A stretch of DNA of 64,000 nt from Planctomycetes bacterium syqfu (GTDB lineage: Bacteria; Planctomycetota; Phycisphaerae; Phycisphaerales; Phycisphaeraceae). The translations under genes and the position numbers were made by a program. A model generated the notes under the pieces. The model did no database searches, was not told where the DNA came from, and saw only the letters and a list, made by a program, of their open reading frames with translations. Shown here one piece after another: positions 1-64,000 of this stretch. Position 1 is the stretch's first letter. Every line of letters begins with the position of its first letter. The DNA is taken from NCBI GenBank assembly GCA_020974905.1, contig CP087563.1, positions 3,410,001-3,474,000 of the forward strand, written 5' to 3'.

Positions 1-1254
1 GACATGACCGAAGACCTGCACAAAAGCATGGAAAATCAAAAAGTTGCCATGCTCCATGCCCAGGACGCCATGCTCAGTGCCGAGAAAGCCAACCAACATA
101 AAAGTGAATTCCTGGCCACCATGAGTCATGAAATCCGCACGCCTCTCAACGGTATTCTGGGGATGGCCAGTGTGCTGGGGCAATCTGAACTCTCACGTGA
201 TCAGCGTAACCATTTGAACACCATCATCAACAGTTCCGACTCCCTCTTGACCATCATCAATGACATTCTCGACTTCTCGAAAATCGAGGCGGGCAAATTG
301 GAACTCGAGGAGATCATCTGCTCGCCAAGGCAAATTGCTGAAGGTGTCATTGAGTTGATCAGACCGCTGGCTGAACAGAAAAATCTTCAGCTTGATCTTG
401 AAGTGGATCACGACATTCCCAAATACATCATGAGTGACCCGGTGCGGTTGCGACAGGTGATGATGAACCTGCTTAACAATGCCACCAAGTTCACGGACAA
501 GGGTGCTGTGAAACTGCAATTGAGTGTGCGAAAAATGGCAAATAGACGCACCACCCTGCTCTGCTGCGTCCGTGATACGGGCATGGGCATCGACGAACAG
601 ACACGATTGAAACTCTTTGAAAAATTCAGCCAGGCCGACTCCTCCACCACGCGAAAACATGGTGGCACGGGATTGGGCTTAGCCATCTGCAAAAGTCTTG
701 TTGAACTGATGAACGGCCAGATCGGCATTGAAAGCCAGATCGGTCTCGGATCGAACTTCTGGTTCACCGTGGATTGCCCGCTGCCTGATGCACAACAGGT
801 CAAAGATGCTGACGAACAAATGCACACGCTCTATGCCATTCCCAAAGTTTCATTTGAGAATTGCAACATCCTGGTTGTCGATGACAACCCGATCAACCGT
901 ATGGTAGCAGGCAAGATGCTTCAGATGCTCAAAGCCAATGTGACGTTGTCCGACGGCGCAAACGATGCATTCGACAAGACACGTTCGACAGAATTTCATC
1001 TGGTTCTCATGGACTGCCAGATGCCTGACATCGATGGTTTTGAAGCTACACGGATGCTCCGCAATGTATGTCCGCATCACGCCACACCCGGTGATGTCCC
1101 GATCATTGCCCTGACCGCCAACGCCATGCCACAGGATCGTCAGCGTTGTCTGGATGCGGGGATGAATGACTTCCTGACCAAACCGATCAAGCTGGACCTG
1201 CTACAGAAAACGCTAGAAAAATGGCTCGCCAAACCGAAAATTGAGGCAGCCTGA
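1..1254 (+). CDS. Hybrid sensor histidine kinase/response regulator, 5' end outside window
   Basis: This is the C-terminal part of a two-component hybrid kinase; its sensor region lies upstream of the window, since the reading frame is open to base 1. Numbering from the ATG at base 4, a short helical linker leads into a HisKA domain with the phosphoacceptor His42 in SHEIRTPLNG. The HATPase domain follows with N box (LLNNATKF), G1 (DTGMGI) and G2 (GGTGLGLAI). A receiver domain begins at NILVVDDNP, with phosphoacceptor Asp337 (LMDCQMPDIDG) and the conserved Lys in LTKPI. The order HisKA-HATPase-REC matches BarA/ArcB-like hybrids, so phosphate would pass from His42 to Asp337 and on to a separate phosphotransfer protein. 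No partner regulator is seen here. The signal it senses cannot be told. Confidence 0.93.
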   Translation, partial: DMTEDLHKSMENQKVAMLHAQDAMLSAEKANQHKSEFLATMSHEIRTPLNGILGMASVLGQSELSRDQRNHLNTIINSSDSLLTIINDILDFSKIEAGKLELEEIICSPRQIAEGVIELIRPLAEQKNLQLDLEVDHDIPKYIMSDPVRLRQVMMNLLNNATKFTDKGAVKLQLSVRKMANRRTTLLCCVRDTGMGIDEQTRLKLFEKFSQADSSTTRKHGGTGLGLAICKSLVELMNGQIGIESQIGLGSNFWFTVDCPLPDAQQVKDADEQMHTLYAIPKVSFENCNILVVDDNPINRMVAGKMLQMLKANVTLSDGANDAFDKTRSTEFHLVLMDCQMPDIDGFEATRMLRNVCPHHATPGDVPIIALTANAMPQDRQRCLDAGMNDFLTKPIKLDLLQKTLEKWLAKPKIEAA

Positions 1255-1266
1255 TCGCCTGTTGTA

Positions 1267-1295
1267 TTTTCATTCACAATCACAGCGACTAGAAT
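1267..1295 (+). promoter_or_regulatory. Possible sigma-70 promoter for the alpha-galactosidase gene
   Basis: TTTTCA (1267-1272) and TAGAAT (1290-1295) are separated by 17 bases, 38 bases before the preferred ATG. The -10 box is good and the -35 box weak. It sits directly after the kinase stop codon, so the downstream gene could be transcribed on its own. Confidence 0.35.
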
Positions 1296-1333
1296 GATCC
1301 TCCTTGCACAACTTTCCAGGAGATCATTGGTCC

Positions 1334-3094
1334 ATGCAGCTCGAGAAGTGGAACGTCCCCATTACCGTCAACGGCGACCTCAAGTCCTTTGAATTGCAAA
1401 ACAATCTGCAATGTCTGGAACCGGGGCTCTGTTTCTACCACATCACGCTGCAATCACCGCAGGCCGACACCCCACCGGACATCTCGCTGAAATGGGATTG
1501 GCCCGGCGCACAAACGTTGGCACTATGGCATCCAACGCAAGGTCCAAAGCATAACCTTTCACCCATCTGGGGTGGTCCGCCGATGGAAAGTCGCTCGGCT
1601 TCCAGCGCGCCGGTCATGTCGGCCTATCACCTTGATGGCACCAATCGTCTGACCTTTGCATGCGATGACGCGCTGCATCCGGTGGGCATCAAAATCGGCG
1701 TCGTTGAAGAGACCGGATGCATGGCCTGCGAACTGCACCCCTTCCGTGGTCAGCGAAACGCGCAGGAACAATTCTCTTTCACACTCCGCCTGGATGTCCG
1801 TCAGATCACATTGACACAAGCCTTATCCGATACCGCCGAATGGTGGGAGTGCATGGATGGCTATCAGCCATTGGATGTGCCTGATGCGGGACTGCTGCCG
1901 ATGTATTCGACGTGGTACAGCTACCATCAATCCGTCGACAGCGCATCGATCGAAGCCGAATGCAAACTTGCTTATGACATGGGATGCCGCGCGGTCATCA
2001 TGGATGACGGTTGGCAGACCAACGACAACCAACGCGGCTATGCCTACACCGGTGACTGGCAACCCCAGCGACTCACCGACATCAAGGAGCATGTTCAGCG
2101 CGTCCACGACATGGGCATGAAGTACATCCTCTGGTACTCCGTCCCATTCGTCGGCTACGAAAGCGAAAACCACCAACGCTTCAAAGGCATGTATCTCCGC
2201 GACCTGGACACGGCCAAGGCATCCGTCCTTGACCCACGTTACCCGCAGGTCCGTGAGTTCCTGATCCAAACTTATCTTGATGCCCAACGCAAATGGGAAC
2301 TTGATGGTTTTAAACTCGACTTTGTCGACAGCTTCCGTGCACCTGAAACCGAGCATCCCGACGCCAAACCCGGCCGGGATATGGATGATGTTTACGAAGC
2401 CGTCGACGTACTGCTCAAAGACGTGGTCTATTCACTCAAGGCAGTGAACCCTGAAATTCTCATTGAGTTCCGCCAATCCTACATCGGCCCGTTGATGCGT
2501 TCTTATGGCAATTTGTTCCGTGCTGGTGACTGCCCGATGGACCCGGTGACCAACCGTGTGCAAACGCTTAATCTCCGCCTGCTCTCACGCGACACGGCAG
2601 TGCACAGTGACATGTTCATGTGGCATCCCGAGGAGTCCGTCGAAGCGGCTGCCCTGCAACTGCTCAACGTGTTCTTCAGCGTGCCCCAGGTGTCGGTCAA
2701 ACTTGCAAAAATCTCCGACGCACAACGTGCGATGCTCAAGCATTACCTGGGACTGTGGATCAAACTCCGCGACACGCTCATGCACGGCAAACTCCGTGTC
2801 TCTGACCCGCATCAGAACTACACCTATGCCTATACGCTGGATGACAAAAACATTGTCGGCCTGATGTTCACCGGACGCATGATGAAAGTCTGCGAACTGC
2901 ACATCCCCGATCATTACTACATCAACAGTTCCCCCATCCCCGGCATGATCCTCCAAAGCAGACGTGGTATGCACGGCGCGTGGACCATCACCGACTGCCT
3001 GGGCAACACCGTGGCCAACGGCCAACTCACCGGCACCACGCTGCAACACTTCGACGTCCCCGTCGCAGGCATGCTGCATCTGACGTTGATTTGA
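1334..3094 (+). CDS. GH36-type alpha-galactosidase (melibiase-like)
   Basis: Predicted to hydrolyse alpha-galactosides with retention. The protein (586 aa) has an N-terminal beta-sandwich, a (beta/alpha)8 barrel starting near YSTWYSYHQ, and a C-terminal beta domain, the usual GH36/clan GH-D order. Asp329 in DGFKLDFVDSF fits the nucleophile strand and Asp399 in FRAGDCPMDP fits the general acid; ILWYSVPFVG and DDGWQ are further family-like motifs. A TTG 30 bases upstream (1304) is in frame, but the ATG at 1334 has AGGAG (1318-1322) at good spacing, so I chose it. There is no signal peptide, so it should act in the cytoplasm on imported oligosaccharides. It faces a convergent epimerase-like gene across a long palindrome. 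Substrate specificity within clan D is inferred. Confidence 0.85.
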   Translation: MQLEKWNVPITVNGDLKSFELQNNLQCLEPGLCFYHITLQSPQADTPPDISLKWDWPGAQTLALWHPTQGPKHNLSPIWGGPPMESRSASSAPVMSAYHLDGTNRLTFACDDALHPVGIKIGVVEETGCMACELHPFRGQRNAQEQFSFTLRLDVRQITLTQALSDTAEWWECMDGYQPLDVPDAGLLPMYSTWYSYHQSVDSASIEAECKLAYDMGCRAVIMDDGWQTNDNQRGYAYTGDWQPQRLTDIKEHVQRVHDMGMKYILWYSVPFVGYESENHQRFKGMYLRDLDTAKASVLDPRYPQVREFLIQTYLDAQRKWELDGFKLDFVDSFRAPETEHPDAKPGRDMDDVYEAVDVLLKDVVYSLKAVNPEILIEFRQSYIGPLMRSYGNLFRAGDCPMDPVTNRVQTLNLRLLSRDTAVHSDMFMWHPEESVEAAALQLLNVFFSVPQVSVKLAKISDAQRAMLKHYLGLWIKLRDTLMHGKLRVSDPHQNYTYAYTLDDKNIVGLMFTGRMMKVCELHIPDHYYINSSPIPGMILQSRRGMHGAWTITDCLGNTVANGQLTGTTLQHFDVPVAGMLHLTLI

Positions 3095-3110
3095 AATTTA
3101 AAGACAATTT

Positions 3111-3331
3111 TTTACCGCAGAGGCGCAGAGGACGCAGAGTTAAGAGAGAGTAAAGACAAAATTATGATCAAGCCCAATGCTGAACGTAGTGAAGCATGGG
3201 ATGGGTTTGATGTGCAATGGTGTTAATAGAAATCCCAGTCTTCACTACGTTCAGACTTGGGCTTGATTGATATTAAAAACGAATTTTTCTATGCCTTGCG
3301 ACTCTGCGTCCTCTGCGCCTCTGCGGTGAAA
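3111..3331. repeat. Composite palindromic element, copy 1 (nested inverted repeats)
   Basis: The outer arms at 3114-3140 and 3301-3327 are a perfect 27-bp inverted repeat built from GCAGAG-like units. Inside lies a second, nearly perfect inverted repeat (3168-3201 with 3233-3266) of unrelated sequence. The element lies between convergent genes and could fold into a long RNA hairpin that ends transcription from both sides. A second element with nearly the same outer arms but another inner palindrome is at 56900-57102. It encodes no protein, so it resembles a miniature mobile or REP-like element. Confidence 0.85.
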
Positions 3332-3341
3332 ATATTTCTTA

Positions 3342-4214
3342 TCACAACACCGCGCGCAGCGCGTCTTCGAGTTGGGGCAGATCAAACGTGAAACCCGCAT
3401 GACGCAGTGCCTTGGGATCGACGCGCGTACTGGCCAGCAGTAACTCGTTGGCCATCTCCCCCATCGCCAACTTCACTGCAAAAGCAGGTGTCGGCAGGAT
3501 CGTTGGCCGCTTAAGCACGCGCCCCAGTGTCTTGACGAATTCATAACAGGTCACCGCATGCGGCGCGACCATGTTCACCGGGCCGACTGCGTCCTCGGTT
3601 TGAATCACATGCGTGATGGCGCGGACCACGTCCTGCAGCGTGATCCATGACCAGTATTGTTCACCATTGCCGATGACGCCACCGAGTCCGAGCTTGAAAG
3701 GTAAACGCATCTTGGCAAGTGCGCCGCCGCGACGATCAAGCACCATCCCAAGTCGGGCATGGGCGACACGGATGCCCGCATCACGCGCTTCGTCTGCTGC
3801 GGCTTCCCAATCCCCAGCGACCTCTGCCAGAAAACCGTCACCCGGTTCGTCATCTTCAGTGAGCAGGCGGCTGCCGCGTGATCCGTAGATGCCCACCGCC
3901 GAGGCCACGACAAAAACCTTGGGCTTGTCACGGGTTTGAGCCATGCGCGAAGCGAGCAATGCGGTGGAGTTCACGCGACTGTTACGGATGGTTTGCTTGT
4001 AGTCGTCAGTCCAGCGTTTATCAGCAATGCCCGCGCCCCCCAGATGGACGATGGCGTCATAGCCTTTGACGCGATGCGTATCCAACTCGCCCAGCGCAGG
4101 ATTCCACCCACCCAGTCCGCGGACCAGGGGGACCACATCGTGCCCCAAGTTGGAAAGATGTTCGCTTAAGGCAGCCCCGACCAAGCCGCTGCTACCAGCA
4201 ATAAGAACACGCAT
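3342..4214 (-). CDS. TIGR01777-family NAD(P)-binding epimerase-like protein
   Basis: A 290-residue extended short-chain dehydrogenase-like protein. The N-terminal Rossmann motif is clear: MRVLIAGSSGLVG, with glycines at 7, 10 and 13. VHLGGAGIADKRWT, VVASAVGIYGSRG and the C-terminal ALRHAGF-type segment are typical of the YfcH/SulA-like TIGR01777 group, whose biochemical role is poorly defined. The Ser/Tyr pair (ASAVGIYG) is present. It starts with ATG at 4214. It is a single gene between two repeat elements, reading toward the alpha-galactosidase. The family call is firm; the reaction is unknown. Confidence 0.85.
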   Translation of the reverse strand: MRVLIAGSSGLVGAALSEHLSNLGHDVVPLVRGLGGWNPALGELDTHRVKGYDAIVHLGGAGIADKRWTDDYKQTIRNSRVNSTALLASRMAQTRDKPKVFVVASAVGIYGSRGSRLLTEDDEPGDGFLAEVAGDWEAAADEARDAGIRVAHARLGMVLDRRGGALAKMRLPFKLGLGGVIGNGEQYWSWITLQDVVRAITHVIQTEDAVGPVNMVAPHAVTCYEFVKTLGRVLKRPTILPTPAFAVKLAMGEMANELLLASTRVDPKALRHAGFTFDLPQLEDALRAVL

Positions 4215-4320
4215 GCGCCCTAACCCTCTCTAAAGTGACAACTTCGGCCATTATAACGCCCGGCAGTGGTCGTCCGTCAATAGTGAACGCTGCTCGCCAG
4301 GGCAAAAGCCAGAACTTGAG

Positions 4321-4430
4321 GGACTGGGGACTAGCCACCAGGGACCAGGACCAAGACATTCATATCGTGTCGTTATACTTGCATTTGTGTCTTCTGCCTA
4401 GTCCCTGGTCGCTAGTCGCTAGTCCCGATT
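4321..4430. repeat. Imperfect inverted repeat rich in CTAGTCCCTGG units
   Basis: Left part around 4326-4350 (GGGACTAGCCACCAGGGACC) and right part around 4398-4426 (CTAGTCCCTGGTC, then repeated CTAGTC units) are mutually complementary with short direct repeats inside. The stretch 4215-4463 holds no convincing gene; this palindrome is its only visible structure. Confidence 0.6.
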
Positions 4431-4464
4431 TGCAATACAATCACTCTCACTTCAAAAGATTGAC

Positions 4465-4493
4465 TTTACAAAACCATGTCCAGTCGCTAGAAT
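4465..4493 (+). promoter_or_regulatory. Sigma-70 promoter for rpsP-trmD
   Basis: TTTACA (4465-4470), a 17-base spacer, then TAGAAT (4488-4493). Each box differs from consensus at one position and it lies 70 bases before the rpsP start, so it is a strong candidate for the ribosomal protein/tRNA methylase operon. Confidence 0.6.
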
Positions 4494-4563
4494 TTCCGAT
4501 TCTGCATCGGGCGAACCCGGCAGATTTTTAAATTGACGAAACTTCCTTAGGGAGAAGTAAATC

Positions 4564-4821
4564 GTGGTTCGAATTCGTATGAAGCGTTTTGGCAGACGGC
4601 ACGCGCCGTATTATCGTCTCTGTGTCATGGATCAGCGCGCCCCGCGTGACGGTCAGGCCATCGAAGAGGTCGGCACCTACGACCCGATGGAAAAGGATGA
4701 CAGCAAGGCCCTGAATCTCAAGGCCGACCGCATCCAGCACTGGCTCTCCGTTGGTGCTCAGCCCAGCGACACCGTCAAGAGCCTGCTGCGCAAAGCTGAA
4801 GTCATTCCTTCAGCCAAGTAA
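4564..4821 (+). CDS. rpsP: 30S ribosomal protein S16
   Basis: An 85-residue protein of normal length for bacterial S16, a small-subunit protein needed for 30S assembly. The N-terminus VRIRMKRFGRRHAPYYRLCV and the segment IEEVGTYDPM are diagnostic. The start is GTG at 4564, preceded by an AGGGAGAA Shine-Dalgarno at normal spacing. trmD follows after 63 bases, the classical order, and a strong promoter lies upstream. The usual neighbours ffh and rplS are absent from this window, so the operon is reduced here. Confidence 0.98.
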   Translation: MVRIRMKRFGRRHAPYYRLCVMDQRAPRDGQAIEEVGTYDPMEKDDSKALNLKADRIQHWLSVGAQPSDTVKSLLRKAEVIPSAK

Positions 4822-4837
4822 TTTCTGAACATTCTCC

Positions 4838-4868
4838 AATCCGGACGTAGCCATCTTGCGTCCGGATT
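4838..4868 (+). promoter_or_regulatory. Ten-base-pair hairpin between rpsP and trmD
   Basis: AATCCGGACG (4838-4847) pairs perfectly with CGTCCGGATT (4859-4868) around an 11-base loop. No strong T tract follows, and the trmD ATG is only 16 bases downstream. It could be an attenuator, an RNA-processing site or a brake on trmD translation, which fits the known need for far less TrmD than S16. Confidence 0.5.
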
Positions 4869-4884
4869 GTTGTCTGGTATTGTC

Positions 4885-5628
4885 ATGCGCATCGACGTTC
4901 TGACGCTCTTTCCGGAGATGTTTACCAGCGTTTTGGGATCCAGCATCCTCAAGCGCGCGGCAGACCCGAATTTGCATGCCAACAAAGAGGATGGGCCGAC
5001 TGATCCCCCAGTCAGTTATCACGTCACGGACATCCGTGATTTTGCCAACGATAAACACAATAAACTCGACAAACCTCCCTACGGCGGCGGCCCGGGGATG
5101 GTGATGCAATGCCAGCCGATCTATGACGCTGTCATGTCCGTCGAGGCGTTGGACAGCCGCCCTGCCACCCGGATTCACATGACGCCCCAGGGTCGCAGAC
5201 TGGATCAAGCTTTGGTCCAGGAATTGGCGTCACATCCCCGACTGCTGATTATTGCAGGTCACTACGAAGGCATCGACGAACGCGTGATCCAGGAACTGGC
5301 TCCCATGGAGATCAGTATCGGTGATTACGTGCTCTCCGGCGGTGAGCTGCCTGCGATGACGTTGATTGACTCGGTGGTCCGTCTGCAAAAAGGTGTGCTC
5401 GGCGATGAGACATCCGCGGACTATGAAAGTTTTTCACCGGGTGCTGAGGGTTTGCTGGACTGCCCACATTACACGCGCCCGCCGGAGTGGATGGGGATGA
5501 AGGTGCCCGACATTCTGCTTTCGGGCAATCATGCCAGGATCGATGCATGGCGACGCGAACAGTCGCTGCTCCGTACCCAGGAACGTCGGCCGGACCTGCT
5601 TGCCAAGCCTGCAGATGATGCTCAGTGA
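4885..5628 (+). CDS. trmD: tRNA (guanine-N1-)-methyltransferase TrmD
   Basis: Methylates G37 of tRNAs with S-adenosylmethionine, preventing frameshifting. The 247-residue protein begins [13 protein letters not shown]. It shows the SPOUT trefoil-knot motifs [23 protein letters not shown] and [14 protein letters not shown], then [13 protein letters not shown] near the C-terminus, all standard for TrmD. TTG codons at 4867 and 4870 are in frame but would add six atypical residues and fall in the hairpin, so the ATG at 4885 is preferred. It has no obvious Shine-Dalgarno, so translation may be coupled to rpsP or limited by the hairpin. Its 3' end overlaps the convergent zinc-ribbon gene by 7 bases. 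Confidence 0.97.
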
Positions 5629-6242
5629 TTCGCCCACCAGATCGCCAATCCCAAAATCAAAACAAATAACCCGATAGCCAAAGCAATACCTTTGGTCGTG
5701 ATCACTTGTCTGGTATCTGCACCACAGTTTGGGCAGATAAACACAGGCAAGCCGCCCCACTCGGTATCGCGTGGACATTGGGATGATTGCACCTTCATGC
5801 CACACTTGGGGCACATTTGATATTCCAGTTTGCCGACTTCTTTGGGCTGTAGCGAGATGGCATCCGCCGCAAACGGGTCGGGATCATCAAGGCCAGATTG
5901 ACCTTGTTCATCGGCTTTCCAAGCTTCATGTTCAGGGAGCATGTGATCGGAAACGAATGTTTGCAGATCATCACAGATAATCGTCTCCGGCCAAGGAAGA
6001 CGCTCCTGCGTGCGTGACCATGTCAGATGCACAATGGCAACACGCCCTGAACCATCGAGTAACTCAAACAGACAATCATCCGAGGCATCATGTCGGGCGA
6101 TCAAGCGCACAGGGACTTGATAGAGCACATGCCCCGGGCCGACTTCGCGTTCCAATTGCTCATGGAACTGCTCGTGAAAGACCACATCCTGATCAGCAGT
6201 CGACCACCAGGGATCGAGATATTCAATCGACTCGGAGGACAC
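5622..6242 (-). CDS. Zinc-ribbon protein with C-terminal membrane helix, function unknown
   Basis: A 206-residue protein that I do not recognise as a named family. Residues 1-125 form an acidic soluble domain with aromatic-rich segments ([24 protein letters not shown]). A four-cysteine zinc ribbon follows: MCPKCGMKV and [10 protein letters not shown]. The last 25 residues are a single hydrophobic helix ([17 protein letters not shown]), which would anchor the protein by its tail with the ribbon near the membrane. The soluble part may have a role in binding or signalling. It converges on trmD with a 7-base overlap, and the FMN reductase gene lies 23 bases upstream on the same strand, so the two may be co-transcribed. 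Confidence 0.75.
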
Positions 6243-6265
6243 GGTATGCTCCCGATGCCAAAAGA

Positions 6266-6835
6266 TCAGGCAATGCTGCGCGTCACCTTGACCATGGCTT
6301 TGACCATGTCTTCAAGGCGCATTTTGGTGGCTTCGTCGGTGATTGAGCCACCGTCTGCAAAGACATCGCTGCCGTTGGGGACCGCGACTTGCTGGGGAAT
6401 GACGAGACAGCCGATATTGCCAAAGATCTCACGGACATGTCGCAGGACGCGCATCGCACCAAGCGCGCCGGGTGAGGTGCCCATGACACCGACCACTTTG
6501 CCGGTAAACGCACCGAGGCGGGGTTCGCCTTCCTGTGGGCGACTGAGCCAATCAATGGTGTTCTTGAGCAGTGGTGTGACGGAACTGTTGTACTCAGGGC
6601 AGGCAACCATGATGCCATCCGCTTCCTTGAACAGCGGGTAAAGCTTGAGCATGGCATCGGGATAACCTTGCGCTTCTTCGAGATCACCATCGTAGAGCGG
6701 CATGGGATAATCCGCCAGATCGATGAAGGTGACTTCAACCCCCAGGCGCCCTGCCATTTCCGCAGCGGCTTTGGCGAGTTTCTTGTTCAGTGAATCCTTA
6801 CGGGCACTGCCGGCAAATGCGATGAGCTTGGGCAT
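6266..6835 (-). CDS. NADPH-dependent FMN reductase family protein
   Basis: A flavodoxin-like quinone/FMN reductase of 189 aa. The N-terminus MPKLIAFAGSARKDSLNKKL contains the phosphate-binding GSxRxxSxN loop, and ACPEYNSSVTPLLKNTIDWLSR is the second signature of this family (ChrR/YieF/ArsH-like). It likely reduces quinones, azo compounds or metal ions using FMN and NAD(P)H in the cytoplasm. A TTG 33 bases further upstream is in frame, but ATG 6835 directly precedes the conserved beta strand and has AAAGGT upstream, so I use it. It is probably transcribed with the zinc-ribbon gene 23 bases downstream. The natural substrate cannot be told. Confidence 0.9.
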   Translation of the reverse strand: MPKLIAFAGSARKDSLNKKLAKAAAEMAGRLGVEVTFIDLADYPMPLYDGDLEEAQGYPDAMLKLYPLFKEADGIMVACPEYNSSVTPLLKNTIDWLSRPQEGEPRLGAFTGKVVGVMGTSPGALGAMRVLRHVREIFGNIGCLVIPQQVAVPNGSDVFADGGSITDEATKMRLEDMVKAMVKVTRSIA

Positions 6836-6941
6836 CGTCAGACCTTTCTTGTCATGAGGTAAAAGCAAGTTTGCTCAGCCTGCATTATCGGTACAGATGC
6901 TGGGGCTGCAAGCGGAGAGGGATGAAAAATCCATCAGGCTC

Positions 6942-6969
6942 TTGCAACGGAAAAAAACCTCGCTATCCT
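6942..6969 (+). promoter_or_regulatory. Possible promoter for the hydroxyacid dehydrogenase gene
   Basis: TTGCAA (6942-6947) and TATCCT (6964-6969) are 16 bases apart, about 50 bases before the ATG at 7019. Both boxes match consensus at four of six positions, so this is only moderate evidence. Confidence 0.35.
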
Positions 6970-7018
6970 GTTAGGCTCGATTGACTTTTTTATTTAACCC
7001 CTAATTCGGAGCGGTACG

Positions 7019-7984
7019 ATGCGCATCCTGTTGACCACGACTTCCTACCAGGACACCCCCGGCAGACACCACGATCTTCTCAAGGCTTCAGGCCACGAAA
7101 TCATCACAGGCCGCGGGCCGCTACCCGAAGACGAAATGCTGCGTTTGGTCACCGAAGATGGTGGCGTTGACGGTTTGCTTAACGGCGATGATGCGATCAC
7201 CCGCAAGGTCATCGAAGCTGCCTTACCCCGACTCAAAGCCATCAGCAAGTACGGTATCGGCCTTGACAGTGTCGACGTACAGGCTGCGACGGATTTGAAA
7301 GTCCCCGTGCTTTTCACCCCCGGTGTCAATCACACCACCGTTGCTGAACACAGCTTTGGTTTGATGATCAGTCTTGCCAAGCACTTCCATGCGGAAATCA
7401 GCCATGTCAAGAACGGCAGCTGGAAGCGTATCACCGGCAGCGAACTGGCGGGTAAAACGCTGGGTATCATCGGCTTGGGTCGCATCGGCAAGGAAGTCGC
7501 CAAGCGTGCCATCGCCTTTGACATGAACGTCGTCGCCTTTGACATTTACCCCGACAGAGAGTTTGCCAACCAGTTCGGCATCGAAATGCTCGATTCAGCT
7601 GACGCCGTGGCTGATGTCGCCGACGTGCTGAGTCTGCACATGTTCCTGACAGATGAAAACCGTGGGTACATCAATGCTGACCGCATCAGCCGCATGAAAG
7701 ACAACGCGATGATCATCAACTGCGCCCGTGGCGGTCTGATCAATGAAGCCGATGTCGCTGAGGCATGCAAGAGCGGTAAACTTTTGGGCTATGCAGCGGA
7801 CGTGCTGGATCACGAACCGATCAAGGCCCCGCACATCTTCCAGGACATCGACAACATCATCATCACCCCACACATCGGCAGCCGCACCTTTGAGTCCGTC
7901 GAACGCCAGGCGTTGATGTCCACTCAGAACCTGCTGAACGTTCTGGACGGCAAAGCACCACTGGCTCAAGCCAACAAGTTCTGA
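7019..7984 (+). CDS. D-2-hydroxyacid dehydrogenase (phosphoglycerate dehydrogenase-like)
   Basis: NAD-dependent oxidation of a D-2-hydroxyacid or the reverse reduction. The 321-residue protein has a substrate domain, the Rossmann motif GKTLGIIGLGRIG (residues 145-157), and the catalytic set Arg237 (NCARGGLI), Glu266 (DVLDHEP) and His285 (ITPHIGS). It lacks the C-terminal ACT/ASB domains of full-length SerA, so it could be a short 3-phosphoglycerate dehydrogenase or a glyoxylate/hydroxypyruvate reductase. GGAG precedes the ATG. It stands alone, with a possible promoter upstream. In a strain that degrades uronates or galactonates, such an enzyme could also serve a sugar-acid pathway, but this is inference. 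Confidence 0.9.
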   Translation: MRILLTTTSYQDTPGRHHDLLKASGHEIITGRGPLPEDEMLRLVTEDGGVDGLLNGDDAITRKVIEAALPRLKAISKYGIGLDSVDVQAATDLKVPVLFTPGVNHTTVAEHSFGLMISLAKHFHAEISHVKNGSWKRITGSELAGKTLGIIGLGRIGKEVAKRAIAFDMNVVAFDIYPDREFANQFGIEMLDSADAVADVADVLSLHMFLTDENRGYINADRISRMKDNAMIINCARGGLINEADVAEACKSGKLLGYAADVLDHEPIKAPHIFQDIDNIIITPHIGSRTFESVERQALMSTQNLLNVLDGKAPLAQANKF

Positions 7985-8067
7985 TGCCTTAGTGATGTGC
8001 CAATCCATCAGATCATGTATCATGCTCTTTGTGTTGAACTTCAGTTGTTAAGAGTACAAGCTATCTC

Positions 8068-9585
8068 ATGGATTTATCTGACCCGCAGATTCTGCATCAG
8101 TCCAACATTATTTCCGGGAAACGGGTCAAGCATAAAGAGTATGTCTGGCTTGGGATCTTCGGATTCCTGTTGATGTTGCTATCAGCAGGTATTTGGCATC
8201 CCATGCCTGATACGATTGTGTATCTGCATCAGGCACGCAGCTTTGTCACATGGGATGGCATGGTCCATACCATGACCCATCGCCTTACGGCAACACCGGG
8301 TTACGCGTTACTGATCACGCCCTTTTTCCTGTTCGATGAACTGCCTTTGGTCGCGTTGACATACTTCCAGGCAATAATGCTTTGCATCTACATGGTTGGC
8401 ATCTATGTCTGGGCGCGTCGCTACACCCCCAAGTCGGCGGTGCTGATTGCAGGTGCCGCTTCGTTACATGTTTGTGTCTGGCAGTATGGCATGCTGGTAA
8501 CGACCGAAGCACCTTTCATGGCATCGATGATCTGGTCGGTTATTCTTTTTCATCGCTGGGCCGAGGCCTCAGACAAATCGCTGCGATGGAAATATCTGAT
8601 CGGGGGCGTGTTGCTGTTTTGCTACTGCACGCTGATCCGTTCTGCGGGTTTGATGATTGCAATGGGGTGTGTCGGATATCTGTTGTGGGAAAACCGACGT
8701 GCCGGTCGACACCTGATGCACCATGCGTGGAGCCTGCTGCTGTGGACGGGCCTGCCCTGTCTGGTGGTTGTCGCCTTTGTATTGCAACAGTCAATGACTG
8801 GCCAAAACGGACTGATCCAAGGCACCTATCTGAGCGGGTTGACACCGACCCATGACGACAACCTGCTCCAGTTCCTCTGGCAAGGATTGTACCTGCGCCT
8901 CACAGACATGGGACGCTTGACCATCCCGGGTATGTTCAAAGCCTACTCAACGCACGGTTCGTGGATGCATGTGACCATGCTGGTATATGTACCTTTGTTT
9001 CTGGGATTGATGTTGGCATGGTGGAAACTGATCGCCAGGCAACGCGACGCGCTTGTCATGGGATTCATCCCATTTCTATTGTTACACATTTTCTATGCAC
9101 GTTATCACGATGGCAACCGTTTTCTGACCCCCATGTTACCGGTCTTGATGTTAATGGTCTGGCAAATGCTCAAACGCATCCGGATCCCGCAACACACTGG
9201 CATGCTGGTCTTGCTGCTGCTTCATGCGTCCGTTGCCATCGGTCTTGCCGTTCGAGAATATCCAAAGTTGGTGAAGGTGCGAGAACAGTGGACCATCGCA
9301 GAGCAGTGCGCCAAAATTCTCAATCAGGATCCAGGCAGGGTCTTTAGCATCGACCAGGTCAACAATCTTGAATTGCAAATCAGAATCATCACGGGTACAA
9401 CCATCCGCCGAAAGCAGAGCTACGAAGCGATCCATGAGCAAAAGCCCAAGTGGGTCCTGCGCCATCACAGCAACAGCGATTTGCCCTCCTACCAATCTGT
9501 CTGGTCGGATCAGGAATTCCAACTCTTAAAGCGGATCACCCCAGAGCAAGCCAAGTCGCTGACAAGCAAAACGCCGAACACTTGA
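8068..9585 (+). CDS. Polytopic GT-C/GT39-like glycosyltransferase, paralog A
   Basis: A 505-residue membrane protein with about ten hydrophobic segments (first at IFGFLLMLLSAGIW). A loop after the first segment contains MPDTIVYLHQARSF, in the place where GT-C enzymes of the ArnT/PMT type carry an acidic catalytic residue. The C-terminal 100 residues are soluble. Members of this superfamily transfer sugars from polyprenyl-phosphate donors at the outer face of the inner membrane. The next gene, on the opposite strand, encodes a related protein with the same layout (GGDSRVYLSVAQSL); their 3' ends are 37 bases apart. Donor and acceptor cannot be told. The product could also be a hypothetical membrane protein of the same fold without transferase activity. 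Confidence 0.7.
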   Translation: MDLSDPQILHQSNIISGKRVKHKEYVWLGIFGFLLMLLSAGIWHPMPDTIVYLHQARSFVTWDGMVHTMTHRLTATPGYALLITPFFLFDELPLVALTYFQAIMLCIYMVGIYVWARRYTPKSAVLIAGAASLHVCVWQYGMLVTTEAPFMASMIWSVILFHRWAEASDKSLRWKYLIGGVLLFCYCTLIRSAGLMIAMGCVGYLLWENRRAGRHLMHHAWSLLLWTGLPCLVVVAFVLQQSMTGQNGLIQGTYLSGLTPTHDDNLLQFLWQGLYLRLTDMGRLTIPGMFKAYSTHGSWMHVTMLVYVPLFLGLMLAWWKLIARQRDALVMGFIPFLLLHIFYARYHDGNRFLTPMLPVLMLMVWQMLKRIRIPQHTGMLVLLLLHASVAIGLAVREYPKLVKVREQWTIAEQCAKILNQDPGRVFSIDQVNNLELQIRIITGTTIRRKQSYEAIHEQKPKWVLRHHSNSDLPSYQSVWSDQEFQLLKRITPEQAKSLTSKTPNT

Positions 9586-9622
9586 TCGCCACACGACCAA
9601 GTAATGCAAACACCATGAAAAC

Positions 9623-11035
9623 TCAGCGTTTTTCCATCAGGTGATATTTGTCAATGGTTTGAATCAGGCTGTAACCTTCAGGCGGCTCTGCGCCATCAAA
9701 CACGATGATATGTTCGGGCAAACGGTCACCGCGATCATGCCACTCCCAGATCGGGCGGTTGGACGCCAGCGAGATCATATTGACCCAATCTGAATCCACC
9801 CCAACGGTGTACCAGTGATTCTCCACGTCAATCTCACGTGTGCGTTGAGCGATACGTTCCATCAAAGCCCAATCCTGATCACGTGCCAACTCAAGTGGGT
9901 ACACCGTCGCGACACGCCCCACCGTCACGATCACATGCATCACCAATAACACAAGGAACACCGTCTTACGCCAGGAGCGTCCCTCAAGCACGCGATGCAA
10001 ACACAGCCACATCACCGGTAAAATCGGCAACACAAACCGTGTCCCACCTTCATACGGGATCGCCCACATCAACACCATGAAAAACAGTGGCATCCATGTG
10101 TAAGCATCCAACTTCCCACGAGCCAACTTGAAAAAACCAATCAGCAGAATCACCGACAACGCAGCATTCAGCACACTCAACGGATGCAGCCACTGCCCGA
10201 TCTCCGGGTAAGTTCGGAACATGCCAGGCACCATCGCCCGACCGATATTGGTCATCCGACGATGCGTGTTGTCCGCAGCGATACTCAGAAGGTTATCCCC
10301 CTGTTTCCCCATGTCATTGGCCAGAAATTCCATGTAAGAACCGTGAACCGTCTTGTCCTCAACAACTGTGGCCCCCTGGTACCACTGCCACCCCACGGCG
10401 GTGCTCCCTGCTACGGCATTGGTTAACACGATCAACAGCAGCGCATGTACCCACATCTTGCGACGCTTGCTCTGCCACGCCAGTAACAGAACCGCAATGG
10501 CAAAGCCCGGTGCGATCATCGACGTGACATTACGCGTCAGCACCATCCAGATCGACAGCGGGATACTGGCAGCCTGCCAAGCCCACGCCAATCCGAATCG
10601 TTGATCCTTGAGTACATCAATGATGTGACGCAGGACCAATGCCATACACACCAGCAAAAAGCAACACCAGATTTCAGAAAGAAATCGCAGGTAGCAAATC
10701 CAGTAACAAACGTTGAACATGACCAGACCGGTGAGCAGAATGGAATCGTCACGATTGATGTAACGTTGGAACCATTGATAACAACCCAGCATCGTGCCGA
10801 CTGCAGCCAACCATTGAAAAATGGACAACACCAGAAACGGTCGATCCCCAAAGGCATAGGCCGGAGCAAAGAAAATGGCCACGCCGATCTGATTGAATAT
10901 CTCCGGTTCCCCCAATGACTCAAGCGTGAAATGTTCCCACAGTGATTGTGCAACGGAAAGATAAACACGCGAGTCACCACCGGATGCCCACCAGATGGGT
11001 TTGATCGCAAATGCCAGTAAAAACGCAAAAATCAC
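9623..11035 (-). CDS. Polytopic GT-C/GT39-like glycosyltransferase, paralog B
   Basis: A 470-residue protein with around ten membrane segments, resembling the convergent neighbour at 8068-9585. Both have an early acidic periplasmic loop (ASGGDSRVYLSVAQS here), a mid-protein GMFRTYPEIGQWLHP segment (GMFKAYSTHGSWMH in the paralog), a YEGGTRFVLPILPV stretch (YHDGNRFLTPMLPV in the paralog) and a soluble C-terminal tail. The start is a GTG at 11035 without a clear Shine-Dalgarno, so the exact N-terminus is uncertain. The pair probably arose by duplication with inversion. Role inferred: membrane-bound sugar transfer to lipid or protein. Confidence 0.68.
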   Translation of the reverse strand: MIFAFLLAFAIKPIWWASGGDSRVYLSVAQSLWEHFTLESLGEPEIFNQIGVAIFFAPAYAFGDRPFLVLSIFQWLAAVGTMLGCYQWFQRYINRDDSILLTGLVMFNVCYWICYLRFLSEIWCCFLLVCMALVLRHIIDVLKDQRFGLAWAWQAASIPLSIWMVLTRNVTSMIAPGFAIAVLLLAWQSKRRKMWVHALLLIVLTNAVAGSTAVGWQWYQGATVVEDKTVHGSYMEFLANDMGKQGDNLLSIAADNTHRRMTNIGRAMVPGMFRTYPEIGQWLHPLSVLNAALSVILLIGFFKLARGKLDAYTWMPLFFMVLMWAIPYEGGTRFVLPILPVMWLCLHRVLEGRSWRKTVFLVLLVMHVIVTVGRVATVYPLELARDQDWALMERIAQRTREIDVENHWYTVGVDSDWVNMISLASNRPIWEWHDRGDRLPEHIIVFDGAEPPEGYSLIQTIDKYHLMEKR

Positions 11036-11190
11036 AAGGCGGCAAAAGCGCCTTTTCTGGTAATATCATCCCCACCATCAATGCACGGGACAACGTCGTC
11101 CATTACCGCTTTACACCTTAAATCGCTTTGTTGATCGGCCCCGTTGTGTGTCATAGGAGCAGAGTATAACAATTTAATGTGTTATTGCCC

Positions 11191-11219
11191 TTGACCTCAA
11201 TCCATTGCATTGATACAAA
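11191..11219 (+). promoter_or_regulatory. Sigma-70 promoter for gnd
   Basis: TTGACC (11191-11196), a 17-base spacer and TACAAA (11214-11219), 79 bases before the gnd ATG. The rest of 11036-11190 shows nothing clear. Confidence 0.55.
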
Positions 11220-11297
11220 ATGTGCTTATTCGTACCGAAACGAAAACATTGAAACAAACCATACGCAACTGTTCGAATTGACCAGGAATCCAAACAC

Positions 11298-12827
11298 ATG
11301 GCAAAGAAAACCAAAGACAATCTCGCAGACGTCGGACTCATCGGCTTGGCCGTCATGGGACAGAATCTTGTCCTGAACATGGCTGACCACGGCTTTAAGG
11401 TCGCTGTCTACAACCGCACCACATCCAAGACGCAGGAATTCCTCGCGGACGCCGAGGCCAATGAACCGGCATTCCCCAACCTCGTGGGCGCCAAGACCCT
11501 CAAGGAATTCGTCGCCTCCATCGCCAAGCCGCGCAAGATCATCATCCTCGTCAAAGCCGGCGCTGGCACCGATGCCGTGATCGACTCACTCGTCCCGCTG
11601 GTCGACAAGGGTGACATCATCATCGACGGTGGTAACGCACTCTGGACCGACACCATTCGCCGCGAAAAAGAACTCACGGCCAAGGGCATCGAGTTCGTCG
11701 GCTCCGGTGTCTCCGGCGGCGAAACCGGTGCACGCTTTGGTCCCTCACTGATGCCCGGCGGTTCCAAGACCGCATGGAAGTCACTGATGCCGATCTGGAA
11801 AGCCATCTCCGCCAAGGTCGACAAGAAGACCGGTGCCGAACTGCGTGGCGCCGAACCCGGCAAGCCCATCAAGGGCGGCGAAGCATGCACGGCCTACATC
11901 GGCCCAGATGGTGCTGGCCATTACGTCAAGATGGTCCACAACGGCATCGAATACATCGACATGCAACTCATCTGCGAAGCCTATGCCATCATGAAAAACC
12001 TGCTTGGCATGAAAGCTGGCGAGATCGGCAAAGTCTTCGAAGAGTGGAACAAGGGCGAACTCTCCAGCTATCTCATCGAAATCACCGCGGACATCCTCCA
12101 GCAGAAAGACCCCCGCAACCCCCGGAAGTTCCTGGTCGATCAAATCCTCGACACCGCTGGCCAAAAAGGAACCGGCAAGTGGACCGCGGTCAGTTCACTG
12201 GACCTTGGCATCCCCGCCAACGCCATCGCCGAAGCCGTCTACGCACGCTGTCTTTCCGCACTGAAAGAAGAACGCGTCTCTGCAAGCAAACTGCTCAAGG
12301 GTCCCAAAGCCAAGAAGTTCACCGGTGGCAAAGCCAAGACCATCGAAGCCATTCGTCAGGCACTTTACTGCTCGAAGATTTGTGCCTACGCCCAGGGCTT
12401 CCAACTGATGACCGAAGCCCAGGTCGAATACAACTGGAAACTCAACTTCGGCCAGATTGCCAAGCTCTGGCGTGGTGGTTGCATCATCCGTGCACGCTTC
12501 CTCCAGAAGATCACCGATGCCTACACCGCAGACAAGAAGCTTCAGAACCTGATGCTCGACCCGTACTTTAAAAAGGCCATCCACAAGGGCCAGGAAGAAT
12601 GGCGTGACATCGTCAGCCTCTGTGCCAAGTTCGGTGTCAGTGCCCCGGCCTTCGGCAGCGCGCTGGCTTACTTCGACGGATACCGCTCCGCCGTGTTGCC
12701 TGCCAACCTGCTTCAAGGCCAGCGTGACTACTTCGGTGCTCACACCTACGAACGCACCGACGAAAAACGTGGCGTCTTCTTCCACACCGACTGGCCCGAA
12801 GAAGGTCGCCCCGAAACCAAGGCATAA
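11298..12827 (+). CDS. gnd: 6-phosphogluconate dehydrogenase, decarboxylating
   Basis: Oxidative pentose phosphate enzyme: 6-phosphogluconate + NADP+ gives ribulose 5-phosphate + CO2 + NADPH. The 509-residue protein has the Rossmann motif [12 protein letters not shown] (13-24), the substrate signature [21 protein letters not shown], the catalytic KMVHNGIEY and a long helical C-terminal domain. It is about 40 residues longer than the E. coli enzyme, with a lysine-rich N-terminus and an insert ([22 protein letters not shown]) before the catalytic motif; the long eukaryote-like form is common. AGGA precedes the ATG. It is monocistronic: promoter at 11191 and strong terminator at 12850. It links the sugar-acid catabolism suggested by locus 2 to NADPH supply. 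Confidence 0.97.
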
Positions 12828-12849
12828 TCGCCTTCGCACAATTGATCTC

Positions 12850-12890
12850 AAAACGACCTTGTCATCACCGGCAAGGTCGTTTTCTTTTTA
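12850..12890 (+). terminator. Intrinsic terminator of gnd
   Basis: AAAACGACCTTG (12850-12861) pairs perfectly with CAAGGTCGTTTT (12872-12883) around a 10-base loop and is followed by CTTTTTA. It lies 23 bases after the gnd stop codon. Confidence 0.9.
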
Positions 12891-12937
12891 TCCCTCTCAA
12901 ACCGCTTGCGGTTTAGTGCGACATGACCACGCAACCA

Positions 12938-13092
12938 GACATTTCAAACGATTCATCTCCATGCTATCGTTGATTTCGTCATTCCCGCGCAGGCGGGAAT
13001 CCAGTGTCAGGCAGTTGACGCTTGCACACTTCACTGGACTCCTGCCTGCGCGGAGTGACGGAGTGTGGAGATGAATGGTTTGAACTGCTCTA
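12938..13092. repeat. Palindromic element of the CCCGCGCAGGCGGGA family, copy 1
   Basis: The core arms are TCATTCCCGCGCAGGCGGGA (12979-12998) and the complementary CTCCTGCCTGCGCGGAG-type arm around 13038-13056. They flank an asymmetric spacer containing GCAGTTGACGCTTGC, which sets an orientation. Outer arms TTCAAACGATTCATCTCC (from 12943) and GGAGATGAATGGTTTGAA extend the palindrome to CTGCTCTA at 13092. It is non-coding. Related copies are at 20586, 41029, 47861 and 62830, with a remnant at 59677. Confidence 0.85.
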
Positions 13093-13106
13093 ACGTTCAA
13101 CATCCC

Positions 13107-13134
13107 TTGACATCAACAATGAACAACCGACAAT
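13107..13134 (+). promoter_or_regulatory. Promoter for the candidate retron RNA
   Basis: A perfect TTGACA (13107-13112), a 16-base spacer and GACAAT (13129-13134). Transcription would begin near 13141, exactly where the predicted a1 arm of the structured RNA begins. Confidence 0.55.
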
Positions 13135-13140
13135 AAACCC

Positions 13141-13259
13141 ACCTTGGCGTGCTGCATGACAGCAGGGATGATGTTTCGTCATCCAGGTCGAATTCTGCGA
13201 TCTGTATACACACAGTTCGTCTGACAAATTGCTTCGCAATTCCGCAGACGAAGCAAGGT
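13141..13259 (+). ncRNA. Candidate retron msr-msd RNA
   Basis: A structured segment directly upstream of the retron-type reverse transcriptase. ACCTTG (13141-13146) is complementary to CAAGGT (13254-13259) and could be the a1/a2 pair. The base right after a1 is G13147, the position expected for a branching guanosine. Two short hairpins follow, as in an msr: TGCTG/CAGCA (13150-13164) and GGATGA/TCATCC (13166-13184). Then comes a long hairpin ending next to a2, as in an msd: TTCGTCTG (13216-13223) with CAGACGAA (13245-13252), and inside it AATTGC/GCAATT (13227-13241) around loop TTC. The a1/a2 pair is short (6 bp), so the assignment is inference. Alternatives are a cis-regulatory leader of the RT gene or an unrelated small RNA. 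Confidence 0.5.
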
Positions 13260-13289
13260 AACCGGCGTGCTGACACGTCGGTTTTTTTC
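13260..13289 (+). terminator. Intrinsic terminator between candidate ncRNA and reverse transcriptase
   Basis: AACCGGCGTG (13260-13269) pairs with CACGTCGGTT (13274-13283), ten pairs including one G-U, loop CTGA, followed by a run of T. It would end the RNA that starts near 13141, leaving the RT (start 13301) to read-through. Part of the stem could alternatively extend the a2 region of the RNA. Confidence 0.75.
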
Positions 13290-13300
13290 TGGGATCAACG

Positions 13301-14302
13301 ATGACGAATCTCCTCACAGGATCGGCCTTGCTACACGGTGCTTCAGTCATCACGCTATTGATCATTGCATTTGTCGTTGGCATGACCGTTCTCAACCGGC
13401 TCCTGAATCTCAAAGCGCGTCATGTCATCAAACGCAAACGCTATGACTTTCGGGCAATGTTCAAAAAGAAATGGAATGTCGAAGAACTTTCACGGCGACT
13501 GGATATCCCGGTCACACAACTACTGCAAACACCGACGAACTATCGACGATGCAAAATCCCCAAGCGGCGTGGCGGGATGCGTCAACTGCTCATCCCCAAT
13601 GATCAACTCAAATCCATTCAACGCCGCATCAATAAACGCCTGCTCAAAAAACTTCGGACGCATGATTGTGCGATTGGCTATGAACCGGGCTTTACCATTG
13701 TCCACAATGCCCTGTTTCATTCGGATATGGCTGTGGTCATCAAGATGGATATCAAAGACTTTTTCCCAAACACCACTGCTGATCGAATCGAGCGTTATTT
13801 CCGACACATCGGCTGGGATAAAAAGGCATCTGCATTACTCACTGAACTGGTGACGCATGATCACACGCTACCCCAGGGCGCCCCGACGAGTCCGCGATTG
13901 AGCAATCTGGTTAACTGCCAGATGGACACGCATCTGGACCTTGTTGCCAAACACTTTCGTGGCGGATACTCGCGTTATGCTGACGATATCACCATCAGTT
14001 TCCCCGAGGACTATCCCACCCATGTGCGGGGCACAGTGCAACGTGTCGCGCGCTGTGTCAAAAAATTCGGTTATCAAATCAATCACAGGAAAACGCAAAT
14101 CTGCCGCCAACATCAACAGCAGAAAGTCACCGGGTTGGTGGTGAACACCAAGGTGAACCTGCCCCGTGAAAAGCGGCGTTGGCTGCGCGCGGTGGAACAC
14201 CGGCTTCAAACACAGGGACAAGCCTCACTGACGCAAGAACAACTCGATGGCTACAAAGCATTGCAGCAGATGATCACTTCACAGACACACCCCAAAACGT
14301 AA
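13301..14302 (+). CDS. Retron-type reverse transcriptase with N-terminal membrane helix
   Basis: A 333-residue RNA-directed DNA polymerase. The palm motifs are complete: first catalytic Asp150 in KMDIKDFF, PQGAPTSPRLSN (191-202), and YADD at 226-229 with Asp228 and Asp229. Two features define retron RTs among bacterial RTs, and both are here: NAxxH (NALFH, 136-140) between RT2 and RT3, and the VTG triplet (VTGLVVN, 276-282) in RT7. WNVEELSRRLDIP and YRRCKIPKRRGGMR match the usual N-terminal region of such enzymes. Unusual is residues 14-31, a hydrophobic helix followed by a strongly basic stretch (KARHVIKRKRYDFRAMFKKK), which predicts a membrane anchor with the catalytic domain in the cytoplasm. 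There is no maturase, HNH or other effector domain and no same-strand partner gene. The Shine-Dalgarno is weak. A retron-like RNA candidate lies just upstream. Confidence 0.9.
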   Translation: MTNLLTGSALLHGASVITLLIIAFVVGMTVLNRLLNLKARHVIKRKRYDFRAMFKKKWNVEELSRRLDIPVTQLLQTPTNYRRCKIPKRRGGMRQLLIPNDQLKSIQRRINKRLLKKLRTHDCAIGYEPGFTIVHNALFHSDMAVVIKMDIKDFFPNTTADRIERYFRHIGWDKKASALLTELVTHDHTLPQGAPTSPRLSNLVNCQMDTHLDLVAKHFRGGYSRYADDITISFPEDYPTHVRGTVQRVARCVKKFGYQINHRKTQICRQHQQQKVTGLVVNTKVNLPREKRRWLRAVEHRLQTQGQASLTQEQLDGYKALQQMITSQTHPKT

Positions 14303-14314
14303 TCACAATCCCAT

Positions 14315-15205
14315 TCATGCCAACATATTTTTTCGATCCTGATACATCTGCCAGAACAAAATCCATGGATCGAGCAGGATCTGCTCATCATCGGTCGCCC
14401 CCGGTTCACAGAGACCAAAGGCAAAATGCGTGTGTTCAAAATCACCAACATGAACGCCTGCTGAAAGAGCGTAGGGCATCCCTGCTTCCAAAGCTGTGTG
14501 CTCGGGCACCAGCAGTTTGATCAGGTGACAGGCACGGATGAGCCATCGCGAACCATCTGCCCATCTGTGCGCCCCTTGCCAGCGATTGTTATTATCACCC
14601 TTGCAAACCTGGTTGTAATACGCATGATCGTCGATGGCAAAAGGTGTCCACAACACCGTCCCTGCCGGGTGATTGATATCCAGTCCACCATGTGCATCGG
14701 CACCAAAGTATGGCCCCATCCAACAGTCCATGCCCTGGTAACAGTCATCGATCTTCAGACCCTCTTTGGGTAACGGACACCAGGGGTGAAGCAACACCGG
14801 GCAGATGCGTTTGCCTATCTCCTGAATCGCAAGTCGGACATCTTTGCGTGGCTTACATTGACCATGTGCTTCATTGAGATGATCAAAGATATGCACGGTT
14901 GCATCAAACCAGATGCGCATACCAAAAAGTTCCCACGGTTCATAGAAACTCCGCTGATCCCCCACCCAGCGAATCAGTTTGACTTCATGCCCATCAATGA
15001 GCATCTGACACCCGCAGTGCAGCACGGTTCTGGCCTGCGACTGGGGCACCTTGATCTGTTTAAGCGTCGTGGAATATACATGAGCCCAGCTGTTTAAAAT
15101 CTCAATGGTATGGGTTGAACCATCAGACAAGGTCAACGCCAGTGTGTCACCATGATCCATCTCAACGGCCAGCAAGGTGTCGCGCGTTTGTTGCGTGATC
15201 TGCAT
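14315..15205 (-). CDS. M23/LytM-fold peptidase-like protein without signal peptide
   Basis: A 296-residue protein with a zinc-peptidase pattern in its C-terminal half. His172 and Asp176 in GADAHGGLDI fit the H-x3-D metal pair, His227 lies in CHLIKLL, and His258/His260 in FEHTHFAFG fit the HxH motif of M23 (lysostaphin/LytM) peptidases. Many cysteines and tryptophans surround the motif. The N-terminal 130 residues are beta-rich and unassigned. No signal peptide or membrane helix is seen, which is odd for a murein hydrolase and suggests a cytosolic or non-classical role. AAGGGG precedes the ATG. The gene is convergent with the RT gene (12 bases between stops), and a small lipoprotein gene lies upstream on the same strand. 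Confidence 0.65.
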   Translation of the reverse strand: MQITQQTRDTLLAVEMDHGDTLALTLSDGSTHTIEILNSWAHVYSTTLKQIKVPQSQARTVLHCGCQMLIDGHEVKLIRWVGDQRSFYEPWELFGMRIWFDATVHIFDHLNEAHGQCKPRKDVRLAIQEIGKRICPVLLHPWCPLPKEGLKIDDCYQGMDCWMGPYFGADAHGGLDINHPAGTVLWTPFAIDDHAYYNQVCKGDNNNRWQGAHRWADGSRWLIRACHLIKLLVPEHTALEAGMPYALSAGVHVGDFEHTHFAFGLCEPGATDDEQILLDPWILFWQMYQDRKNMLA

Positions 15206-15264
15206 GATGTATCAGCCCCTTATTCAAACACAACGAATTATCGTGTAGCCCCCCACAAATAACA

Positions 15265-15292
15265 AACGATCCGATGGTCGCATCGGATCGTT
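15265..15292 (-). terminator. Hairpin terminator after the small lipoprotein gene
   Basis: AACGATCCGATG (15265-15276) pairs perfectly over 12 bases with CATCGGATCGTT (15281-15292), loop of four. On the minus strand it is followed by TGTTATTTG, a moderate T-rich tail. It separates the lipoprotein gene from the M23-like gene. Confidence 0.7.
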
Positions 15293-15322
15293 GTCAGTGC
15301 GTTGTATCAAACGATGGTCTTT

Positions 15323-15469
15323 TCAGAATGCCATCGGATTATCTGCGTAATCCTTGAGGAACTGGTGATCAGTCTGATTGGTGTAAGCGGTTTGATCGAT
15401 GGTGCTGCAACCGCTCATGGCAAAGAGCAGACCAGCGGACAGAACGATAGCGATAACGAGTTTGAACAT
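15323..15469 (-). CDS. Small lipoprotein, 48 aa
   Basis: A very short secreted protein: MFKLVIAIVLSAGLLFAMSGC is a clear lipoprotein signal with lipobox FAMSGC and cleavage before the cysteine. The mature part is only about 28 residues, polar and Thr/Asp/Gln-rich (CSTIDQTAYTNQTD). An in-frame extension to 15514 exists, but ATG 15469 has a near-perfect AAAGGAG Shine-Dalgarno, which decides the start. It resembles entericidin-sized lipoproteins in length only. Function unknown. It has its own terminator. Confidence 0.75.
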   Translation of the reverse strand: MFKLVIAIVLSAGLLFAMSGCSTIDQTAYTNQTDHQFLKDYADNPMAF

Positions 15470-15629
15470 GGCGTTTCTCCTTTGTACTCCAAAATATTTC
15501 AGCGGCAACAGCATGCTTGCAAAACTGGAACCGCCAAGGTTATATTCCAGAATATCTCCAAAAAACGATCACGCCAATAGAAATGTCAAACAATCTGTTC
15601 ACGCGTACAGTCTGTAACGACTGGGCGTT

Positions 15630-18530
15630 TTACTCGTCCTCATAGAGCATGATGGTCTTGAATTGGACCTGTGTGCTGCCGTCTGCATCATCGTCTGCCA
15701 CGAAACACAGGTTGCTCATCGTCCCCGTATAGAACTGACCCACCGGTATTCGGCAGATCATCACACCGCTGCTGTAGGTGTTGGTTTCCTGGTACATGCC
15801 GGTCCATGCTTGCGTGCCACCGAGTTGGAAACATCGCACGGCATTGCCATGGAGATTGTCTTCATCCAAGCCGATGCCGATGATCTCACCGACATCCGTT
15901 GCGGTCACTTCAAATTCCAGCACGGTCTTGGGCGTGACGGTGTAGGCAAGCGGGATGCGCTTCCAGGCATTACCGGTTAGTTCAACGGTGAGGCCACCTT
16001 CGCTGACCGTCGCGTTGCCTGGCTTACCGCCTGAACCGTCCTGGTCCGCACTGTAGGAGACGATGCTGTAATCATCCATATCCACCATGACGCCATCAAT
16101 GCGCGTGTTGTTGTTCCAGTTGAGATTCTCCGTGAGGCTTGTGACGATAGGCATGTCAGGGTAAGACATGGTGGTGAGTTTGATGTCATCGACGATGCTG
16201 TATTCATTGCCACGGACATAGATGCGTGAAAAGCTGGCAAAGTCGGTATCCGTCACGCTGAGTTTTTCCTGGCCGTTGACATAGACGGTGATCAAACCCG
16301 TGCTGGCGTCCCATGTCATGTCGATCTGGGCAAGGCCTGCAAACGTGCTGTCATAGGTCACCGGGTCAGTCCCCGTCACGGCATGACCTGTTGCAGGATG
16401 ACCGGGATCGACATTGCTTGAAATGCTTGAACCGGTGGTAAAGAAGCTGTCCCATGTAGATGAAAGATCGATCTTCTTGATCTGGACATAACCGTTGCCG
16501 TTGTAACTTGTCGCCGACGCCGTACTCCAACCCACCGCATAGCCCTGCGTGCCGTCCGCATTGAGTAAGCCGACTATGTTGTAGCGGCTGAAGTTGGACT
16601 GGATCATCTTGAAACTCAGCGTAAAGTCCTCGGTCACGGTCATCTCCAGTTCACAGTAATTCAAACCATTGCGATGCTTGGATGCCTGGGAGGATAGCGA
16701 TGTCGCATAACCACTGGGTGATGATGTGAACGCGTTGGACACATACGCTGAAGCATTGTTGGGAGTTGAAGGAACCGCGTTAAGCCAAACCGCGCGTAAG
16801 GCAGCATCGTCTGCATAGCCGTCGAAGTTTTCTTCGAAGACCACGATCGGTTCCTGTTTAAAAGCGGGATTGCCAATGGTGTTGTTGGAAATCTGACAGT
16901 CTGCGGCATTGCGAATGTAAAACACATTACCCACCGTGCCACGTCCGTAAGCGTTCAACCCGCCGTAGTCGTTGAACGTGTTGTTGTCGATGATCAGGTC
17001 GGTGACACCCTTGGTTGCGGTGGTATCCGAACCATCGCCTGAAGATTGAATCCAGATGTTGGAGCGTTCGATGTTGGTGAAGGTGTTGTCGAGAACTTGC
17101 GAGCCGCTGCCTGATGGACCTTCACTCAGAAAGCTCGAATCATTGCTGATGACCACAGCAGGTCCCGCAAGGGTATCAAAGTGATTGCCTTGAATCAGCG
17201 CATCCGGCGCTCGCATGAGGACACCCCGTGCACGGTGATTGTAGAAATGGTTGTTGATGACCTGTGCGCCACGACCTGATGCATTGAGATTACAAATCTG
17301 AGAACAACTGCGGACATTCTGTGTTGTCAGCCAAGTTACAAAATTCGGCACGGGATTGGCAAAGACGATTTTCATGACATTGCTCGAATACTCAGGAATC
17401 GTCTTGACGCTGATGCTGGTGATCGGCCCCAGTGAGATCAGTTCGTGCGTTGTCTTATCCATGTAGACAAAGTCGTCCGCAAAGTTGTACAGCGAACCAT
17501 GCGCTTCGGTGTAAATCGTGTAGGCATCCTCCACCTTGATCACCGGCACGAACGATCCGCCGATATTCACCGAGTCATCGCCCATCCCCGTGAAATAACA
17601 GTTACTCACCACCGGCCCCACCGTACACCACTTGGAATGCACACCGTCCGCATTGGTGGAAAACAGGCGTGTGGTGTTGGGCTTTTGCGTGATGGTGCAT
17701 TGATTCAAGGTGACCAGCCCGGAGCTTGAAATATTAAACGCCGTTGCCGGGGCGCTGTAGACGGTAACATTTTCTAGAAGGCTATCACTGGTTGCATTGA
17801 CCTTAACGGCATCAGCAATACGGCGTCCGACGACCACGATTTTCTTGCCGACAAAATCATCGAGCACGGTATTACTCGTCACATAACGATAGACACCGTT
17901 ACCAAGATCGATGACCTGCGAATTGAGATACTGATCCATGAACTCATTGCGTTTCTTGCCGGTGTAGGCATCGTAAAGGTATCCGACATTCTTACCGGTA
18001 TGATCACCGCCAAAGCCATCAATGTGATCCTCGGTCGGTAGCGGGAAGCCGGGATCGATGGTAATGTCCACGTAATGTGAAGCCGGTGTGGTGGCAATGA
18101 CGGTGCCCTGCGTGTGCGGTAAGGGATCGTAATCCACCGAGAGATTGCGCAATGTAATGTGATCCGATGCGTTGACGAAGATGCCATGATGATAGGGGCT
18201 ACCACAAAGCAGTAGCGCCTCATTGGGCGCTTCGATCGTCAGGTTGGAGATACTGCTGATTTTCAGATGTGCAGCAGAACTGTCGGAATCCTGCGGCAAT
18301 GCGAGCTTGTACGTGCCATCAGGAACCTGGAGCACCACCGGGTTGGGTGAGATGGCAGCAGCTGCGTTGATCGCAGCAACAAACGCGGAATAATCATCCG
18401 TCACCCCATTGCCGACCGCGCCATAGTTGGTGACATTGAGCACCGTCTGAGCATGCAGCGAAAACTGCATCGCCAACACAAGACAAAGCGACATCCTCCA
18501 GCAACCCGTCAATCCATTGAAACAATTCAT
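15630..18530 (-). CDS. Secreted right-handed beta-helix glycan-active protein with C-terminal carbohydrate-binding region, paralog 1
   Basis: A 966-residue protein with signal peptide (cleavage near SLHAQT). Residues about 30-110 carry the pectate-lyase-3-like entry motif NVTNYGAVGNGVTDDYSAF. Parallel beta-helix coils follow, with HSKWC, GMGDDSVNIGG (Asp318, Asp319) and NHRARGVLMRAPDALIQGN. These motifs and the Asp pair resemble GH110 alpha-1,3-galactosidases and, more distantly, GH28. After about residue 560 come two beta-sandwich-like regions, a LamG-like one (ENFDGYADDAALR onward) and a terminal one (DYSIVSYSADQDGSGG onward), probably carbohydrate-binding; the two paralogs lack them. ATG 18530 is preferred over an upstream in-frame start because AGAGGT precedes it and the signal peptide follows. 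The exact substrate is inferred at most: a galactan-type algal glycan. Confidence 0.8.
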   Translation of the reverse strand: MNCFNGLTGCWRMSLCLVLAMQFSLHAQTVLNVTNYGAVGNGVTDDYSAFVAAINAAAAISPNPVVLQVPDGTYKLALPQDSDSSAAHLKISSISNLTIEAPNEALLLCGSPYHHGIFVNASDHITLRNLSVDYDPLPHTQGTVIATTPASHYVDITIDPGFPLPTEDHIDGFGGDHTGKNVGYLYDAYTGKKRNEFMDQYLNSQVIDLGNGVYRYVTSNTVLDDFVGKKIVVVGRRIADAVKVNATSDSLLENVTVYSAPATAFNISSSGLVTLNQCTITQKPNTTRLFSTNADGVHSKWCTVGPVVSNCYFTGMGDDSVNIGGSFVPVIKVEDAYTIYTEAHGSLYNFADDFVYMDKTTHELISLGPITSISVKTIPEYSSNVMKIVFANPVPNFVTWLTTQNVRSCSQICNLNASGRGAQVINNHFYNHRARGVLMRAPDALIQGNHFDTLAGPAVVISNDSSFLSEGPSGSGSQVLDNTFTNIERSNIWIQSSGDGSDTTATKGVTDLIIDNNTFNDYGGLNAYGRGTVGNVFYIRNAADCQISNNTIGNPAFKQEPIVVFEENFDGYADDAALRAVWLNAVPSTPNNASAYVSNAFTSSPSGYATSLSSQASKHRNGLNYCELEMTVTEDFTLSFKMIQSNFSRYNIVGLLNADGTQGYAVGWSTASATSYNGNGYVQIKKIDLSSTWDSFFTTGSSISSNVDPGHPATGHAVTGTDPVTYDSTFAGLAQIDMTWDASTGLITVYVNGQEKLSVTDTDFASFSRIYVRGNEYSIVDDIKLTTMSYPDMPIVTSLTENLNWNNNTRIDGVMVDMDDYSIVSYSADQDGSGGKPGNATVSEGGLTVELTGNAWKRIPLAYTVTPKTVLEFEVTATDVGEIIGIGLDEDNLHGNAVRCFQLGGTQAWTGMYQETNTYSSGVMICRIPVGQFYTGTMSNLCFVADDDADGSTQVQFKTIMLYEDE

Positions 18531-18706
18531 TGCGACCTCTTTCGTGATATGGACAAAGAACGACAACCGTACGGAAACGATTAGCAAATGCCCGGAAAGG
18601 TATTGGCAATACAACAACGCACATGTCAGAAACATGCTCAAACAGTGCGTTGGATACGGGTCACAAATTGATAAACGTCTGCCGAGTTAAATCTGGCAGG
18701 AGTTGT

Positions 18707-20518
18707 TTATTTTCTACTGTCTTTGGAGATATCCAATGGGCGGTTGTGAATGGTGTTGTTCTTCCAGATGATCTTGCCGTTGTTGCTGAGAATCACCGGG
18801 TCGTTAGCAAACTCCCTGGAAGACAGTTTGCCAATGGTGTTGTTTTCAATGAGCACGTTATCTGCATTTCTGATGCTAAGGACATTGCCCACTTCACCAC
18901 GACCGTAAATGTTCGGACCACCATAGTGATCAAAACGGTTATTACGGATGATGACGTTAACCACGCCCTGCGTTGCCTTCTCAGACTGATCACCGGCACC
19001 GGAGTAGAGCATGATGTTGGAGCGTTCAATGTTGATGAAGGTATTGTCCTCCACAATCGTGTTATCGCCGGACGGCCCTTCCTGCAGGAAACCGCTGTCG
19101 TTGGCAACCACAATGCCGGGCCCTGCCAGGTTCTCAATACGGTTACCTTTGATGAGACCATCGGGACAGCGCATGAGAATGGCACGCAGGCGGTGATCAT
19201 GGAAGTGACAGTTAATCACCTTGCCCCCACGACCGACATAGTCATAGTTGATCAAGCGTGAACACTTGTATTCCGGTTTCTTTTCTGAGTCCTTCACCGA
19301 GAGATAGGTGATGAGCTTGGGGAGTTTCTGATCGAACGTCAATTGCAGACAGGGACGAGAATAACCTTCGACCTTCACGCCTTTGATGTTGGTGATGTTG
19401 CCCAGGCGGACATGGCCCAAGGTGGTGCGGTCGACGATGTAATATTCGCCGATCTTGTGGTTCACCGTGCTGTGCGCCTGGACGACCATGGTGTAATCAT
19501 CGGGCTGCTCAATGACGGGCGTGTAGGTGCCACCGATGTTGACGCTGTCATCACCCATGCCGGTGAACTCAGAGTTACTGAGCACCGGGCCGTTTGCACA
19601 CCACTTGGAATGCAAGCCGTCGGCATTGGTGGACATCATACGGTCGGTCCCCGGCTTGCGGATGATCTTGCAGTGATCGATCACCACGTCCTTGCTGCTT
19701 GAGACATTCCAACCACAAGCTGGTGAATGATAGATGTGCACCTGCTGCATCAGGCATCCGTTGGTGTCATTGATTTTCACACCATCGGCTTTACGGCGGG
19801 AGACCACGGTGAACACCTTGCCCACCATCTCCGGCTCGACAGGATTGGACGTCTTGAACCGGTAGACACCGTTACCCAGATCCCTGGGGATGTTCTTCCA
19901 CATGTATTGGTCGTAGAACTGATTGAGTTTCTTGCCGGTCCTGGCATCGAAGATGTAGCCAACGTTCTTGGTGTTGACGATCTTCGTCGCGTGATTAAAG
20001 TCCATATGCGGGAGCATTGGGGACGGATAACCATCTGCCAATTTCATATCAATGAAATTCTTTTCAGGATCAACCGAAACAATCGTACCTTGTGATTGGC
20101 AATAGGGATCGTAATCCACTGCCACATTCTTGACGGTGATATTCTGACTGCCATCGACAAATATGCCATGTCGGTAGGGATTCCCCATCAATAGCAAGGG
20201 ACGGTTTTCACCTTCAATGGTGATGTTTTGCATGCCGGCAATGGTCAGGTTGCCACCTTCGGCCGAAGCCTTGTTCGGATCATACAAACCAAGACGGTAT
20301 GTGCCATGGGGAATCTTGATCGTCACGGGTTGAGGTTGATGTTGGCCTGCAGCTTCCAACACTTTGACGAACGCTGGTGCGTCGTCGGCCACACCGTCAC
20401 CCTTGGCACCAAAGTCTTTGATGTTCAGTGTCGTCTGGGCTTGTACACCCGAGCATCCGACCAGAGAGACGAACAGGCAAACAGCCAACAAACGCATGAC
20501 ATTGAATGACACGAGCAT
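18707..20518 (-). CDS. Secreted beta-helix glycan-active lipoprotein, paralog 2
   Basis: A 603-residue paralog of its two neighbours without the C-terminal binding region. The signal sequence LLAVCLFVSLVGC ends in a lipobox, so it is probably a membrane-anchored lipoprotein, unlike the other two. The helix begins with NIKDFGAKGDGVADDAPAF and contains HSKWC, GMGDDSVNIGG (Asp323, Asp324), HDHRLRAILMRCPDGLIKGN and NDSGFLQEGPSGDNT. These motifs are shared by all three copies and probably mark the active site. GH110-like retaining or inverting galactosidase activity is possible, not shown. AAGGA precedes ATG 20518. It follows the third paralog on the same strand, with a palindromic element inserted between them. 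Confidence 0.8.
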   Translation of the reverse strand: MLVSFNVMRLLAVCLFVSLVGCSGVQAQTTLNIKDFGAKGDGVADDAPAFVKVLEAAGQHQPQPVTIKIPHGTYRLGLYDPNKASAEGGNLTIAGMQNITIEGENRPLLLMGNPYRHGIFVDGSQNITVKNVAVDYDPYCQSQGTIVSVDPEKNFIDMKLADGYPSPMLPHMDFNHATKIVNTKNVGYIFDARTGKKLNQFYDQYMWKNIPRDLGNGVYRFKTSNPVEPEMVGKVFTVVSRRKADGVKINDTNGCLMQQVHIYHSPACGWNVSSSKDVVIDHCKIIRKPGTDRMMSTNADGLHSKWCANGPVLSNSEFTGMGDDSVNIGGTYTPVIEQPDDYTMVVQAHSTVNHKIGEYYIVDRTTLGHVRLGNITNIKGVKVEGYSRPCLQLTFDQKLPKLITYLSVKDSEKKPEYKCSRLINYDYVGRGGKVINCHFHDHRLRAILMRCPDGLIKGNRIENLAGPGIVVANDSGFLQEGPSGDNTIVEDNTFINIERSNIMLYSGAGDQSEKATQGVVNVIIRNNRFDHYGGPNIYGRGEVGNVLSIRNADNVLIENNTIGKLSSREFANDPVILSNNGKIIWKNNTIHNRPLDISKDSRK

Positions 20519-20585
20519 GTCAATCCTTTCAAATGAAGTTACTTCACATCGAAGTCAAACAGAAACGCTGCTAACAACGGAGCAT

Positions 20586-20744
20586 TAGAGCGATGCAAAG
20601 AATTAATCTCCACCCTCCGTCACTCCCGCGCAGGCGGGAGTCCAGTGGAATTTGTAATTTTCTACTGCATGCCACTGGATTCCCGCCTGCGCGGGAATGA
20701 CGAAAAATACGATGGCATGGCGTTTAATTATTTGAACTGCTCTA
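20586..20744. repeat. Palindromic element of the CCCGCGCAGGCGGGA family, copy 2
   Basis: The ends are TAGAGC (20586-20591) and GCTCTA (20739-20744), giving terminal inverted repeats that continue as (T)TCAAATAATTAA-like sequence. The core has CACTCCCGCGCAGGCGGGAG and its complement around 20682-20700. The right terminal GCTCTA contains the stop codon of the beta-helix gene at 20742. Confidence 0.88.
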
Positions 20745-22520
20745 GTCTTTCTCAGGAACCGGCTGACTGTTTTTATCCAAACGCGTCTGCTGACCATCGA
20801 GCGTGTTGTTTTTCCAAGTCACCTTTCCAAGGTTCTTGGTCATGATCACCGGCACGTTTTCATATCCGGGGTTAGGCTTGGCGATGGTGTTGTTTTCTAT
20901 CACCAGGTCCGCCCCGCTGCTCAGATAAAACGGGTTACCGTTGATACCACGCCCGTAGGGATCATCACCGCCATAGTTTTCGATACGGTTATTGCGAATA
21001 ATCAGGCCACGCACTTTGGGGGGCAGGGACGATGCGATGTAGATATTGGAGCGTTCGATGTTGACCATCACGTTGTCTTCAATGATGGTGTTATCACCAC
21101 AAGGTCCTTCGGTGAGGAATCCGCCGTCATTGCTGACAACAATGGCCGGGCCGGAAAGATTTTCGATGCGATTGCCTTTGATCAAACTGTCGGGACCACG
21201 CATGAGAATGCCCCGGACGCGGTGATTGTAAAAGTGATTGTTGATGACCTTGGCATAGCGACCACAGGCATTGAGATTGAGCACCTGTGAACATTTCTTG
21301 ATGTTGCCGTTTTCTTTCCATGTCACCAAATCCGGCAGCGGGGAATCAAAGATGAGTTTGATGCAATGCTTTTTGAAGCCTTCGACTTTGGCGCCGCCCC
21401 ATTTAACCATCTTGGGGAGTTTGAGATGTTCATCGTGACCGGGGCTTGCCATGATCAGGTCGGTGGGATAGTTGGTGATCGAGCCATGCGCCTGGACGAC
21501 GATGGTGCGATCATCAAGTTTTTCAAGGACGGGCGTATAGGAACCGCCGATGTTCACCGAGTCATCGCCCATGCCGGTGAAGGTGCTGTTGCTTAGCGTC
21601 GGACCAACGGGACACCACTTGGAATGCAAGCCGTCCGCATTGCTGCTCATGGCACGCGGTGCGCCGGAGACATCAGGACGGTGAATAATTCTGGACTTGT
21701 CGATGGTGATGCGGGTGCTGCTTGCCACGTTGTAGCCGCAGGACGGGGCGCTGTAGACGGTGGCATTTTCAATCAGGCAATCGGTCGAATCATTGACCTG
21801 ATACGCACTGGCTTTACGGCGTCCGACGACTGCAAAACGGCGACCGACCATGTCATCACGCACGACATTGGATGACTTGTAGCGATATTGACCATCCCCC
21901 AAATCTTCGACCTGCTTGCGGAGATACTGGCTGTAATACTGGTTCTGCTTGATGTTGGTTTGAGCATCATACAGGTAACCGACCGAATGACCTTTTTTGC
22001 CGGAGAAAGCATCAATGTGTTCATCGGTTGGCAAGGGATAGCCGGGATCGACTTTCATGGTGATCAATTGTGATTCAGGATCGACCTTGGTGATCATGCC
22101 CTGCGTGTAAGGCAACGGATCATAATCGATGGCAAGATTCTTGACGGTGACATTGGTGCATTTGTAAATGCCAACGCCCTGGTGATACGGGCTGGTCATG
22201 ATGAGCAACGTATTCTCACCACCACTGACAATCACATCACGATGCGACATGATCATAAAATGCGCCTTGGTATCAGCATTTTCATCGAGGCCCAAACGGT
22301 ACGTGCCATCAGGAATCAACAACGTCACCGGCCGCTGCGAGATGGTCCGCAACGATTCCAAGGCCTTGTTGAGTGCAGGCAGATCATCAGCTTTCCCATC
22401 CCCCACCGCCCCGAAGTCCTTGACATTGACCACGGTCTGAGCTTGAAGTGACATCGCTGTGGTCAACAGGATCAATACACACAACGATACGGATTTGAAA
22501 AATTGACAACTGAGTTTCAT
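20742..22520 (-). CDS. Secreted beta-helix glycan-active protein, paralog 3
   Basis: A 592-residue protein with a cleavable signal peptide (MKLSCQFFKSVSLCVLILLTTAMSLQA). It is the same parallel beta-helix as its two downstream neighbours: NVKDFGAVGDGKADDLPAL, HSKWC, GMGDDSVNIGG (Asp319, Asp320), NHRVRGILMRGPDSLIKGN, NDGGFLTEGPCGDNT. An in-frame TTG at 22532 is less likely than ATG 22520. It starts only 39 bases after the LacI-type regulator on the same strand, so the two are probably co-transcribed. Its stop codon lies inside the terminal repeat of a palindromic element, so the original C-terminus may have been changed by that insertion. Substrate: inferred alpha-galactoside-containing polysaccharide. 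Confidence 0.8.
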   Translation of the reverse strand: MKLSCQFFKSVSLCVLILLTTAMSLQAQTVVNVKDFGAVGDGKADDLPALNKALESLRTISQRPVTLLIPDGTYRLGLDENADTKAHFMIMSHRDVIVSGGENTLLIMTSPYHQGVGIYKCTNVTVKNLAIDYDPLPYTQGMITKVDPESQLITMKVDPGYPLPTDEHIDAFSGKKGHSVGYLYDAQTNIKQNQYYSQYLRKQVEDLGDGQYRYKSSNVVRDDMVGRRFAVVGRRKASAYQVNDSTDCLIENATVYSAPSCGYNVASSTRITIDKSRIIHRPDVSGAPRAMSSNADGLHSKWCPVGPTLSNSTFTGMGDDSVNIGGSYTPVLEKLDDRTIVVQAHGSITNYPTDLIMASPGHDEHLKLPKMVKWGGAKVEGFKKHCIKLIFDSPLPDLVTWKENGNIKKCSQVLNLNACGRYAKVINNHFYNHRVRGILMRGPDSLIKGNRIENLSGPAIVVSNDGGFLTEGPCGDNTIIEDNVMVNIERSNIYIASSLPPKVRGLIIRNNRIENYGGDDPYGRGINGNPFYLSSGADLVIENNTIAKPNPGYENVPVIMTKNLGKVTWKNNTLDGQQTRLDKNSQPVPEKD

Positions 22521-22559
22521 AGCAATTTCCAATGGACAAAAGTTTCATGCGTCTGATTG

Positions 22560-23630
22560 TTACTTCACATCAAGCTGACGAACCGATTCACGTTCGACCA
22601 ACTCACCAACCACGCTTTGGACGATGGGCGGTTGATTGTCCATGTCCTGATCAATTCGCTGGATCAATCGCATGGCAGCTTGATACGTACAAAGTTCCTG
22701 GGCAACGGTGTAGCTGGATAACTGGGGCGTGAGCAGACTGCATAACTCAACGGTGTTATCGAATGCCAACACACTCAGGTCATCGGGGATGCTGATGCCA
22801 AGACGCTGAGCCGACTGATAGCAGCCAGCAGCGTTCCAGTCGTTGGCACAAAGTACCGCGGTCGGACGTTTACCCGCAGGCAACTGCCACCACTGCTGGA
22901 GCATTTCATCAAACTGTGGGTAGTCCGTCTCAGGAAGCGATGGGCCGACCAACTCCGTCGGACGCAGGAAACCAATCTCCGGGTCGAAGGCATGGTTCAT
23001 GCGCAGGAAGCGTTCATACCCCTGATACCGCATCAGCAACATCGGGTGATGACTGATATTGCTGACAAAGGCAATGCGACGATGCCCCATCTCCCAAAGA
23101 TATTGGGCAGCCGAGTATCCGCTGTGATAATCATCACAATTGACCTGATCGATGGAGAGGCCCGGTTGGTTGAGATTCAAACCGACAATGGGCAAACGCG
23201 TGCTGAGTTTTTCAATGGACGGCGTCATCATCCCCTTGACGAGCAGGCCATCAATTTTGCGCTCGGTTACCATGCGTGGCATGTTGTCTTCGTTTTCGCC
23301 AAACTCAGTGAGATAGTGAAAGCCAGTCTCATTACAGGCGCGGGAGAGCCCCTGGAAAAAAGCAGAGTACATGGGATGATTGGCCCACTGAGCTGAGGCG
23401 CGCGAGATGTAAATGCCGATGTTGCCTGTCTTGCGAGACTTGGGCGCTCGACCACTGCCCAGCGGACGCTTACCCCGGAGGGTGTAACCGAGTTCCTGTA
23501 CGGCCTGACGGACGCGATTGGCATTGCCCGGGCGAACCCCCGCTTCCCCCCGCAACACGCGACTGACGGTCCCGGTTGAAACACCGGCACGACTGGCCAC
23601 ATCCTTGATATTCACGTCGGTCTTGATCAT
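22560..23630 (-). CDS. LacI-family transcriptional regulator 1
   Basis: A 356-residue regulator. The N-terminal helix-turn-helix is VNIKDVASRAGVSTGTVSRVLRG, followed by the hinge region (VRQAVQELGYT) and a periplasmic-binding-protein-like effector domain. An unusual basic linker (RGKRPLGSGRAPKSRKTG) sits between them. It lies between the lyase gene and the three beta-helix genes and is most simply their glycan-responsive repressor. The ATG at 23630 is chosen because the in-frame upstream extension runs into a palindrome (TGTTCAAATTGAACA, 23641-23655) and promoter boxes. These would let the protein control its own operon. The inducer is unknown, presumably a released oligosaccharide. Confidence 0.92.
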   Translation of the reverse strand: MIKTDVNIKDVASRAGVSTGTVSRVLRGEAGVRPGNANRVRQAVQELGYTLRGKRPLGSGRAPKSRKTGNIGIYISRASAQWANHPMYSAFFQGLSRACNETGFHYLTEFGENEDNMPRMVTERKIDGLLVKGMMTPSIEKLSTRLPIVGLNLNQPGLSIDQVNCDDYHSGYSAAQYLWEMGHRRIAFVSNISHHPMLLMRYQGYERFLRMNHAFDPEIGFLRPTELVGPSLPETDYPQFDEMLQQWWQLPAGKRPTAVLCANDWNAAGCYQSAQRLGISIPDDLSVLAFDNTVELCSLLTPQLSSYTVAQELCTYQAAMRLIQRIDQDMDNQPPIVQSVVGELVERESVRQLDVK

Positions 23631-23640
23631 AGCTTTTACA

Positions 23641-23688
23641 TGTTCAAATTGAACATTCAAATTATTGACGTCAAAATGAACAAGTCAA
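23641..23688 (-). promoter_or_regulatory. Promoter and palindromic operator of the LacI-1/beta-helix operon
   Basis: Read on the minus strand: TTGACT (complement of 23683-23688), 16 bases, AATAAT (complement of 23661-23666). A perfect 15-base palindrome TGTTCAAATTGAACA (23641-23655) then covers the expected transcription start. This position would block polymerase, as in autoregulated LacI genes. Confidence 0.5.
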
Positions 23689-23814
23689 GCCAGATCCCCC
23701 AAAATACCGCGACTAAACGTAATAAAATCAACACATTACAGTGAACGCGCATTCAAAACCAATGATGTTCAGATCACCAGCCACAATGCGATATGGGGAT
23801 ATCTCATTCAGAGA

Positions 23815-25962
23815 TCAAGGCTTGGCGAGTGGCTGACCGTTGCTGTTGAAAGTCTGCTTGCCAAGGGTCGCAGCGACTTGATCGGTCTGATCGATCCTGG
23901 TGGGATCAAGGCTGATCTGGACCTGTTGCTCGCCAAGCTGAATCTGGAATGCCAGCTTCTGATCGGTCTGGGTCAACCGTGTGACATTGACGGTTTGAAC
24001 GTTGTCATTCACTTGCGGGATAAACAGACTCACAGCTGAGAACTGCCTGACCGGCTGCTGACTTGTCATCTGGACTTCAAATGCATTGCCCCACTCTCCC
24101 TCGTTTTTGTCACCGGGATAGTAGGAATAGTTCAGATGCATAATGCCCTCACGCTGCTTGGTGGTCACCGGGACATCAGCATGCAGATAGCCATCCAGGC
24201 GGGTTCGGGGCTTAGTCAATTGCCAGTGATCAGCAGAGTTGCTTAACGTCGACTGCCTATCGTCATTGCCAAAATGCCAATTCACACTCACCTGCTGAGG
24301 TTCATCGAGCACGACGATATCCCAGACGACCAGGACATCCATCGGGCGCAGATAGTACACACTCCGGCGAGCATGTTTGGGATTCGCGCGATAACTTTGA
24401 GCGGCTTCGGAGACCAGCACATCAACGTTCCCGAAATTGGCAGCCGTCAAGAGTTCGGCCTTACGATCACGCGGTTGAATGTTCCCGCCGATACTGACAG
24501 TGTTGTGATGTTCGGTCACCAGGTCATAACTCTTGCGCATCGGTGAGCGATAACTGGCGCGACCCGGTTCGACGAGTTGATATTCACCATGAAACATCAT
24601 GGCAAGACTGTTGCGGTTGGGCATGTCATGACTGTAACGCGTCCGACTACCCGCTCCGCTGCGCAAGGCGATGAGCGTGTCCGCATCAAGTGTCCAACCA
24701 CTTCGGATGATGCCGATGCCGGTGTCGTAACCCATCACCGTTGGCAGATTGTCCGGCGCAACGGCTTTGGGCATGGGCGCGCCATTGAGTGTGATCTTGG
24801 CGATCATCGCATAGGCATCGTCTGTCGGAACATCACCATGCATGCGATCGAGCATCCATGTGCCCAACCCGTTGCCGGTCATCAGGGCAAGCAGTTGCGT
24901 GGTCAGGCGACTGGGTGCCCCGCCATGAAAATCATCATCACCAAAATTCACGCGGACGGCATAGCCCCTGTGATTCAAGGCATAATGCGCCAGTTGCCAT
25001 TGGAGTGTACCTCCCAATTGCGGCAGTTGTTGGCCGAGTTCTAACACGTGATTCTGACCCAACGCCAACTGCCCCTTGGCAAAGTTCACAAAGGCATAGT
25101 TAAAGTAATCAATCTGTTCACCGTAACTGCCATCGTCTTCAAGCAATGCCCCCCAGTCATTGAGTAATGCCAACGCGTGTTGCTTGGCAACCGGATCATC
25201 CAACGCAATGGCAGCACACATGGCACCGGAAGCAATGGCGGGCAAAAAATTATTGTGTCGCTTGTGCGTCTGCAAGTAACGCAACATGGGGTAAAGTCCC
25301 TTGTGGCGCAGACTCTGACTGATGCGTTGGTACTCACTGTCGGTAAACAGGTCTCGCCCCCAGATCATCGCAGGTGCCAACCCACGCGCGAGGATCGCGG
25401 TCTCCAATTGACCATAAGGATAGTCCGCGGGATACCGACGAAGCGCCTTGTGCATCCAGAAGTCCGGCGAGCGTTTGGCGGTATCCAACGCAATGGCTTT
25501 GAGAAATGCCCCTGCCTGTTTGTCGCCGGTGAGCCGATAGTACAGCGCCAGATTCAGCAGTCGACCGCCGAGTTTATAGACGTAGGTTTCAGGCTTGACG
25601 TTTTTCAAACCGCCCAGGCCGTCTTCTGCCATCATGGTTTGGGTCAACCTGACCAGTCGCTCCCAACCGGCTTTGAAGGCAGGGTCTGAGTCCATCAACA
25701 CTTTGGCCCCAGCGAAGTGATGCGCATCAAAATAAAGCGTCACCGGCAACAGATCGCCACGATCCCAGTTGATCTGCGTGCTGATCGTCGATTCATCCAA
25801 CCCCGTCACACGCGGGAAGTCCGGCAGGTTTTCAACCGAGTCCACCGTCACTGCAGGACGCACCAGCCAGGGCAAAATCGCCGTCTCATCTGCCATCACG
25901 GAACCACAAAAAAAACTGCCAATAGCCAGGATCACCGCCACAACTTGAATCATTTTGTCCAT
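23815..25962 (-). CDS. Heparinase II/III-family polysaccharide lyase
   Basis: A secreted polysaccharide lyase of 715 aa with signal peptide (cut near SVMADE). An (alpha/alpha) toroid occupies residues about 80-390, with RHNNFLPAIASG (Asn237/Asn238) and GSYGEQIDYFNY (Tyr280). The beta-sandwich contains YSHDMPNRNSL (His445) and EHHNTVSIGG. Asn, Tyr and His in these places are the catalytic set known from alginate/heparin lyases of this fold (PL12, 15, 17, 21 and relatives). It would cleave uronic-acid-containing glycans by beta-elimination outside the cell or in the periplasm. It lies upstream of LacI regulator 1 on the same strand and divergent from a pseudopilin gene. The exact PL family needs a profile comparison. 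Confidence 0.85.
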   Translation of the reverse strand: MDKMIQVVAVILAIGSFFCGSVMADETAILPWLVRPAVTVDSVENLPDFPRVTGLDESTISTQINWDRGDLLPVTLYFDAHHFAGAKVLMDSDPAFKAGWERLVRLTQTMMAEDGLGGLKNVKPETYVYKLGGRLLNLALYYRLTGDKQAGAFLKAIALDTAKRSPDFWMHKALRRYPADYPYGQLETAILARGLAPAMIWGRDLFTDSEYQRISQSLRHKGLYPMLRYLQTHKRHNNFLPAIASGAMCAAIALDDPVAKQHALALLNDWGALLEDDGSYGEQIDYFNYAFVNFAKGQLALGQNHVLELGQQLPQLGGTLQWQLAHYALNHRGYAVRVNFGDDDFHGGAPSRLTTQLLALMTGNGLGTWMLDRMHGDVPTDDAYAMIAKITLNGAPMPKAVAPDNLPTVMGYDTGIGIIRSGWTLDADTLIALRSGAGSRTRYSHDMPNRNSLAMMFHGEYQLVEPGRASYRSPMRKSYDLVTEHHNTVSIGGNIQPRDRKAELLTAANFGNVDVLVSEAAQSYRANPKHARRSVYYLRPMDVLVVWDIVVLDEPQQVSVNWHFGNDDRQSTLSNSADHWQLTKPRTRLDGYLHADVPVTTKQREGIMHLNYSYYPGDKNEGEWGNAFEVQMTSQQPVRQFSAVSLFIPQVNDNVQTVNVTRLTQTDQKLAFQIQLGEQQVQISLDPTRIDQTDQVAATLGKQTFNSNGQPLAKP

Positions 25963-26194
25963 CTGCCAACACGCCCTTTCCAGCTTGATGTCAGGGAAGT
26001 ATAGGCTTGTTAAACCGACTCACCATGTCGCCTAAAGGCAGCATTTGCACAAATCACGCTTCCAAACGGTCCGTCAAAGCGTGTTCTTATGCTAATAGCA
26101 GTCATTTTGTCCATGTGTCAGCCCCGATCCGTGTCTATGATTCAATAAGTCACAATCTTTCTTGCTGTCACCCGCACGACTCAAGGACACTCGA

Positions 26195-26950
26195 ATGGTA
26201 CAACACACCTGTCAGTCAGCAAAACACAATGATCGCTCTTTGGGGTTTACACTCATTGAATTGCTGGTGGTCATTTCGATCATTGCATTGCTGGTCTCAA
26301 TTCTCCTGCCGGCTTTGGCCAGTGCCCGTAAGAATGCCCAGGCCATTGCATGCCTGAGTAATCAGCGACAGTTGTTTCTGGCGCAGCGTATGTATGCGGA
26401 CACACACAACGGTTACTTCACTCAGGCCAAGATGACCAGCAGTGGTTACAACGATGATTACTCGCGCCGGAGTATCTGGTCGTTTCTGACCAGTGAGTAT
26501 ATTGATGGCTCGCATCACAGTCTGTATTACGCGGACTTGCCGGAGGTTTACCGTTGCCCGACATGGCCTCGCGCGTGGTATGAGTTGGATCATTCACGTA
26601 TGGGCATCGGCATGAACGCAACACCCATGCGCCCCGATAACACCGGCAGCATTTTCTCATCGAGTTGGAAAAACGCTGACGGCACGATCAAAGCTTTTCG
26701 ATTTGATGAGATCGATCGCCAGACTGAAAAAATGATGATCGCTGACAGCAGCACTTACTTCATCATGCCCAAGTACATCTCAGCAAGCGTCTTTGAATGG
26801 GAGATCAAAACCCCCACCGCTGCCAGCCCGCACACCTATGTCAGCAGTGGTCCCGAACGTCATCTGGGAACCGCCAACTATGTCATGTTCGACGGACATG
26901 GCAAGCGCCTGACTTACGACGAAGCGATCTATGCCATCGTGTTCAAGTGA
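26195..26950 (+). CDS. Pseudopilin-like protein with H-x9-DG motif (1)
   Basis: A 251-residue protein with a type IV pilin/type II secretion-type N-terminus: [25 protein letters not shown], with a prepilin peptidase site after the Gly and the +5 Glu. The body is a lollipop-like domain ([20 protein letters not shown]), and near the end [12 protein letters not shown] gives the H-x9-DG pattern of the large planctomycetal pseudopilin-like families. ATG 26195 has AAGGA upstream and fits the short leader better than an in-frame start at 26162. It is divergent from the lyase gene (232 bases apart). Many such single genes in planctomycetes lie beside glycan-degradation genes; whether they form fibres or serve as cell-surface binding proteins is unknown. 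Confidence 0.88.
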
Positions 26951-27357
26951 TCCTCACAGCATGAGTCATGCGTTGACTTGTTGTCTGTGAATGAATCGTT
27001 TTCAAATGAAGTCTATCACTTTGTGATACAACGTTGCGTCGCAACGCAGCAATTATTCTTCATATTGATTCATCAACTCATTTATAGCGTTTTGCGTCAA
27101 GACATACCGCTTTATTCTCACTTCCTCCAAGACACCCGCAGGAATCTGCTGCGCAACTTCCAGCGGCTTGGCAGTGCCAATCAAAGTCGCGGGAAGCCGA
27201 AGGATTCCCGCGGGCGCCTTGCTGAGCGGCAGATATTGATGCAAAACGCGCTGCAGCAGCTTTGTCATTGAAACAATGTGTCGAGATGGCTGTATTGTGA
27301 CGCAATGCTGAAACTGCAAAGCTAGTTTAAAGACACGTCGAACTGTCGCTAGCGCGC
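26951..27357. other. Intergenic region, 407 bases, with one doubtful small ORF
   Basis: No promoter, terminator or RNA gene is clear. A palindromic patch near 27038-27060 (GTTGCGTCGCAACG) could form a short hairpin. The only possible gene is the minus-strand ORF listed separately. Confidence 0.5.
27053..27268 (-). CDS. Possible 71-residue protein, doubtful
   Basis: From ATG 27268 the frame reads MTKLLQRVLHQYLPL and ends LTQNAINELMNQYEE. The composition is protein-like (balanced charges, amphipathic C-terminal helix), and it lies on the same strand 90 bases after the 777-residue gene. No Shine-Dalgarno is visible, I recognise no domain, and an opposite-strand ORF overlaps. It may be chance. 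Confidence 0.28.
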   Translation of the reverse strand: MTKLLQRVLHQYLPLSKAPAGILRLPATLIGTAKPLEVAQQIPAGVLEEVRIKRYVLTQNAINELMNQYEE

Positions 27358-29691
27358 TTAGTTGGACTGCAGGCGTTCGACACCTTCAGGCAGATTCATG
27401 TACTTGATGACAGCTTCGTAGACTTCATTGCATTTGAAGAAGAGCTTTTTGCCACCGTCCATGGCAGAGGTCATGTAGAGGATGTAGTGACGGCGCCAGT
27501 TGGTGCGGTCATTCTCTTCGTTGAACATGGCTGCTTTTTCGCGGATTTCCTTGCTCTTTTTGCGGTAAGCCCAACGTGCATTGGCATAGGCTGCCACGAG
27601 GGTATCACTGGTGAGCAGGTCCACACCTGCCGACATCTTGGAGGTGTCATAACGGAAGTCAGAGAAGATGTCGAAGCACATGCGATCCAACTGACCGGGA
27701 CGTGCATTAAGTACGGGGACAAGCAGTCGCCCAACATCCGGACCGCCGCGCGGGTTAAGCGAGAAGCCCATTTGTCCCAACGCCGGTGTGAGTACGATGT
27801 AGGGACAGCTGCGCAGATACACGCGGTTGGCTGGTTTCTTGGCAGGGATGATGATGTCTTTGAAGATCAGCGGATCGAGCATTTCAAGCTCGCCAATCTG
27901 GGCATTGACCGTTGCGCGATCGTTGACAGCACCACCGGGTTTGTACTTCTCACGCAACACAAACGGCAGGAAGGGTTCCTTGAGTTTGGCGCAAAGTTTG
28001 CATCCCTTGCGAATCCCCTTGGCTTCACGACGGGCAAGAATCTCAGCGGTCATCGGGGGCAGACCACCAATGCGCGACTGTGCTTCGCCGACAGCAGCTT
28101 GTTCATCGGGAATGAGCTTGCCATCAATCTGTTCGATACTCTTTTGCAGACGAGCGACAGCGACTTTACAGGATTGAATTTCTTCCTGCATTTCCCGTTT
28201 TTTCTGCTTGTAGGTTGACTTTTGTGGATTGAGTTTTTCAACCTTGATTTCCAGGTCCTGCTGTTCGTTGCCGACACGTTCAATCTCTGCCTGGAGTTGT
28301 TCAACGGTTTGTTTGTAGGCCGATTCGATGATCTTGCCGTAAACGATACGTCGCCACATCTTGTCGACTTTCCAGTCGTCTGAGCCCTTTTGGTTGAGTT
28401 CAAGATCTTCATCCATGGCGGGGGTGATAAAGCCTTGGCCAACCATGTGAATGTACTCGTCGGTGTAGAGTACGTGGGTGGCATCAACGTGATAGTCCCA
28501 CTGTCTACGGGGATGGGCACATTCTTCGAGCAGGAATTTTGAGACTTCCTCAGAGAGTAGCCACGGCGCTTCACCGATCATGCCGTACCGGAGAAATGCA
28601 CGGATGTAGGTTTCATCCTCACCCGCAACTTTCTGGTCGGCAACAATGACAGCGGCTTCCGTGTAGACCCGCCAGAACTCTTCAACCATGTCACGGGTGA
28701 TGTCTTTGATCTCACCGTTGATGGCTGTCTGCAAATCGTAAAGCCGACTCATCTCTTCGCGGATGGCGAGTTCTTCAGGCGACTGCTTCTTTTTGGACTT
28801 GGGATTGATGACCGCTTTGAGTTGCTCATCGAGTTGTTCGCTCTTGGCTTTGCAGGCACCTTTGAAGCTATCGAGTGTGCCATGGTATGCGGTCCAGCCG
28901 TAGAGTGTTTGCGGCTGGCAATCGTAGTGGTCGAGGATTTTAAACAGGCGTTCGTTTGCCATGCAACGCGTGCCGATGTCCAGCAGGGGTTGGGTCAGCT
29001 GATTGCGTTCCAGGAACAGACAGGATTGTTTGATGCCCCATTGGAGGACATCGATCTGCAACTTATCGATGTCAGACAGATCAATGGGCTTGCGCTCGAC
29101 GGGTTCAGAAGGTGGCGGGGGTGCCTGTCCTTCTTCGTCTTCATCCTCATCCTCGTCTTCTTCCTCATCTTCATCCACGTCATCGAGGAAGTCATCCAAT
29201 TCGTCATCCTCTTCCTCGGCCTCTGCGGGAGATTCTTCCTGAGGGGGATTGATGACATCCTGGAGTTTCTTATTGAGTTTCTCAAGGGTCTTGGTGGCAA
29301 TTTCTTCAGAGGGTAGTCGTTTGAGTTCACGACACTGTCGCGCCACTTCGCTGGAGATGGCTGGCGGGACGTCTTCATCACCTGCGTAGGGTTCGCGCAG
29401 CTTCTGGAGTTTATCGACGCTCATGAGAATCGACAGGCGTCGATAGGCAATTTCCGTCAACCCCTTGGGCGGATGGAACTCGGCCGTCTCAATGTTCATC
29501 TTGATCGGCATCTGGGGTTCTTCATGAACGATCGGCTGGCGCAATCCCTTGGCCGGTTTGTCGGCTTTGGATTGCTCCTGGTCATTCTGAAGATTTGAAT
29601 TCGTTGCCGTCTGAGTCAACTTATCGGTCCCATTTTCGACCTGTCTGTTGATATCAATACACGTAATAACGCGCGTCCTGTCCAACTTCAT
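27358..29691 (-). CDS. Large protein with acidic tract and coiled coil, function unknown
   Basis: A 777-residue protein that I do not recognise. There is no signal peptide. Residues 1-65 are polar and disordered-looking. Residues about 152-188 form an extremely acidic run of Glu/Asp followed by a proline patch (APPPPSEPVE). A central region contains many aromatic and charged helices (EEFWRVYTEAAVIVAD, WDYHVDATHVLYTDEYIHMVG). A long coiled coil lies at about 465-550. The C-terminal 200 residues include a CxxC pair (GCKLCAKLKEPF), RSCPYIVLTPALGQMGFSLNPRGG (positions about 630-655) and FNEENDRTNWRRHYI. AAAGG precedes the ATG. It sits just downstream of an ABC-2 permease on the same strand, about 200 bases away. 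Cytosolic scaffold-like roles are possible, but nothing proves this. Confidence 0.8.
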   Translation of the reverse strand: MKLDRTRVITCIDINRQVENGTDKLTQTATNSNLQNDQEQSKADKPAKGLRQPIVHEEPQMPIKMNIETAEFHPPKGLTEIAYRRLSILMSVDKLQKLREPYAGDEDVPPAISSEVARQCRELKRLPSEEIATKTLEKLNKKLQDVINPPQEESPAEAEEEDDELDDFLDDVDEDEEEDEDEDEDEEGQAPPPPSEPVERKPIDLSDIDKLQIDVLQWGIKQSCLFLERNQLTQPLLDIGTRCMANERLFKILDHYDCQPQTLYGWTAYHGTLDSFKGACKAKSEQLDEQLKAVINPKSKKKQSPEELAIREEMSRLYDLQTAINGEIKDITRDMVEEFWRVYTEAAVIVADQKVAGEDETYIRAFLRYGMIGEAPWLLSEEVSKFLLEECAHPRRQWDYHVDATHVLYTDEYIHMVGQGFITPAMDEDLELNQKGSDDWKVDKMWRRIVYGKIIESAYKQTVEQLQAEIERVGNEQQDLEIKVEKLNPQKSTYKQKKREMQEEIQSCKVAVARLQKSIEQIDGKLIPDEQAAVGEAQSRIGGLPPMTAEILARREAKGIRKGCKLCAKLKEPFLPFVLREKYKPGGAVNDRATVNAQIGELEMLDPLIFKDIIIPAKKPANRVYLRSCPYIVLTPALGQMGFSLNPRGGPDVGRLLVPVLNARPGQLDRMCFDIFSDFRYDTSKMSAGVDLLTSDTLVAAYANARWAYRKKSKEIREKAAMFNEENDRTNWRRHYILYMTSAMDGGKKLFFKCNEVYEAVIKYMNLPEGVERLQSN

Positions 29692-29895
29692 CGGCAGAAA
29701 ACCTTTGCAGGTTAATCCGGGTTGGTGGTATCGTCTTTTTGTACGTGCTGTGATGACGGGCCAAAAGAGGAAAACTGCGGGTCCGAAACCCAGTTATTGT
29801 GTACATTGCGACACTTCTGGTGTTTGGGTAGGCCATTTTGGATTCGTGGTGTATATCTAAAATACGACCCGGTTTCTGAATGAATCGGTGCAAAC

Positions 29896-30861
29896 TCAGC
29901 CAATTTCACGGCTTTGGAACAGGGCGACCGCCAATCCGAGCATGGCCATGATCATCAAAGCCGAGTAGCTGGTCGCCAGCAAGACATACATGCCAGTGAA
30001 ATCATGCTCCTGACTGATGGCATCGGCAGGCCAGAGGAACTGGAGGTTGGGGGTGATGCGATAGACGACATCCGCCCACCAATAGTCCTGAGCCCAGGCG
30101 CCCAGAATATTCTGACTCATCAAGCCCATGAGGAAGACGCCCAGGCAGATCATCAGTGTCATCAATTGGCCTAACCGCGTCGAAGCGACAATGGCCACCG
30201 AGCAGATCACCGCCACCGCCAGGAACACCAACAGCAGACCGATCCAGAGTTGCGGGTTGATATCCTTCATCGGTGACTGGAAATGCCAATCCTTGTCGAT
30301 GAGCAGCACCAAGGCATAACCAACCGTCAGAAACAGTCCCATCAACCGCGAGAGCGCGGAGGTGAAGACCCAGTTGTAAAAGTAGTTCCCCAGTGTTGCG
30401 ACGATCAACGCCAATACGCCGAACCCAAAACCGAAAATGATCACCGGCATGTCAAAGCGATCCGATGCCGTTTGCATGACCTGATGGCGGACTGTCAACA
30501 GGTACACGATGGTCAGCGTCCAATAAGCCAATGCGATGGCGCCACTGACACCCAGGTATTTCCCGATGATGAACACCGGCCGACTCACCGGTTTGCTGAT
30601 GACCGTCAAGGCTGTTTTGTTTTCGATTTCAGAACTCACCACGCCGGTTGCGGTAAAGGCTGCCAAAAAGAGTCCGACGATAAACAAGGTGGATAACCCC
30701 AGGTCGACCAGCAGTTTGTTGTCATTTTCCAGTGTGTAGGCCGAAAGTTGCGGGTTCAGCAGCATCCCGCCGGTGGCAATGAGCATCAACACCACGAAAA
30801 TCGGCTGGCGAATACTCTCAATAAACGTGTTGCGGGAAATGGTCCAGATCTGTTGGAACAT
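29896..30861 (-). CDS. ABC-2 type transporter permease
   Basis: A 321-residue membrane protein with about six segments: N-terminal helix after FIESIRQP, a hydrophobic pair near 45-75, and the EIENKTALTVISKPVSRPVFIIGKYLG intracellular coupling segment typical of ABC-2 permeases of the NosY/YhaP type. It has no ATPase beside it on its own strand. The divergent operon starting 435 bases away contains an ABC ATPase (35735) and a larger permease with a similar coupling segment (ITRKNIFMTMVKPVSRIQYLMGKWLG). That makes this protein a likely second half-transporter or an alternative partner. Substrate unknown. Confidence 0.85.
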   Translation of the reverse strand: MFQQIWTISRNTFIESIRQPIFVVLMLIATGGMLLNPQLSAYTLENDNKLLVDLGLSTLFIVGLFLAAFTATGVVSSEIENKTALTVISKPVSRPVFIIGKYLGVSGAIALAYWTLTIVYLLTVRHQVMQTASDRFDMPVIIFGFGFGVLALIVATLGNYFYNWVFTSALSRLMGLFLTVGYALVLLIDKDWHFQSPMKDINPQLWIGLLLVFLAVAVICSVAIVASTRLGQLMTLMICLGVFLMGLMSQNILGAWAQDYWWADVVYRITPNLQFLWPADAISQEHDFTGMYVLLATSYSALMIMAMLGLAVALFQSREIG

Positions 30862-31296
30862 GTATCACTCTTCCGTATACCGGGCTATAGGCGCAGGACG
30901 ACTCCCATGATACGCAGGATGTAGATGGTTGGTTCGGACGGCGTGTGAGATTTTATGCAATCAGTATGTGGTTGGTCAGTACCAGCCAATCCAACACAAG
31001 CCGCCTGATGAGACCATCGGTCGAATCTGACGAATCCCCCTGAACCTGTCATGCTTGAAATGAAGCGGTACACGTGAGCAAATACAAAAGAAAAAAACTG
31101 ATCTCAAGGCGAACAAAACACCATTTGACTGCGAACAATTAGCAAGCCACGATTTTCGGTGAGGACCTGTGTGAATTATCAATCACAAGGACCAAACCAT
31201 CTCAGATCGTGCTTAAGTGAATCTGAACAAGGTGTTATCTCTTGACATCCTTGTGGAAAGACAGCGGAAACAAGACTTTTTGGAGTCCAATAGAGC
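30862..31296. other. Divergent intergenic region, 435 bases
   Basis: Lies between the ABC-2 permease (minus) and the SPFH operon (plus), so it must hold promoters for both. A TTGACA occurs at about 31243, but no matching -10 box is convincing. GGAG precedes the SPFH start. No repeat, RNA gene or credible ORF is seen. Confidence 0.5.
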
Positions 31297-33393
31297 ATGG
31301 CACATGACCAACAAACATACCGCCGCGCCACGACAGCAGCGATTGTCGGCCTGGTGGTTCAGGTTGTTCTGAGCATCGCGATTGCCCTGATCGGCCTATG
31401 GGCCAAATCACCGGCACTCGAGGCGGCGACCTGGTATTTCGTCGGCGGTATCCCCATCTGGATCGTCCTTTGCCTGCTTTACAATCAGGCTCGCATCGAA
31501 CGTGTCGAAGCCCTGGAAGCCGAACAGCTCATCCATCAGGATCAACAGGCCGCTGCCATTTTCGAGGAACAGGCCGATGATCTGGACCTGGCACGCCGTC
31601 GCCTGCAGAAGCTCCAGACCTGGGGCCTGAACATCGTGAGTCTGCTCGTTGCCATCTACCTTTTGGTTTTGGGCGGATACCTCTTTAATCAGAATAAGTC
31701 GATGCTCAGCAGTGCCGCCGATGCCGCGGACGCCGTTGCACCCCTGGGGCCTGAAACCAATGCGACTGTGCTGCTGTTCCTGAGTGTCGGCATCGCGTTC
31801 ATGGCCTTTGCCGTCGGTCGTTACGTCTCGGGCATGACTTCCGTCAAGGAATGGAAACTGCTTCGAGGCGGTGCCAGCTACTTGATGGGTAACTTCCTGA
31901 TGGCGGTCCTCACTGTCATCGGAACCATCGTCGTACTCTTCAGCAAGAAGCCCGACTTCATGGGGACATTGGCTGTGGTCTTCCCTGCCATCACGTTTTT
32001 GGTCGGTCTGGAATTTCTCGTCACCTTCCTGCTCGGTGCCTACCGTCCCCGCAAGAAGGGTGAGATCGGTCGTCCGGCTTTTGACAGTCGCGTGCTGGGT
32101 ATGCTCACCGCACCCAAGAGCCTGGGTTCGATCATCAGTGAAACCATCAACTACCAGTTTGGTTTTGAGATCACCAGCAGTTGGTTCTACAAGGACCTGA
32201 GCAAGTTGATCTTGCCGCTGCTGCTCTTGGGCGTTGCTGTGGTCTGGCTGAGTACCTGCTTCGTGGTGGTTCAGCCGCATCAACAGGCACTGATCCTGAA
32301 AATGGGTCAAATCTCCAAGCAGGTCGGCCCCGGTCCTCACTTCAAGCTCCCCTGGCCGTTTGGGCAGGCTCAGAAGTTTGATGTTGATCGCGTACACGAA
32401 ACCTTTGTCGGCTCAGTCCGCAACAAGAGTGATGAAGGCATTGCCATCCTCTGGACCAATCAGCATGCCGACGGTGTGGAAGAGTACATGATCACCGCAC
32501 CGACACCCAGCGCTCAGCTTGAAGACGCTGGCATCACCGACAACTCCACAGGCGTCGGACTGCTTCCCGCTGAAGTCGTCGTGCAGTACTGCATTCTCAG
32601 TGAAGAACTCGAAAAATATGCCACCAGTGCAGATGATCCGGCCAAGCTGCTGGAGAATCTGGCTGACCGTCACGTCAATGAGTATTTCTCAACACACGAT
32701 GTCGACTTCCTTCTGGCTCACGGTCGTGAAAAGGGTGGCATGGAACTGCAGAAATCCATCGCTGCTGATGCACGCGAACTGGGGTTGAAAGTCACCTTTG
32801 TCGGCATCACCTCCGTTCATCCGCCGACCAAGAGTGAAGTGGCTGACAAGTTCCACGAAGTGATCAATGCGCTGCAGCAAAAGGAAAGTGCCATTCAGGA
32901 AGCCCAGGGCGAAGCCATCCGAATTCTCTCGGAGACCGCCGGTTCCTATGAGCATGGCCAGAAGATCTATGTTGCCATCAAGCAACTGGAAACCGTGCAG
33001 CAGGAACGCAGCAACACCAGTGAAACCGACCCGAAAAAACTTGCCCAACTCGACAAGATGCTTGAAGTTTCGCAGCAGCGTGTCGACAAGCTGTTGGCTC
33101 AGGCTTCCGGCGAACTGTCCATGATCAATGACGAAGCACAGGCTTACCGTTGGCAGCGTTCGATCTCCGAACTGGCTCGCGCCAGCCGCATTGGTGCTGA
33201 GTTTGAAGCCTACAAGCTGGCTCCCCGCTACTACCGTGCCCGCCAGTCTCTGGACACCCTTGTCGAGGGCATCAAAGACCGACGCAAGATCATCGTCAGT
33301 CAGGATCAGGAAACAGGCAATCGCCCGGTCTTCCGGTTCGACTTTAAAGATCCTGAATCGGCGTTGGACAACATCATCAACCCCAGCAATTAA
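31297..33393 (+). CDS. SPFH/Band 7 domain protein with extra polytopic N-terminal region (HflK-like)
   Basis: A 698-residue membrane protein. The first 250 residues hold about six hydrophobic segments (e.g. AAIVGLVVQVVLSIAIALIGLW, LNIVSLLVAIYLLVLGGYLF) with a charged ERVEALEAEQLIHQDQQ helix between. A last segment (LILPLLLLGVAVVWLSTCFVVV) leads into an SPFH domain that begins VVQPHQQALILKMGQISKQVGPGPHFKLPWPF. A long helical tail follows (INALQQKESAIQEAQGEA). Canonical HflK has one membrane helix, so the extra polytopic part is unusual. It is first of three SPFH genes in one run, which would form a hetero-oligomeric ring at the membrane. GGAG precedes the ATG. Protease-regulating or raft-like roles are family knowledge; the role here is inferred. 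Confidence 0.88.
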   Translation: MAHDQQTYRRATTAAIVGLVVQVVLSIAIALIGLWAKSPALEAATWYFVGGIPIWIVLCLLYNQARIERVEALEAEQLIHQDQQAAAIFEEQADDLDLARRRLQKLQTWGLNIVSLLVAIYLLVLGGYLFNQNKSMLSSAADAADAVAPLGPETNATVLLFLSVGIAFMAFAVGRYVSGMTSVKEWKLLRGGASYLMGNFLMAVLTVIGTIVVLFSKKPDFMGTLAVVFPAITFLVGLEFLVTFLLGAYRPRKKGEIGRPAFDSRVLGMLTAPKSLGSIISETINYQFGFEITSSWFYKDLSKLILPLLLLGVAVVWLSTCFVVVQPHQQALILKMGQISKQVGPGPHFKLPWPFGQAQKFDVDRVHETFVGSVRNKSDEGIAILWTNQHADGVEEYMITAPTPSAQLEDAGITDNSTGVGLLPAEVVVQYCILSEELEKYATSADDPAKLLENLADRHVNEYFSTHDVDFLLAHGREKGGMELQKSIAADARELGLKVTFVGITSVHPPTKSEVADKFHEVINALQQKESAIQEAQGEAIRILSETAGSYEHGQKIYVAIKQLETVQQERSNTSETDPKKLAQLDKMLEVSQQRVDKLLAQASGELSMINDEAQAYRWQRSISELARASRIGAEFEAYKLAPRYYRARQSLDTLVEGIKDRRKIIVSQDQETGNRPVFRFDFKDPESALDNIINPSN

Positions 33394-33453
33394 TCATCCG
33401 GTCAACACCATTGAAATGACTTGACTCGCTCCTTTGGACACGAGAATTCAATT

Positions 33454-34356
33454 ATGAAAAACAAAACCAGTTTCATCATCGCCTTGATCGTCGTTGTCAT
33501 GCTCGGCACCTATGCCGTCTGTTTTCAGGTTCGCTATGACGAAGTCGCAGTCAAAACCACTTTCGACAATGCCGATGAAAACAGCATCATCAAGGAACCG
33601 GGCCTGCACTTCAAAGCCCCTTGGCCGTTCCAGAAAGTCGAAACCTATTCCACGCGTCTGCAGGTGTACGAACCCAAGCTCATTGAGCAGCAGACTGCGG
33701 ACGAAAAGACCGTTGCCGTCCGTCCCTACGTGACATGGTCCATTGATGATCCGTTGTCATTTTTCAAGCGTGTCCGCACTGTGGAAGATGCCAATGAACG
33801 CATTAACTCACTGCTGAGCACATCGCGTGGTGTGATCTCCAAATTCACTTTCAGCCAGTTGGTCAACACCGACCCGTCACAGCTTAAGCTCACGGAAATC
33901 GAAAAGATGGCCACCGACCAGCTTCAGAAGCTCGTTGACGATTCAGGTTACGGCATCACCATCAAGCAGGTGGGTATCCGTCGAATCAAGCTTCCTGAAA
34001 AGACCACCGAGAGTGTGTTTGAAACGATGAAGAAGACCCGCGAACGCATGGCTGCCAACGCCCGTCAAGAAGGTAAAGCCAAGGCCGCTGCCATCAAGTC
34101 AGACGCCGAAACCGCCGCCAAGCGCATGAAGGCCATCGCCGAACGTCGCGCTCAGGAAATTCGTGCCAAGGGCGACCGTGAAGCCGCCAAGTATTACGCC
34201 TCTTTTGCAAACGACAAGGAAGACTTCGCCATCTTCCTGTTCAAGAACGAAGCCCTCAAGGAAATGCTTAAGAACAACTCCACCTTCGTGCTCCCTGCCG
34301 AAGACTTGGGTTTGTTTGAGTCCGTCGGCGAAGTGAATCTGCCTGCAGGACAGTAA
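33454..34356 (+). CDS. SPFH domain protein, HflC-like
   Basis: A 300-residue protein with one N-terminal membrane helix (SFIIALIVVVMLGTYAVCF). The SPFH domain (VRYDEVAVKTTF, PGLHFKAPWPFQKVETYSTRLQVYE) is followed by a long Ala/Glu/Lys-rich helix (RQEGKAKAAAIKSDAETAAKRMKAIAERRAQEI) typical of HflC. An upstream in-frame TTG at 33421 would add 11 hydrophilic residues before the helix; ATG 33454 is preferred. It lies 60 bases after the first SPFH gene and 62 bases before the third. By homology it would pair with an HflK-like subunit to form a cage; in E. coli HflKC encloses FtsH, but no ftsH is present here. Confidence 0.92.
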   Translation: MKNKTSFIIALIVVVMLGTYAVCFQVRYDEVAVKTTFDNADENSIIKEPGLHFKAPWPFQKVETYSTRLQVYEPKLIEQQTADEKTVAVRPYVTWSIDDPLSFFKRVRTVEDANERINSLLSTSRGVISKFTFSQLVNTDPSQLKLTEIEKMATDQLQKLVDDSGYGITIKQVGIRRIKLPEKTTESVFETMKKTRERMAANARQEGKAKAAAIKSDAETAAKRMKAIAERRAQEIRAKGDREAAKYYASFANDKEDFAIFLFKNEALKEMLKNNSTFVLPAEDLGLFESVGEVNLPAGQ

Positions 34357-34418
34357 GTTTGATTTGAATAATTGAGGTTCGATTTAACAGGATCGTTAAA
34401 CCAGCAAGGTTATACAAC

Positions 34419-35708
34419 ATGGCTCACAAGCATCATCACGATCATGACCACGAACACACCGCCCAGCCACGCGGTGCGCAGGACCCGGGCTTTGATCCGG
34501 CTGCACAATCACTGGCTGACGCGCTGCAGTTCTGCTTCACCGCATTGAAGGTCATCATGGTCGTTCTCGTTGTGGTTTACTTCGGTAGTGGTTTTTTCAA
34601 TGTCGAATCCAACAAGACCGCGGTTCAACTTCGTTTCGGGAAAATCATCAGGGCCGATCTGTCCAGTGGTGGACCTTATTTTTCACTGCCTTATCCGATC
34701 GATGAAGTCATTCATGTTGATCTGAAAGAACGTGTTCTGGATGTCAAAAAAGCCTTCTGGTTTGAGTATGACGAAAAGCGAGATGCAGGCAAAACCATTG
34801 ACGAAATGGCGGAGTCCCGCATGGGACCGCTCAACCCTGTCAAAGATGGTTCTCTGATCACCGGCGATGCCAACATTGTCCACACCCAATGGTCGCTGAC
34901 TTATCTGGTCTATGATCCAAAGTCGTACGTGGAAAATGTCGGCGATGATAAGGCTTTGGCACATAAACTCGTGGAGTTGGCTGCCGAACAGGCTGTTGTC
35001 AAAAACGTGGCCCAGCTCACCGCAGATGATCTTCTCAAGGGTGTGACCAACGCCGAATCCATCAAGACGCACATGCAGGGAACCCTTGATGGCATGAAGA
35101 CCGGCCTTGAAGTCAAGACCGTCTCCATCACACAGATGACCGTCCCCCTGTCCACACGTCCGGCATTCCAGGCTGTACTCAACGCTGAAAACGAAAAAGC
35201 ACGCGAGATCGAATCCGCCCAGGAACAGCGTGTGAACATTCTCTCAACCGCTGCAGGTGAAGCACACGATCAACTGCTTGGTTTGGTTGAGAAGTATGAG
35301 TTCGCAGTCGACAATCACACCGAAGGTGCCGAGCTTGATGCGATCAATAACGAACTGGACACCGTGCTCAACGCACTGATCATCGACAACACACCCATCA
35401 GCGGTGAAGTTGCTGGCATCATCAACGAAGCACAGGTCTACCGCACCAGCATCGTTGAGAAAGTCCAATCCGAAGCTCAAAAGCTCGAACAGCTTTACGA
35501 TCAGTATCAACAGAGCCCACGCATCATTCAGCAGCGTTTGATTCAGGACGCTCGTCGTGAGATCCTTTCCAGTGACATGAATGAAACGTTCTACGTCACT
35601 CAGGACGGGCAGCAGTATCTTGAACTCAACCGCGACCCCAGCGTCAAGCGTGAACGTGAACGTAAACGTCTGCAGTTGGAACAGGAATCGCGTCAGAACA
35701 ACCGATGA
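34419..35708 (+). CDS. SPFH domain protein, HflK-like, with histidine-rich N-terminus
   Basis: A 429-residue single-span protein. The cytosolic N-terminus MAHKHHHDHDHEH could bind metal ions. The membrane helix (VIMVVLVVVYFGSGFF) leads to an SPFH domain starting NVESNKTAVQLRFGKI and including GGPYFSLPYPIDEVIHVDLKER. The C-terminal part is mostly helical with coiled-coil character (EKARESIESAQEQR-like heptads, VEKVQSEAQKLEQLYDQYQQ) and ends in a basic tail. This is nearer to canonical HflK than the first SPFH protein. It is followed 26 bases later by the ABC ATPase gene, so the SPFH trio and the exporter appear to form one transcription unit. Confidence 0.92.
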   Translation: MAHKHHHDHDHEHTAQPRGAQDPGFDPAAQSLADALQFCFTALKVIMVVLVVVYFGSGFFNVESNKTAVQLRFGKIIRADLSSGGPYFSLPYPIDEVIHVDLKERVLDVKKAFWFEYDEKRDAGKTIDEMAESRMGPLNPVKDGSLITGDANIVHTQWSLTYLVYDPKSYVENVGDDKALAHKLVELAAEQAVVKNVAQLTADDLLKGVTNAESIKTHMQGTLDGMKTGLEVKTVSITQMTVPLSTRPAFQAVLNAENEKAREIESAQEQRVNILSTAAGEAHDQLLGLVEKYEFAVDNHTEGAELDAINNELDTVLNALIIDNTPISGEVAGIINEAQVYRTSIVEKVQSEAQKLEQLYDQYQQSPRIIQQRLIQDARREILSSDMNETFYVTQDGQQYLELNRDPSVKRERERKRLQLEQESRQNNR

Positions 35709-35734
35709 TTTTGGTGATGAAATAGAGTTTGCCT

Positions 35735-37036
35735 ATGACTTCCGCAATGACCAGTCAAAACCAGGCCCAGGCCGTCGAGAACTCACATGATGTGATCCGC
35801 TGTATCGGTCTGACCAAAATTTTCAAAGATTTCTGGATGCGCAACCGCGTCCGCGCGGTGGATAGCATCTCCATCAATGTTCAGCGCGGCGAACTCTTTG
35901 GCCTGCTGGGTCCCAACGGTTCGGGTAAGAGTACCACAATCAAGATGATCCTCGGCCTGCTGCATCCGACATCGGGTCGCATCTCGGTGTTGGGAAAACG
36001 CCCTGAAGACGTGGCCATCAAAAAGATGATCGGCTATCTCCCCGAAGAGTCCTATCTCTATCGGTTCCTCAATGCCCGTGAAACACTGGACTATTACGCA
36101 CGACTGTTTTTCCAGAACCGTTTGCAGCGTAAGCGACGTGTGGACATGCTTCTGGAGATGGTCGGACTTGAAGCCGTGCAACGCCGTCCGGTGGGGGAAT
36201 ACTCCAAGGGCATGCAGCGTCGTATCGGTTTGGCCCAGGCGTTGATCAATGACCCGCATCTGCTGATTCTCGACGAACCGACCACCGGTCTGGACCCCAT
36301 CGGCACGCGTCAGATCAAGGACCTGCTGCTGGAACTCAAATCCCGTGGCAAGACCATCCTGCTTTGCTCACATCTGCTCTCGGATGTCGAAGATGTCTGC
36401 GATCGTGTTTCCATCATGTACGGCGGGAAAGTCCGTCAGGAAGGTACGGTCGATGAACTGCTCACCAAGCAGGAAGCGACAACACTGGAAGTCCCCGGTT
36501 TGGATGATCAGACGATTGAGGAAATCCGACAGGTGCTTGCCGCCAAGGGGTATGACATCTCGCGTGTCGATCATCCACGTCAGAAACTCGAATCCCTGTT
36601 CCTGGACATTGTGCATCAGGCACAGGTCGAAGGCATTGAAACCTCCGGCGCTCGTGCTGGTGGTCGCATCGCCGAGTTTCTTTCCAGTGAACTGCCTACC
36701 GCATCAAGTGAGTCGGAAGTTTCACGCGAACAGGTACTCGATGACCTGGTCAAGTCCAAGCCGGTCGAAAAAGTCCAAGTGCAACCCGATCAACCCCAGG
36801 CTGCATCTGTGGACAAAGCCAAGGCTGATGATGACGTGCTTGCCTCACTGACACAGACCAAGCCGACATCGCCCCCGCAGCCCAAACCGCAGGCAGAACC
36901 AGAAGCTCAATCCCCTGTCGAACCTGATCAACCGTCTTCAGAGCAGGTCGATACGCCCGTACCGACGCAACCCAAGAAGCCTGTTGCCGGTGATCAGAGC
37001 GTGTTGGATGATCTGCTTGGTGGCAAGAAGGATTAA
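35735..37036 (+). CDS. ABC transporter ATP-binding protein with C-terminal extension
   Basis: A 433-residue ATPase of the ABC-2/CcmA type. The motifs are complete: Walker A GLLGPNGSGKST (residues about 56-67), Q-loop region YLPEE, signature YSKGMQRRIGLAQAL, Walker B LLILDEPTTGLDP and H-loop CSH. After residue about 320 there is a 115-residue Pro/Gln/Lys-rich disordered tail (AKADDDVLASLTQTKP...VLDDLLGGKKD) not found in usual ATPases of this type. Two similar DDL-containing segments (REQVLDDLVKSK, DQSVLDDLLGGK) recur in it, which suggests short binding motifs. ATG 35735 is chosen over the in-frame TTG at 35729. It would energise the permease encoded 49 bases downstream and perhaps the divergent one at 29896. 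Confidence 0.93.
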   Translation: MTSAMTSQNQAQAVENSHDVIRCIGLTKIFKDFWMRNRVRAVDSISINVQRGELFGLLGPNGSGKSTTIKMILGLLHPTSGRISVLGKRPEDVAIKKMIGYLPEESYLYRFLNARETLDYYARLFFQNRLQRKRRVDMLLEMVGLEAVQRRPVGEYSKGMQRRIGLAQALINDPHLLILDEPTTGLDPIGTRQIKDLLLELKSRGKTILLCSHLLSDVEDVCDRVSIMYGGKVRQEGTVDELLTKQEATTLEVPGLDDQTIEEIRQVLAAKGYDISRVDHPRQKLESLFLDIVHQAQVEGIETSGARAGGRIAEFLSSELPTASSESEVSREQVLDDLVKSKPVEKVQVQPDQPQAASVDKAKADDDVLASLTQTKPTSPPQPKPQAEPEAQSPVEPDQPSSEQVDTPVPTQPKKPVAGDQSVLDDLLGGKKD

Positions 37037-37085
37037 ACCAATCGGATCAACGTTGCATGTTGATTTTCATGCTTAAAGAGATCAA

Positions 37086-38924
37086 ATGAACAAACCCTGG
37101 GTCAAATGGTTGATGGTGTTGATTGGCGGACTACTGCTAGGCGGTGGTGCGTCATTTTTGCTGGCTAAACAGGGATCGCCCAACGGCTCGAACATTCTCA
37201 TGTGGATCACACAGGCCTTTGCCGTGCTGTGGTTGCTCTGGGGGTTCTGGATCGGCCGTAACGTCCCAGGTATGAAGACCGTCGGCGCGATGGTCATTGC
37301 GACCCTCTGCACGGCGGCCATCACCATCCCCATGTTGAGTTCGCGCAGCTACAGCGGTTACGCCATTGTGATGATCGGCATCTGGGCCATGGCCGAATTG
37401 TTCGTCATCGGCCTGTGGTTGATTCGCCTGTTACTCAGTGGTGGTCATCCGGTTTTCGGCGTCGCGCGCACGCTCGTCGACGAAGCCATTCGCATGAAGA
37501 TCGCCTTGATTTTCATTATCGGTGTGGTCTTGCTCATCCCGGTTTTACCGATTCTCATTGATGCCCAGGAACGCCTGGACTATCGCGTCAAGTTTTTCCT
37601 GAACTGGTCGATGGGTGGTATGAGTGTGCTGCTGAGCCTGATGACGGTGTTCCTGGTTTGCGGGAGCATCTGTGGTGAGATCACCCGCAAGAACATTTTC
37701 ATGACCATGGTCAAACCGGTCAGCCGTATCCAGTATCTGATGGGTAAATGGTTGGGTGTGGCGTTGTTGAACATGCTGCTGCTGGCGGTGTCGGGCGTGG
37801 GGATTTACACGTTGACACAGATTCTGGCCCGTCAGCCGGTGAGTAATCCCACCACGCCGCAGATTGAGCTGGGTGCAGTGCGTTATGAGGTTCTCACCGC
37901 ACGACAGTCCGCCAAGGCCGTGCCACCGGATGGGATGGATTTTGCAGGTGAGTTACAAAGCCGCCATGAACGGTTGCGTCGTGAGAATCCCGATGAGTAT
38001 GGTGAACGCCTGACCGCTCAACAGCGAAAAGCGATTCAAAACCGCATCATTGCCCAGTGGTATGCCATCGGCCCGAATGAGTCTCAGACGTATGTGTTTG
38101 AGAATCTGCAACCGGCTGTTGAACGCAATCTGCCGATCCAATTGCGATTCAAACCCAAGATGTCCAAGGCACCGGATGATGAAATGGTGCGTATGGGACT
38201 TTGGATCAATGACCGCCCCTACCCGATCTATCAGGGACAGCATATTCCCACGGAAGTGGCCAATGATAATTTCCATGTCATGAGCATTGATCCGGCCTAC
38301 GTGGATGATCAAGGCAAAATCAAACTGCGCATCCAGAATGTGAACCTGATGGCCCCCGAAGCCACGTTCCCGGCGACGATCAGCTTCAGTCCCGGCAGTG
38401 GTCTTGAAATGCTCTACAACATCGGCAGCTTCGGCCCCAACCTTGCTCGTTCGCTGGCGATGATCTGGGTGCGACTTGGTTTCCTTGCCATGCTTGGCGT
38501 GATGGCCGGGACGTTCCTGGGTTTCCCGGTGGCCTGCCTGCTGAGTTTCATGATTTACTTTGCCGCCATCGCCAGTAACTACCTCAAGGAGTCACTGCGT
38601 TTCTATGCCGGTTACAGTGACATGAATGTGAACCTTTGGGAGAAACTGGTGCTCATTTGGGGTGCGTTTATCGGCAGCATCGGGGATGGTAAATATTGGG
38701 ACGCATTTAAAATCGTCATCCGCCTGGTCGGTGAAATGTTCATTGCGATCGTCCCGGAATTCAGCACCTACAATCCCACGCCACTGGTCTCCGACGGACG
38801 CGTGGTGTCGATGGGCATGCTCGGTTCGTCTGCGATCTGGGTGGGACTGGTTTCCTCGGGATTCTGCCTGTTGATGGCATGGATTATTTTCCGTCGCCGT
38901 GAATTGGCGAAGGTGACAGTGTAA
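37086..38924 (+). CDS. ABC-2 type permease, large form with extracytoplasmic domain
   Basis: A 612-residue membrane protein. Four hydrophobic segments lie in the first 150 residues, followed by more segments around the coupling stretch GEITRKNIFMTMVKPVSRIQYLMGKWLG, a motif shared with the permease at 29896. A large soluble part (about 255-440) with an NLQPAVERNLPIQLRFKPKM region, probably a beta-sandwich on the outer face, sits between membrane segments. The C-terminus has further spans ending in a basic RRRELAKVTV. Such permeases export lipids, glycans or drugs; the large outer domain suggests a bulky or surface substrate. It follows the ATPase gene by 49 bases. Confidence 0.88.
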   Translation: MNKPWVKWLMVLIGGLLLGGGASFLLAKQGSPNGSNILMWITQAFAVLWLLWGFWIGRNVPGMKTVGAMVIATLCTAAITIPMLSSRSYSGYAIVMIGIWAMAELFVIGLWLIRLLLSGGHPVFGVARTLVDEAIRMKIALIFIIGVVLLIPVLPILIDAQERLDYRVKFFLNWSMGGMSVLLSLMTVFLVCGSICGEITRKNIFMTMVKPVSRIQYLMGKWLGVALLNMLLLAVSGVGIYTLTQILARQPVSNPTTPQIELGAVRYEVLTARQSAKAVPPDGMDFAGELQSRHERLRRENPDEYGERLTAQQRKAIQNRIIAQWYAIGPNESQTYVFENLQPAVERNLPIQLRFKPKMSKAPDDEMVRMGLWINDRPYPIYQGQHIPTEVANDNFHVMSIDPAYVDDQGKIKLRIQNVNLMAPEATFPATISFSPGSGLEMLYNIGSFGPNLARSLAMIWVRLGFLAMLGVMAGTFLGFPVACLLSFMIYFAAIASNYLKESLRFYAGYSDMNVNLWEKLVLIWGAFIGSIGDGKYWDAFKIVIRLVGEMFIAIVPEFSTYNPTPLVSDGRVVSMGMLGSSAIWVGLVSSGFCLLMAWIIFRRRELAKVTV

Positions 38925-38984
38925 GCTTGGAACGACAACGATTGCTACGGTGCAAGACGCATCGCTGATGACTTGGATACGCGT

Positions 38985-40889
38985 ATGACACGTACACGAT
39001 TGACACAACTCCTGGCAGTGCTTTTCAGCGTCGTCTGCATGGTCGGTGCCGGAGTTCTTGTGCCCATGATCAATAACCAGCGCGCCGACCTGCAGGTCGA
39101 AACCGGCCTGGAACTTGGCGAAGGACTCCCGCCACAGATTGTGCTGGCAACCACCGCTCTGGGGACGTTCCGCGGTCTGTTTGTCGATATCCTCTGGCAT
39201 CGCGCCAACAAGCTCAAGGAAGAAGGCAAGTTTCAGGAAGCTTCCACCCTCAGCCAATGGATCACCACGCTTCAGCCGCGTTTCCCACAAGTCTGGGCAT
39301 TCCACGCATGGAACATGGCCTACAACATCTCCGTGGCAACGCATACCTCTGAAGAACGTTGGGATTGGGTCAACAAAGGCATTCGACTGCTGCGTGAACA
39401 AGGCATTCCCTACAACCCGCGAGCAGTGCGCCTGTACCGTGAATTAAGCTGGATCTTCTTCCACAAGATCGGTCAGTACTCCGACGATGCACACTGGTTC
39501 TACAAGCGCGAACTCGCTTATGAGATGCAACAGGTCCTGGGTGATCTGGATCGCGGGGGCACGACCGAACAGGTCATCGGTCGCTTCAGAAGCATCGCTG
39601 AGGCATCTGATACGGTCAAGGAACTGGTTGAGAAGTATCCCAATGTCCAGCCGGTCCTCGATACCATCAGTGAACTTGGCTATGAACCCAACGAACGGCT
39701 GTTGCGCCAATTGGGTACATACATCATGTACTTCAACTCGTTTGATTCAATCATCATTCAAGGTGAAGACCAGGCACGCCAGGTTCCCACCGGCGTGGAC
39801 CCGCGCTTGGTCAATGCGATTTTCTATAACAAGGATCCGAAATGGAATCAGGCGCTGCCGCATCTGTTTAATTACCTGCGCAAGCATGTCATCGTCCAAC
39901 GCTATCACATGCAGCCTCAGAAGATGCTGGAGATGATGGAAGCGTTCGGCCCGATCGATTGGCGTCATCCTGCTGCCCATGGCATGTATTGGGCCAAGCT
40001 CGGTACCGAGCAGGCCGCGCTGCTGCGTCACAACGATGATGTGGACATCGTCAACACCTACCGCCAGAACGTGCACTCCATGCAGTTACTCACACGGTCA
40101 GGTCGTTTGTCGTTTGATCCGTTTACCCGTCGCCTGCAGATGCTACCGGACGTGCGGTTTATCCCTGCCTATGAAAAAGCCGTCGAAGAAGCGGACGAAG
40201 CTTACTTCGAAAAATATGGCAAGCATTCGGACAGCTACAAGGCCGGTCATGAAAACTTCCTGCTGGCTGCCATTGTCTACAATTATCTCTACGGAGACAT
40301 TGACCAGGCACGCGAAAACTTCAAAAAGGTTCGCGAACTTTATGGCAATGAACCGCATAACCAGCGAAATCAACGCTATACCAGCACGATGCAGGACCTG
40401 GTGATTTTTGAACTCCAGGGCAATGCCACCATGATGGATCGCTCCACACAGTTCATCGATGCCATGATCCGTCAGGGATTGGAACAAGGTTTGGCTCATG
40501 GACGCATGGACACCTTCAACCGCTGCCTGGCATTGGCTCAACAGATGCACACGAAATTCAACAGCCGGGGCATCACCACCACCATCTCCCCGCAGGACCG
40601 TATGAAAATTCTGGATTGGCCCCAGACGCTTTTCAATTCCTACATCTCATACATGAAGCAGGAGTCGGTGGACCCGTTGATCCGCGCACGTATCTGGATG
40701 AACACCCCCCTGCCGCTCAAGCAACAGACTTATGACAAGCTGCTGCCGGTGATGACCGAGCAATTAAAACGCTATGGTCTGGATGTGGCACGTGCCTTCC
40801 CCGAACCCGATGGCATGCAAAGCATTCGCGCCAGAGATGCCAAACAGGAGCAAGAGAAGAAAACGGATACCAAGGTTCAGATGAAGTAA
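38985..40889 (+). CDS. Membrane-anchored TPR-like helical protein, function unknown
   Basis: A 634-residue protein, last of the SPFH-ABC run. One N-terminal helix (LTQLLAVLFSVVCMVGAGVLV) would anchor it, with the rest outside. The body is rich in paired helices with aromatic residues, resembling tetratricopeptide repeats: DILWHRANKLKEEGKFQEASTL, WAFHAWNMAYNISV, LYRELSWIFFHKIGQ, NFLLAAIVYNYLYGDIDQARENFKKV. The C-terminal 20 residues are Lys/Glu/Gln-rich. An in-frame TTG at 38973 is possible. It lies 60 bases after the permease gene. As the final member of this cluster it may be the periplasmic adaptor or substrate-handling partner of the transporter; this is inference from position only. Confidence 0.8.
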   Translation: MTRTRLTQLLAVLFSVVCMVGAGVLVPMINNQRADLQVETGLELGEGLPPQIVLATTALGTFRGLFVDILWHRANKLKEEGKFQEASTLSQWITTLQPRFPQVWAFHAWNMAYNISVATHTSEERWDWVNKGIRLLREQGIPYNPRAVRLYRELSWIFFHKIGQYSDDAHWFYKRELAYEMQQVLGDLDRGGTTEQVIGRFRSIAEASDTVKELVEKYPNVQPVLDTISELGYEPNERLLRQLGTYIMYFNSFDSIIIQGEDQARQVPTGVDPRLVNAIFYNKDPKWNQALPHLFNYLRKHVIVQRYHMQPQKMLEMMEAFGPIDWRHPAAHGMYWAKLGTEQAALLRHNDDVDIVNTYRQNVHSMQLLTRSGRLSFDPFTRRLQMLPDVRFIPAYEKAVEEADEAYFEKYGKHSDSYKAGHENFLLAAIVYNYLYGDIDQARENFKKVRELYGNEPHNQRNQRYTSTMQDLVIFELQGNATMMDRSTQFIDAMIRQGLEQGLAHGRMDTFNRCLALAQQMHTKFNSRGITTTISPQDRMKILDWPQTLFNSYISYMKQESVDPLIRARIWMNTPLPLKQQTYDKLLPVMTEQLKRYGLDVARAFPEPDGMQSIRARDAKQEQEKKTDTKVQMK

Positions 40890-41028
40890 CGCATGGACGG
40901 CAGCAAGTAACGCTTATGCAATGCATCACACTCAACGATGCAGTCATCCAATAAATGAACCTATTGGGGATATCAAACGGTTACAGACAAATTGAACTGG
41001 CTACCCCAAACCACGCTATTGTTCTGAT

Positions 41029-41185
41029 TAGAGCCGGTCGCATCATTCATCACCAAATAGAGATTCGATTCGTCATTCCCGCGCAGGCGGGAATTGAGTG
41101 GCATGCAGTTGACGCTTGCGAATTTCACTGGACTCCCGCCTGCGCGAAAGTGACGGACGTAGGCGATTGTTTATACGAGTTGCTA
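41029..41185. repeat. Palindromic element of the CCCGCGCAGGCGGGA family, copy 3
   Basis: The left end is TAGAGC (41029-41034). The core begins TCATTCCCGCGCAGGCGGGA near 41072, followed by the oriented spacer GCAGTTGACGCTTGCG and CACTGGACTCCCGCCTGCGC. The right end is degenerate (GAGTTGCTA). It fills most of the 351-base gap 40890-41240, which holds no gene. Confidence 0.82.
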
Positions 41186-41240
41186 CAATTGACAAACTAA
41201 TAATCATGAAAAGACACATCACTTTTCATCGGGGGGCATC

Positions 41241-41933
41241 ATGCGCTTTCTTGCATTTTTTGCACTGATCATCAGTATCATTTCAATCATTGGTTTTGGT
41301 AAAAAACTATTTTCTACAAAGCGTGATCTAACAACGAACGCTTCAGAACCAACTCAGAATCCTGACCATCTGCCCGATTCCAATGATGATCTGCAACTCA
41401 ATCCGCCTACAGCAGAGCAAACTGCACAACGTGTTCTGGCAATCCTGGCGATTTTCGACAAAGCTCATCAGGATGACCAGATCGATCAATGGGTCGCTTC
41501 AAATCATATCGATCAATACTTTTCCAATGAGGAAAGAATCTTTTTCAATACGTCTTCTCCCGATGAAAAAATACGCATCAGATTCAGTTGGCGTGCTGAA
41601 GGGTTGGTTCCGCTCTTGTGGGCTTTAGGCATCATCGATGAGATGCCAACATTGAATCAGATGGTTGAACTTGGCCAATACGAACAAGCATTGAAATCGA
41701 TCTACAACTCTCCTCAATCCTTTATCAAATCTGCATCGTTACGCAGTCATCAAGAAATCGAAAAACTTGAAGAACACCTTTATCATCAACATTGGCGAAC
41801 CCGCGATGCGTATCTGTTCAAGAAACCCATGCCCAGAGAACTGGATCCATGGATCGTTTACGAGCGACGCTACGCAGCGAGTTGGCTTGTCGGCTGGTCA
41901 GAAGATTGGGATGAAGTGCCCACGGATACATAA
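41241..41933 (+). CDS. DUF4272 domain protein with N-terminal membrane helix
   Basis: A 230-residue protein. Residues 3-22 form a hydrophobic helix (FLAFFALIISIISIIGFG), followed by a polar linker. From about residue 60 the DUF4272 pattern is visible: EQTAQRVLAILAIF, FSWRAEGLVPLLWALGIIDEMP and the terminal ERRYAASWLVGWSEDWDEVPTDT. The family has no established function and usually occurs as a free cytosolic domain, so the added membrane anchor is uncommon. GGGG lies just before the ATG. A palindromic element sits upstream. No partner gene is evident. Confidence 0.82.
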   Translation: MRFLAFFALIISIISIIGFGKKLFSTKRDLTTNASEPTQNPDHLPDSNDDLQLNPPTAEQTAQRVLAILAIFDKAHQDDQIDQWVASNHIDQYFSNEERIFFNTSSPDEKIRIRFSWRAEGLVPLLWALGIIDEMPTLNQMVELGQYEQALKSIYNSPQSFIKSASLRSHQEIEKLEEHLYHQHWRTRDAYLFKKPMPRELDPWIVYERRYAASWLVGWSEDWDEVPTDT

Positions 41934-42103
41934 GCACTTTTGGCCAATCTGATTCCAGGTCATTTAGAACAATTTGCATCATTACTGCCTATTCTGTTAA
42001 TAGCTGCGACGTTGGTTTTCTGCGTGTATCAAGCGTTTTGCCAGCGTTGCGTAACAACGCGACGATTGGAACAAGCGACAATCAATCACGCAAAACACGC
42101 TAA

Positions 42104-42143
42104 CCAAGTAAAAACAGCATGCCACGTGATGTGACATGCTGTT
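42104..42143 (-). terminator. Intrinsic terminator of the amtB-PII unit
   Basis: AACAGCATG (42113-42121) pairs with CATGCTGTT (42135-42143). On the minus strand the stem is followed by TTTACTTGG, giving a five-T run with the end of the stem. It lies 78 bases after the PII stop codon. The rest of 41934-42220 contains only a doubtful short ORF. Confidence 0.7.
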
Positions 42144-42220
42144 CCACTTCGTCAGGAATCAACCCCTGACTGCCGCAAGGCCTATTGGCCTCTCGGACCC
42201 CTGTTTGTTAGAGCGAAACT

Positions 42221-42565
42221 TTAGATGGCTTCGCCGCCGCGTTCGCCGGTGCGGATACGGATGCATTGTTCCAGTGGGACGACGAAGATTTTGCCGTCAC
42301 CGATTTTGCCGCTGTCACTATCGCGTGCCGCCTGGATGATTGCATCGATGGCCGGTTCGACGAATGCGTCGTTGACCGCCACTTCGATACGGGTCTTGGG
42401 CAGCAGGTCCGGTGTGATTTCCTGGCCGCGGTAGAGGTCGATGTCCTGTTGCTGACCGTGGCCGGTGACACGGGAAACGGTCACGCGACTGATGTCACGG
42501 TCGACCAATGCCTGGCGGACTTCGTCGAGCTTTTCAGGTTGAATAATGGCGATGATCAGTTTCAT
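42221..42565 (-). CDS. glnB: P-II family nitrogen regulatory protein (GlnB/GlnK type)
   Basis: A 114-residue trimeric signal protein that reads ATP/ADP and 2-oxoglutarate and controls ammonium uptake. MKLIIAIIQPEKLDEVRQAL, the T-loop GHGQQQDIDLYRGQEI, LLPKTRIEVAVND and the C-terminal GKIFVVPLEQCIRIRTGERGGEAI are all PII features. Aligned with E. coli GlnB, Tyr46 is kept (Tyr45 here), but the uridylylated Tyr51 is replaced by Ile50. Control by GlnD uridylylation is therefore not expected. ATG 42565 is chosen; an in-frame TTG three codons upstream lies too near AAAGGA. The gene follows amtB by 116 bases, a classical pair in which the PII protein plugs the channel. Confidence 0.96.
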   Translation of the reverse strand: MKLIIAIIQPEKLDEVRQALVDRDISRVTVSRVTGHGQQQDIDLYRGQEITPDLLPKTRIEVAVNDAFVEPAIDAIIQAARDSDSGKIGDGKIFVVPLEQCIRIRTGERGGEAI

Positions 42566-42681
42566 GGTTATCAAATCCTTTGCAGGTGGATTGTTTGGTT
42601 ATCCGTCATTTTGCGGGATGAAAAAACGTAGGCTCGTGCTCTGAAACTCCCGGTATTTCCAGGGGAAACTTCCGGGGGGGA

Positions 42682-44052
42682 TCAGTTGAGGTTGAGCAGG
42701 CCGTAGCCATGTTCACCGTGCTGGTCGTGATCCATACCAGCCATTTCGCCCTGATCGCTGAGTTTGAGGCCAACGGTCTTCTCGACGATGACCAGCAGGA
42801 TCAAGGTGACAACAGCCGAATACACCGCCGAGACGACAACGCCTTCGAGCTGATACCAGAACTGTGTACCAATGCCGTGTTCGGGCACATCACGCAGGAA
42901 GAAGGTCAACGCCAATGCGCCGACGATACCAGCAACGCCGTGGATGCCAAAGACGTCGAGCGTGTCGTCGTAACCGATCTTGGTTTTGAGAATGACTGCC
43001 AGGTAGCAGATGATCGCACCAAGCGTCCCCAATGCCACGGCACCAGCAGGATGCACATCACCGGCAGCGGGTGTGATGGCAACCAGACCCGCCAGCATAC
43101 CGGAGACAAAACCAAGGCTGGTGCCCTTCTTGAGATGGAAACCTTCAATGATCATCCAGACCAACGCGCCGGTGGCAGCGGAGATCTGCGTCACCGTCAA
43201 AGCCTGAGCCGTCTGCAAACCCGAGGAGACGGAGGAACCGGCGTTAAAGCCGAACCAGCCGACCCACAGCAGACCGGCGCCCATGAGCGTCATCACCAGG
43301 TTGTTCGGATGCATCGCTGACTTGGGATAACCACGTCGCGGGCCAAGGTAGATGGCAGCGACCAGCCCCGCCACACCTGCGGAGATGTGAATGACGGTGC
43401 CGCCTGCAAAGTCGATGGCTTTACCGGTAAGGAAACCGCCGCCCCAAATCCAGTGAGCCAACGGGTTGTAGATCAGCAGGCTCCAGAGTGCGATGAACAC
43501 GCAGTAACCGCGGAAGCGAACACGTTCAGCAAACGCGCCGGCAATCAGCGCGGGTGTGATGATGGCAAACTTGCCCTGGAACATCGCAAAGACCAACTCA
43601 GGGATGTTGGTATCAGGCATGATCGCTTTGTCCACGCCCATGAGCATGAACATCCTGCTGTCCCAACCGATCAGGCCACCGATGTCATTGACGACGAACT
43701 GGGTGCTACCGAAGGTCATGGCATAGCCACAGACCGCCCAGATCACGCCGATGACCGCCATGGCAGCAAAGCTGTGCATCATGGTGCCCAGGACGTTTTT
43801 GGTTCGCACCAGACCGCCATAAAACATGGCCAAGCCCGGGATCATCAACAACACCAAGCCGGTGGAGATGAGCATCCAGACCGTGGTGGCATGGTCGATG
43901 GGATCGGGCGCGACTTCCGCGACCGTCCCGACCAATTCACCGGTGTCCTGTGCATACAAATTTGTTGCCAACAGGCCCAGCAAAGCCAGACCTGACATCC
44001 GACTGACGATACGACGCCAGTCTTTGCCAAGAGAGTTAGGTTGTAAAGACAA
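42682..44052 (-). CDS. amtB: Ammonium transporter AmtB
   Basis: A 456-residue inner-membrane channel for NH4+/NH3, with an N-terminal signal-like segment ending LYAQ and eleven expected spans. Family signatures are visible: STGLVLLMIPGLAMFYGGLVRTKN, HISAGVAGLVAAIYLGPR, WVGWFGFNAGS and FGIHGVAGIVGALA. The C-terminal tail ends in GMDHDQHGEHGYGLL, rich in histidine. The start is TTG at 44052, preceded by GGAG eight bases upstream; no better start fits. A sigma-70-like promoter lies at 44093-44122. It is followed by the PII gene, and the pair shares the terminator near 42104. No NtrC- or sigma-54-type site was evident. Confidence 0.97.
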   Translation of the reverse strand: MSLQPNSLGKDWRRIVSRMSGLALLGLLATNLYAQDTGELVGTVAEVAPDPIDHATTVWMLISTGLVLLMIPGLAMFYGGLVRTKNVLGTMMHSFAAMAVIGVIWAVCGYAMTFGSTQFVVNDIGGLIGWDSRMFMLMGVDKAIMPDTNIPELVFAMFQGKFAIITPALIAGAFAERVRFRGYCVFIALWSLLIYNPLAHWIWGGGFLTGKAIDFAGGTVIHISAGVAGLVAAIYLGPRRGYPKSAMHPNNLVMTLMGAGLLWVGWFGFNAGSSVSSGLQTAQALTVTQISAATGALVWMIIEGFHLKKGTSLGFVSGMLAGLVAITPAAGDVHPAGAVALGTLGAIICYLAVILKTKIGYDDTLDVFGIHGVAGIVGALALTFFLRDVPEHGIGTQFWYQLEGVVVSAVYSAVVTLILLVIVEKTVGLKLSDQGEMAGMDHDQHGEHGYGLLNLN

Positions 44053-44092
44053 GTTCGTGCTCCTCGTGCCAAGAGTGTCTTCTGAGATGTGC

Positions 44093-44122
44093 CTAATATG
44101 CCTACATTTTTGAGACTGTCAA
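44093..44122 (-). promoter_or_regulatory. Sigma-70 promoter of amtB-PII
   Basis: On the minus strand, TTGACA (complement of 44117-44122), 18 bases, TATTAG (complement of 44093-44098). It lies 41 bases before the TTG start. Confidence 0.55.
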
Positions 44123-44464
44123 GTCTGAACACTAGCATACAGGCAAAACTCTGCTTAATTTGAAGACAATTTTGTCGCCAGCACGTCAAAAACAAGGCAA
44201 AGTGACAGAAATGAACGTTTTTCAGCGAGCACGGTCTTTTGTTTGCGTGACAGGGATAAGCAGATGAGATGGACAGACCAAGAGCCGTGCACGCAGTAAG
44301 CGGATGTGGGCGTTACATGTATTTCCAGACGACTCGGCAAGCCCACACATTGCCCGGTCATCTTGACCGGGATGTAGACGCGAGACACCAATGGCAATTA
44401 ATCGGTGAGTTCCGAAGTAGCTCGTTCAATCCCGCTTACTTCGCGCGCGGCTCCTGCTGATCCA
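44123..44464. other. Intergenic region, 342 bases, with one hairpin
   Basis: Between the amtB promoter and the end of the large hydrolase gene. CCCGGTCA (44353-44360) pairs with TGACCGGG (44364-44371) around loop TCT; this could end transcription of the hydrolase on the minus strand, although no T run follows. Nothing else is seen. Confidence 0.45.
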
Positions 44465-47400
44465 TTACGGCTTGAACACCAACTGCCCAAACGCTGCAGC
44501 ATTACGCGCATTGGTCGCATCACCAAACAGAATCATCTGTGTCTTACGACCGGCCTTGCCCTCCGGCGCCGCATTGATCGCAACATCAAAGCCAATCACT
44601 TCCGGCACACGCCCTGCCCATGGCATGCGATAGACTAACCAGTACCGATCGGCCTTGGCGTCATACTGACTGAAACACGTCACGTTGAGTCGATCCCGCT
44701 GCGGACTCCAGACGGCAGCATCACTCACCGCTGCGGTCAACTCTGGCTTGATGAGGACCTGGAACGTCTGATTGCCATACACCGGATCGCCTAACCCATC
44801 ACCGGGCTTGCGGAAGTCAAAGAACAACTCCACGACACTCCCCTTAACGCTGGGCCAAGTGCGTGGGAGACGTGCTGCCACATCCTTCACATCCATGTAT
44901 AACACGATACCCTCGCTGTCGGCTGCCAAGTGAATGTCCGCTGAGAGTTCATCTGCACCACCCCACCATGCCGGATCATGCAGCGATGCCAACGCCGGCG
45001 GGCGCCCGAGTTTGACCTGTTCGAGTCGATTGAGTTGAAGCAGCTTGGCGTCGGCAGACTTCATTGCAGTGAGCATGGCATCCTGAGATTGATGCAAACG
45101 TACCGGGCTCGTTGCCAGCTTCACCGTTGCTACCGGCCGCGTGGGGATTGCAACCATCGAGTGAAACACCAACGGCACATCACCCTTGCCCAACTGACTT
45201 TCAACCGTCAAAGCAAGCAGCGGTTTATCGACAGCCTTACCTTCATCCGTCTCCAACACATAAGCGAAACGCACCGTGCGACTCTCACCGGGTTTAAGCG
45301 ACAGCTTCTGCATTGCTGGTGTGACACTGCCCTGACCCACTTGCCAGCCAACGGAAAACGTGCCGGTGAGTGTCTGCTTCAACGGATTGGACAACGTGAT
45401 TTCACATTCGCCACTTGCAGGTCCCTTGGCTTTGACAATCACGTTTTCAACGGGACCAGCCTGAATCTCAAGCTGCTGACTTTTCACATGCACATACATC
45501 GGCAGATCAGTGACATCGCAAACTGCAATACCTTGCGAGACGTTGAGCAGGCGCGATTGGCCGAGCATGTCGACAATTTCAAGTTGCGATGCATCGGTCT
45601 TGAAAAGCACCGACTCCTTGCCGGAGGGTGCCCAGATGATGGCCAGTTTCCCGCCATTGGTTTTATCAAACAGTCCGCCACGAACGCCGGGAAGTTTCAC
45701 GTGTTGAGAATTTTCAAGTAGCGCACTTTGCATCTGCGTGGTGAGTGTCGCAACGCTGAGTGTCATCAGACTTGGTGTGCGAGTGCCATCGGATGCAGCA
45801 GAGAACAACGAGAAAAACGGTGGGTGTGATTCCCATTTGGGTTTGGTTGGCCACTGCGGATTCCAGCCGAAAAACACGTACTTTTCGACACCGCCCAGAA
45901 AGTTGTACACCGCGTTGGTGACCATTGACGCACCACCATGCCACTCATCAAACGTCGCGCCCATCCAACTGTTTGCTACGAACGCCTTGTCATTCTCACG
46001 GACTTTCTTTGCAACGACTTGAGGTGCAATGGCCTCGTCCACGTCATAACGCATCACCGTCACGACACCAGTTTCGGAGTTAAAAATCGGCGCGTTGGGC
46101 ATGTGCTTTTTCACAATGTTCACCGACTCTTTGATGATCTTGGGAAAGCCGATTTCATCTGGCGTACTCGGTGATGTGTAGGTATGCCAACTCACACCGT
46201 CGAGGTATTGGCTGCCACCATGTCCGAGGACTTTATCCATCCAGGGTTGGAATTTACTCGTGCCTGAGATGCCAAAGATTTGGGTCTTGGGGTCAGCAGC
46301 TTTGAGTTCTTCATAGACAGCTTTACAGATCTCAACGTAATCGTCATAGCGTTCAAAGGGAATGTGTGTTGAAGCATTGGGTTCGTTTTCGACTTCCCAA
46401 TACTCGACCTTGCCGGTGTAGCGTTTGGCGACTTCTTTGAGGAAGTTGCGATAGAGGTCCATCTTCGCATGTCCGCCGACCTGGCCCCACGGATACTTGC
46501 GCATGTGTTTGTAGGGATGCGCGCGTGCCCAGTCGGAGAAGGGTGTGGACTGCACGCAGACGAACATCTCGCGTCCCTGGTCAATGGACCAGTCAATGCG
46601 GTCATTCCAAAACCACTGCTCTGCAGGCACTTTCGGATCAAGACCATATTGACCGTCCCAATCCTTAACCCAACCCGGCCCCTGGACATAGCCCCAACGC
46701 AGGTAATGATGCGCCATGTCAATCGGCAAAGCCTCAGGCCAGAAACCAAAGACGCTAACGTTACAGTCATGCAGTCCAAACTTGTTGGGACCGGCTTTCT
46801 CATCACGACGCGGGGCGTGCATAAAATGACGGGTGTCGGTTGCCAACACGTGATCGCCGTTTTTCACCTTCATTTGCAGGTGATAAACGTCACTGGCCAA
46901 CGCTTCAGGAAACGCAAGAGCAACGAGCTTGCTTTGACCTGCGGGAATGGTAACGGACTGTTGCCACTGCCATGGGGCACCGGTGAGTTCACGTTTGACA
47001 GTAAACGATGCGGTCAAGGTCTGCGATTGGTCAGTCGGGTTATTAACCTGGATCATCGGGAAATCACGTGCATCCGAATCGCTATTGACCACGAAATTAT
47101 CAAAGCCAAGGAGCGTCGCCTGCATCTGCTTTGGACGCATCGGCACGTTGATATCCACACGCGCTGCATAGTCGGATTCCCAATCCAGACGCAACGTGTT
47201 TTGCCCAACAAGTTGAAGCTGATCAATCGTCCAACCATCGACATACAACTCGGTGAATTGAACCCCATCCAGCATCGGCAAAGTTGCCACGGTCTTGCCC
47301 GCATATTGCAATGTCACAGTGTTGGCATCCCATTGCAACTGCAGACGCTGCCAATCGAGTGTCGGTGCGGTGGTTGAGACGGTTTTTTGTCGTTTTGTAC

Positions 47401-47779
47401 CTGAAATGTACCTTAAATCACCATATTTGTACTCGGTTTGCGCAAGGACGAAAAAACGCCTTTCCGACACAGGTAAAAGCGAGACGGCAATGCCCTTTTC
47501 GCCATCACCAATGATGATGGATGTCGTTTCACGACGACCAGGGTCCGCACGGTAATCCAGTTGCAACTTGCCTTGTGTCAGTTGACCGAGTTGACCAGCA
47601 AAGTCATATCGTAGTCGGACACTTTGAGCGGGGAAGGCTTTGCCTTGACTCCCCCCATCGCGCGTCGGGATCACCGGCAAACGTGAATTGATCATCCCCG
47701 TCGGATACAGCAGCAACTCTGCTTTTGATGAAGCAACCATCAAGACGGACAAAACAAACACAACCAACCAACGTTGCAT
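44465..47779 (-). CDS. Large secreted clan GH-A glycoside hydrolase with C-terminal CBM9-like domain
   Basis: A 1104-residue protein with signal peptide (MQRWLVVFVLSVLMVASSKA). The N-terminal 320 residues are beta-rich, with laminin-G-like features (LQWDANTVTLQYAGKTVATLP) and an immunoglobulin-like part. The barrel follows from about 330 to 700, with acid/base Glu466 in EYWEVENEPNAS and nucleophile Glu569 in PIFNSETGVV, the spacing and motifs of clan GH-A (GH39/GH5-like). After a beta-rich region, the C-terminal 170 residues (SADIHLAADSEGIVLYMDVKD) look like a CBM9-type binding domain. ATG 47779 is chosen because GGGAG precedes it and the signal peptide starts there. It is the secreted entry enzyme of locus 2. 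Family and substrate are not certain. Confidence 0.82.
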   Translation of the reverse strand: MQRWLVVFVLSVLMVASSKAELLLYPTGMINSRLPVIPTRDGGSQGKAFPAQSVRLRYDFAGQLGQLTQGKLQLDYRADPGRRETTSIIIGDGEKGIAVSLLPVSERRFFVLAQTEYKYGDLRYISGTKRQKTVSTTAPTLDWQRLQLQWDANTVTLQYAGKTVATLPMLDGVQFTELYVDGWTIDQLQLVGQNTLRLDWESDYAARVDINVPMRPKQMQATLLGFDNFVVNSDSDARDFPMIQVNNPTDQSQTLTASFTVKRELTGAPWQWQQSVTIPAGQSKLVALAFPEALASDVYHLQMKVKNGDHVLATDTRHFMHAPRRDEKAGPNKFGLHDCNVSVFGFWPEALPIDMAHHYLRWGYVQGPGWVKDWDGQYGLDPKVPAEQWFWNDRIDWSIDQGREMFVCVQSTPFSDWARAHPYKHMRKYPWGQVGGHAKMDLYRNFLKEVAKRYTGKVEYWEVENEPNASTHIPFERYDDYVEICKAVYEELKAADPKTQIFGISGTSKFQPWMDKVLGHGGSQYLDGVSWHTYTSPSTPDEIGFPKIIKESVNIVKKHMPNAPIFNSETGVVTVMRYDVDEAIAPQVVAKKVRENDKAFVANSWMGATFDEWHGGASMVTNAVYNFLGGVEKYVFFGWNPQWPTKPKWESHPPFFSLFSAASDGTRTPSLMTLSVATLTTQMQSALLENSQHVKLPGVRGGLFDKTNGGKLAIIWAPSGKESVLFKTDASQLEIVDMLGQSRLLNVSQGIAVCDVTDLPMYVHVKSQQLEIQAGPVENVIVKAKGPASGECEITLSNPLKQTLTGTFSVGWQVGQGSVTPAMQKLSLKPGESRTVRFAYVLETDEGKAVDKPLLALTVESQLGKGDVPLVFHSMVAIPTRPVATVKLATSPVRLHQSQDAMLTAMKSADAKLLQLNRLEQVKLGRPPALASLHDPAWWGGADELSADIHLAADSEGIVLYMDVKDVAARLPRTWPSVKGSVVELFFDFRKPGDGLGDPVYGNQTFQVLIKPELTAAVSDAAVWSPQRDRLNVTCFSQYDAKADRYWLVYRMPWAGRVPEVIGFDVAINAAPEGKAGRKTQMILFGDATNARNAAAFGQLVFKP

Positions 47780-47860
47780 AGCGATACTCCCAAGGTCTGC
47801 CTGACGACAGACACATTTCATTATTTTCTATTCTTGGTGCGTGAACGTTGTCGTGCTGTT

Positions 47861-47944
47861 CGTCACTCCCGCACAGGCGGGAGTCCAGTAGGATGTGCAA
47901 GCGTCAAGCGGATGCCACTGGATTCCCGCCTGCGCGGGAATGAC
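47861..47944. repeat. Palindromic element of the CCCGCGCAGGCGGGA family, copy 4
   Basis: CACTCCCGCACAGGCGGGAG starts near 47864 and its complement TTCCCGCCTGCGCGGGAA ends near 47940. The spacer (GCAAGCGTCAAGC) is the reverse complement of that in copies 1 and 3, so this copy is inverted. Outer arms are not well kept. It lies between the hydrolase start and the pseudopilin stop (gap 47780-48032). Confidence 0.8.
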
Positions 47945-48032
47945 AAATCAGACTGATAAACTCACGACAACAATTACATTTTCGGTCCAGGCAAAACATT
48001 TTGCATTATGTCTTACTGTAGCTTTTATGCCT

Positions 48033-48722
48033 TTATTTGTAGACTTTCCAGATATCCGTCCAGTATCCGGGTGACAGTTCATAGCCGGGGACCGTTGCTG
48101 CATGCCCATCACAAAAGAGCACATTGCCAGCATCGTTGTGACGCAAGGACGGGTGGGCGGTGGACCATGCAGCATTGACCAGACGATAACTATCAGCAGT
48201 CGTGCCGCGACTGTCGGTGAGGAACAAGGTGGTCGCCGGCTTGGGGATGTCGTCGAACTTGTCGGGGTGACCGGGATAGCCGGGATACGGATTGTCCGTG
48301 TTGAGTTTGACGTAGTTCATGCCATACAGCGTCCAGGCTTTGGTGCCGGTCATGGATTCATATTCTTCATTGGAATATTCACGGATCGGGCAACGTCCGA
48401 TGCTCTGTTCCTTGACGATCTTGGCGTAGGCATTGTTGTAATTGTCATAGAGATACAAGCCCATGAGTTTGCGCACCCACTGGCCATTGTGACTGATGAT
48501 GTAGCCGTCATAGTCCTGGGTGTAGATGTAATGGATCTGACCGAGTTGTCGTTCCTGCGAAAGACAAACTGCCGTGCGAGATGCCATGCGCGCCTTGGAC
48601 AAGGCGGGTAACAGGATTGAAATCAGAATCGAGATGATGGAGATGACCACCAGTAACTCGATGAGTGTGAATCCTGATTGGTTGGCGTGCGATGTCGTGT
48701 GTCGGTGATCAGTTGCTTGCAT
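48033..48722 (-). CDS. Pseudopilin-like protein with H-x9-DG motif (2)
   Basis: A 229-residue protein with leader [30 protein letters not shown] (prepilin peptidase site, +5 Glu, long helix). Near the end, [16 protein letters not shown] gives H-x9-DG. The body is Tyr/Asn-rich ([26 protein letters not shown]). It is similar in plan to the protein at 26195 but distant in sequence. ATG 48722 is preceded by GGAGGT, which decides the start over an in-frame TTG. It lies downstream of a DNRLRE-like secreted protein and upstream of the large hydrolase, so it is again tied to a glycan locus. Surface binding or secretion roles are inferred. Confidence 0.88.
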
Positions 48723-48811
48723 GGTCAACCTCCATGAGGTGCGTGGTGTGGACTGGGGTTATTCGACAAGTCTGCTTCAACTACGTTTGAGTTTGCGTGA
48801 AGGTGTTTGGT

Positions 48812-49486
48812 TTATTCGACTTCAATTTTGAGTTTCAATACTGGCATGTAATTCTTGCCATACTTCTGGGCAAAGGTGGTCCCGCGCCAACGCCAGCAGC
48901 CAAGTTCATCGGGGACGGTCTTGGATTGCAGACGCAGGCCCAGCGTGGTTGCTCGGGCATCAAAGGCTTTCTGACAGGCAGCGGTGATGTCAGCCTTGAT
49001 GCGCGTCCCGGCTTTAACGGGTGTCTGATTTTCAATGAGGTATCCGACCTCTTCACCGACGGGTTTGCCATCGGCATCGAGCACGTCTTCGACGGTGACT
49101 TTGCCATCGGCCTGCTTGCCGGTGTAGGCATAGATCAAAGTGTCAGGTGCGATCTGCGGTTTGTCATCGGGATAGGTCCCATTGGAACCGTTGGCTGAAA
49201 GCTGCAATTCCGCGGAGATGACTTTGACGGTTTTACCCTGCAAATCCTGGGGGATGGCGATCTCCATCACAGTGACCACCGGGCCGTCAAAGTAGCGACC
49301 GACGCGCCACTCCATTGCATTCTTCTCACCGTCTTTAACACTGTCGTACTTGCCATCCTTGTTGGTATCGCTGACCATCCCTGCCGACGCCGAATCGATC
49401 GGCAAGGTCAGATTCTTCTGAGCAGCGTTAGCCATGTTCAGACTCAAACAAACCGTCAATATTGCGACAAAGCATTTCATCATCAA
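48812..49486 (-). CDS. Secreted DNRLRE/CBM-like beta-sandwich protein
   Basis: A 224-residue protein with signal peptide (MMMKCFVAILTVCLSLNMANA). The mature part begins KNLTLPIDSASAGMVSDTNKDGKYD, an Asp-rich loop resembling a calcium site. It continues with VTVMEIAIPQDLQGKTVKVISAELQLSANG and a late GCWRWRGTTFAQKYGKNYMPVLKLKIE, a pattern seen in DNRLRE/CBM96-type domains that bind glycans. No catalytic motif is visible. It is placed between LacI regulator 2 and the pseudopilin gene on the same strand, so it probably helps to hold substrate at the surface. The family call is tentative. Confidence 0.7.
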   Translation of the reverse strand: MMMKCFVAILTVCLSLNMANAAQKNLTLPIDSASAGMVSDTNKDGKYDSVKDGEKNAMEWRVGRYFDGPVVTVMEIAIPQDLQGKTVKVISAELQLSANGSNGTYPDDKPQIAPDTLIYAYTGKQADGKVTVEDVLDADGKPVGEEVGYLIENQTPVKAGTRIKADITAACQKAFDARATTLGLRLQSKTVPDELGCWRWRGTTFAQKYGKNYMPVLKLKIEVE

Positions 49487-49510
49487 TTCACTTTCAAAAC
49501 TTACAGAACT

Positions 49511-50551
49511 TCAATCTTGCTTAACGGCTGCGGTGCTGGCACGAACCACCAGTTGTGTCGGGACCGTCAGATGCGGCATTGGGACCGGGGCATAGTCGGA
49601 CTTATCGCCATGCTCCAAGACACCAATGAGTTGTTCACAGGCGACCTGGCCCATGGTGTTGTAAGACTGTTCAATGGAAGTCAACGGCGGGTCTGCCATC
49701 TCTGCAACAGTGGTCTCACCAAAGCCGACGACAGACAATTGATCGGGGACTTCGACGCCCATCAGACGTGCCTGACGTAACACGCCCATGGCCATCTTGT
49801 CATTGGCGCAGCAAATGGCGGTCGGACGTTCGTGAACCGGGCGATCAAGCATGCAACGCGTGGCCTGCTGGGCTTTATCCAATTCCCAATCACCACGATG
49901 AATCAGCGACGGATCAATCGGCAGGTTGCGCTGCTGCATCACCTGGACAAACTCGGAAACCCGTTCGTTGATCGCGGTCTCAAGGCCACCGATCATGGCA
50001 ATGCGATGATGGCCCTGGGCGGTGAGATGGTCGATGATCTGTTCGTAGCCCTGATGGTTGTCACTGTTAACCGAGAGTAAGCCACCCTTGGTGCCGACAC
50101 AGCTCAGCGCAACGACGGGGATCGCACCCCCGAGTTCGTGAATCAGTTGGTCCCACTGGGTCTGTTCGAAGTGGAAAAGGATCACGCCATCAACGCGGCG
50201 ACCAAGCAGGGTGTCAACGATCTGCCGCGGGGTCCAATCGGTATCACAGGACTGCATGACCTTGACCATGTAGCCGGACTTCTCAGCCTGGGTCATCACC
50301 CCGCTGAGCGTTTCCATGGCAAAGTCGAACCGCATCACTCCGCCGACAAACGCGACCACGCGCGTCTTGCCGGTGGCAACGGATCGGGCGACATGATTGG
50401 GGCGATACCCCATCTCCCGCGCCTTTTCCAGAATCCGTTGACGGGTTTTGTCACTGACGCGAACCGTCCCTTGACGTCGGGTTGAAAACACCGAGGAAAC
50501 CACCGGCCGCGAAACCCCAAGGGCTTTGGCAATGTCATTCATGGTGGTCAT
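49511..50551 (-). CDS. LacI-family transcriptional regulator 2
   Basis: A 346-residue regulator: MTTMNDIAKALGVSRPVVSSVFSTRRQGTVRVSDKTRQRILEKAREMGYRPN is the helix-turn-helix and hinge, followed by a LacI-type sensor domain. Two features are less usual: the recognition helix reads RPVVSSVFS, with an insert (TRRQGTVRV) before the hinge. ATG 50551 has GGAG upstream. The longer in-frame start at 50608 would cross an inverted repeat (50573-50603) that looks like its operator. It lies between the dehydratase/glycosidase genes and the secreted genes of locus 2 and probably controls both sides. The inducer is not known. Confidence 0.92.
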   Translation of the reverse strand: MTTMNDIAKALGVSRPVVSSVFSTRRQGTVRVSDKTRQRILEKAREMGYRPNHVARSVATGKTRVVAFVGGVMRFDFAMETLSGVMTQAEKSGYMVKVMQSCDTDWTPRQIVDTLLGRRVDGVILFHFEQTQWDQLIHELGGAIPVVALSCVGTKGGLLSVNSDNHQGYEQIIDHLTAQGHHRIAMIGGLETAINERVSEFVQVMQQRNLPIDPSLIHRGDWELDKAQQATRCMLDRPVHERPTAICCANDKMAMGVLRQARLMGVEVPDQLSVVGFGETTVAEMADPPLTSIEQSYNTMGQVACEQLIGVLEHGDKSDYAPVPMPHLTVPTQLVVRASTAAVKQD

Positions 50552-50572
50552 GGGGAAGGTCTCCGGCGATTT

Positions 50573-50603
50573 GATTACCCGTGTAAAGTTAACGCGGGTA
50601 ATC
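50573..50603 (-). promoter_or_regulatory. Inverted repeat upstream of LacI regulator 2, candidate operator
   Basis: GATTACCCG (50573-50581) and CGGGTAATC (50595-50603) are perfect 9-base inverted arms with 13 bases between, centred on GTTAAC-like sequence. It lies 21 bases upstream of the ATG. The rest of 50604-50768 shows nothing. Confidence 0.55.
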
Positions 50604-50768
50604 ATCAAAAGTCAAGCATTGCCAATCAACTATTTTTCGACTGATGCTGTTGACTTAAGCATAAAATTGAGGGAACGCCATCCAGCAAGAATAACCCAAG
50701 ATGTTTTTAGACAAGCAATTAAAACAGACTGGCAGATACTCAAATACACCGCCCATCAACGCGGTATT

Positions 50769-51089
50769 TCAATCTGAAATATATGTGAAGACCCAAGGCA
50801 ACGAAATCATGCTCAAGCCAACACCCACTAGAAACATGCCAACCACGGAGCCAAATCCCATACCAAAACATTGAACTCCCCAAAAAATAAACAGCCCACC
50901 CGGTATACACGCGAACATGTGTCCCCATGGTATGGGCTTGGGAACCCGCAGCCGATTACTGCGAACTTCCGAGACAGTAAATAACTCGCCACACTCAGGG
51001 CACATGCAACTCGTTGCCCCTTTGAGTTCATATTGACAATGCGGGCAGACACATCCCTCAAGACGCAATGGATCGTCGGGGTTGAACAT
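50769..51089 (-). CDS. Small zinc-ribbon membrane protein
   Basis: A 106-residue protein with an N-terminal zinc ribbon (CVCPHCQYELKGATSCMCPECGELF) and two hydrophobic segments (MFACIPGGLFIFWGVQCFG and VVGMFLVGVGLSMISLPWVF). ATG 51089 is preceded by GGAGGAG. Small CPxC-ribbon membrane proteins of this plan are frequent in planctomycetes; none has a known role. It lies 82 bases after the dehydratase gene on the same strand. It is comparable in plan, not sequence, to the protein at 5622, where the ribbon is near the C-terminus. Confidence 0.78.
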   Translation of the reverse strand: MFNPDDPLRLEGCVCPHCQYELKGATSCMCPECGELFTVSEVRSNRLRVPKPIPWGHMFACIPGGLFIFWGVQCFGMGFGSVVGMFLVGVGLSMISLPWVFTYISD

Positions 51090-51171
51090 GACACACTCCT
51101 CCAACTTGCAGAATCAATGGTTCTGCAAGTCAGACGGAGTATGTGCAAAAGGATTTCAGAGGCGCTGTTGG

Positions 51172-52347
51172 TTAATCCTGTTTCTCAAACCAACTCGTCG
51201 AACCTTCGGGACGGATGGCGGTGAGTGTGCCGTTGTAGTGACGCAGGTTTTCCGCTTTGTACGGATATTTTTTCATCGCTTCGGGGTGCAGTTCGATGCC
51301 AAGTCCGGGCTTGTCGGGGATGGTCATCTCGCCGTTGATCAGTTGCATGTGTTCGGTGCAGATTTCCTTACGCCAGGGAACGTCCGTTGCCATGGTCTCA
51401 AGCAGCCAGAAGTTGGGGACGCAGGCAGCAAGCTGCAGGTTGGCAGCGTTGGCAACGGGGCCAATCGGGTTATGCGGGCAGACGGGAATGTTCTTGGTCT
51501 CGGCAACAGCGGCGATTTTCTTGATCTCACCAATCCCGCCAAAGTGGCTGGTGTCCGGCTGGAAGACATCGACGCAGCCCATCTCCAAATAAGGCACGGC
51601 TTTCCAACGTGAGTACACACGCTCACCAGCGGAGATCGGAATATTCAGTCGGTTACGCAGATCAACCAGACCTTCATCATCTTCGGGTGTCAACGGTTCT
51701 TCAAAAAACAAGGGTTCATACGGTTCAAGGGCTTTACCCATGCGAAGTGCAGTCGGACGATCAAAGCGGCCGTGCCCTTCAATGATGATGTCACCTTTAC
51801 CCTTGATCGCTTCCTTGACAGCAGCAACGCAGGCGATGGCTTTCTCAAACTCAGCAGGTGTCAATGTCAGCCAGGCACTGCCGAACGGGTCCCACTTCAG
51901 TGCTTTAAAGCCCATCTCTTCGACAGCAACCTTGGCCTTGGCAGCAAACTCTTCAGGTTCCGTCGCAGGAGCAAACCAACCGTTGGCATAACATGGGATG
52001 CGGTCACGCATCTTACCTCCGAGCAATTGATACACGGGGACGCCCAGCGCTTTACCCTTGATATCCCAGAGCGCCATTTCAATGCCTGCTAAAGCGCTAC
52101 TGAAAATCGGGCCACTGCGGTAGTAGTATCCGCGGTAGGCATCACGCCAGAATAGTTCAATGTCATGCGGGTCACGACCGATGAGCATGCGTTCAAGCTC
52201 ATGCACCTGGGCCTGGACCGCCAGCTCGGAAAACTCGATTGTGGCTTCACCGATGCCGGTAATGCCTTCATCGGTATGTACGAATACGAACACCCAGTTA
52301 TTGCGATACGCATAACAGACAACGGTTTGAATTTTGGTGACCTTCAT
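51172..52347 (-). CDS. Enolase-superfamily sugar-acid dehydratase (galactonate dehydratase-like)
   Basis: A 391-residue mandelate racemase/muconate lactonising enzyme-type protein. Metal ligands are Glu190 (IIIEGHGRF), Glu216 (FFEEPL) and Glu242 (SAGERVYSRW); His192 and His292 (CPHNPIGP) with Asp265 form the acid/base set. His-x-Gly and PHNPIGP match D-galactonate dehydratases and relatives, so the likely reaction is dehydration of a galactonate-type sugar acid to its 2-keto-3-deoxy form. Glu190 stands where Asp is more usual. AAAGGAG precedes ATG 52347. It lies 29 bases after a cytosolic glycosidase gene and so belongs to an intracellular galactose/anhydrogalactose or uronate route. Confidence 0.88.
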   Translation of the reverse strand: MKVTKIQTVVCYAYRNNWVFVFVHTDEGITGIGEATIEFSELAVQAQVHELERMLIGRDPHDIELFWRDAYRGYYYRSGPIFSSALAGIEMALWDIKGKALGVPVYQLLGGKMRDRIPCYANGWFAPATEPEEFAAKAKVAVEEMGFKALKWDPFGSAWLTLTPAEFEKAIACVAAVKEAIKGKGDIIIEGHGRFDRPTALRMGKALEPYEPLFFEEPLTPEDDEGLVDLRNRLNIPISAGERVYSRWKAVPYLEMGCVDVFQPDTSHFGGIGEIKKIAAVAETKNIPVCPHNPIGPVANAANLQLAACVPNFWLLETMATDVPWRKEICTEHMQLINGEMTIPDKPGLGIELHPEAMKKYPYKAENLRHYNGTLTAIRPEGSTSWFEKQD

Positions 52348-52376
52348 GGTCAACGCTCCTTTGTTTGACACTTATT

Positions 52377-54371
52377 TCAAGGCTTTTTTGTAAACTTCAT
52401 TAAACAGAGACTCAACGGTTCAAGACTTTGAACCGCACCTGCCAGTGAACCATCGGGTGTGTCCACCAGGGTGCACCGAGCCTCTGCGACGGATAATTCA
52501 AAATTGGCAACCTGCTTGTCAGGATTCATCAACACGACAGCTAAAGAGCCATCAGCGGTCGTGTAAGCACGTGCCTGCACGCTGTCGGACTGCAAGGTAA
52601 AACCAATGTCCGACTGATATTTGCCATGGTAAAAGACATCGCGGTGACGCTGGGCAAAGGCCATGAGTTTGGCCATTTCGTTTTTCTCATCCGCCTGAAC
52701 TGCTTCAAGCAGCATCTGCTTTTTCGGCGGTGAGCCAGCGGCATTTGAATAAGCTTCATCCCAATCCAGCGACTGACCACGCGACAAAGCAACATCATCA
52801 AGGTATCGGATTTCAAGTTCCTGACGCAGGCCATGCATCAGCGCGTAATGCGCGACATTACGATCCATTAACGGTTGCGGGATGCGATTGGTAACGACCA
52901 CTTCCGGGAATGTCAGGCGAAGCAAGTCGGGGAAGAGTTCAGCCCCGGTTGAAAAATGCGTCAGACCATAGCCGTAACCAAAGCCGTGAATCATGTGCAG
53001 TTCACGGGCCATCGGTGCGATGAAGGACTCGGTGGCAATGATGAAATCTTCATCAATCGTCTTCATATGTGCAGCAATCTCACGAATCATCTCCACACGG
53101 CCGGTCGCATAACCATCCATGGGGTTGGCATGATTGTGCCCGGGGTGATGACATGCATGCTTGCCATACACACCAATCTGATCATAGAGCAGACCGTCGG
53201 CACCAAGTTCCTGCGCCTGGACTGCAAGGCTGAGCATCTGCTTTCGCCATGTCGGCGAACTGGGACAGGCAGTGGCAAAGATCACCGGCGTTGCATCGGT
53301 GAACTTGTTGATCTGACTGAGATTCACACGACCGTCTGCAATGATGTTGCATGCGTCTTTGCCATGCTCTCGGTAGAACGGTGTTGCCACATCCATGATC
53401 ACACCATTGGCATAAAGGATCACGCGCAGACCGCGATCTTTTGCACGCTTGATCGCTGCCTTGAGTCCATCACGTCCACCGAGTTTCGGACATGGATCGT
53501 AATGCGGATAGAGATGATCATGCCCGCCCACCGTCCAGCCGAAGAGTCCGAGGGTGGTCAGGCCACGCGCGATAGCTATGTCGGCCAGTTCATCAATGCC
53601 GGTGATATAGTCGTAATTCACTGACTCGTTTTGTTGTTTGAGAATCGCCAACAACCAGCCGGAGTTCTCGCGCATCCATGCGGGGATGGATGCAACTTGA
53701 CCAACACTGTCAAACCAGTTGCGATAGAACTGAGCAGCATTGGACCAATGGCCTTCATAGGCTTTGATCACCACGGGGGGCAACGTCACCGTCTTGCCCG
53801 GCGCGACAAATGGGAAACGCGTGAGCGAAACACGCAGGTTCTGAGCTTGCTGATCAGCAGCGATCGCTATGTCCATGCACTGATCCTGCGGGTCATGCAC
53901 GCCCACATAAACACCGCCCTGATCCTCATCGCGGTCCACCATCAGCCAAGGCATGGAACAGCAATACGACGGGTAAGATTCCTTAATCTCCGACATCTGC
54001 GCAAAGTCCGTCACGCGACGGCCTGCACCCTGTGGGAAGAGCAATGCTGCATCTTTGCATGGCAGTTGCATCCCGCCGAGTTTAAAATCATGGACCGTCA
54101 GATCATCACTTTGATTGGTGATCGCAACGCGGACTTCCCATAGATCGGAGTGTTGATCGATCGTGATGACCACGGTCAATGATGCGGGCTGCGCGACCTG
54201 CCATGTGTATGTGCGTTGGTTTTCTTTCTCATCAACACGCAATACATCGGACACATCACATGCCTGTAACACTCCCTTGGATTGGGCCGGATGCTTGGCG
54301 GACGTGAAAGACATTTCCCATGCGTTGGGGAGGTCGAAATGAAATTGATTGTTGAATGACAGTGGTTGCAT
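52377..54371 (-). CDS. Cytosolic putative glycoside hydrolase (DUF6259-like)
   Basis: A 664-residue protein without signal peptide. The N-terminal 240 residues form a beta-sandwich with VYVGVHDPQDQ. The following barrel begins near NSGWLLAILKQQNE and includes GLFGWTVGGHDHLYPHYDPCPKLGG, RVILYANGVIMD and GADGLLYDQIGVYG, in which Asp of YDQ sits like the nucleophile of clan GH-D enzymes. The overall plan agrees with the DUF6259 family of putative glycosidases found in planctomycetes and bacteroidetes; I recall this from memory and have not checked it. No strong Shine-Dalgarno lies before ATG 54371. It is transcribed with the dehydratase downstream (29 bases). Confidence 0.7.
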   Translation of the reverse strand: MQPLSFNNQFHFDLPNAWEMSFTSAKHPAQSKGVLQACDVSDVLRVDEKENQRTYTWQVAQPASLTVVITIDQHSDLWEVRVAITNQSDDLTVHDFKLGGMQLPCKDAALLFPQGAGRRVTDFAQMSEIKESYPSYCCSMPWLMVDRDEDQGGVYVGVHDPQDQCMDIAIAADQQAQNLRVSLTRFPFVAPGKTVTLPPVVIKAYEGHWSNAAQFYRNWFDSVGQVASIPAWMRENSGWLLAILKQQNESVNYDYITGIDELADIAIARGLTTLGLFGWTVGGHDHLYPHYDPCPKLGGRDGLKAAIKRAKDRGLRVILYANGVIMDVATPFYREHGKDACNIIADGRVNLSQINKFTDATPVIFATACPSSPTWRKQMLSLAVQAQELGADGLLYDQIGVYGKHACHHPGHNHANPMDGYATGRVEMIREIAAHMKTIDEDFIIATESFIAPMARELHMIHGFGYGYGLTHFSTGAELFPDLLRLTFPEVVVTNRIPQPLMDRNVAHYALMHGLRQELEIRYLDDVALSRGQSLDWDEAYSNAAGSPPKKQMLLEAVQADEKNEMAKLMAFAQRHRDVFYHGKYQSDIGFTLQSDSVQARAYTTADGSLAVVLMNPDKQVANFELSVAEARCTLVDTPDGSLAGAVQSLEPLSLCLMKFTKKP

Positions 54372-54473
54372 GGTTTGACGTTTTACGGTGTTTGAGATTG
54401 GTTGGTCCCTGGGGTTAAAACCTCAGGGCTTTCGTTCCAGTTTGTAAGTCCATTGAGGTTTGTTGATGAGATA

Positions 54474-55958
54474 TCAAAGCGCTTTGCGGTCGGTGATGAC
54501 CAGGGGGTAATCGGTGAGTGGGATTTGGCAGACGTAGTTACCCCAGACGACGCCGGTTTCGTTTTTGATGTATTCGTTGACGCGATAGACTTTGCCGGTG
54601 AGTAAATCCACGAGCACGGGTTCGTCCAATTCCTTGGTTGCCTTGGGGATGATCAGCAATTCGATTTTCAAGGCGTCATACGTCTTGACCGGGATGTTGG
54701 GCACCCAGAACGTGTAGAGCGGATAGCCCTTGCGTTCAAAAGCTGCGGTCACGGCAGCGGCGTAGTCCATGTTGAACTTTGCCTCAGTGCTTTTATCTTC
54801 ACTGCCGAATTGGCCATTGAAATGGATCGCATGGAACAGGTGATTGAGCTTGGTGTCTTCATCAAAGAGGTTACACACGTTGCGCATCGCGTGGTACGAC
54901 TCCTTGGGTGAGTAGTCCGCGCCGTTGAGCAGGCCCATCATCACCGGCTTAAGCGGCTTGCCAAAGGATTGGTAGTAGGTTGCCTTGTCCAGGTCAGCCG
55001 TGTGGAAGTAACTGGACATCTCAATATCGTTACGCTGATCCATGACCAATCGACGGATGGCCCACTTGGCTTGCGTGGTCTCGGTGATGTCAGCAGTGTT
55101 CTCACAGAGGAAATCGTGATGGCCACCATGGATGGAAGGCGTGCCGGTTTCGCCCTGCCAGATGCGAAGTGTTGGCTTGTACTTGTTACACATCTGACGC
55201 AGGGTTTTGTCTTCGACATCCGATGAAAGCTCGGGCGTATCGCGATAGGGGTGATACGTAAGAATGTCGATATGCTCTGCCATCCCTGCTGCAAAAGCTG
55301 CTTCGAGAAACGCGGTCGCATAGCCACCTGCAGCGACACATCCGCCGATCATCGTTGCCCCCGGAAGTACCTTGCGGACGGATGCTGATGTCATGGCTAC
55401 GAACTTGGCATAGTCCTCGGGGTTCACGCCCTTGGGCATCCAGAAGTTTTCGATGTTCGGCTCGTTCCAGACTTCGTAATAGGTCACACGGTCTTTGAAA
55501 TGCTCGACCACGGCCTGCACATAACGATCCCACGCAGCGATCACCTCATCACCGTAATACATCGGCACGTAGCCGACCGCCGACGGGTATGCCGGATCAT
55601 CCATGTAAAGCTTGTTACCAAAACAAAGACTCATCCAAGGCGTGACACCGACAGCAAGCAATCCGTCGACAATCGCATCAAGCCATGCAAAATCGTAGAC
55701 GCCTTTTTGGGTTTCACACTTGCTCCAACCCGATTGAATGCGTGCCCACTTTGCACCGAGTTTGGCCAGGTGCGGGTAGCAGGGCTCGGGATAGAACATG
55801 CCACGATCCAACGTCTCAAAACCGACGCCGAACTTGGTGGACGTCATGTCTTTGGTGTCACGATGCTGGATCTGGCCGATCTCGGTGATGCCGAATTTTG
55901 CAGGATCAAAGTAATGCTCATTGCGTTGGGTGTCGGTGGACATCGGTTGGGCTTTCAT
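54474..55958 (-). CDS. Cytosolic clan GH-A glycoside hydrolase (GH39-like)
   Basis: A 494-residue hydrolase without signal peptide. The barrel shows FGVGFETLDRGMF, WARIQSGWSKCETQKGVYDFAWLD (strand 2), acid/base Glu166 in YEVWNEPNIENFW and nucleophile Glu270 in IWQGETGTPS; this is typical of GH39/GH5-type clan A enzymes. A small C-terminal beta domain follows (TYDALKIELLIIPKATKELDEPVLVDLLTGKVYRV). The start at 55958 or the next Met (55943) cannot be decided, as no Shine-Dalgarno is clear. It lies between the SDR and the DUF6259-like gene, so it likely cleaves small imported glycosides whose products feed the SDR and the dehydratase. Confidence 0.82.
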   Translation of the reverse strand: MKAQPMSTDTQRNEHYFDPAKFGITEIGQIQHRDTKDMTSTKFGVGFETLDRGMFYPEPCYPHLAKLGAKWARIQSGWSKCETQKGVYDFAWLDAIVDGLLAVGVTPWMSLCFGNKLYMDDPAYPSAVGYVPMYYGDEVIAAWDRYVQAVVEHFKDRVTYYEVWNEPNIENFWMPKGVNPEDYAKFVAMTSASVRKVLPGATMIGGCVAAGGYATAFLEAAFAAGMAEHIDILTYHPYRDTPELSSDVEDKTLRQMCNKYKPTLRIWQGETGTPSIHGGHHDFLCENTADITETTQAKWAIRRLVMDQRNDIEMSSYFHTADLDKATYYQSFGKPLKPVMMGLLNGADYSPKESYHAMRNVCNLFDEDTKLNHLFHAIHFNGQFGSEDKSTEAKFNMDYAAAVTAAFERKGYPLYTFWVPNIPVKTYDALKIELLIIPKATKELDEPVLVDLLTGKVYRVNEYIKNETGVVWGNYVCQIPLTDYPLVITDRKAL

Positions 55959-56022
55959 CTGGTAAAAATGATTTTAAGCTATGAATCAAGGGGTAAACGC
56001 TCGAAAAAAAAACTTCCGGGGG

Positions 56023-56790
56023 TTAGACTTCACAATCAAGTGGGAGCAATTGGGCGGAGGCGCCGGCATCGACGGTGAGAATCGTGCCGGTGATGGCGCG
56101 GGCTTGTGGAGACGCCATGTAAAACACGGCGTCGGCAATATCCTGCGTGGTGGCCTCCTCAGCCAATGGCAAATTATCCCGACGGCGCCTGATATGCTCC
56201 GCAGGCAACGTCTCCCAGCGGTTGGTGTTGATGTAACCCGGACTCACGACATTCACACGGATTTTCTCAGGCCCAAGTTCCAACGCCATCGCACGCGTTA
56301 ACGCCTCCACACCACCCTTGGCAGCGATGTAGTCACAGCGACCGCGAATCGCGCGCTGCGCGGTATTGGACCCAACGTTGACAATCGCCCCGCCACCACA
56401 CGACATCATGATCTTGGCAGCATGCTGTGAGGCGTAAAACACCGCCCGCAGATTCACTGCCAACACATCTTCAAAGTCCGTCAGTGTCATCTGAGTAAAG
56501 TTCTTGAAACTCCCCAAGTGACAGGCATTGTTCACCAGCACATCCAGCCGATCCGTATGTTTTGCCAACGCTGCGAACATCGCATCAATCTGCGATGTGT
56601 CGGACAAATCGGCAACCAAAGGCAAAACATCACCTTCAATGCCCGCGACCGCCTGCTCGACTTCCTCTTGCCGACGACCGTTGACGAACACCTTAAACCC
56701 CTGTGAAGCAAAGTGTCGGGCGATGGCCAAACCGGTATTGACATTGGCACCGGTGACGAGAACAACAGGTTGCTGCGGACTGTGAGACAT
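56023..56790 (-). CDS. Short-chain dehydrogenase/reductase
   Basis: A 255-residue classical SDR that oxidises or reduces a sugar or sugar acid with NAD(P). Catalytic residues are in place: Ser in NVGSNTAQ, YIAAK, and NNACHLG; the C-terminal TGTILTVDAGASA is standard. The cofactor loop reads VLVTGANVNTGLAIA, so the common TGxxxGxG has Asn in place of the middle Gly. The gene is first in the minus-strand run of locus 2, next to a palindromic operator and divergent from an IclR regulator. A role as sugar (for example galactose or 3,6-anhydro-sugar) dehydrogenase is inferred from its neighbours. Confidence 0.9.
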   Translation of the reverse strand: MSHSPQQPVVLVTGANVNTGLAIARHFASQGFKVFVNGRRQEEVEQAVAGIEGDVLPLVADLSDTSQIDAMFAALAKHTDRLDVLVNNACHLGSFKNFTQMTLTDFEDVLAVNLRAVFYASQHAAKIMMSCGGGAIVNVGSNTAQRAIRGRCDYIAAKGGVEALTRAMALELGPEKIRVNVVSPGYINTNRWETLPAEHIRRRRDNLPLAEEATTQDIADAVFYMASPQARAITGTILTVDAGASAQLLPLDCEV

Positions 56791-56821
56791 TAAAAATTCC
56801 CGAGTATGGCGGGTTGACTTG

Positions 56822-56857
56822 TTTCATATTATGAATTACAATATTGACATTATGAAA
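56822..56857. promoter_or_regulatory. Palindromic operator between the SDR operon and the IclR regulator
   Basis: TTCATATTATGAA (56823-56835) is a perfect 13-base palindrome, and TTTCATA (56822-56828) pairs with TATGAAA (56851-56857) as an outer repeat. It lies in an AT-rich stretch 32 bases upstream of the SDR ATG. IclR regulators bind sites of this kind. Confidence 0.5.
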
Positions 56858-56899
56858 TTTTAGACGGAGCACCATTGGAAGTCAATGGTGATTTACTTC

Positions 56900-57102
56900 A
56901 AGGCATTTTTAACCGCAGAGACGCAGAGTTTCGTAGAGAAAATATTTCATCTGCTGATTTCAGTTAGCCGCATCGCTTGCGATGCGCTTCAGTGTGTAAC
57001 ATGCCAATACAAAGCGCATCGCAAGCGATGCGGCTAAATAACAAATTTTTGAACCTGTCTTGTCTCTGCGTCCTCTGCGTCTCTGTGGTAAAAAATGCCT
57101 TA
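56900..57102. repeat. Composite palindromic element, copy 2 (nested inverted repeats)
   Basis: Outer arms AAGGCATTTTTAACCGCAGA... (56900-56928) and their complement (about 57072-57102) nearly match and resemble the outer arms of the element at 3111-3331. The inner pair is a perfect 26-base inverted repeat (56964-56989 with 57012-57037) of different sequence. It lies between the operator at 56822 and the IclR start, so it separates the regulator from the promoter region; its right end adjoins the IclR Shine-Dalgarno. Confidence 0.85.
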
Positions 57103-57121
57103 AAAAAACAAGGAACACATC

Positions 57122-57850
57122 TTGATCAAAGTCCTGCACAAAGCGTTTGAAATCATTGAATGTATTTCCGAACACGGGCCGGCGATGCTGCCGTCTGCCA
57201 TTGCCAATCGCGTTGGCATTAACCAGGCGACATGCGTGCGCATTCTGCGTGATCTTGTGGACCTGGGTTACATTGAGCAACTGGGCCCGCGACAGGGATA
57301 CATGCTCAGCGTGCAGGGTTGGGCGACCTTCAGCCGCAACCCGCAGATCGAACGTCTGCTTGCTGAGGGTTCACCATTGATCAGTCAGTATGCGGAGCGC
57401 ATCAACCAATGCATGTTCCTGTGCGTGATCCGAAACGGGCGTCGGTACACGGTGTTCTTCCGCAATGGTCATCCAACCTTCAACCTTGTCCCGCAGCGCG
57501 TTGCCTATGACGACTGTCACATCACTGCGACGGGCCAACTGCTCTTGGTCATCGGCCCGGAAGGCGAACGGCAGGCGTACCTGGAGCAATGTCCGCCGGA
57601 CGTGGACCGCAAGGCATTAAGTCGCCTGTTTGTGAAAATTCAGAAACAGGGCTTTGCGGTAATTCATCGCAAGGAAGACTTCCATGCCATCGCTGCGTAT
57701 CCCGTATACATGTTCGGCAAAGCGGTCGCTGCGGTGAGTGTATGCATGGTGGGTGAGAACATGAAAAAGACCGAGGAACAGCGACTGATCCGTGCCTGTG
57801 AAAGCTGCGCTAAAGACTTGTCCGCCCGGCTGGGGGTTCACTTGCCGTAA
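57122..57850 (+). CDS. IclR-family transcriptional regulator
   Basis: A 242-residue regulator. The winged helix is VLHKAFEIIECISEHGPAMLPSAIANRVGINQATCVRILRDLVDLGYIEQLG, and the C-terminal IclR effector domain contains VAYDDCHITATGQLLLV and GKAVAAVSVCMVG. The start is TTG 57122 with AAGGAA upstream. It is divergent from the SDR-glycosidase-dehydratase genes and likely controls them in response to a sugar acid, as is usual for the family. The effector domain has several extra cysteines (QCMFLCVIR, CESCAKD). The insertion of a palindromic element just upstream may have changed its own expression. Confidence 0.92.
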   Translation: MIKVLHKAFEIIECISEHGPAMLPSAIANRVGINQATCVRILRDLVDLGYIEQLGPRQGYMLSVQGWATFSRNPQIERLLAEGSPLISQYAERINQCMFLCVIRNGRRYTVFFRNGHPTFNLVPQRVAYDDCHITATGQLLLVIGPEGERQAYLEQCPPDVDRKALSRLFVKIQKQGFAVIHRKEDFHAIAAYPVYMFGKAVAAVSVCMVGENMKKTEEQRLIRACESCAKDLSARLGVHLP

Positions 57851-57907
57851 AGAATCTCACAGCGGTTATACTGTTGACTGAGTGCATGATTCACACGGAA
57901 GGTCCAT

Positions 57908-59650
57908 ATGCTTCAGTTACTCCCGCATCTGGCAGCAGGCACCGGCGGCGATTGGTCCGGACTCGTTGGCATACTTCTGCTCCTGACCGCAGCGTTGGTC
58001 CTGGGTACCGTCGCTGAACGTCTTAAACAAAATGCCATTCTCGGTTACCTGGTCGCAGGCACGCTCATCGGCCCCAACGTTCTTGGGTTGATTCACTCGC
58101 GTAGTGAAGTGGAAATCATTGCTGAGATCGGCGTCGCCCTGCTGCTGTTTACCGTCGGTCTTGAAATCTCCATCAAGCGACTGCTGCGCATGGGCCCCAT
58201 TGCGCTTCTCGGTGGTTTGTTGCAGGTCACCATCACCATGGCAGCGGTGTTCGGTTTATCGATGGGGATGGGGTTGGACATCAAGGCCGCAGTATGTCTT
58301 GGCGCGATACTTGCCTTATCCAGTACGGCATGCGTGATCCGACTGCTGGCGGACAACTCGGCGATTGATGCGGTCTACGGACGCAACGCGGTGGGCATCC
58401 TGCTCTTTCAGGACATCGCGGTCATGCCTTTGGTGTTGACCGTGACGATTCTCTCGGGCGCGGGGGACGAAGCTGCTGGGGGCAATCCGTTATGGATGCT
58501 GTTGCGGAGTCTGCTTTATGCAGGCTTGATGGTGCTGGGCTTCTGGGTGTTGATGAATTATGTCGTGCCACGTTTATTGAACATCCGACAGTGGGCCAAG
58601 AACCGCGAGTTGCCGGTTCTTATGGCCGTGGTCCTGGCGGTCGGCAGCGCGGTGATCGCACACAAGCTTGGTATCTCCGCTGCGATGGGCGCGTTTATCG
58701 CAGGCATACTGCTCGCCGAGTCTCCCTTTGCCACGCAGGTCCGAGCCGATGTCGGTGCACTACGGACGGTGTTGGTGACGTTGTTCTTTGCCTCCATCGG
58801 TATGCTCGCCGAACCGGTGTGGGCTGCACAAAACGCGCTATTGGTTCTCGGTGCAGCGACATTCATTTTGATTCTCAAACCCGCGATCATCTGGTTTATC
58901 GCCAGGCGGTTTGGCTTTACGCATGGCCAGAGTCTTGCCACCGGTTTGTGTCTGGCCCAGGTGGGTGAGTTCTCATTCGTGCTTGCTGAAGTGGCACGTG
59001 GGACCGCCATCAGTGAAGATATTTTCCGACTGGTGGTTGCTTCGACCATTGTCACGCTCTTTGCAACGCCCTTCCTGGTTCGCTATGCACCGACCTTGGG
59101 CAATCGTCTTCAAGCATGGATGGATCAGAGGAAACGCAAATGCAAATCACCGGACAGTGATGCGACGGATCAAGCACAGGAAGGTGACAGCGACAGCCAG
59201 GACATGCCCGAATCCAAGGCACCGGTTGCCAACAAGATTCTGATCATTGGTTTTGGTCCTGCTGGTCAATGCGTTGCGGAAACGCTCATTGGCAAACACC
59301 GTGAGAAAATTCTGATTCTCGATCAGAACCAGCGGAACGCTGCCAGCGCCAGTCGCATGGGCTTGGCCGTACAGGTCGGCAGCGGCGCATCGCCGGAAAC
59401 ACTGGAGCATGCACACATCGAACTTGCCAACGTGGTGGTGATCACCATCCCTGATCCGCACACGGTGCGTCAGATCATCCATGCCTGCCGGTCACTGAAT
59501 CCCAACGCCAAACTCATCGTGCGCAGTCGGTATCACGTGTATCGCTGGGAACTGATGCTCACCGGCGCAACGGAAGTGATCGACGAAGAAGAACAGGTCG
59601 GACACCGTTTGGCAGTGGCTGCACGAAGACAGCTTGAGCCGGATGAGTAA
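57908..59650 (+). CDS. CPA2-type cation:proton antiporter with RCK domain (KefB/YbaL-like)
   Basis: A 580-residue inner-membrane antiporter. About twelve spans fill residues 1-395 (LVGILLLLTAALVLGTVAERL, LLFTVGLEISIKRL, GILLFQDIAVMPLVL). The FQDIAVMP segment carries the conserved Gln-Asp of the transport site. A charged linker (KRKCKSPDSDATDQAQEGDSDSQ) leads to a TrkA-N/RCK domain with KILIIGFGPAGQC, which binds NAD(H) or a nucleotide. It exchanges K+ or Na+ for H+ and is gated by the RCK domain. ATG 57908 follows AAGG. It lies 57 bases after the IclR gene, probably functionally separate. Confidence 0.9.
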   Translation: MLQLLPHLAAGTGGDWSGLVGILLLLTAALVLGTVAERLKQNAILGYLVAGTLIGPNVLGLIHSRSEVEIIAEIGVALLLFTVGLEISIKRLLRMGPIALLGGLLQVTITMAAVFGLSMGMGLDIKAAVCLGAILALSSTACVIRLLADNSAIDAVYGRNAVGILLFQDIAVMPLVLTVTILSGAGDEAAGGNPLWMLLRSLLYAGLMVLGFWVLMNYVVPRLLNIRQWAKNRELPVLMAVVLAVGSAVIAHKLGISAAMGAFIAGILLAESPFATQVRADVGALRTVLVTLFFASIGMLAEPVWAAQNALLVLGAATFILILKPAIIWFIARRFGFTHGQSLATGLCLAQVGEFSFVLAEVARGTAISEDIFRLVVASTIVTLFATPFLVRYAPTLGNRLQAWMDQRKRKCKSPDSDATDQAQEGDSDSQDMPESKAPVANKILIIGFGPAGQCVAETLIGKHREKILILDQNQRNAASASRMGLAVQVGSGASPETLEHAHIELANVVVITIPDPHTVRQIIHACRSLNPNAKLIVRSRYHVYRWELMLTGATEVIDEEEQVGHRLAVAARRQLEPDE

Positions 59651-59676
59651 AGCGATTTAAACACAATAACGCTCAT

Positions 59677-59695
59677 TTCGTCATTCCCGCGCAGG
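59677..59695. repeat. Remnant of the CCCGCGCAGGCGGGA-family element
   Basis: TTCGTCATTCCCGCGCAGG (59677-59695) equals the left core arm of the family, then the match stops abruptly. It looks like an end-truncated copy. Confidence 0.6.
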
Positions 59696-59719
59696 AACAT
59701 GATGCACGTCATTTTCAAG

Positions 59720-59797
59720 TTGAGCACCGGATGTTAATCCGGTGCCCGTTGTGTATACGTCAATCCAAGGGGCACCGGGTTAACACCCGGTGCTCAA
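59720..59797. repeat. Double-hairpin inverted repeat
   Basis: TTGAGCACCGGATGTTAATC at 59720 and its partner around 59769-59797 form an inverted repeat. Each arm is itself a palindrome (GCACCGG...CCGGTGC in both), so it can form two hairpins or one long stem. It lies between convergent antiporter and channel genes and may end transcription of both. Confidence 0.75.
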
Positions 59798-59840
59798 TTT
59801 CCCAATACCTGTGTCGAGTAAGTCCGCCCCCTTACACCCA

Positions 59841-61328
59841 TCAACCATCCCGAAACATCACGCGGAACATGCTGCGCATCTTGCGTGTGATCTGTCGGCC
59901 GAGTTCCTGAATGCGTGATGCGTTGGCTTCAGGTGACGATGCAACCGTCGGGTCCGTCAAAGCCAGGCGACGTCGGGCAACCGCTTCACCGAGTGTGTCA
60001 AACAAGCGTGGGCGACTTTCAAAAAGTTGCTGCATGCAGGGTTGATCAATCACGAACACCACGCCATCGGTCATCGCCTTGATCGTTGCACTGCGTGGCT
60101 CGCCTGTGAGCAGTGACATCTCACCGAAAAACTCTCCGGGCTGAAGCTGGGCCACCTTGTGCGGGATGGTGGATTGGGTTTCCGTGAGCAATACTTCAAG
60201 CAGGCCTTCGAGCACGATATACATTTCATGACCGACATCGCCCTGTGTGATGATCTCACTGCCGACTTTAAACGACTCCTGTTTCATGCGACTGGCAAGC
60301 ATCGTCTTCTCATCTTCGGTCAGACAGTCAAAGAGTTCCACACGATCAAGTATCCGACGCCTGCCGGCATCCTTGGTCAGATCAATGTGACGTTCAGGTA
60401 ATGGCTCAAAGTAGAGTTCCTGGCGTGCATAGGTCAGATCAATCCCAGCCTGTTCAAGATGCATGATGCAACTGGAGAGAACGCGGTCGGTGGCAATGGC
60501 TGGTGAGATCGGATCCCACGCATGAATCCAGAAACGAATCTCATACTCGATCCCCACGCCATCGCCCTTGCGAACCAACACCATCGGCTCGGGTTCGGTG
60601 AGCATATTGTCCCTGCCCATCGCCGCCTTGGTGCCAGCGAGCAATATCCGTCGGGCACGTTCAACAGGAATCGCCGTGTCCAACGAGAGATAGGTATGGA
60701 AGCGTGAAGGCTTGGCAGGTGCGTGATAGTTGAGGACCACCGTCGCTGCCAATGCACTGTTGGGAACGACGAGTAACTTGTTCTCTTCGGTGAGCAGGCG
60801 CGTGGTCCGCCAACTCACTTCCTTGACTTGGCCGATCACTTCCTCGCTGCTGTGTCCGACATGGGCTTTGATCCAGTCACCGATGCGATAGGGTTGGTCC
60901 ATATGTACCGCAATGCCGGTGAAGATGTCGAGGATGACATTCTGCAACGCAAAGCCAAGGACCAAGCCGGACAACGAGGAGACGGCGACAATCCCCGTGA
61001 TCGATTTCTGAAACACCAGTGTCACCACCAACAAAATCGCAGTGGCATAAATCACCAACCAACTGATGTCGCGGAGAATGCGTGGCGTGGGACCACCAAA
61101 CCGGCGACGTGCCCAGTGATCCCAGGCAATGAGCGTCACCAGCCGCTGAATGATCGAAGCGATGCATAGCCCGATGCAGGTTGGCAAGGCATACCCAATA
61201 AACGTGGGCATCCAATGCACCCACTGCCCTGCGCGGTTGGACAATTCGGTGACGTTAAGCTGAAGCAGTATCAAAACGGCCAGCAGCAACACTGGCAGCA
61301 ACAGGCTCTTGAGAATCCGTAAAAGCAT
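59841..61328 (-). CDS. MscS-type mechanosensitive channel with cyclic nucleotide-binding domain
   Basis: A 495-residue channel that would release solutes on osmotic downshock. Three N-terminal spans are followed by the MscS pore helix and beta domain (SLSGLVLGFALQNVILDIFTGIAVHMDQPYRIGDWI). The soluble C-terminus carries a Crp/CNB fold (GDVGHEMYIVLEGLLEVLL, PGEFFGEMSLLTGEPRSATIKA) with the phosphate-binding cassette FGEMSLLTGEPRSA. This matches bCNG-type channels, in which cAMP gating has been proposed. The terminal helix ends in MRSMFRVMFRDG. It is a single gene, convergent with the antiporter, both fitting osmotic and ionic adjustment. Confidence 0.92.
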   Translation of the reverse strand: MLLRILKSLLLPVLLLAVLILLQLNVTELSNRAGQWVHWMPTFIGYALPTCIGLCIASIIQRLVTLIAWDHWARRRFGGPTPRILRDISWLVIYATAILLVVTLVFQKSITGIVAVSSLSGLVLGFALQNVILDIFTGIAVHMDQPYRIGDWIKAHVGHSSEEVIGQVKEVSWRTTRLLTEENKLLVVPNSALAATVVLNYHAPAKPSRFHTYLSLDTAIPVERARRILLAGTKAAMGRDNMLTEPEPMVLVRKGDGVGIEYEIRFWIHAWDPISPAIATDRVLSSCIMHLEQAGIDLTYARQELYFEPLPERHIDLTKDAGRRRILDRVELFDCLTEDEKTMLASRMKQESFKVGSEIITQGDVGHEMYIVLEGLLEVLLTETQSTIPHKVAQLQPGEFFGEMSLLTGEPRSATIKAMTDGVVFVIDQPCMQQLFESRPRLFDTLGEAVARRRLALTDPTVASSPEANASRIQELGRQITRKMRSMFRVMFRDG

Positions 61329-61465
61329 TTAGGCGAGATTCCATTTTATTTCATGAGGTTACCGTCCCGGACATCTGACATTATGACATATTTCCATGTC
61401 TTGCAGAAGACTTGCCAGTATCATGGACGAATTGACTCAATATCCTTGATCTCCCACATAAGACC

Positions 61466-62755
61466 ATGCACATCTTCATCACCACCCTTGGATCACGCGG
61501 CGATGTCCAACCCTACATCGCACTTGGCCGACGCGCAATGGATGCAGGGCATCGGGTCACGCTGTGTACCTGCGAGAAGTTCAAACCCATGATCCTCGAA
61601 TATGGACTTGAATATGGGTACATGAATAACCAGTTCATGGAACTGATGCAGACGGATATGGCGCATGACTTGATGGAGAATAACAACAATATTTTTGACA
61701 CCATCAAGTCGTTCATTCGGATGTATAAACAGGTGGAGCCGATGCAGTGGGCTGCCATCGATGACATCACCAAAGCTGCGATGTCGGCCAAGCCGGATTT
61801 GATTCTCTATCATCCCAAGTCCTTCATCGGCGAGCACATCGCAGAAAAGCTGAGCATCCCCAAGGCCATTGGCTTTCTCATGCCGATGATGGTCCCCACT
61901 TCAGATCACCCGGAGATTGGATTCCCGAACCTGCCGCTGGGCAGATGGTATAACCGATGGACCAGTCGGATCACGCGCCTGATCATGAAACAGTCCAGCA
62001 GAAAATATGTCAAAGCATGGCGAAAACAACAGGGTCTTAAACCATTGCCACGCGGAAGTGATTTTCTGCATGATGCTTCCGGTCAACCCATCGACTACCT
62101 GCTGGGCTACAGTCAACATGTCTGCCCGCGCCCTGACGATTGGCCGGACCATGTGCATGTGACGGGCTATTGGACATTGGCGCGTCAAGATGATTGGCAA
62201 CCGCCGGATGACCTGCGTGCGTTTCTGGATGCAGGTCATCCGCCGGTGTACGTGGGCTTTGGTTCGATGTCCGGGCGCGATCCCAAACGGCTGACGGACA
62301 TCATCATCAAAGCAGTCAAGCAAGCCAACGTCCGGGCGGTTCTTGCAACGGGTTGGGGTGGTCTGGATGCAGCAGAGTTACCCGATTGCATGTTCAAGAT
62401 CGACCAGGCGCCCCATGACTGGTTATTCCCAAGATGCAGCGCAGTCATCCATCACGGCGGAGCAGGCACCACGGCAGCAGGCTTGCGCGCAGGTAAACCC
62501 ACGGTGATTTGTGCCTTTGCCTTCGACCAACCCTTCTGGGCCAAACGCGTCTGGGAACTTGGTGTCGGCAGCAAACCGCTACGCCAGAAAAAACTCACCG
62601 TGGATCAACTGGCCATCGCGATTGGTGAAGTGACCAACAACCCAACGATCAAACAAAACGCTGCACGTCTGGGCGAACAACTGCGTGTTGAAGATGGTTT
62701 AACCAACGCCTTGCAGGTGATCGAGCGATTGATGGTGAAAAAAAACGAGTCATGA
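61466..62755 (+). CDS. UGT-type (GT1) glycosyltransferase
   Basis: A 429-residue GT-B fold enzyme. MHIFITTLGSRGDVQPYIALGRRAMDAGHRVTLCT is the typical N-terminus of sterol/antibiotic glucosyltransferases (GT28/GT1-like). The donor-binding motif is CSAVIHHGGAGTTAAGLRAGKP with His329-His330, followed by FAFDQPFWAKRVWELGVG. It would transfer a sugar from a nucleotide donor to a lipophilic acceptor such as a sterol, hopanoid or carotenoid in the cytoplasm. No Shine-Dalgarno is clear before the ATG. It is a single gene, so the acceptor cannot be deduced. Confidence 0.9.
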   Translation: MHIFITTLGSRGDVQPYIALGRRAMDAGHRVTLCTCEKFKPMILEYGLEYGYMNNQFMELMQTDMAHDLMENNNNIFDTIKSFIRMYKQVEPMQWAAIDDITKAAMSAKPDLILYHPKSFIGEHIAEKLSIPKAIGFLMPMMVPTSDHPEIGFPNLPLGRWYNRWTSRITRLIMKQSSRKYVKAWRKQQGLKPLPRGSDFLHDASGQPIDYLLGYSQHVCPRPDDWPDHVHVTGYWTLARQDDWQPPDDLRAFLDAGHPPVYVGFGSMSGRDPKRLTDIIIKAVKQANVRAVLATGWGGLDAAELPDCMFKIDQAPHDWLFPRCSAVIHHGGAGTTAAGLRAGKPTVICAFAFDQPFWAKRVWELGVGSKPLRQKKLTVDQLAIAIGEVTNNPTIKQNAARLGEQLRVEDGLTNALQVIERLMVKKNES

Positions 62756-62829
62756 TGACTCGGCTATCTCGGCTTTGTAGTCCGGTCATCTTGGCCGGTG
62801 TTTGACGATCAGAATGATACACACGCAAG

Positions 62830-62984
62830 CGCTTCAAATAATTAATCGCCATACCTTCTCTCATTTCGTCACTCCCGCGCAGGCCCGAATCCAGTGGCAT
62901 TCTGATGACGCCTGCAAGTTCCACTGGACTCCCGCCTGCGCGGGAGTGACGGGAAGTGGAAATGAATGATTTGAACGACTCTAA
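62830..62984. repeat. Palindromic element of the CCCGCGCAGGCGGGA family, copy 5
   Basis: Left arm GCTTCAAATAATTAATCG near 62831, core CACTCCCGCGCAGGCCCGAA (one arm altered), spacer ATTCTGATGACGCCTGCAAG, core complement CTCCCGCCTGCGCGGGAG, right arm GAATGATTTGAACGACTCTA ending near 62983. It lies between the GT1 gene and the ATPase terminator; the gap 62756-63066 holds no gene. Confidence 0.85.
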
Positions 62985-62990
62985 CCACAC

Positions 62991-63026
62991 AAAAAAACAC
63001 GGGACGCCTTGTGAGCATCCCGTGTT
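62991..63026 (-). terminator. Intrinsic terminator of the ABC ATPase gene
   Basis: ACACGGGA (62997-63004) pairs with TCCCGTGT (63018-63025). On the minus strand the stem is followed by six T. It lies 40 bases after the ATPase stop. Confidence 0.85.
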
Positions 63027-63066
63027 GGATCTGTGTCAAATTTAATCTTCAGCTTCGAAGGCTTGA

Positions 63067-64000
63067 TCAACCGACTGTGGCGGCGGCGATCTGTTCCTGC
63101 GGCAGGCTGATGTTCAAACCGTGTGCACCGGGTTCAAAGATGTGCAGACGGCTGGCCGAGACATGCATGGTCACGTTAATGTCGTGCTCAAGTTCTTCAG
63201 CGGGGATACGAGCGATGATACGCTTGCCCTTGGAGGTTTCCAGGTAAGCATCCATTTCCTTACCAAGCGGTTCAACCACGTCGACCTTGGCTTCGAAGGT
63301 CTGGTTTTCACCTTCACCGTAGCCCGGTTCCTTACGCAGACGCATGGCTTCGGGACGCAGACCAAGGATCACTTCCTTGCCCACGTGACCCATCACGCGG
63401 CCGGCCACAACGTCGGTCAGACGGATGGCAAGGCCTTCGCCTTCAAAGAAGACCGCATCGCCGTCCTGGCTGAGTTTACCTTCAATGAAGTTCATCGGGG
63501 GCATCCCCATGAAACCAGCCACGAAACGGTTGACCGGGTAGTTGTAAATGTTCATCGGGGTGTCGATCTGCTGAACCAGACCAATGTCCATGACGCAGAC
63601 GCGATCGCCCAGCGTCATGGCTTCTTCCTGGTCATGGGTCACGTAGATCGTGGTGGTCTTGAGGCGGTGATGCAGGTGCTTGAGTTCAGCACGGGTCGTC
63701 ACACGCAACTTGGCGTCGAGGTTGGACAGCGGTTCGTCGAAGAGGAACGCAGAAGGCTGACGCACGATGGCGCGACCAAGTGCAACACGCTGACGCTGAC
63801 CGCCGGACAATGCCTTGGGTTTACGATCGAGAAATTCGTCGAGGCCGAGGATCGCAGAAGCGTCACGGACGCGCTGATCGATTTCAGCTTTCTTGAATCC
63901 GCGAAGCTTTAAGCCGAAGGCCATGTTCTTGTACACGGTCATGTGCGGGTAAAGTGCGTAGTTCTGGAACACCATGGCAATGTCGCGATCCTTGGGGGGA
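63067..64000 (-). CDS. MalK/UgpC-type ABC sugar transporter ATPase, 5' end outside window
   Basis: The C-terminal 300 or so residues of a carbohydrate importer ATPase; the frame runs off the window end, so Walker A is missing. Seen are the Q-loop MVFQNYALYPHMTV, signature LSGGQRQRVALGRAI, Walker B FLFDEPLSNLD, the D-loop and H-loop YVTHDQEEAM, and then the MalK-specific TOBE/regulatory domains (GFMGMPPMNFIEG, LGLRPEAMRL, FEPGAHGLNISL). ATPases of this type can serve several sugar importers, so this one may power uptake of the oligosaccharides released by loci 1 and 2. No permease or binding-protein gene is in the window. Confidence 0.95.
   Translation of the reverse strand, partial: PPKDRDIAMVFQNYALYPHMTVYKNMAFGLKLRGFKKAEIDQRVRDASAILGLDEFLDRKPKALSGGQRQRVALGRAIVRQPSAFLFDEPLSNLDAKLRVTTRAELKHLHHRLKTTTIYVTHDQEEAMTLGDRVCVMDIGLVQQIDTPMNIYNYPVNRFVAGFMGMPPMNFIEGKLSQDGDAVFFEGEGLAIRLTDVVAGRVMGHVGKEVILGLRPEAMRLRKEPGYGEGENQTFEAKVDVVEPLGKEMDAYLETSKGKRIIARIPAEELEHDINVTMHVSASRLHIFEPGAHGLNISLPQEQIAAATVG

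Follow-up and report, generated by a model that had tools for sequence, protein, structure and literature searches.

A probable msr-msd RNA and its reverse transcriptase as a two-part chromosomal unit in a planctomycete

The usual description of a retron is that of a three-part system, with an msDNA particle that restrains a linked toxin. In the window (the whole stretch of 64,000 nucleotides that was analysed), a region at 13141-13259 lies between a 6-phosphogluconate dehydrogenase (6PGD) gene (11298-12827) and the gene of a 333-residue reverse transcriptase (RT; 13301-14302). The first-pass annotation had read this region, in the order a1, G, msr hairpins, msd hairpin and a2, as an msr-msd. 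The locus raises the question of whether this RNA is the template of a retron and, if so, with which partners such a retron would work. Our analysis supports the proposed order: because the stems covary and the RNA accompanies one group of RTs, 13141-13259 is very probably the msr-msd RNA of a chromosomal retron.

Layout and conserved fold of the RNA

The features of the unit, in window coordinates, are as follows.

13102-14330, no strand assigned: whole unit, the block absent at the same place in a same-genus genome (limits from blastn matches of the flanks)
13107-13134, plus strand: promoter-like site (TTGACA 13107-13112, 16-bp spacer, GACAAT 13129-13134), with the transcript start expected at 13141
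13141-13146, plus strand: a1 (ACCTTG), pairing with a2 (sequence, fold and covariance-model match)
13147, plus strand: candidate priming guanosine directly 3' of a1, a role assigned from known retrons as described in excerpts of PMC6868368 and PMC11754653
13150-13164, plus strand: msr stem-loop 1 (SL1; fold and covariation)
13166-13184, plus strand: msr stem-loop 2 (SL2), candidate RT recognition hairpin with an 8-bp stem and a UUU loop
13185-13203, plus strand: msr stem-loop 3 (SL3; fold and covariation), the weakest helix
13216-13252, plus strand: msd hairpin, expected msDNA template (fold and covariation)
13254-13259, plus strand: a2 (CAAGGT; sequence, fold and covariance-model match)
13260-13288, plus strand: terminator-like hairpin and U run after a2, its stem with a wobble pair (sequence and fold)
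13301-14302, plus strand: retron-type RT of 333 aa, with NALFH, QGAPTSP, YADD and VTG in the RT core

The complementarity of ACCTTG at 13141 to CAAGGT at 13254 lies where it had been annotated and makes up helix 1 of a conserved fold. The guanosine noted next to a1 is likewise in place, and a G stands directly after a1 in 55 of 55 copies of the RNA. The long hairpin ending beside a2 also keeps its annotated limits and covaries among relatives. Only the number of short hairpins before the msd had to be corrected, from two to three (SL1, SL2 and SL3).

The region folds with a minimum free energy of -45.1 kcal/mol (z -3.7), which was equalled by 0 of 200 shuffled sequences. The annotation had named a check, whether the stems covary among relatives; it was run on three alignments (11, 22 and 33 copies), and compensatory changes are present in all five helices. 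In a MAFFT alignment of 11 copies, with the structure taken from one of the 11, 82.8% of cells are paired. Sliding the partners by 1 to 3 columns lowers this to 36-45%; both sides are altered in 22 of 34 pairs. The other two alignments were fitted to a covariance model. For the 22 copies, 91.5% of cells are paired (35-42% when slid), with 24/34 pairs altered on both sides; for 33 further copies, which were not used for model building, these values are 93.1% (35-47%) and 26/34. One of five measures, the number of further pair types, was not above shuffles with 11 copies (102/500) or 22 copies (135/500) but was above them with the 33 further copies (2/500). From a MAFFT alignment of 20 copies, which is poor around the msd, where length varies, RNAalifold retrieved no more than a1/a2, SL2 and a three-pair helix that is doubtful. 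L010 and L013 were absent from alignment A1, and nine more copies from A2, before model R1 was made; A4 includes all 22 copies, and A5, with four weak extra matches, was not used for counts.

Two doubts had been attached to the msr-msd reading. One, that a1 and a2 share only 6 bp, stands as to length; yet the pairing is real, because the six pairs are kept in 98.5% of cells in 22 copies and 96% in 33 copies, with compensatory changes. The other, that the msd is short, is answered by the relatives, in which the msd hairpin ranges from ~15 nt (L016) to ~70 nt (L013) among otherwise similar copies; all 8 modelled msd pairs are altered on both sides. SL2 is paired in 96% (22 copies) and 99.6% (33 copies) of cells, its loop being UUU in 38/55 copies and NUU in 53/55, and SL3 is the weakest helix (~82%). 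In L010 (1088-1253) and L013 (2601-2775) the msd region forms very long, nearly perfect hairpins in copies that are otherwise normal. In addition, 26 of 55 copies have T[CT]GCA in their 3' part, often in the msd apical loop (alignments A4 and A8; a raw count).

The annotated TTGACA/GACAAT promoter, positioned to start the transcript at a1, has correct coordinates, and its register with a1 recurs in relatives. In this register, at least 9 of the 12 consensus letters are matched in 26 of 52 copies, versus 0.25% of control positions. Downstream of a2, a strict perfect-stem scan detects a hairpin with some T run in 33 of 52 copies, versus 8.2% of control places; it gives nothing for the window's own copy because the stem there has a wobble pair. 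Both counts cover 52 of the 55 RNA copies (L050, L064 and L075 left out). Since promoter-like sites and terminator-like hairpins frame the RNA copies, the RNA most likely forms a separate short transcript, as predicted from these signals.

One group of reverse transcriptases and its RNA

A covariance model built from 11 copies at 10 loci, none of them from the window's own six-locus group at the 6PGD gene, matches exactly 13141-13259 (42.5 bits, E 2.3e-8; 172 kb searched). In the window's 7.4 Mb genome, the same model has this region as its sole match at E<=1 (E 1e-6; 150 of 2187 first-look candidates scored). The RNA family is absent from the Rfam version searched: no family matches 13141-13259 at the gathering threshold, and relaxed thresholds give six weak matches, none to a retron family.

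The RNA was then compared with the distribution of the RT. Among 301 genomes of the order, a sample from a larger group, 21 RTs (including that of the window) were found at E <= 9.1e-57, the next at 8.6e-40. All 21 have the RNA beside them, in 22 copies, as L009 has two in tandem. A second model, built from all 22 copies, matches 22 of the 301 genomes, namely the 21 genomes that carry a group RT, and also G145, in which the RNA runs to a contig edge; this order-wide scan, with strict filters and ~13 candidates scored per genome, gave no further match. In 392 genomes of the phylum, the RNA accompanies 24/24 further RTs (L053-L076, down to E 1.9e-54), with two RNAs in L054 and a weak match in L064 (E 4e-4); L077 and L078 (RT E 4.5e-47 and 8.0e-46) have none in this search. 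Among named genomes, 10 of 10 group loci carry the RNA, three of them apparently counted before. Five of these loci are labelled Phycisphaerae, Phycisphaerales or Phycisphaeraceae, three Planctomycetota, one Pirellulales and one Candidatus Methylomirabilis (L086). In the same search of 80 loci, 70 more distant RT relatives show no RNA match below E 0.11. Altogether, one RT group with 52 intact members at distinct loci has the RNA next to every one of them; the copies number 55 in all.

Matches outside the group are weak. L026 gives E 0.0066 and L023 E 0.088; L156, L157, L127, L138, L144 and L139 give E 0.11-0.5 among the 80 loci, and five of these six fall at E 0.015-0.067 in a smaller search of 11 loci. 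Some distant RTs of Bacteroidota and Verrucomicrobiota have weak upstream matches with the same SL2 (E 0.015-0.16, 11 loci). An exception to strict co-occurrence of RT and RNA is G169, where an 80-residue frame (G169:C7:171641-171820, L278) matches the RT's end over 60 residues at 55% identity and no RNA lies within 4 kb around it; this RT fragment is probably the remnant of a decayed copy. Among viral contigs, the group was not seen in the best 80 of 383 matches, the best RT match having 38% identity. On one viral contig (L179, 4179-4439), an RT of 38% identity is preceded by two tandem stretches that match the RNA model weakly (E 0.0035 and 0.034).

Some loci of the group depart from the usual arrangement. 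L009 (1113-1220 and 1279-1383) and L054 (2611-2697 and 2800-2915) each have tandem RNAs with differing msd parts and a single RT, which may serve two templates. In L014 (2444-2548), the RNA and its RT are on opposite strands, and the RNA reads away from the RT.

The window RT has the features that mark retron RTs, namely YADD, the NAxxH and VTG motifs and a fold nearest to known retron RTs. According to excerpts of PMC6868368, NAxxH (region X) and VTG (region Y) are the motifs of retron RTs. Across 33 RTs, A137, H140, YADD and G278 are invariant. Two motif letters vary: NAxxH retains its N in 23 of these RTs and VTG its T in 26, and the window RT has both. Its best PADLOC model is RT_XIII (2.7e-73), which is also the best model for all seven RTs tested, the window's included. 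The NCBIfam retron St85 model scores it below its cut-off. The nearest PDB sequence is Ec86. With an AlphaFold2 model of the window RT (mean pLDDT 92), the first 18 Foldseek matches in the PDB are all chains of retron complexes, followed by group II introns from 1.4e-11.

In a tree of 108 RTs, 50 group RTs form one side of a branch (SH-aLRT 92). This was a quick tree without bootstrap, containing 50 of the 52 group RTs (L064 and L075 left out) and 58 of the 70 outsiders (10 left out, 2 with broken frames), with RT starts set by script and five altered by eye. The group's four nearest neighbours in it are the long fusions L106 and L116 and the short L089 and L095; L106 and L116 have >500 residues before the RT core. 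The window's genome also holds a second, distant RT (G000:C1:5196819-5197277; 25% identity, 345 aa open frame).

Residues 9-54 of the window RT form one predicted helix with a hydrophobic stretch ahead of the RT core. Judged by hydropathy ahead of the core, 20 of 52 group RTs have a predicted hydrophobic helix at the N-terminus, as against 0 of 58 outsiders. A 26-row subgroup of the tree (SH-aLRT 99) includes all 19 tree RTs scored with the helix, among them the window's, and seven without. As these helices, by eye, are unlike one another and some RTs seem to have two, they would fit an anchor better than a specific toxin, and the prediction suggests that the window RT is probably located at the membrane. 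An amphipathic N-terminus in the RTs without the helix was considered and dropped, their N-terminal hydrophobic moment being at background (0.53 vs 0.52). A recurrent start, MG(L/F).., is found in 25 of 32 helix-less group RTs (a loose pattern), and four of the 58 outsiders (L115, L122, L124 and L132) open, by eye, with a similar MGLFDFLKRLL-like hydrophobic motif.

A two-part unit and its possible working

The extent of the unit can be read from the same-genus genome G039. At its locus L259, flanks collinear with window 10662-13101 (80% identity) and 14331-15554 (82%, to the locus end) lie 29 bp apart, and only 13102-14330 is missing. These limits come from blastn; a base-by-base alignment scattered into chance pieces and was not used. 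The comparison of surroundings took in 31 neighbourhoods of 8 to 21 kb, from 30 distinct loci, and counted ORFs from 70 aa upward; no gene except the RT is common to all of them. Apart from it and frames overlapping the RT or RNA, no ORF family occurs in more than 7 of the 31, and the family found in 7 sits at scattered places. A linked effector gene, usual in defence retrons though not strictly defining, was found in none of these neighbourhoods. Because the promoter-RNA-RT block alone is missing in G039 and the neighbourhoods share no other gene, the unit that comes and goes consists of promoter, RNA, terminator and RT; it is a two-part unit with no linked effector. Ten downstream same-strand neighbours in relatives are mixed (pyruvate kinase, GidA, a sigma factor and others), and PADLOC matches neither these (0/10) nor the window's neighbours (0/7; 0/17 together).

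The 6PGD gene is common to the six loci of the window's own group, at 1.6 to 6.9 kb, and the RTs of these loci form one branch (SH-aLRT 98). Since the six loci both keep this gene and group together, they probably descended in place. The shared 6PGD linkage also favours loss of the unit in G039 rather than gain in the others.

Two further observations concern the surrounding DNA. An inverted-repeat element (GTCATTCCCGCGCAGGCGGGAATCCAG...) lies at 12975-13070, just upstream of the retron block, with ~40 genomic places listed (72 matches counting both strands; 297 candidates, of which 40 were scored); a like element lies at the empty site in G039, downstream of 6PGD. On the minus strand, 15630-22532 encodes three large similar-looking proteins in a row, two of which were scanned and match right-handed beta-helix (pectate-lyase-like) families.

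We propose that the unit's own promoter would drive the RNA from a1 to the terminator just past a2. By analogy with known retrons, the RT from the next gene would bind this RNA, probably via the UUU hairpin SL2, prime at guanosine 13147 after a1 and copy the msd hairpin into a short branched msDNA, perhaps of 50-70 nt here. The resulting RT-msDNA particle would most likely be held at the membrane by the N-terminal hydrophobic helix, since the RT of the window's branch carries one. The predicted entity is a retron variant that has no linked effector and an RT that is often membrane-anchored.

As to its role, the odds are roughly even between defence in which the membrane-bound RT would itself be the output and defence through an effector encoded elsewhere. 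The former, a self-contained retron of RNA and membrane-anchored RT, in which the particle would be both sensor and output, is a tentative proposal. Its output could be, for instance, membrane disturbance when the msDNA is attacked or altered, and the unit would long have been kept at one chromosomal place in these bacteria. If so, a separate effector would be dispensable for a retron, or the retron would serve a non-defence function of the cell. The competing proposal, equally tentative and a rival for function only, is that the msDNA restrains a toxin in trans. It agrees with excerpts of PMC12548924 and PMC11754653, in which retrons typically comprise an effector, and with the lack of one linked to the window unit. 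However, the unit comes and goes as RNA and RT alone (in one genome, G039), the PADLOC comparison of neighbours gave nothing, and a distant toxin would be freed on loss of the retron, unless it was lost too.

Other explanations deny the RNA its role as a retron template. Its position just upstream of the RT, with a terminator-like hairpin after it, could suggest that the RNA regulates the RT as a structured leader or attenuator. We consider this improbable and set it aside because of L014, with its RNA on the opposite strand, and L009 and L054, with their tandem RNAs. Moreover, the msd hairpin changes in sequence and size while its pairing is kept, and the UUU-loop hairpin and the G after a1 are retron features in excerpts of PMC6868368. 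That the RNA belongs to another kind of defence RT (DRT) is less likely still: DRT2 likewise uses a neighbouring RNA, but the window RT scores far better on retron models (RT_XIII 2.7e-73 vs Drt2 2.3e-13), DRT2 appears among the structural matches only at 1.9e-10, behind the 18 retron chains, and the a1-msr-msd-a2 order is present. Chance structure, which the six base pairs of a1/a2 alone would allow, has a negligible probability, given that a model free of the window copy finds the RNA and that all five helices covary.

Comparison with known retrons

Among the papers listed in literature searches on retrons in Planctomycetes/Planctomycetota, none was recognised as describing such a retron; the group may be named in the 2020 retron classification. 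The window unit departs from known retrons in lacking a linked effector and in having an RT with a hydrophobic helix. With a broad group that has no linked toxin and an RT often bearing a helix, effector-less retron function becomes directly testable, and natural msd hairpins of ~15 to ~70 nt would be useful for single-stranded DNA production.

Retron-Eco1 (Ec86) shares with the window unit the order a1, G, msr hairpins, msd, a2 and RT, the 8-bp hairpin with a UUU loop (GGATGTTGTTTCGGCATCC in L275, GGATGATGTTTCGTCATCC in the window), and the RT core and motifs. In Eco1 this hairpin is bound by a C-terminal RT fragment, according to excerpts of PMC6868368; on a public contig, we found it ~180 bases upstream of the matched part of an RT that fits Ec86 chains at E 1.3e-183. 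The two differ in that L275 has a longer a1/a2 and the context TAGC, compared to 6 bp and UGG in the window, and in SL3, a conserved helix in the window's group where the Eco1 fold has only a small stem. Model R2 gave no match on Eco1 contigs and so does not support homology to the Eco1 RNA. The priming context in the group as a whole is UGG or CGG, unlike the known contexts TAGC, CAGA, CAGC, GAGC and ACGC in excerpts of PMC6868368.

PADLOC type XIII provides the best RT model for the group, as described above. This type is linked to the myxococcal Mx162 retron. The RT_XIII match begins at model position 140 of 469 and at residue 76 of the window RT; the model thus has ~140 positions before its matching part, whereas the group has a short N-terminus and stands apart in the tree from many RTs with ~150-residue N-termini. 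None of the seven window neighbours matches any PADLOC model, and type XIII accessory genes were not seen among them. As the group RT lacks the long N-terminal part of the model, membership in type XIII was set aside. A point in common is the probable descent in place, vertical inheritance being assumed for some myxococcal retrons too (excerpts of PMC6868368).

A further parallel is Retron-Bth1, which has no apparent effector gene and makes RT-DNA, as described in excerpts of PMC12548924. It is an isolated case, found on an extrachromosomal contig, and its RT gene contains an intron, whereas the unit described here represents a whole group and is chromosomal in the window's genome.
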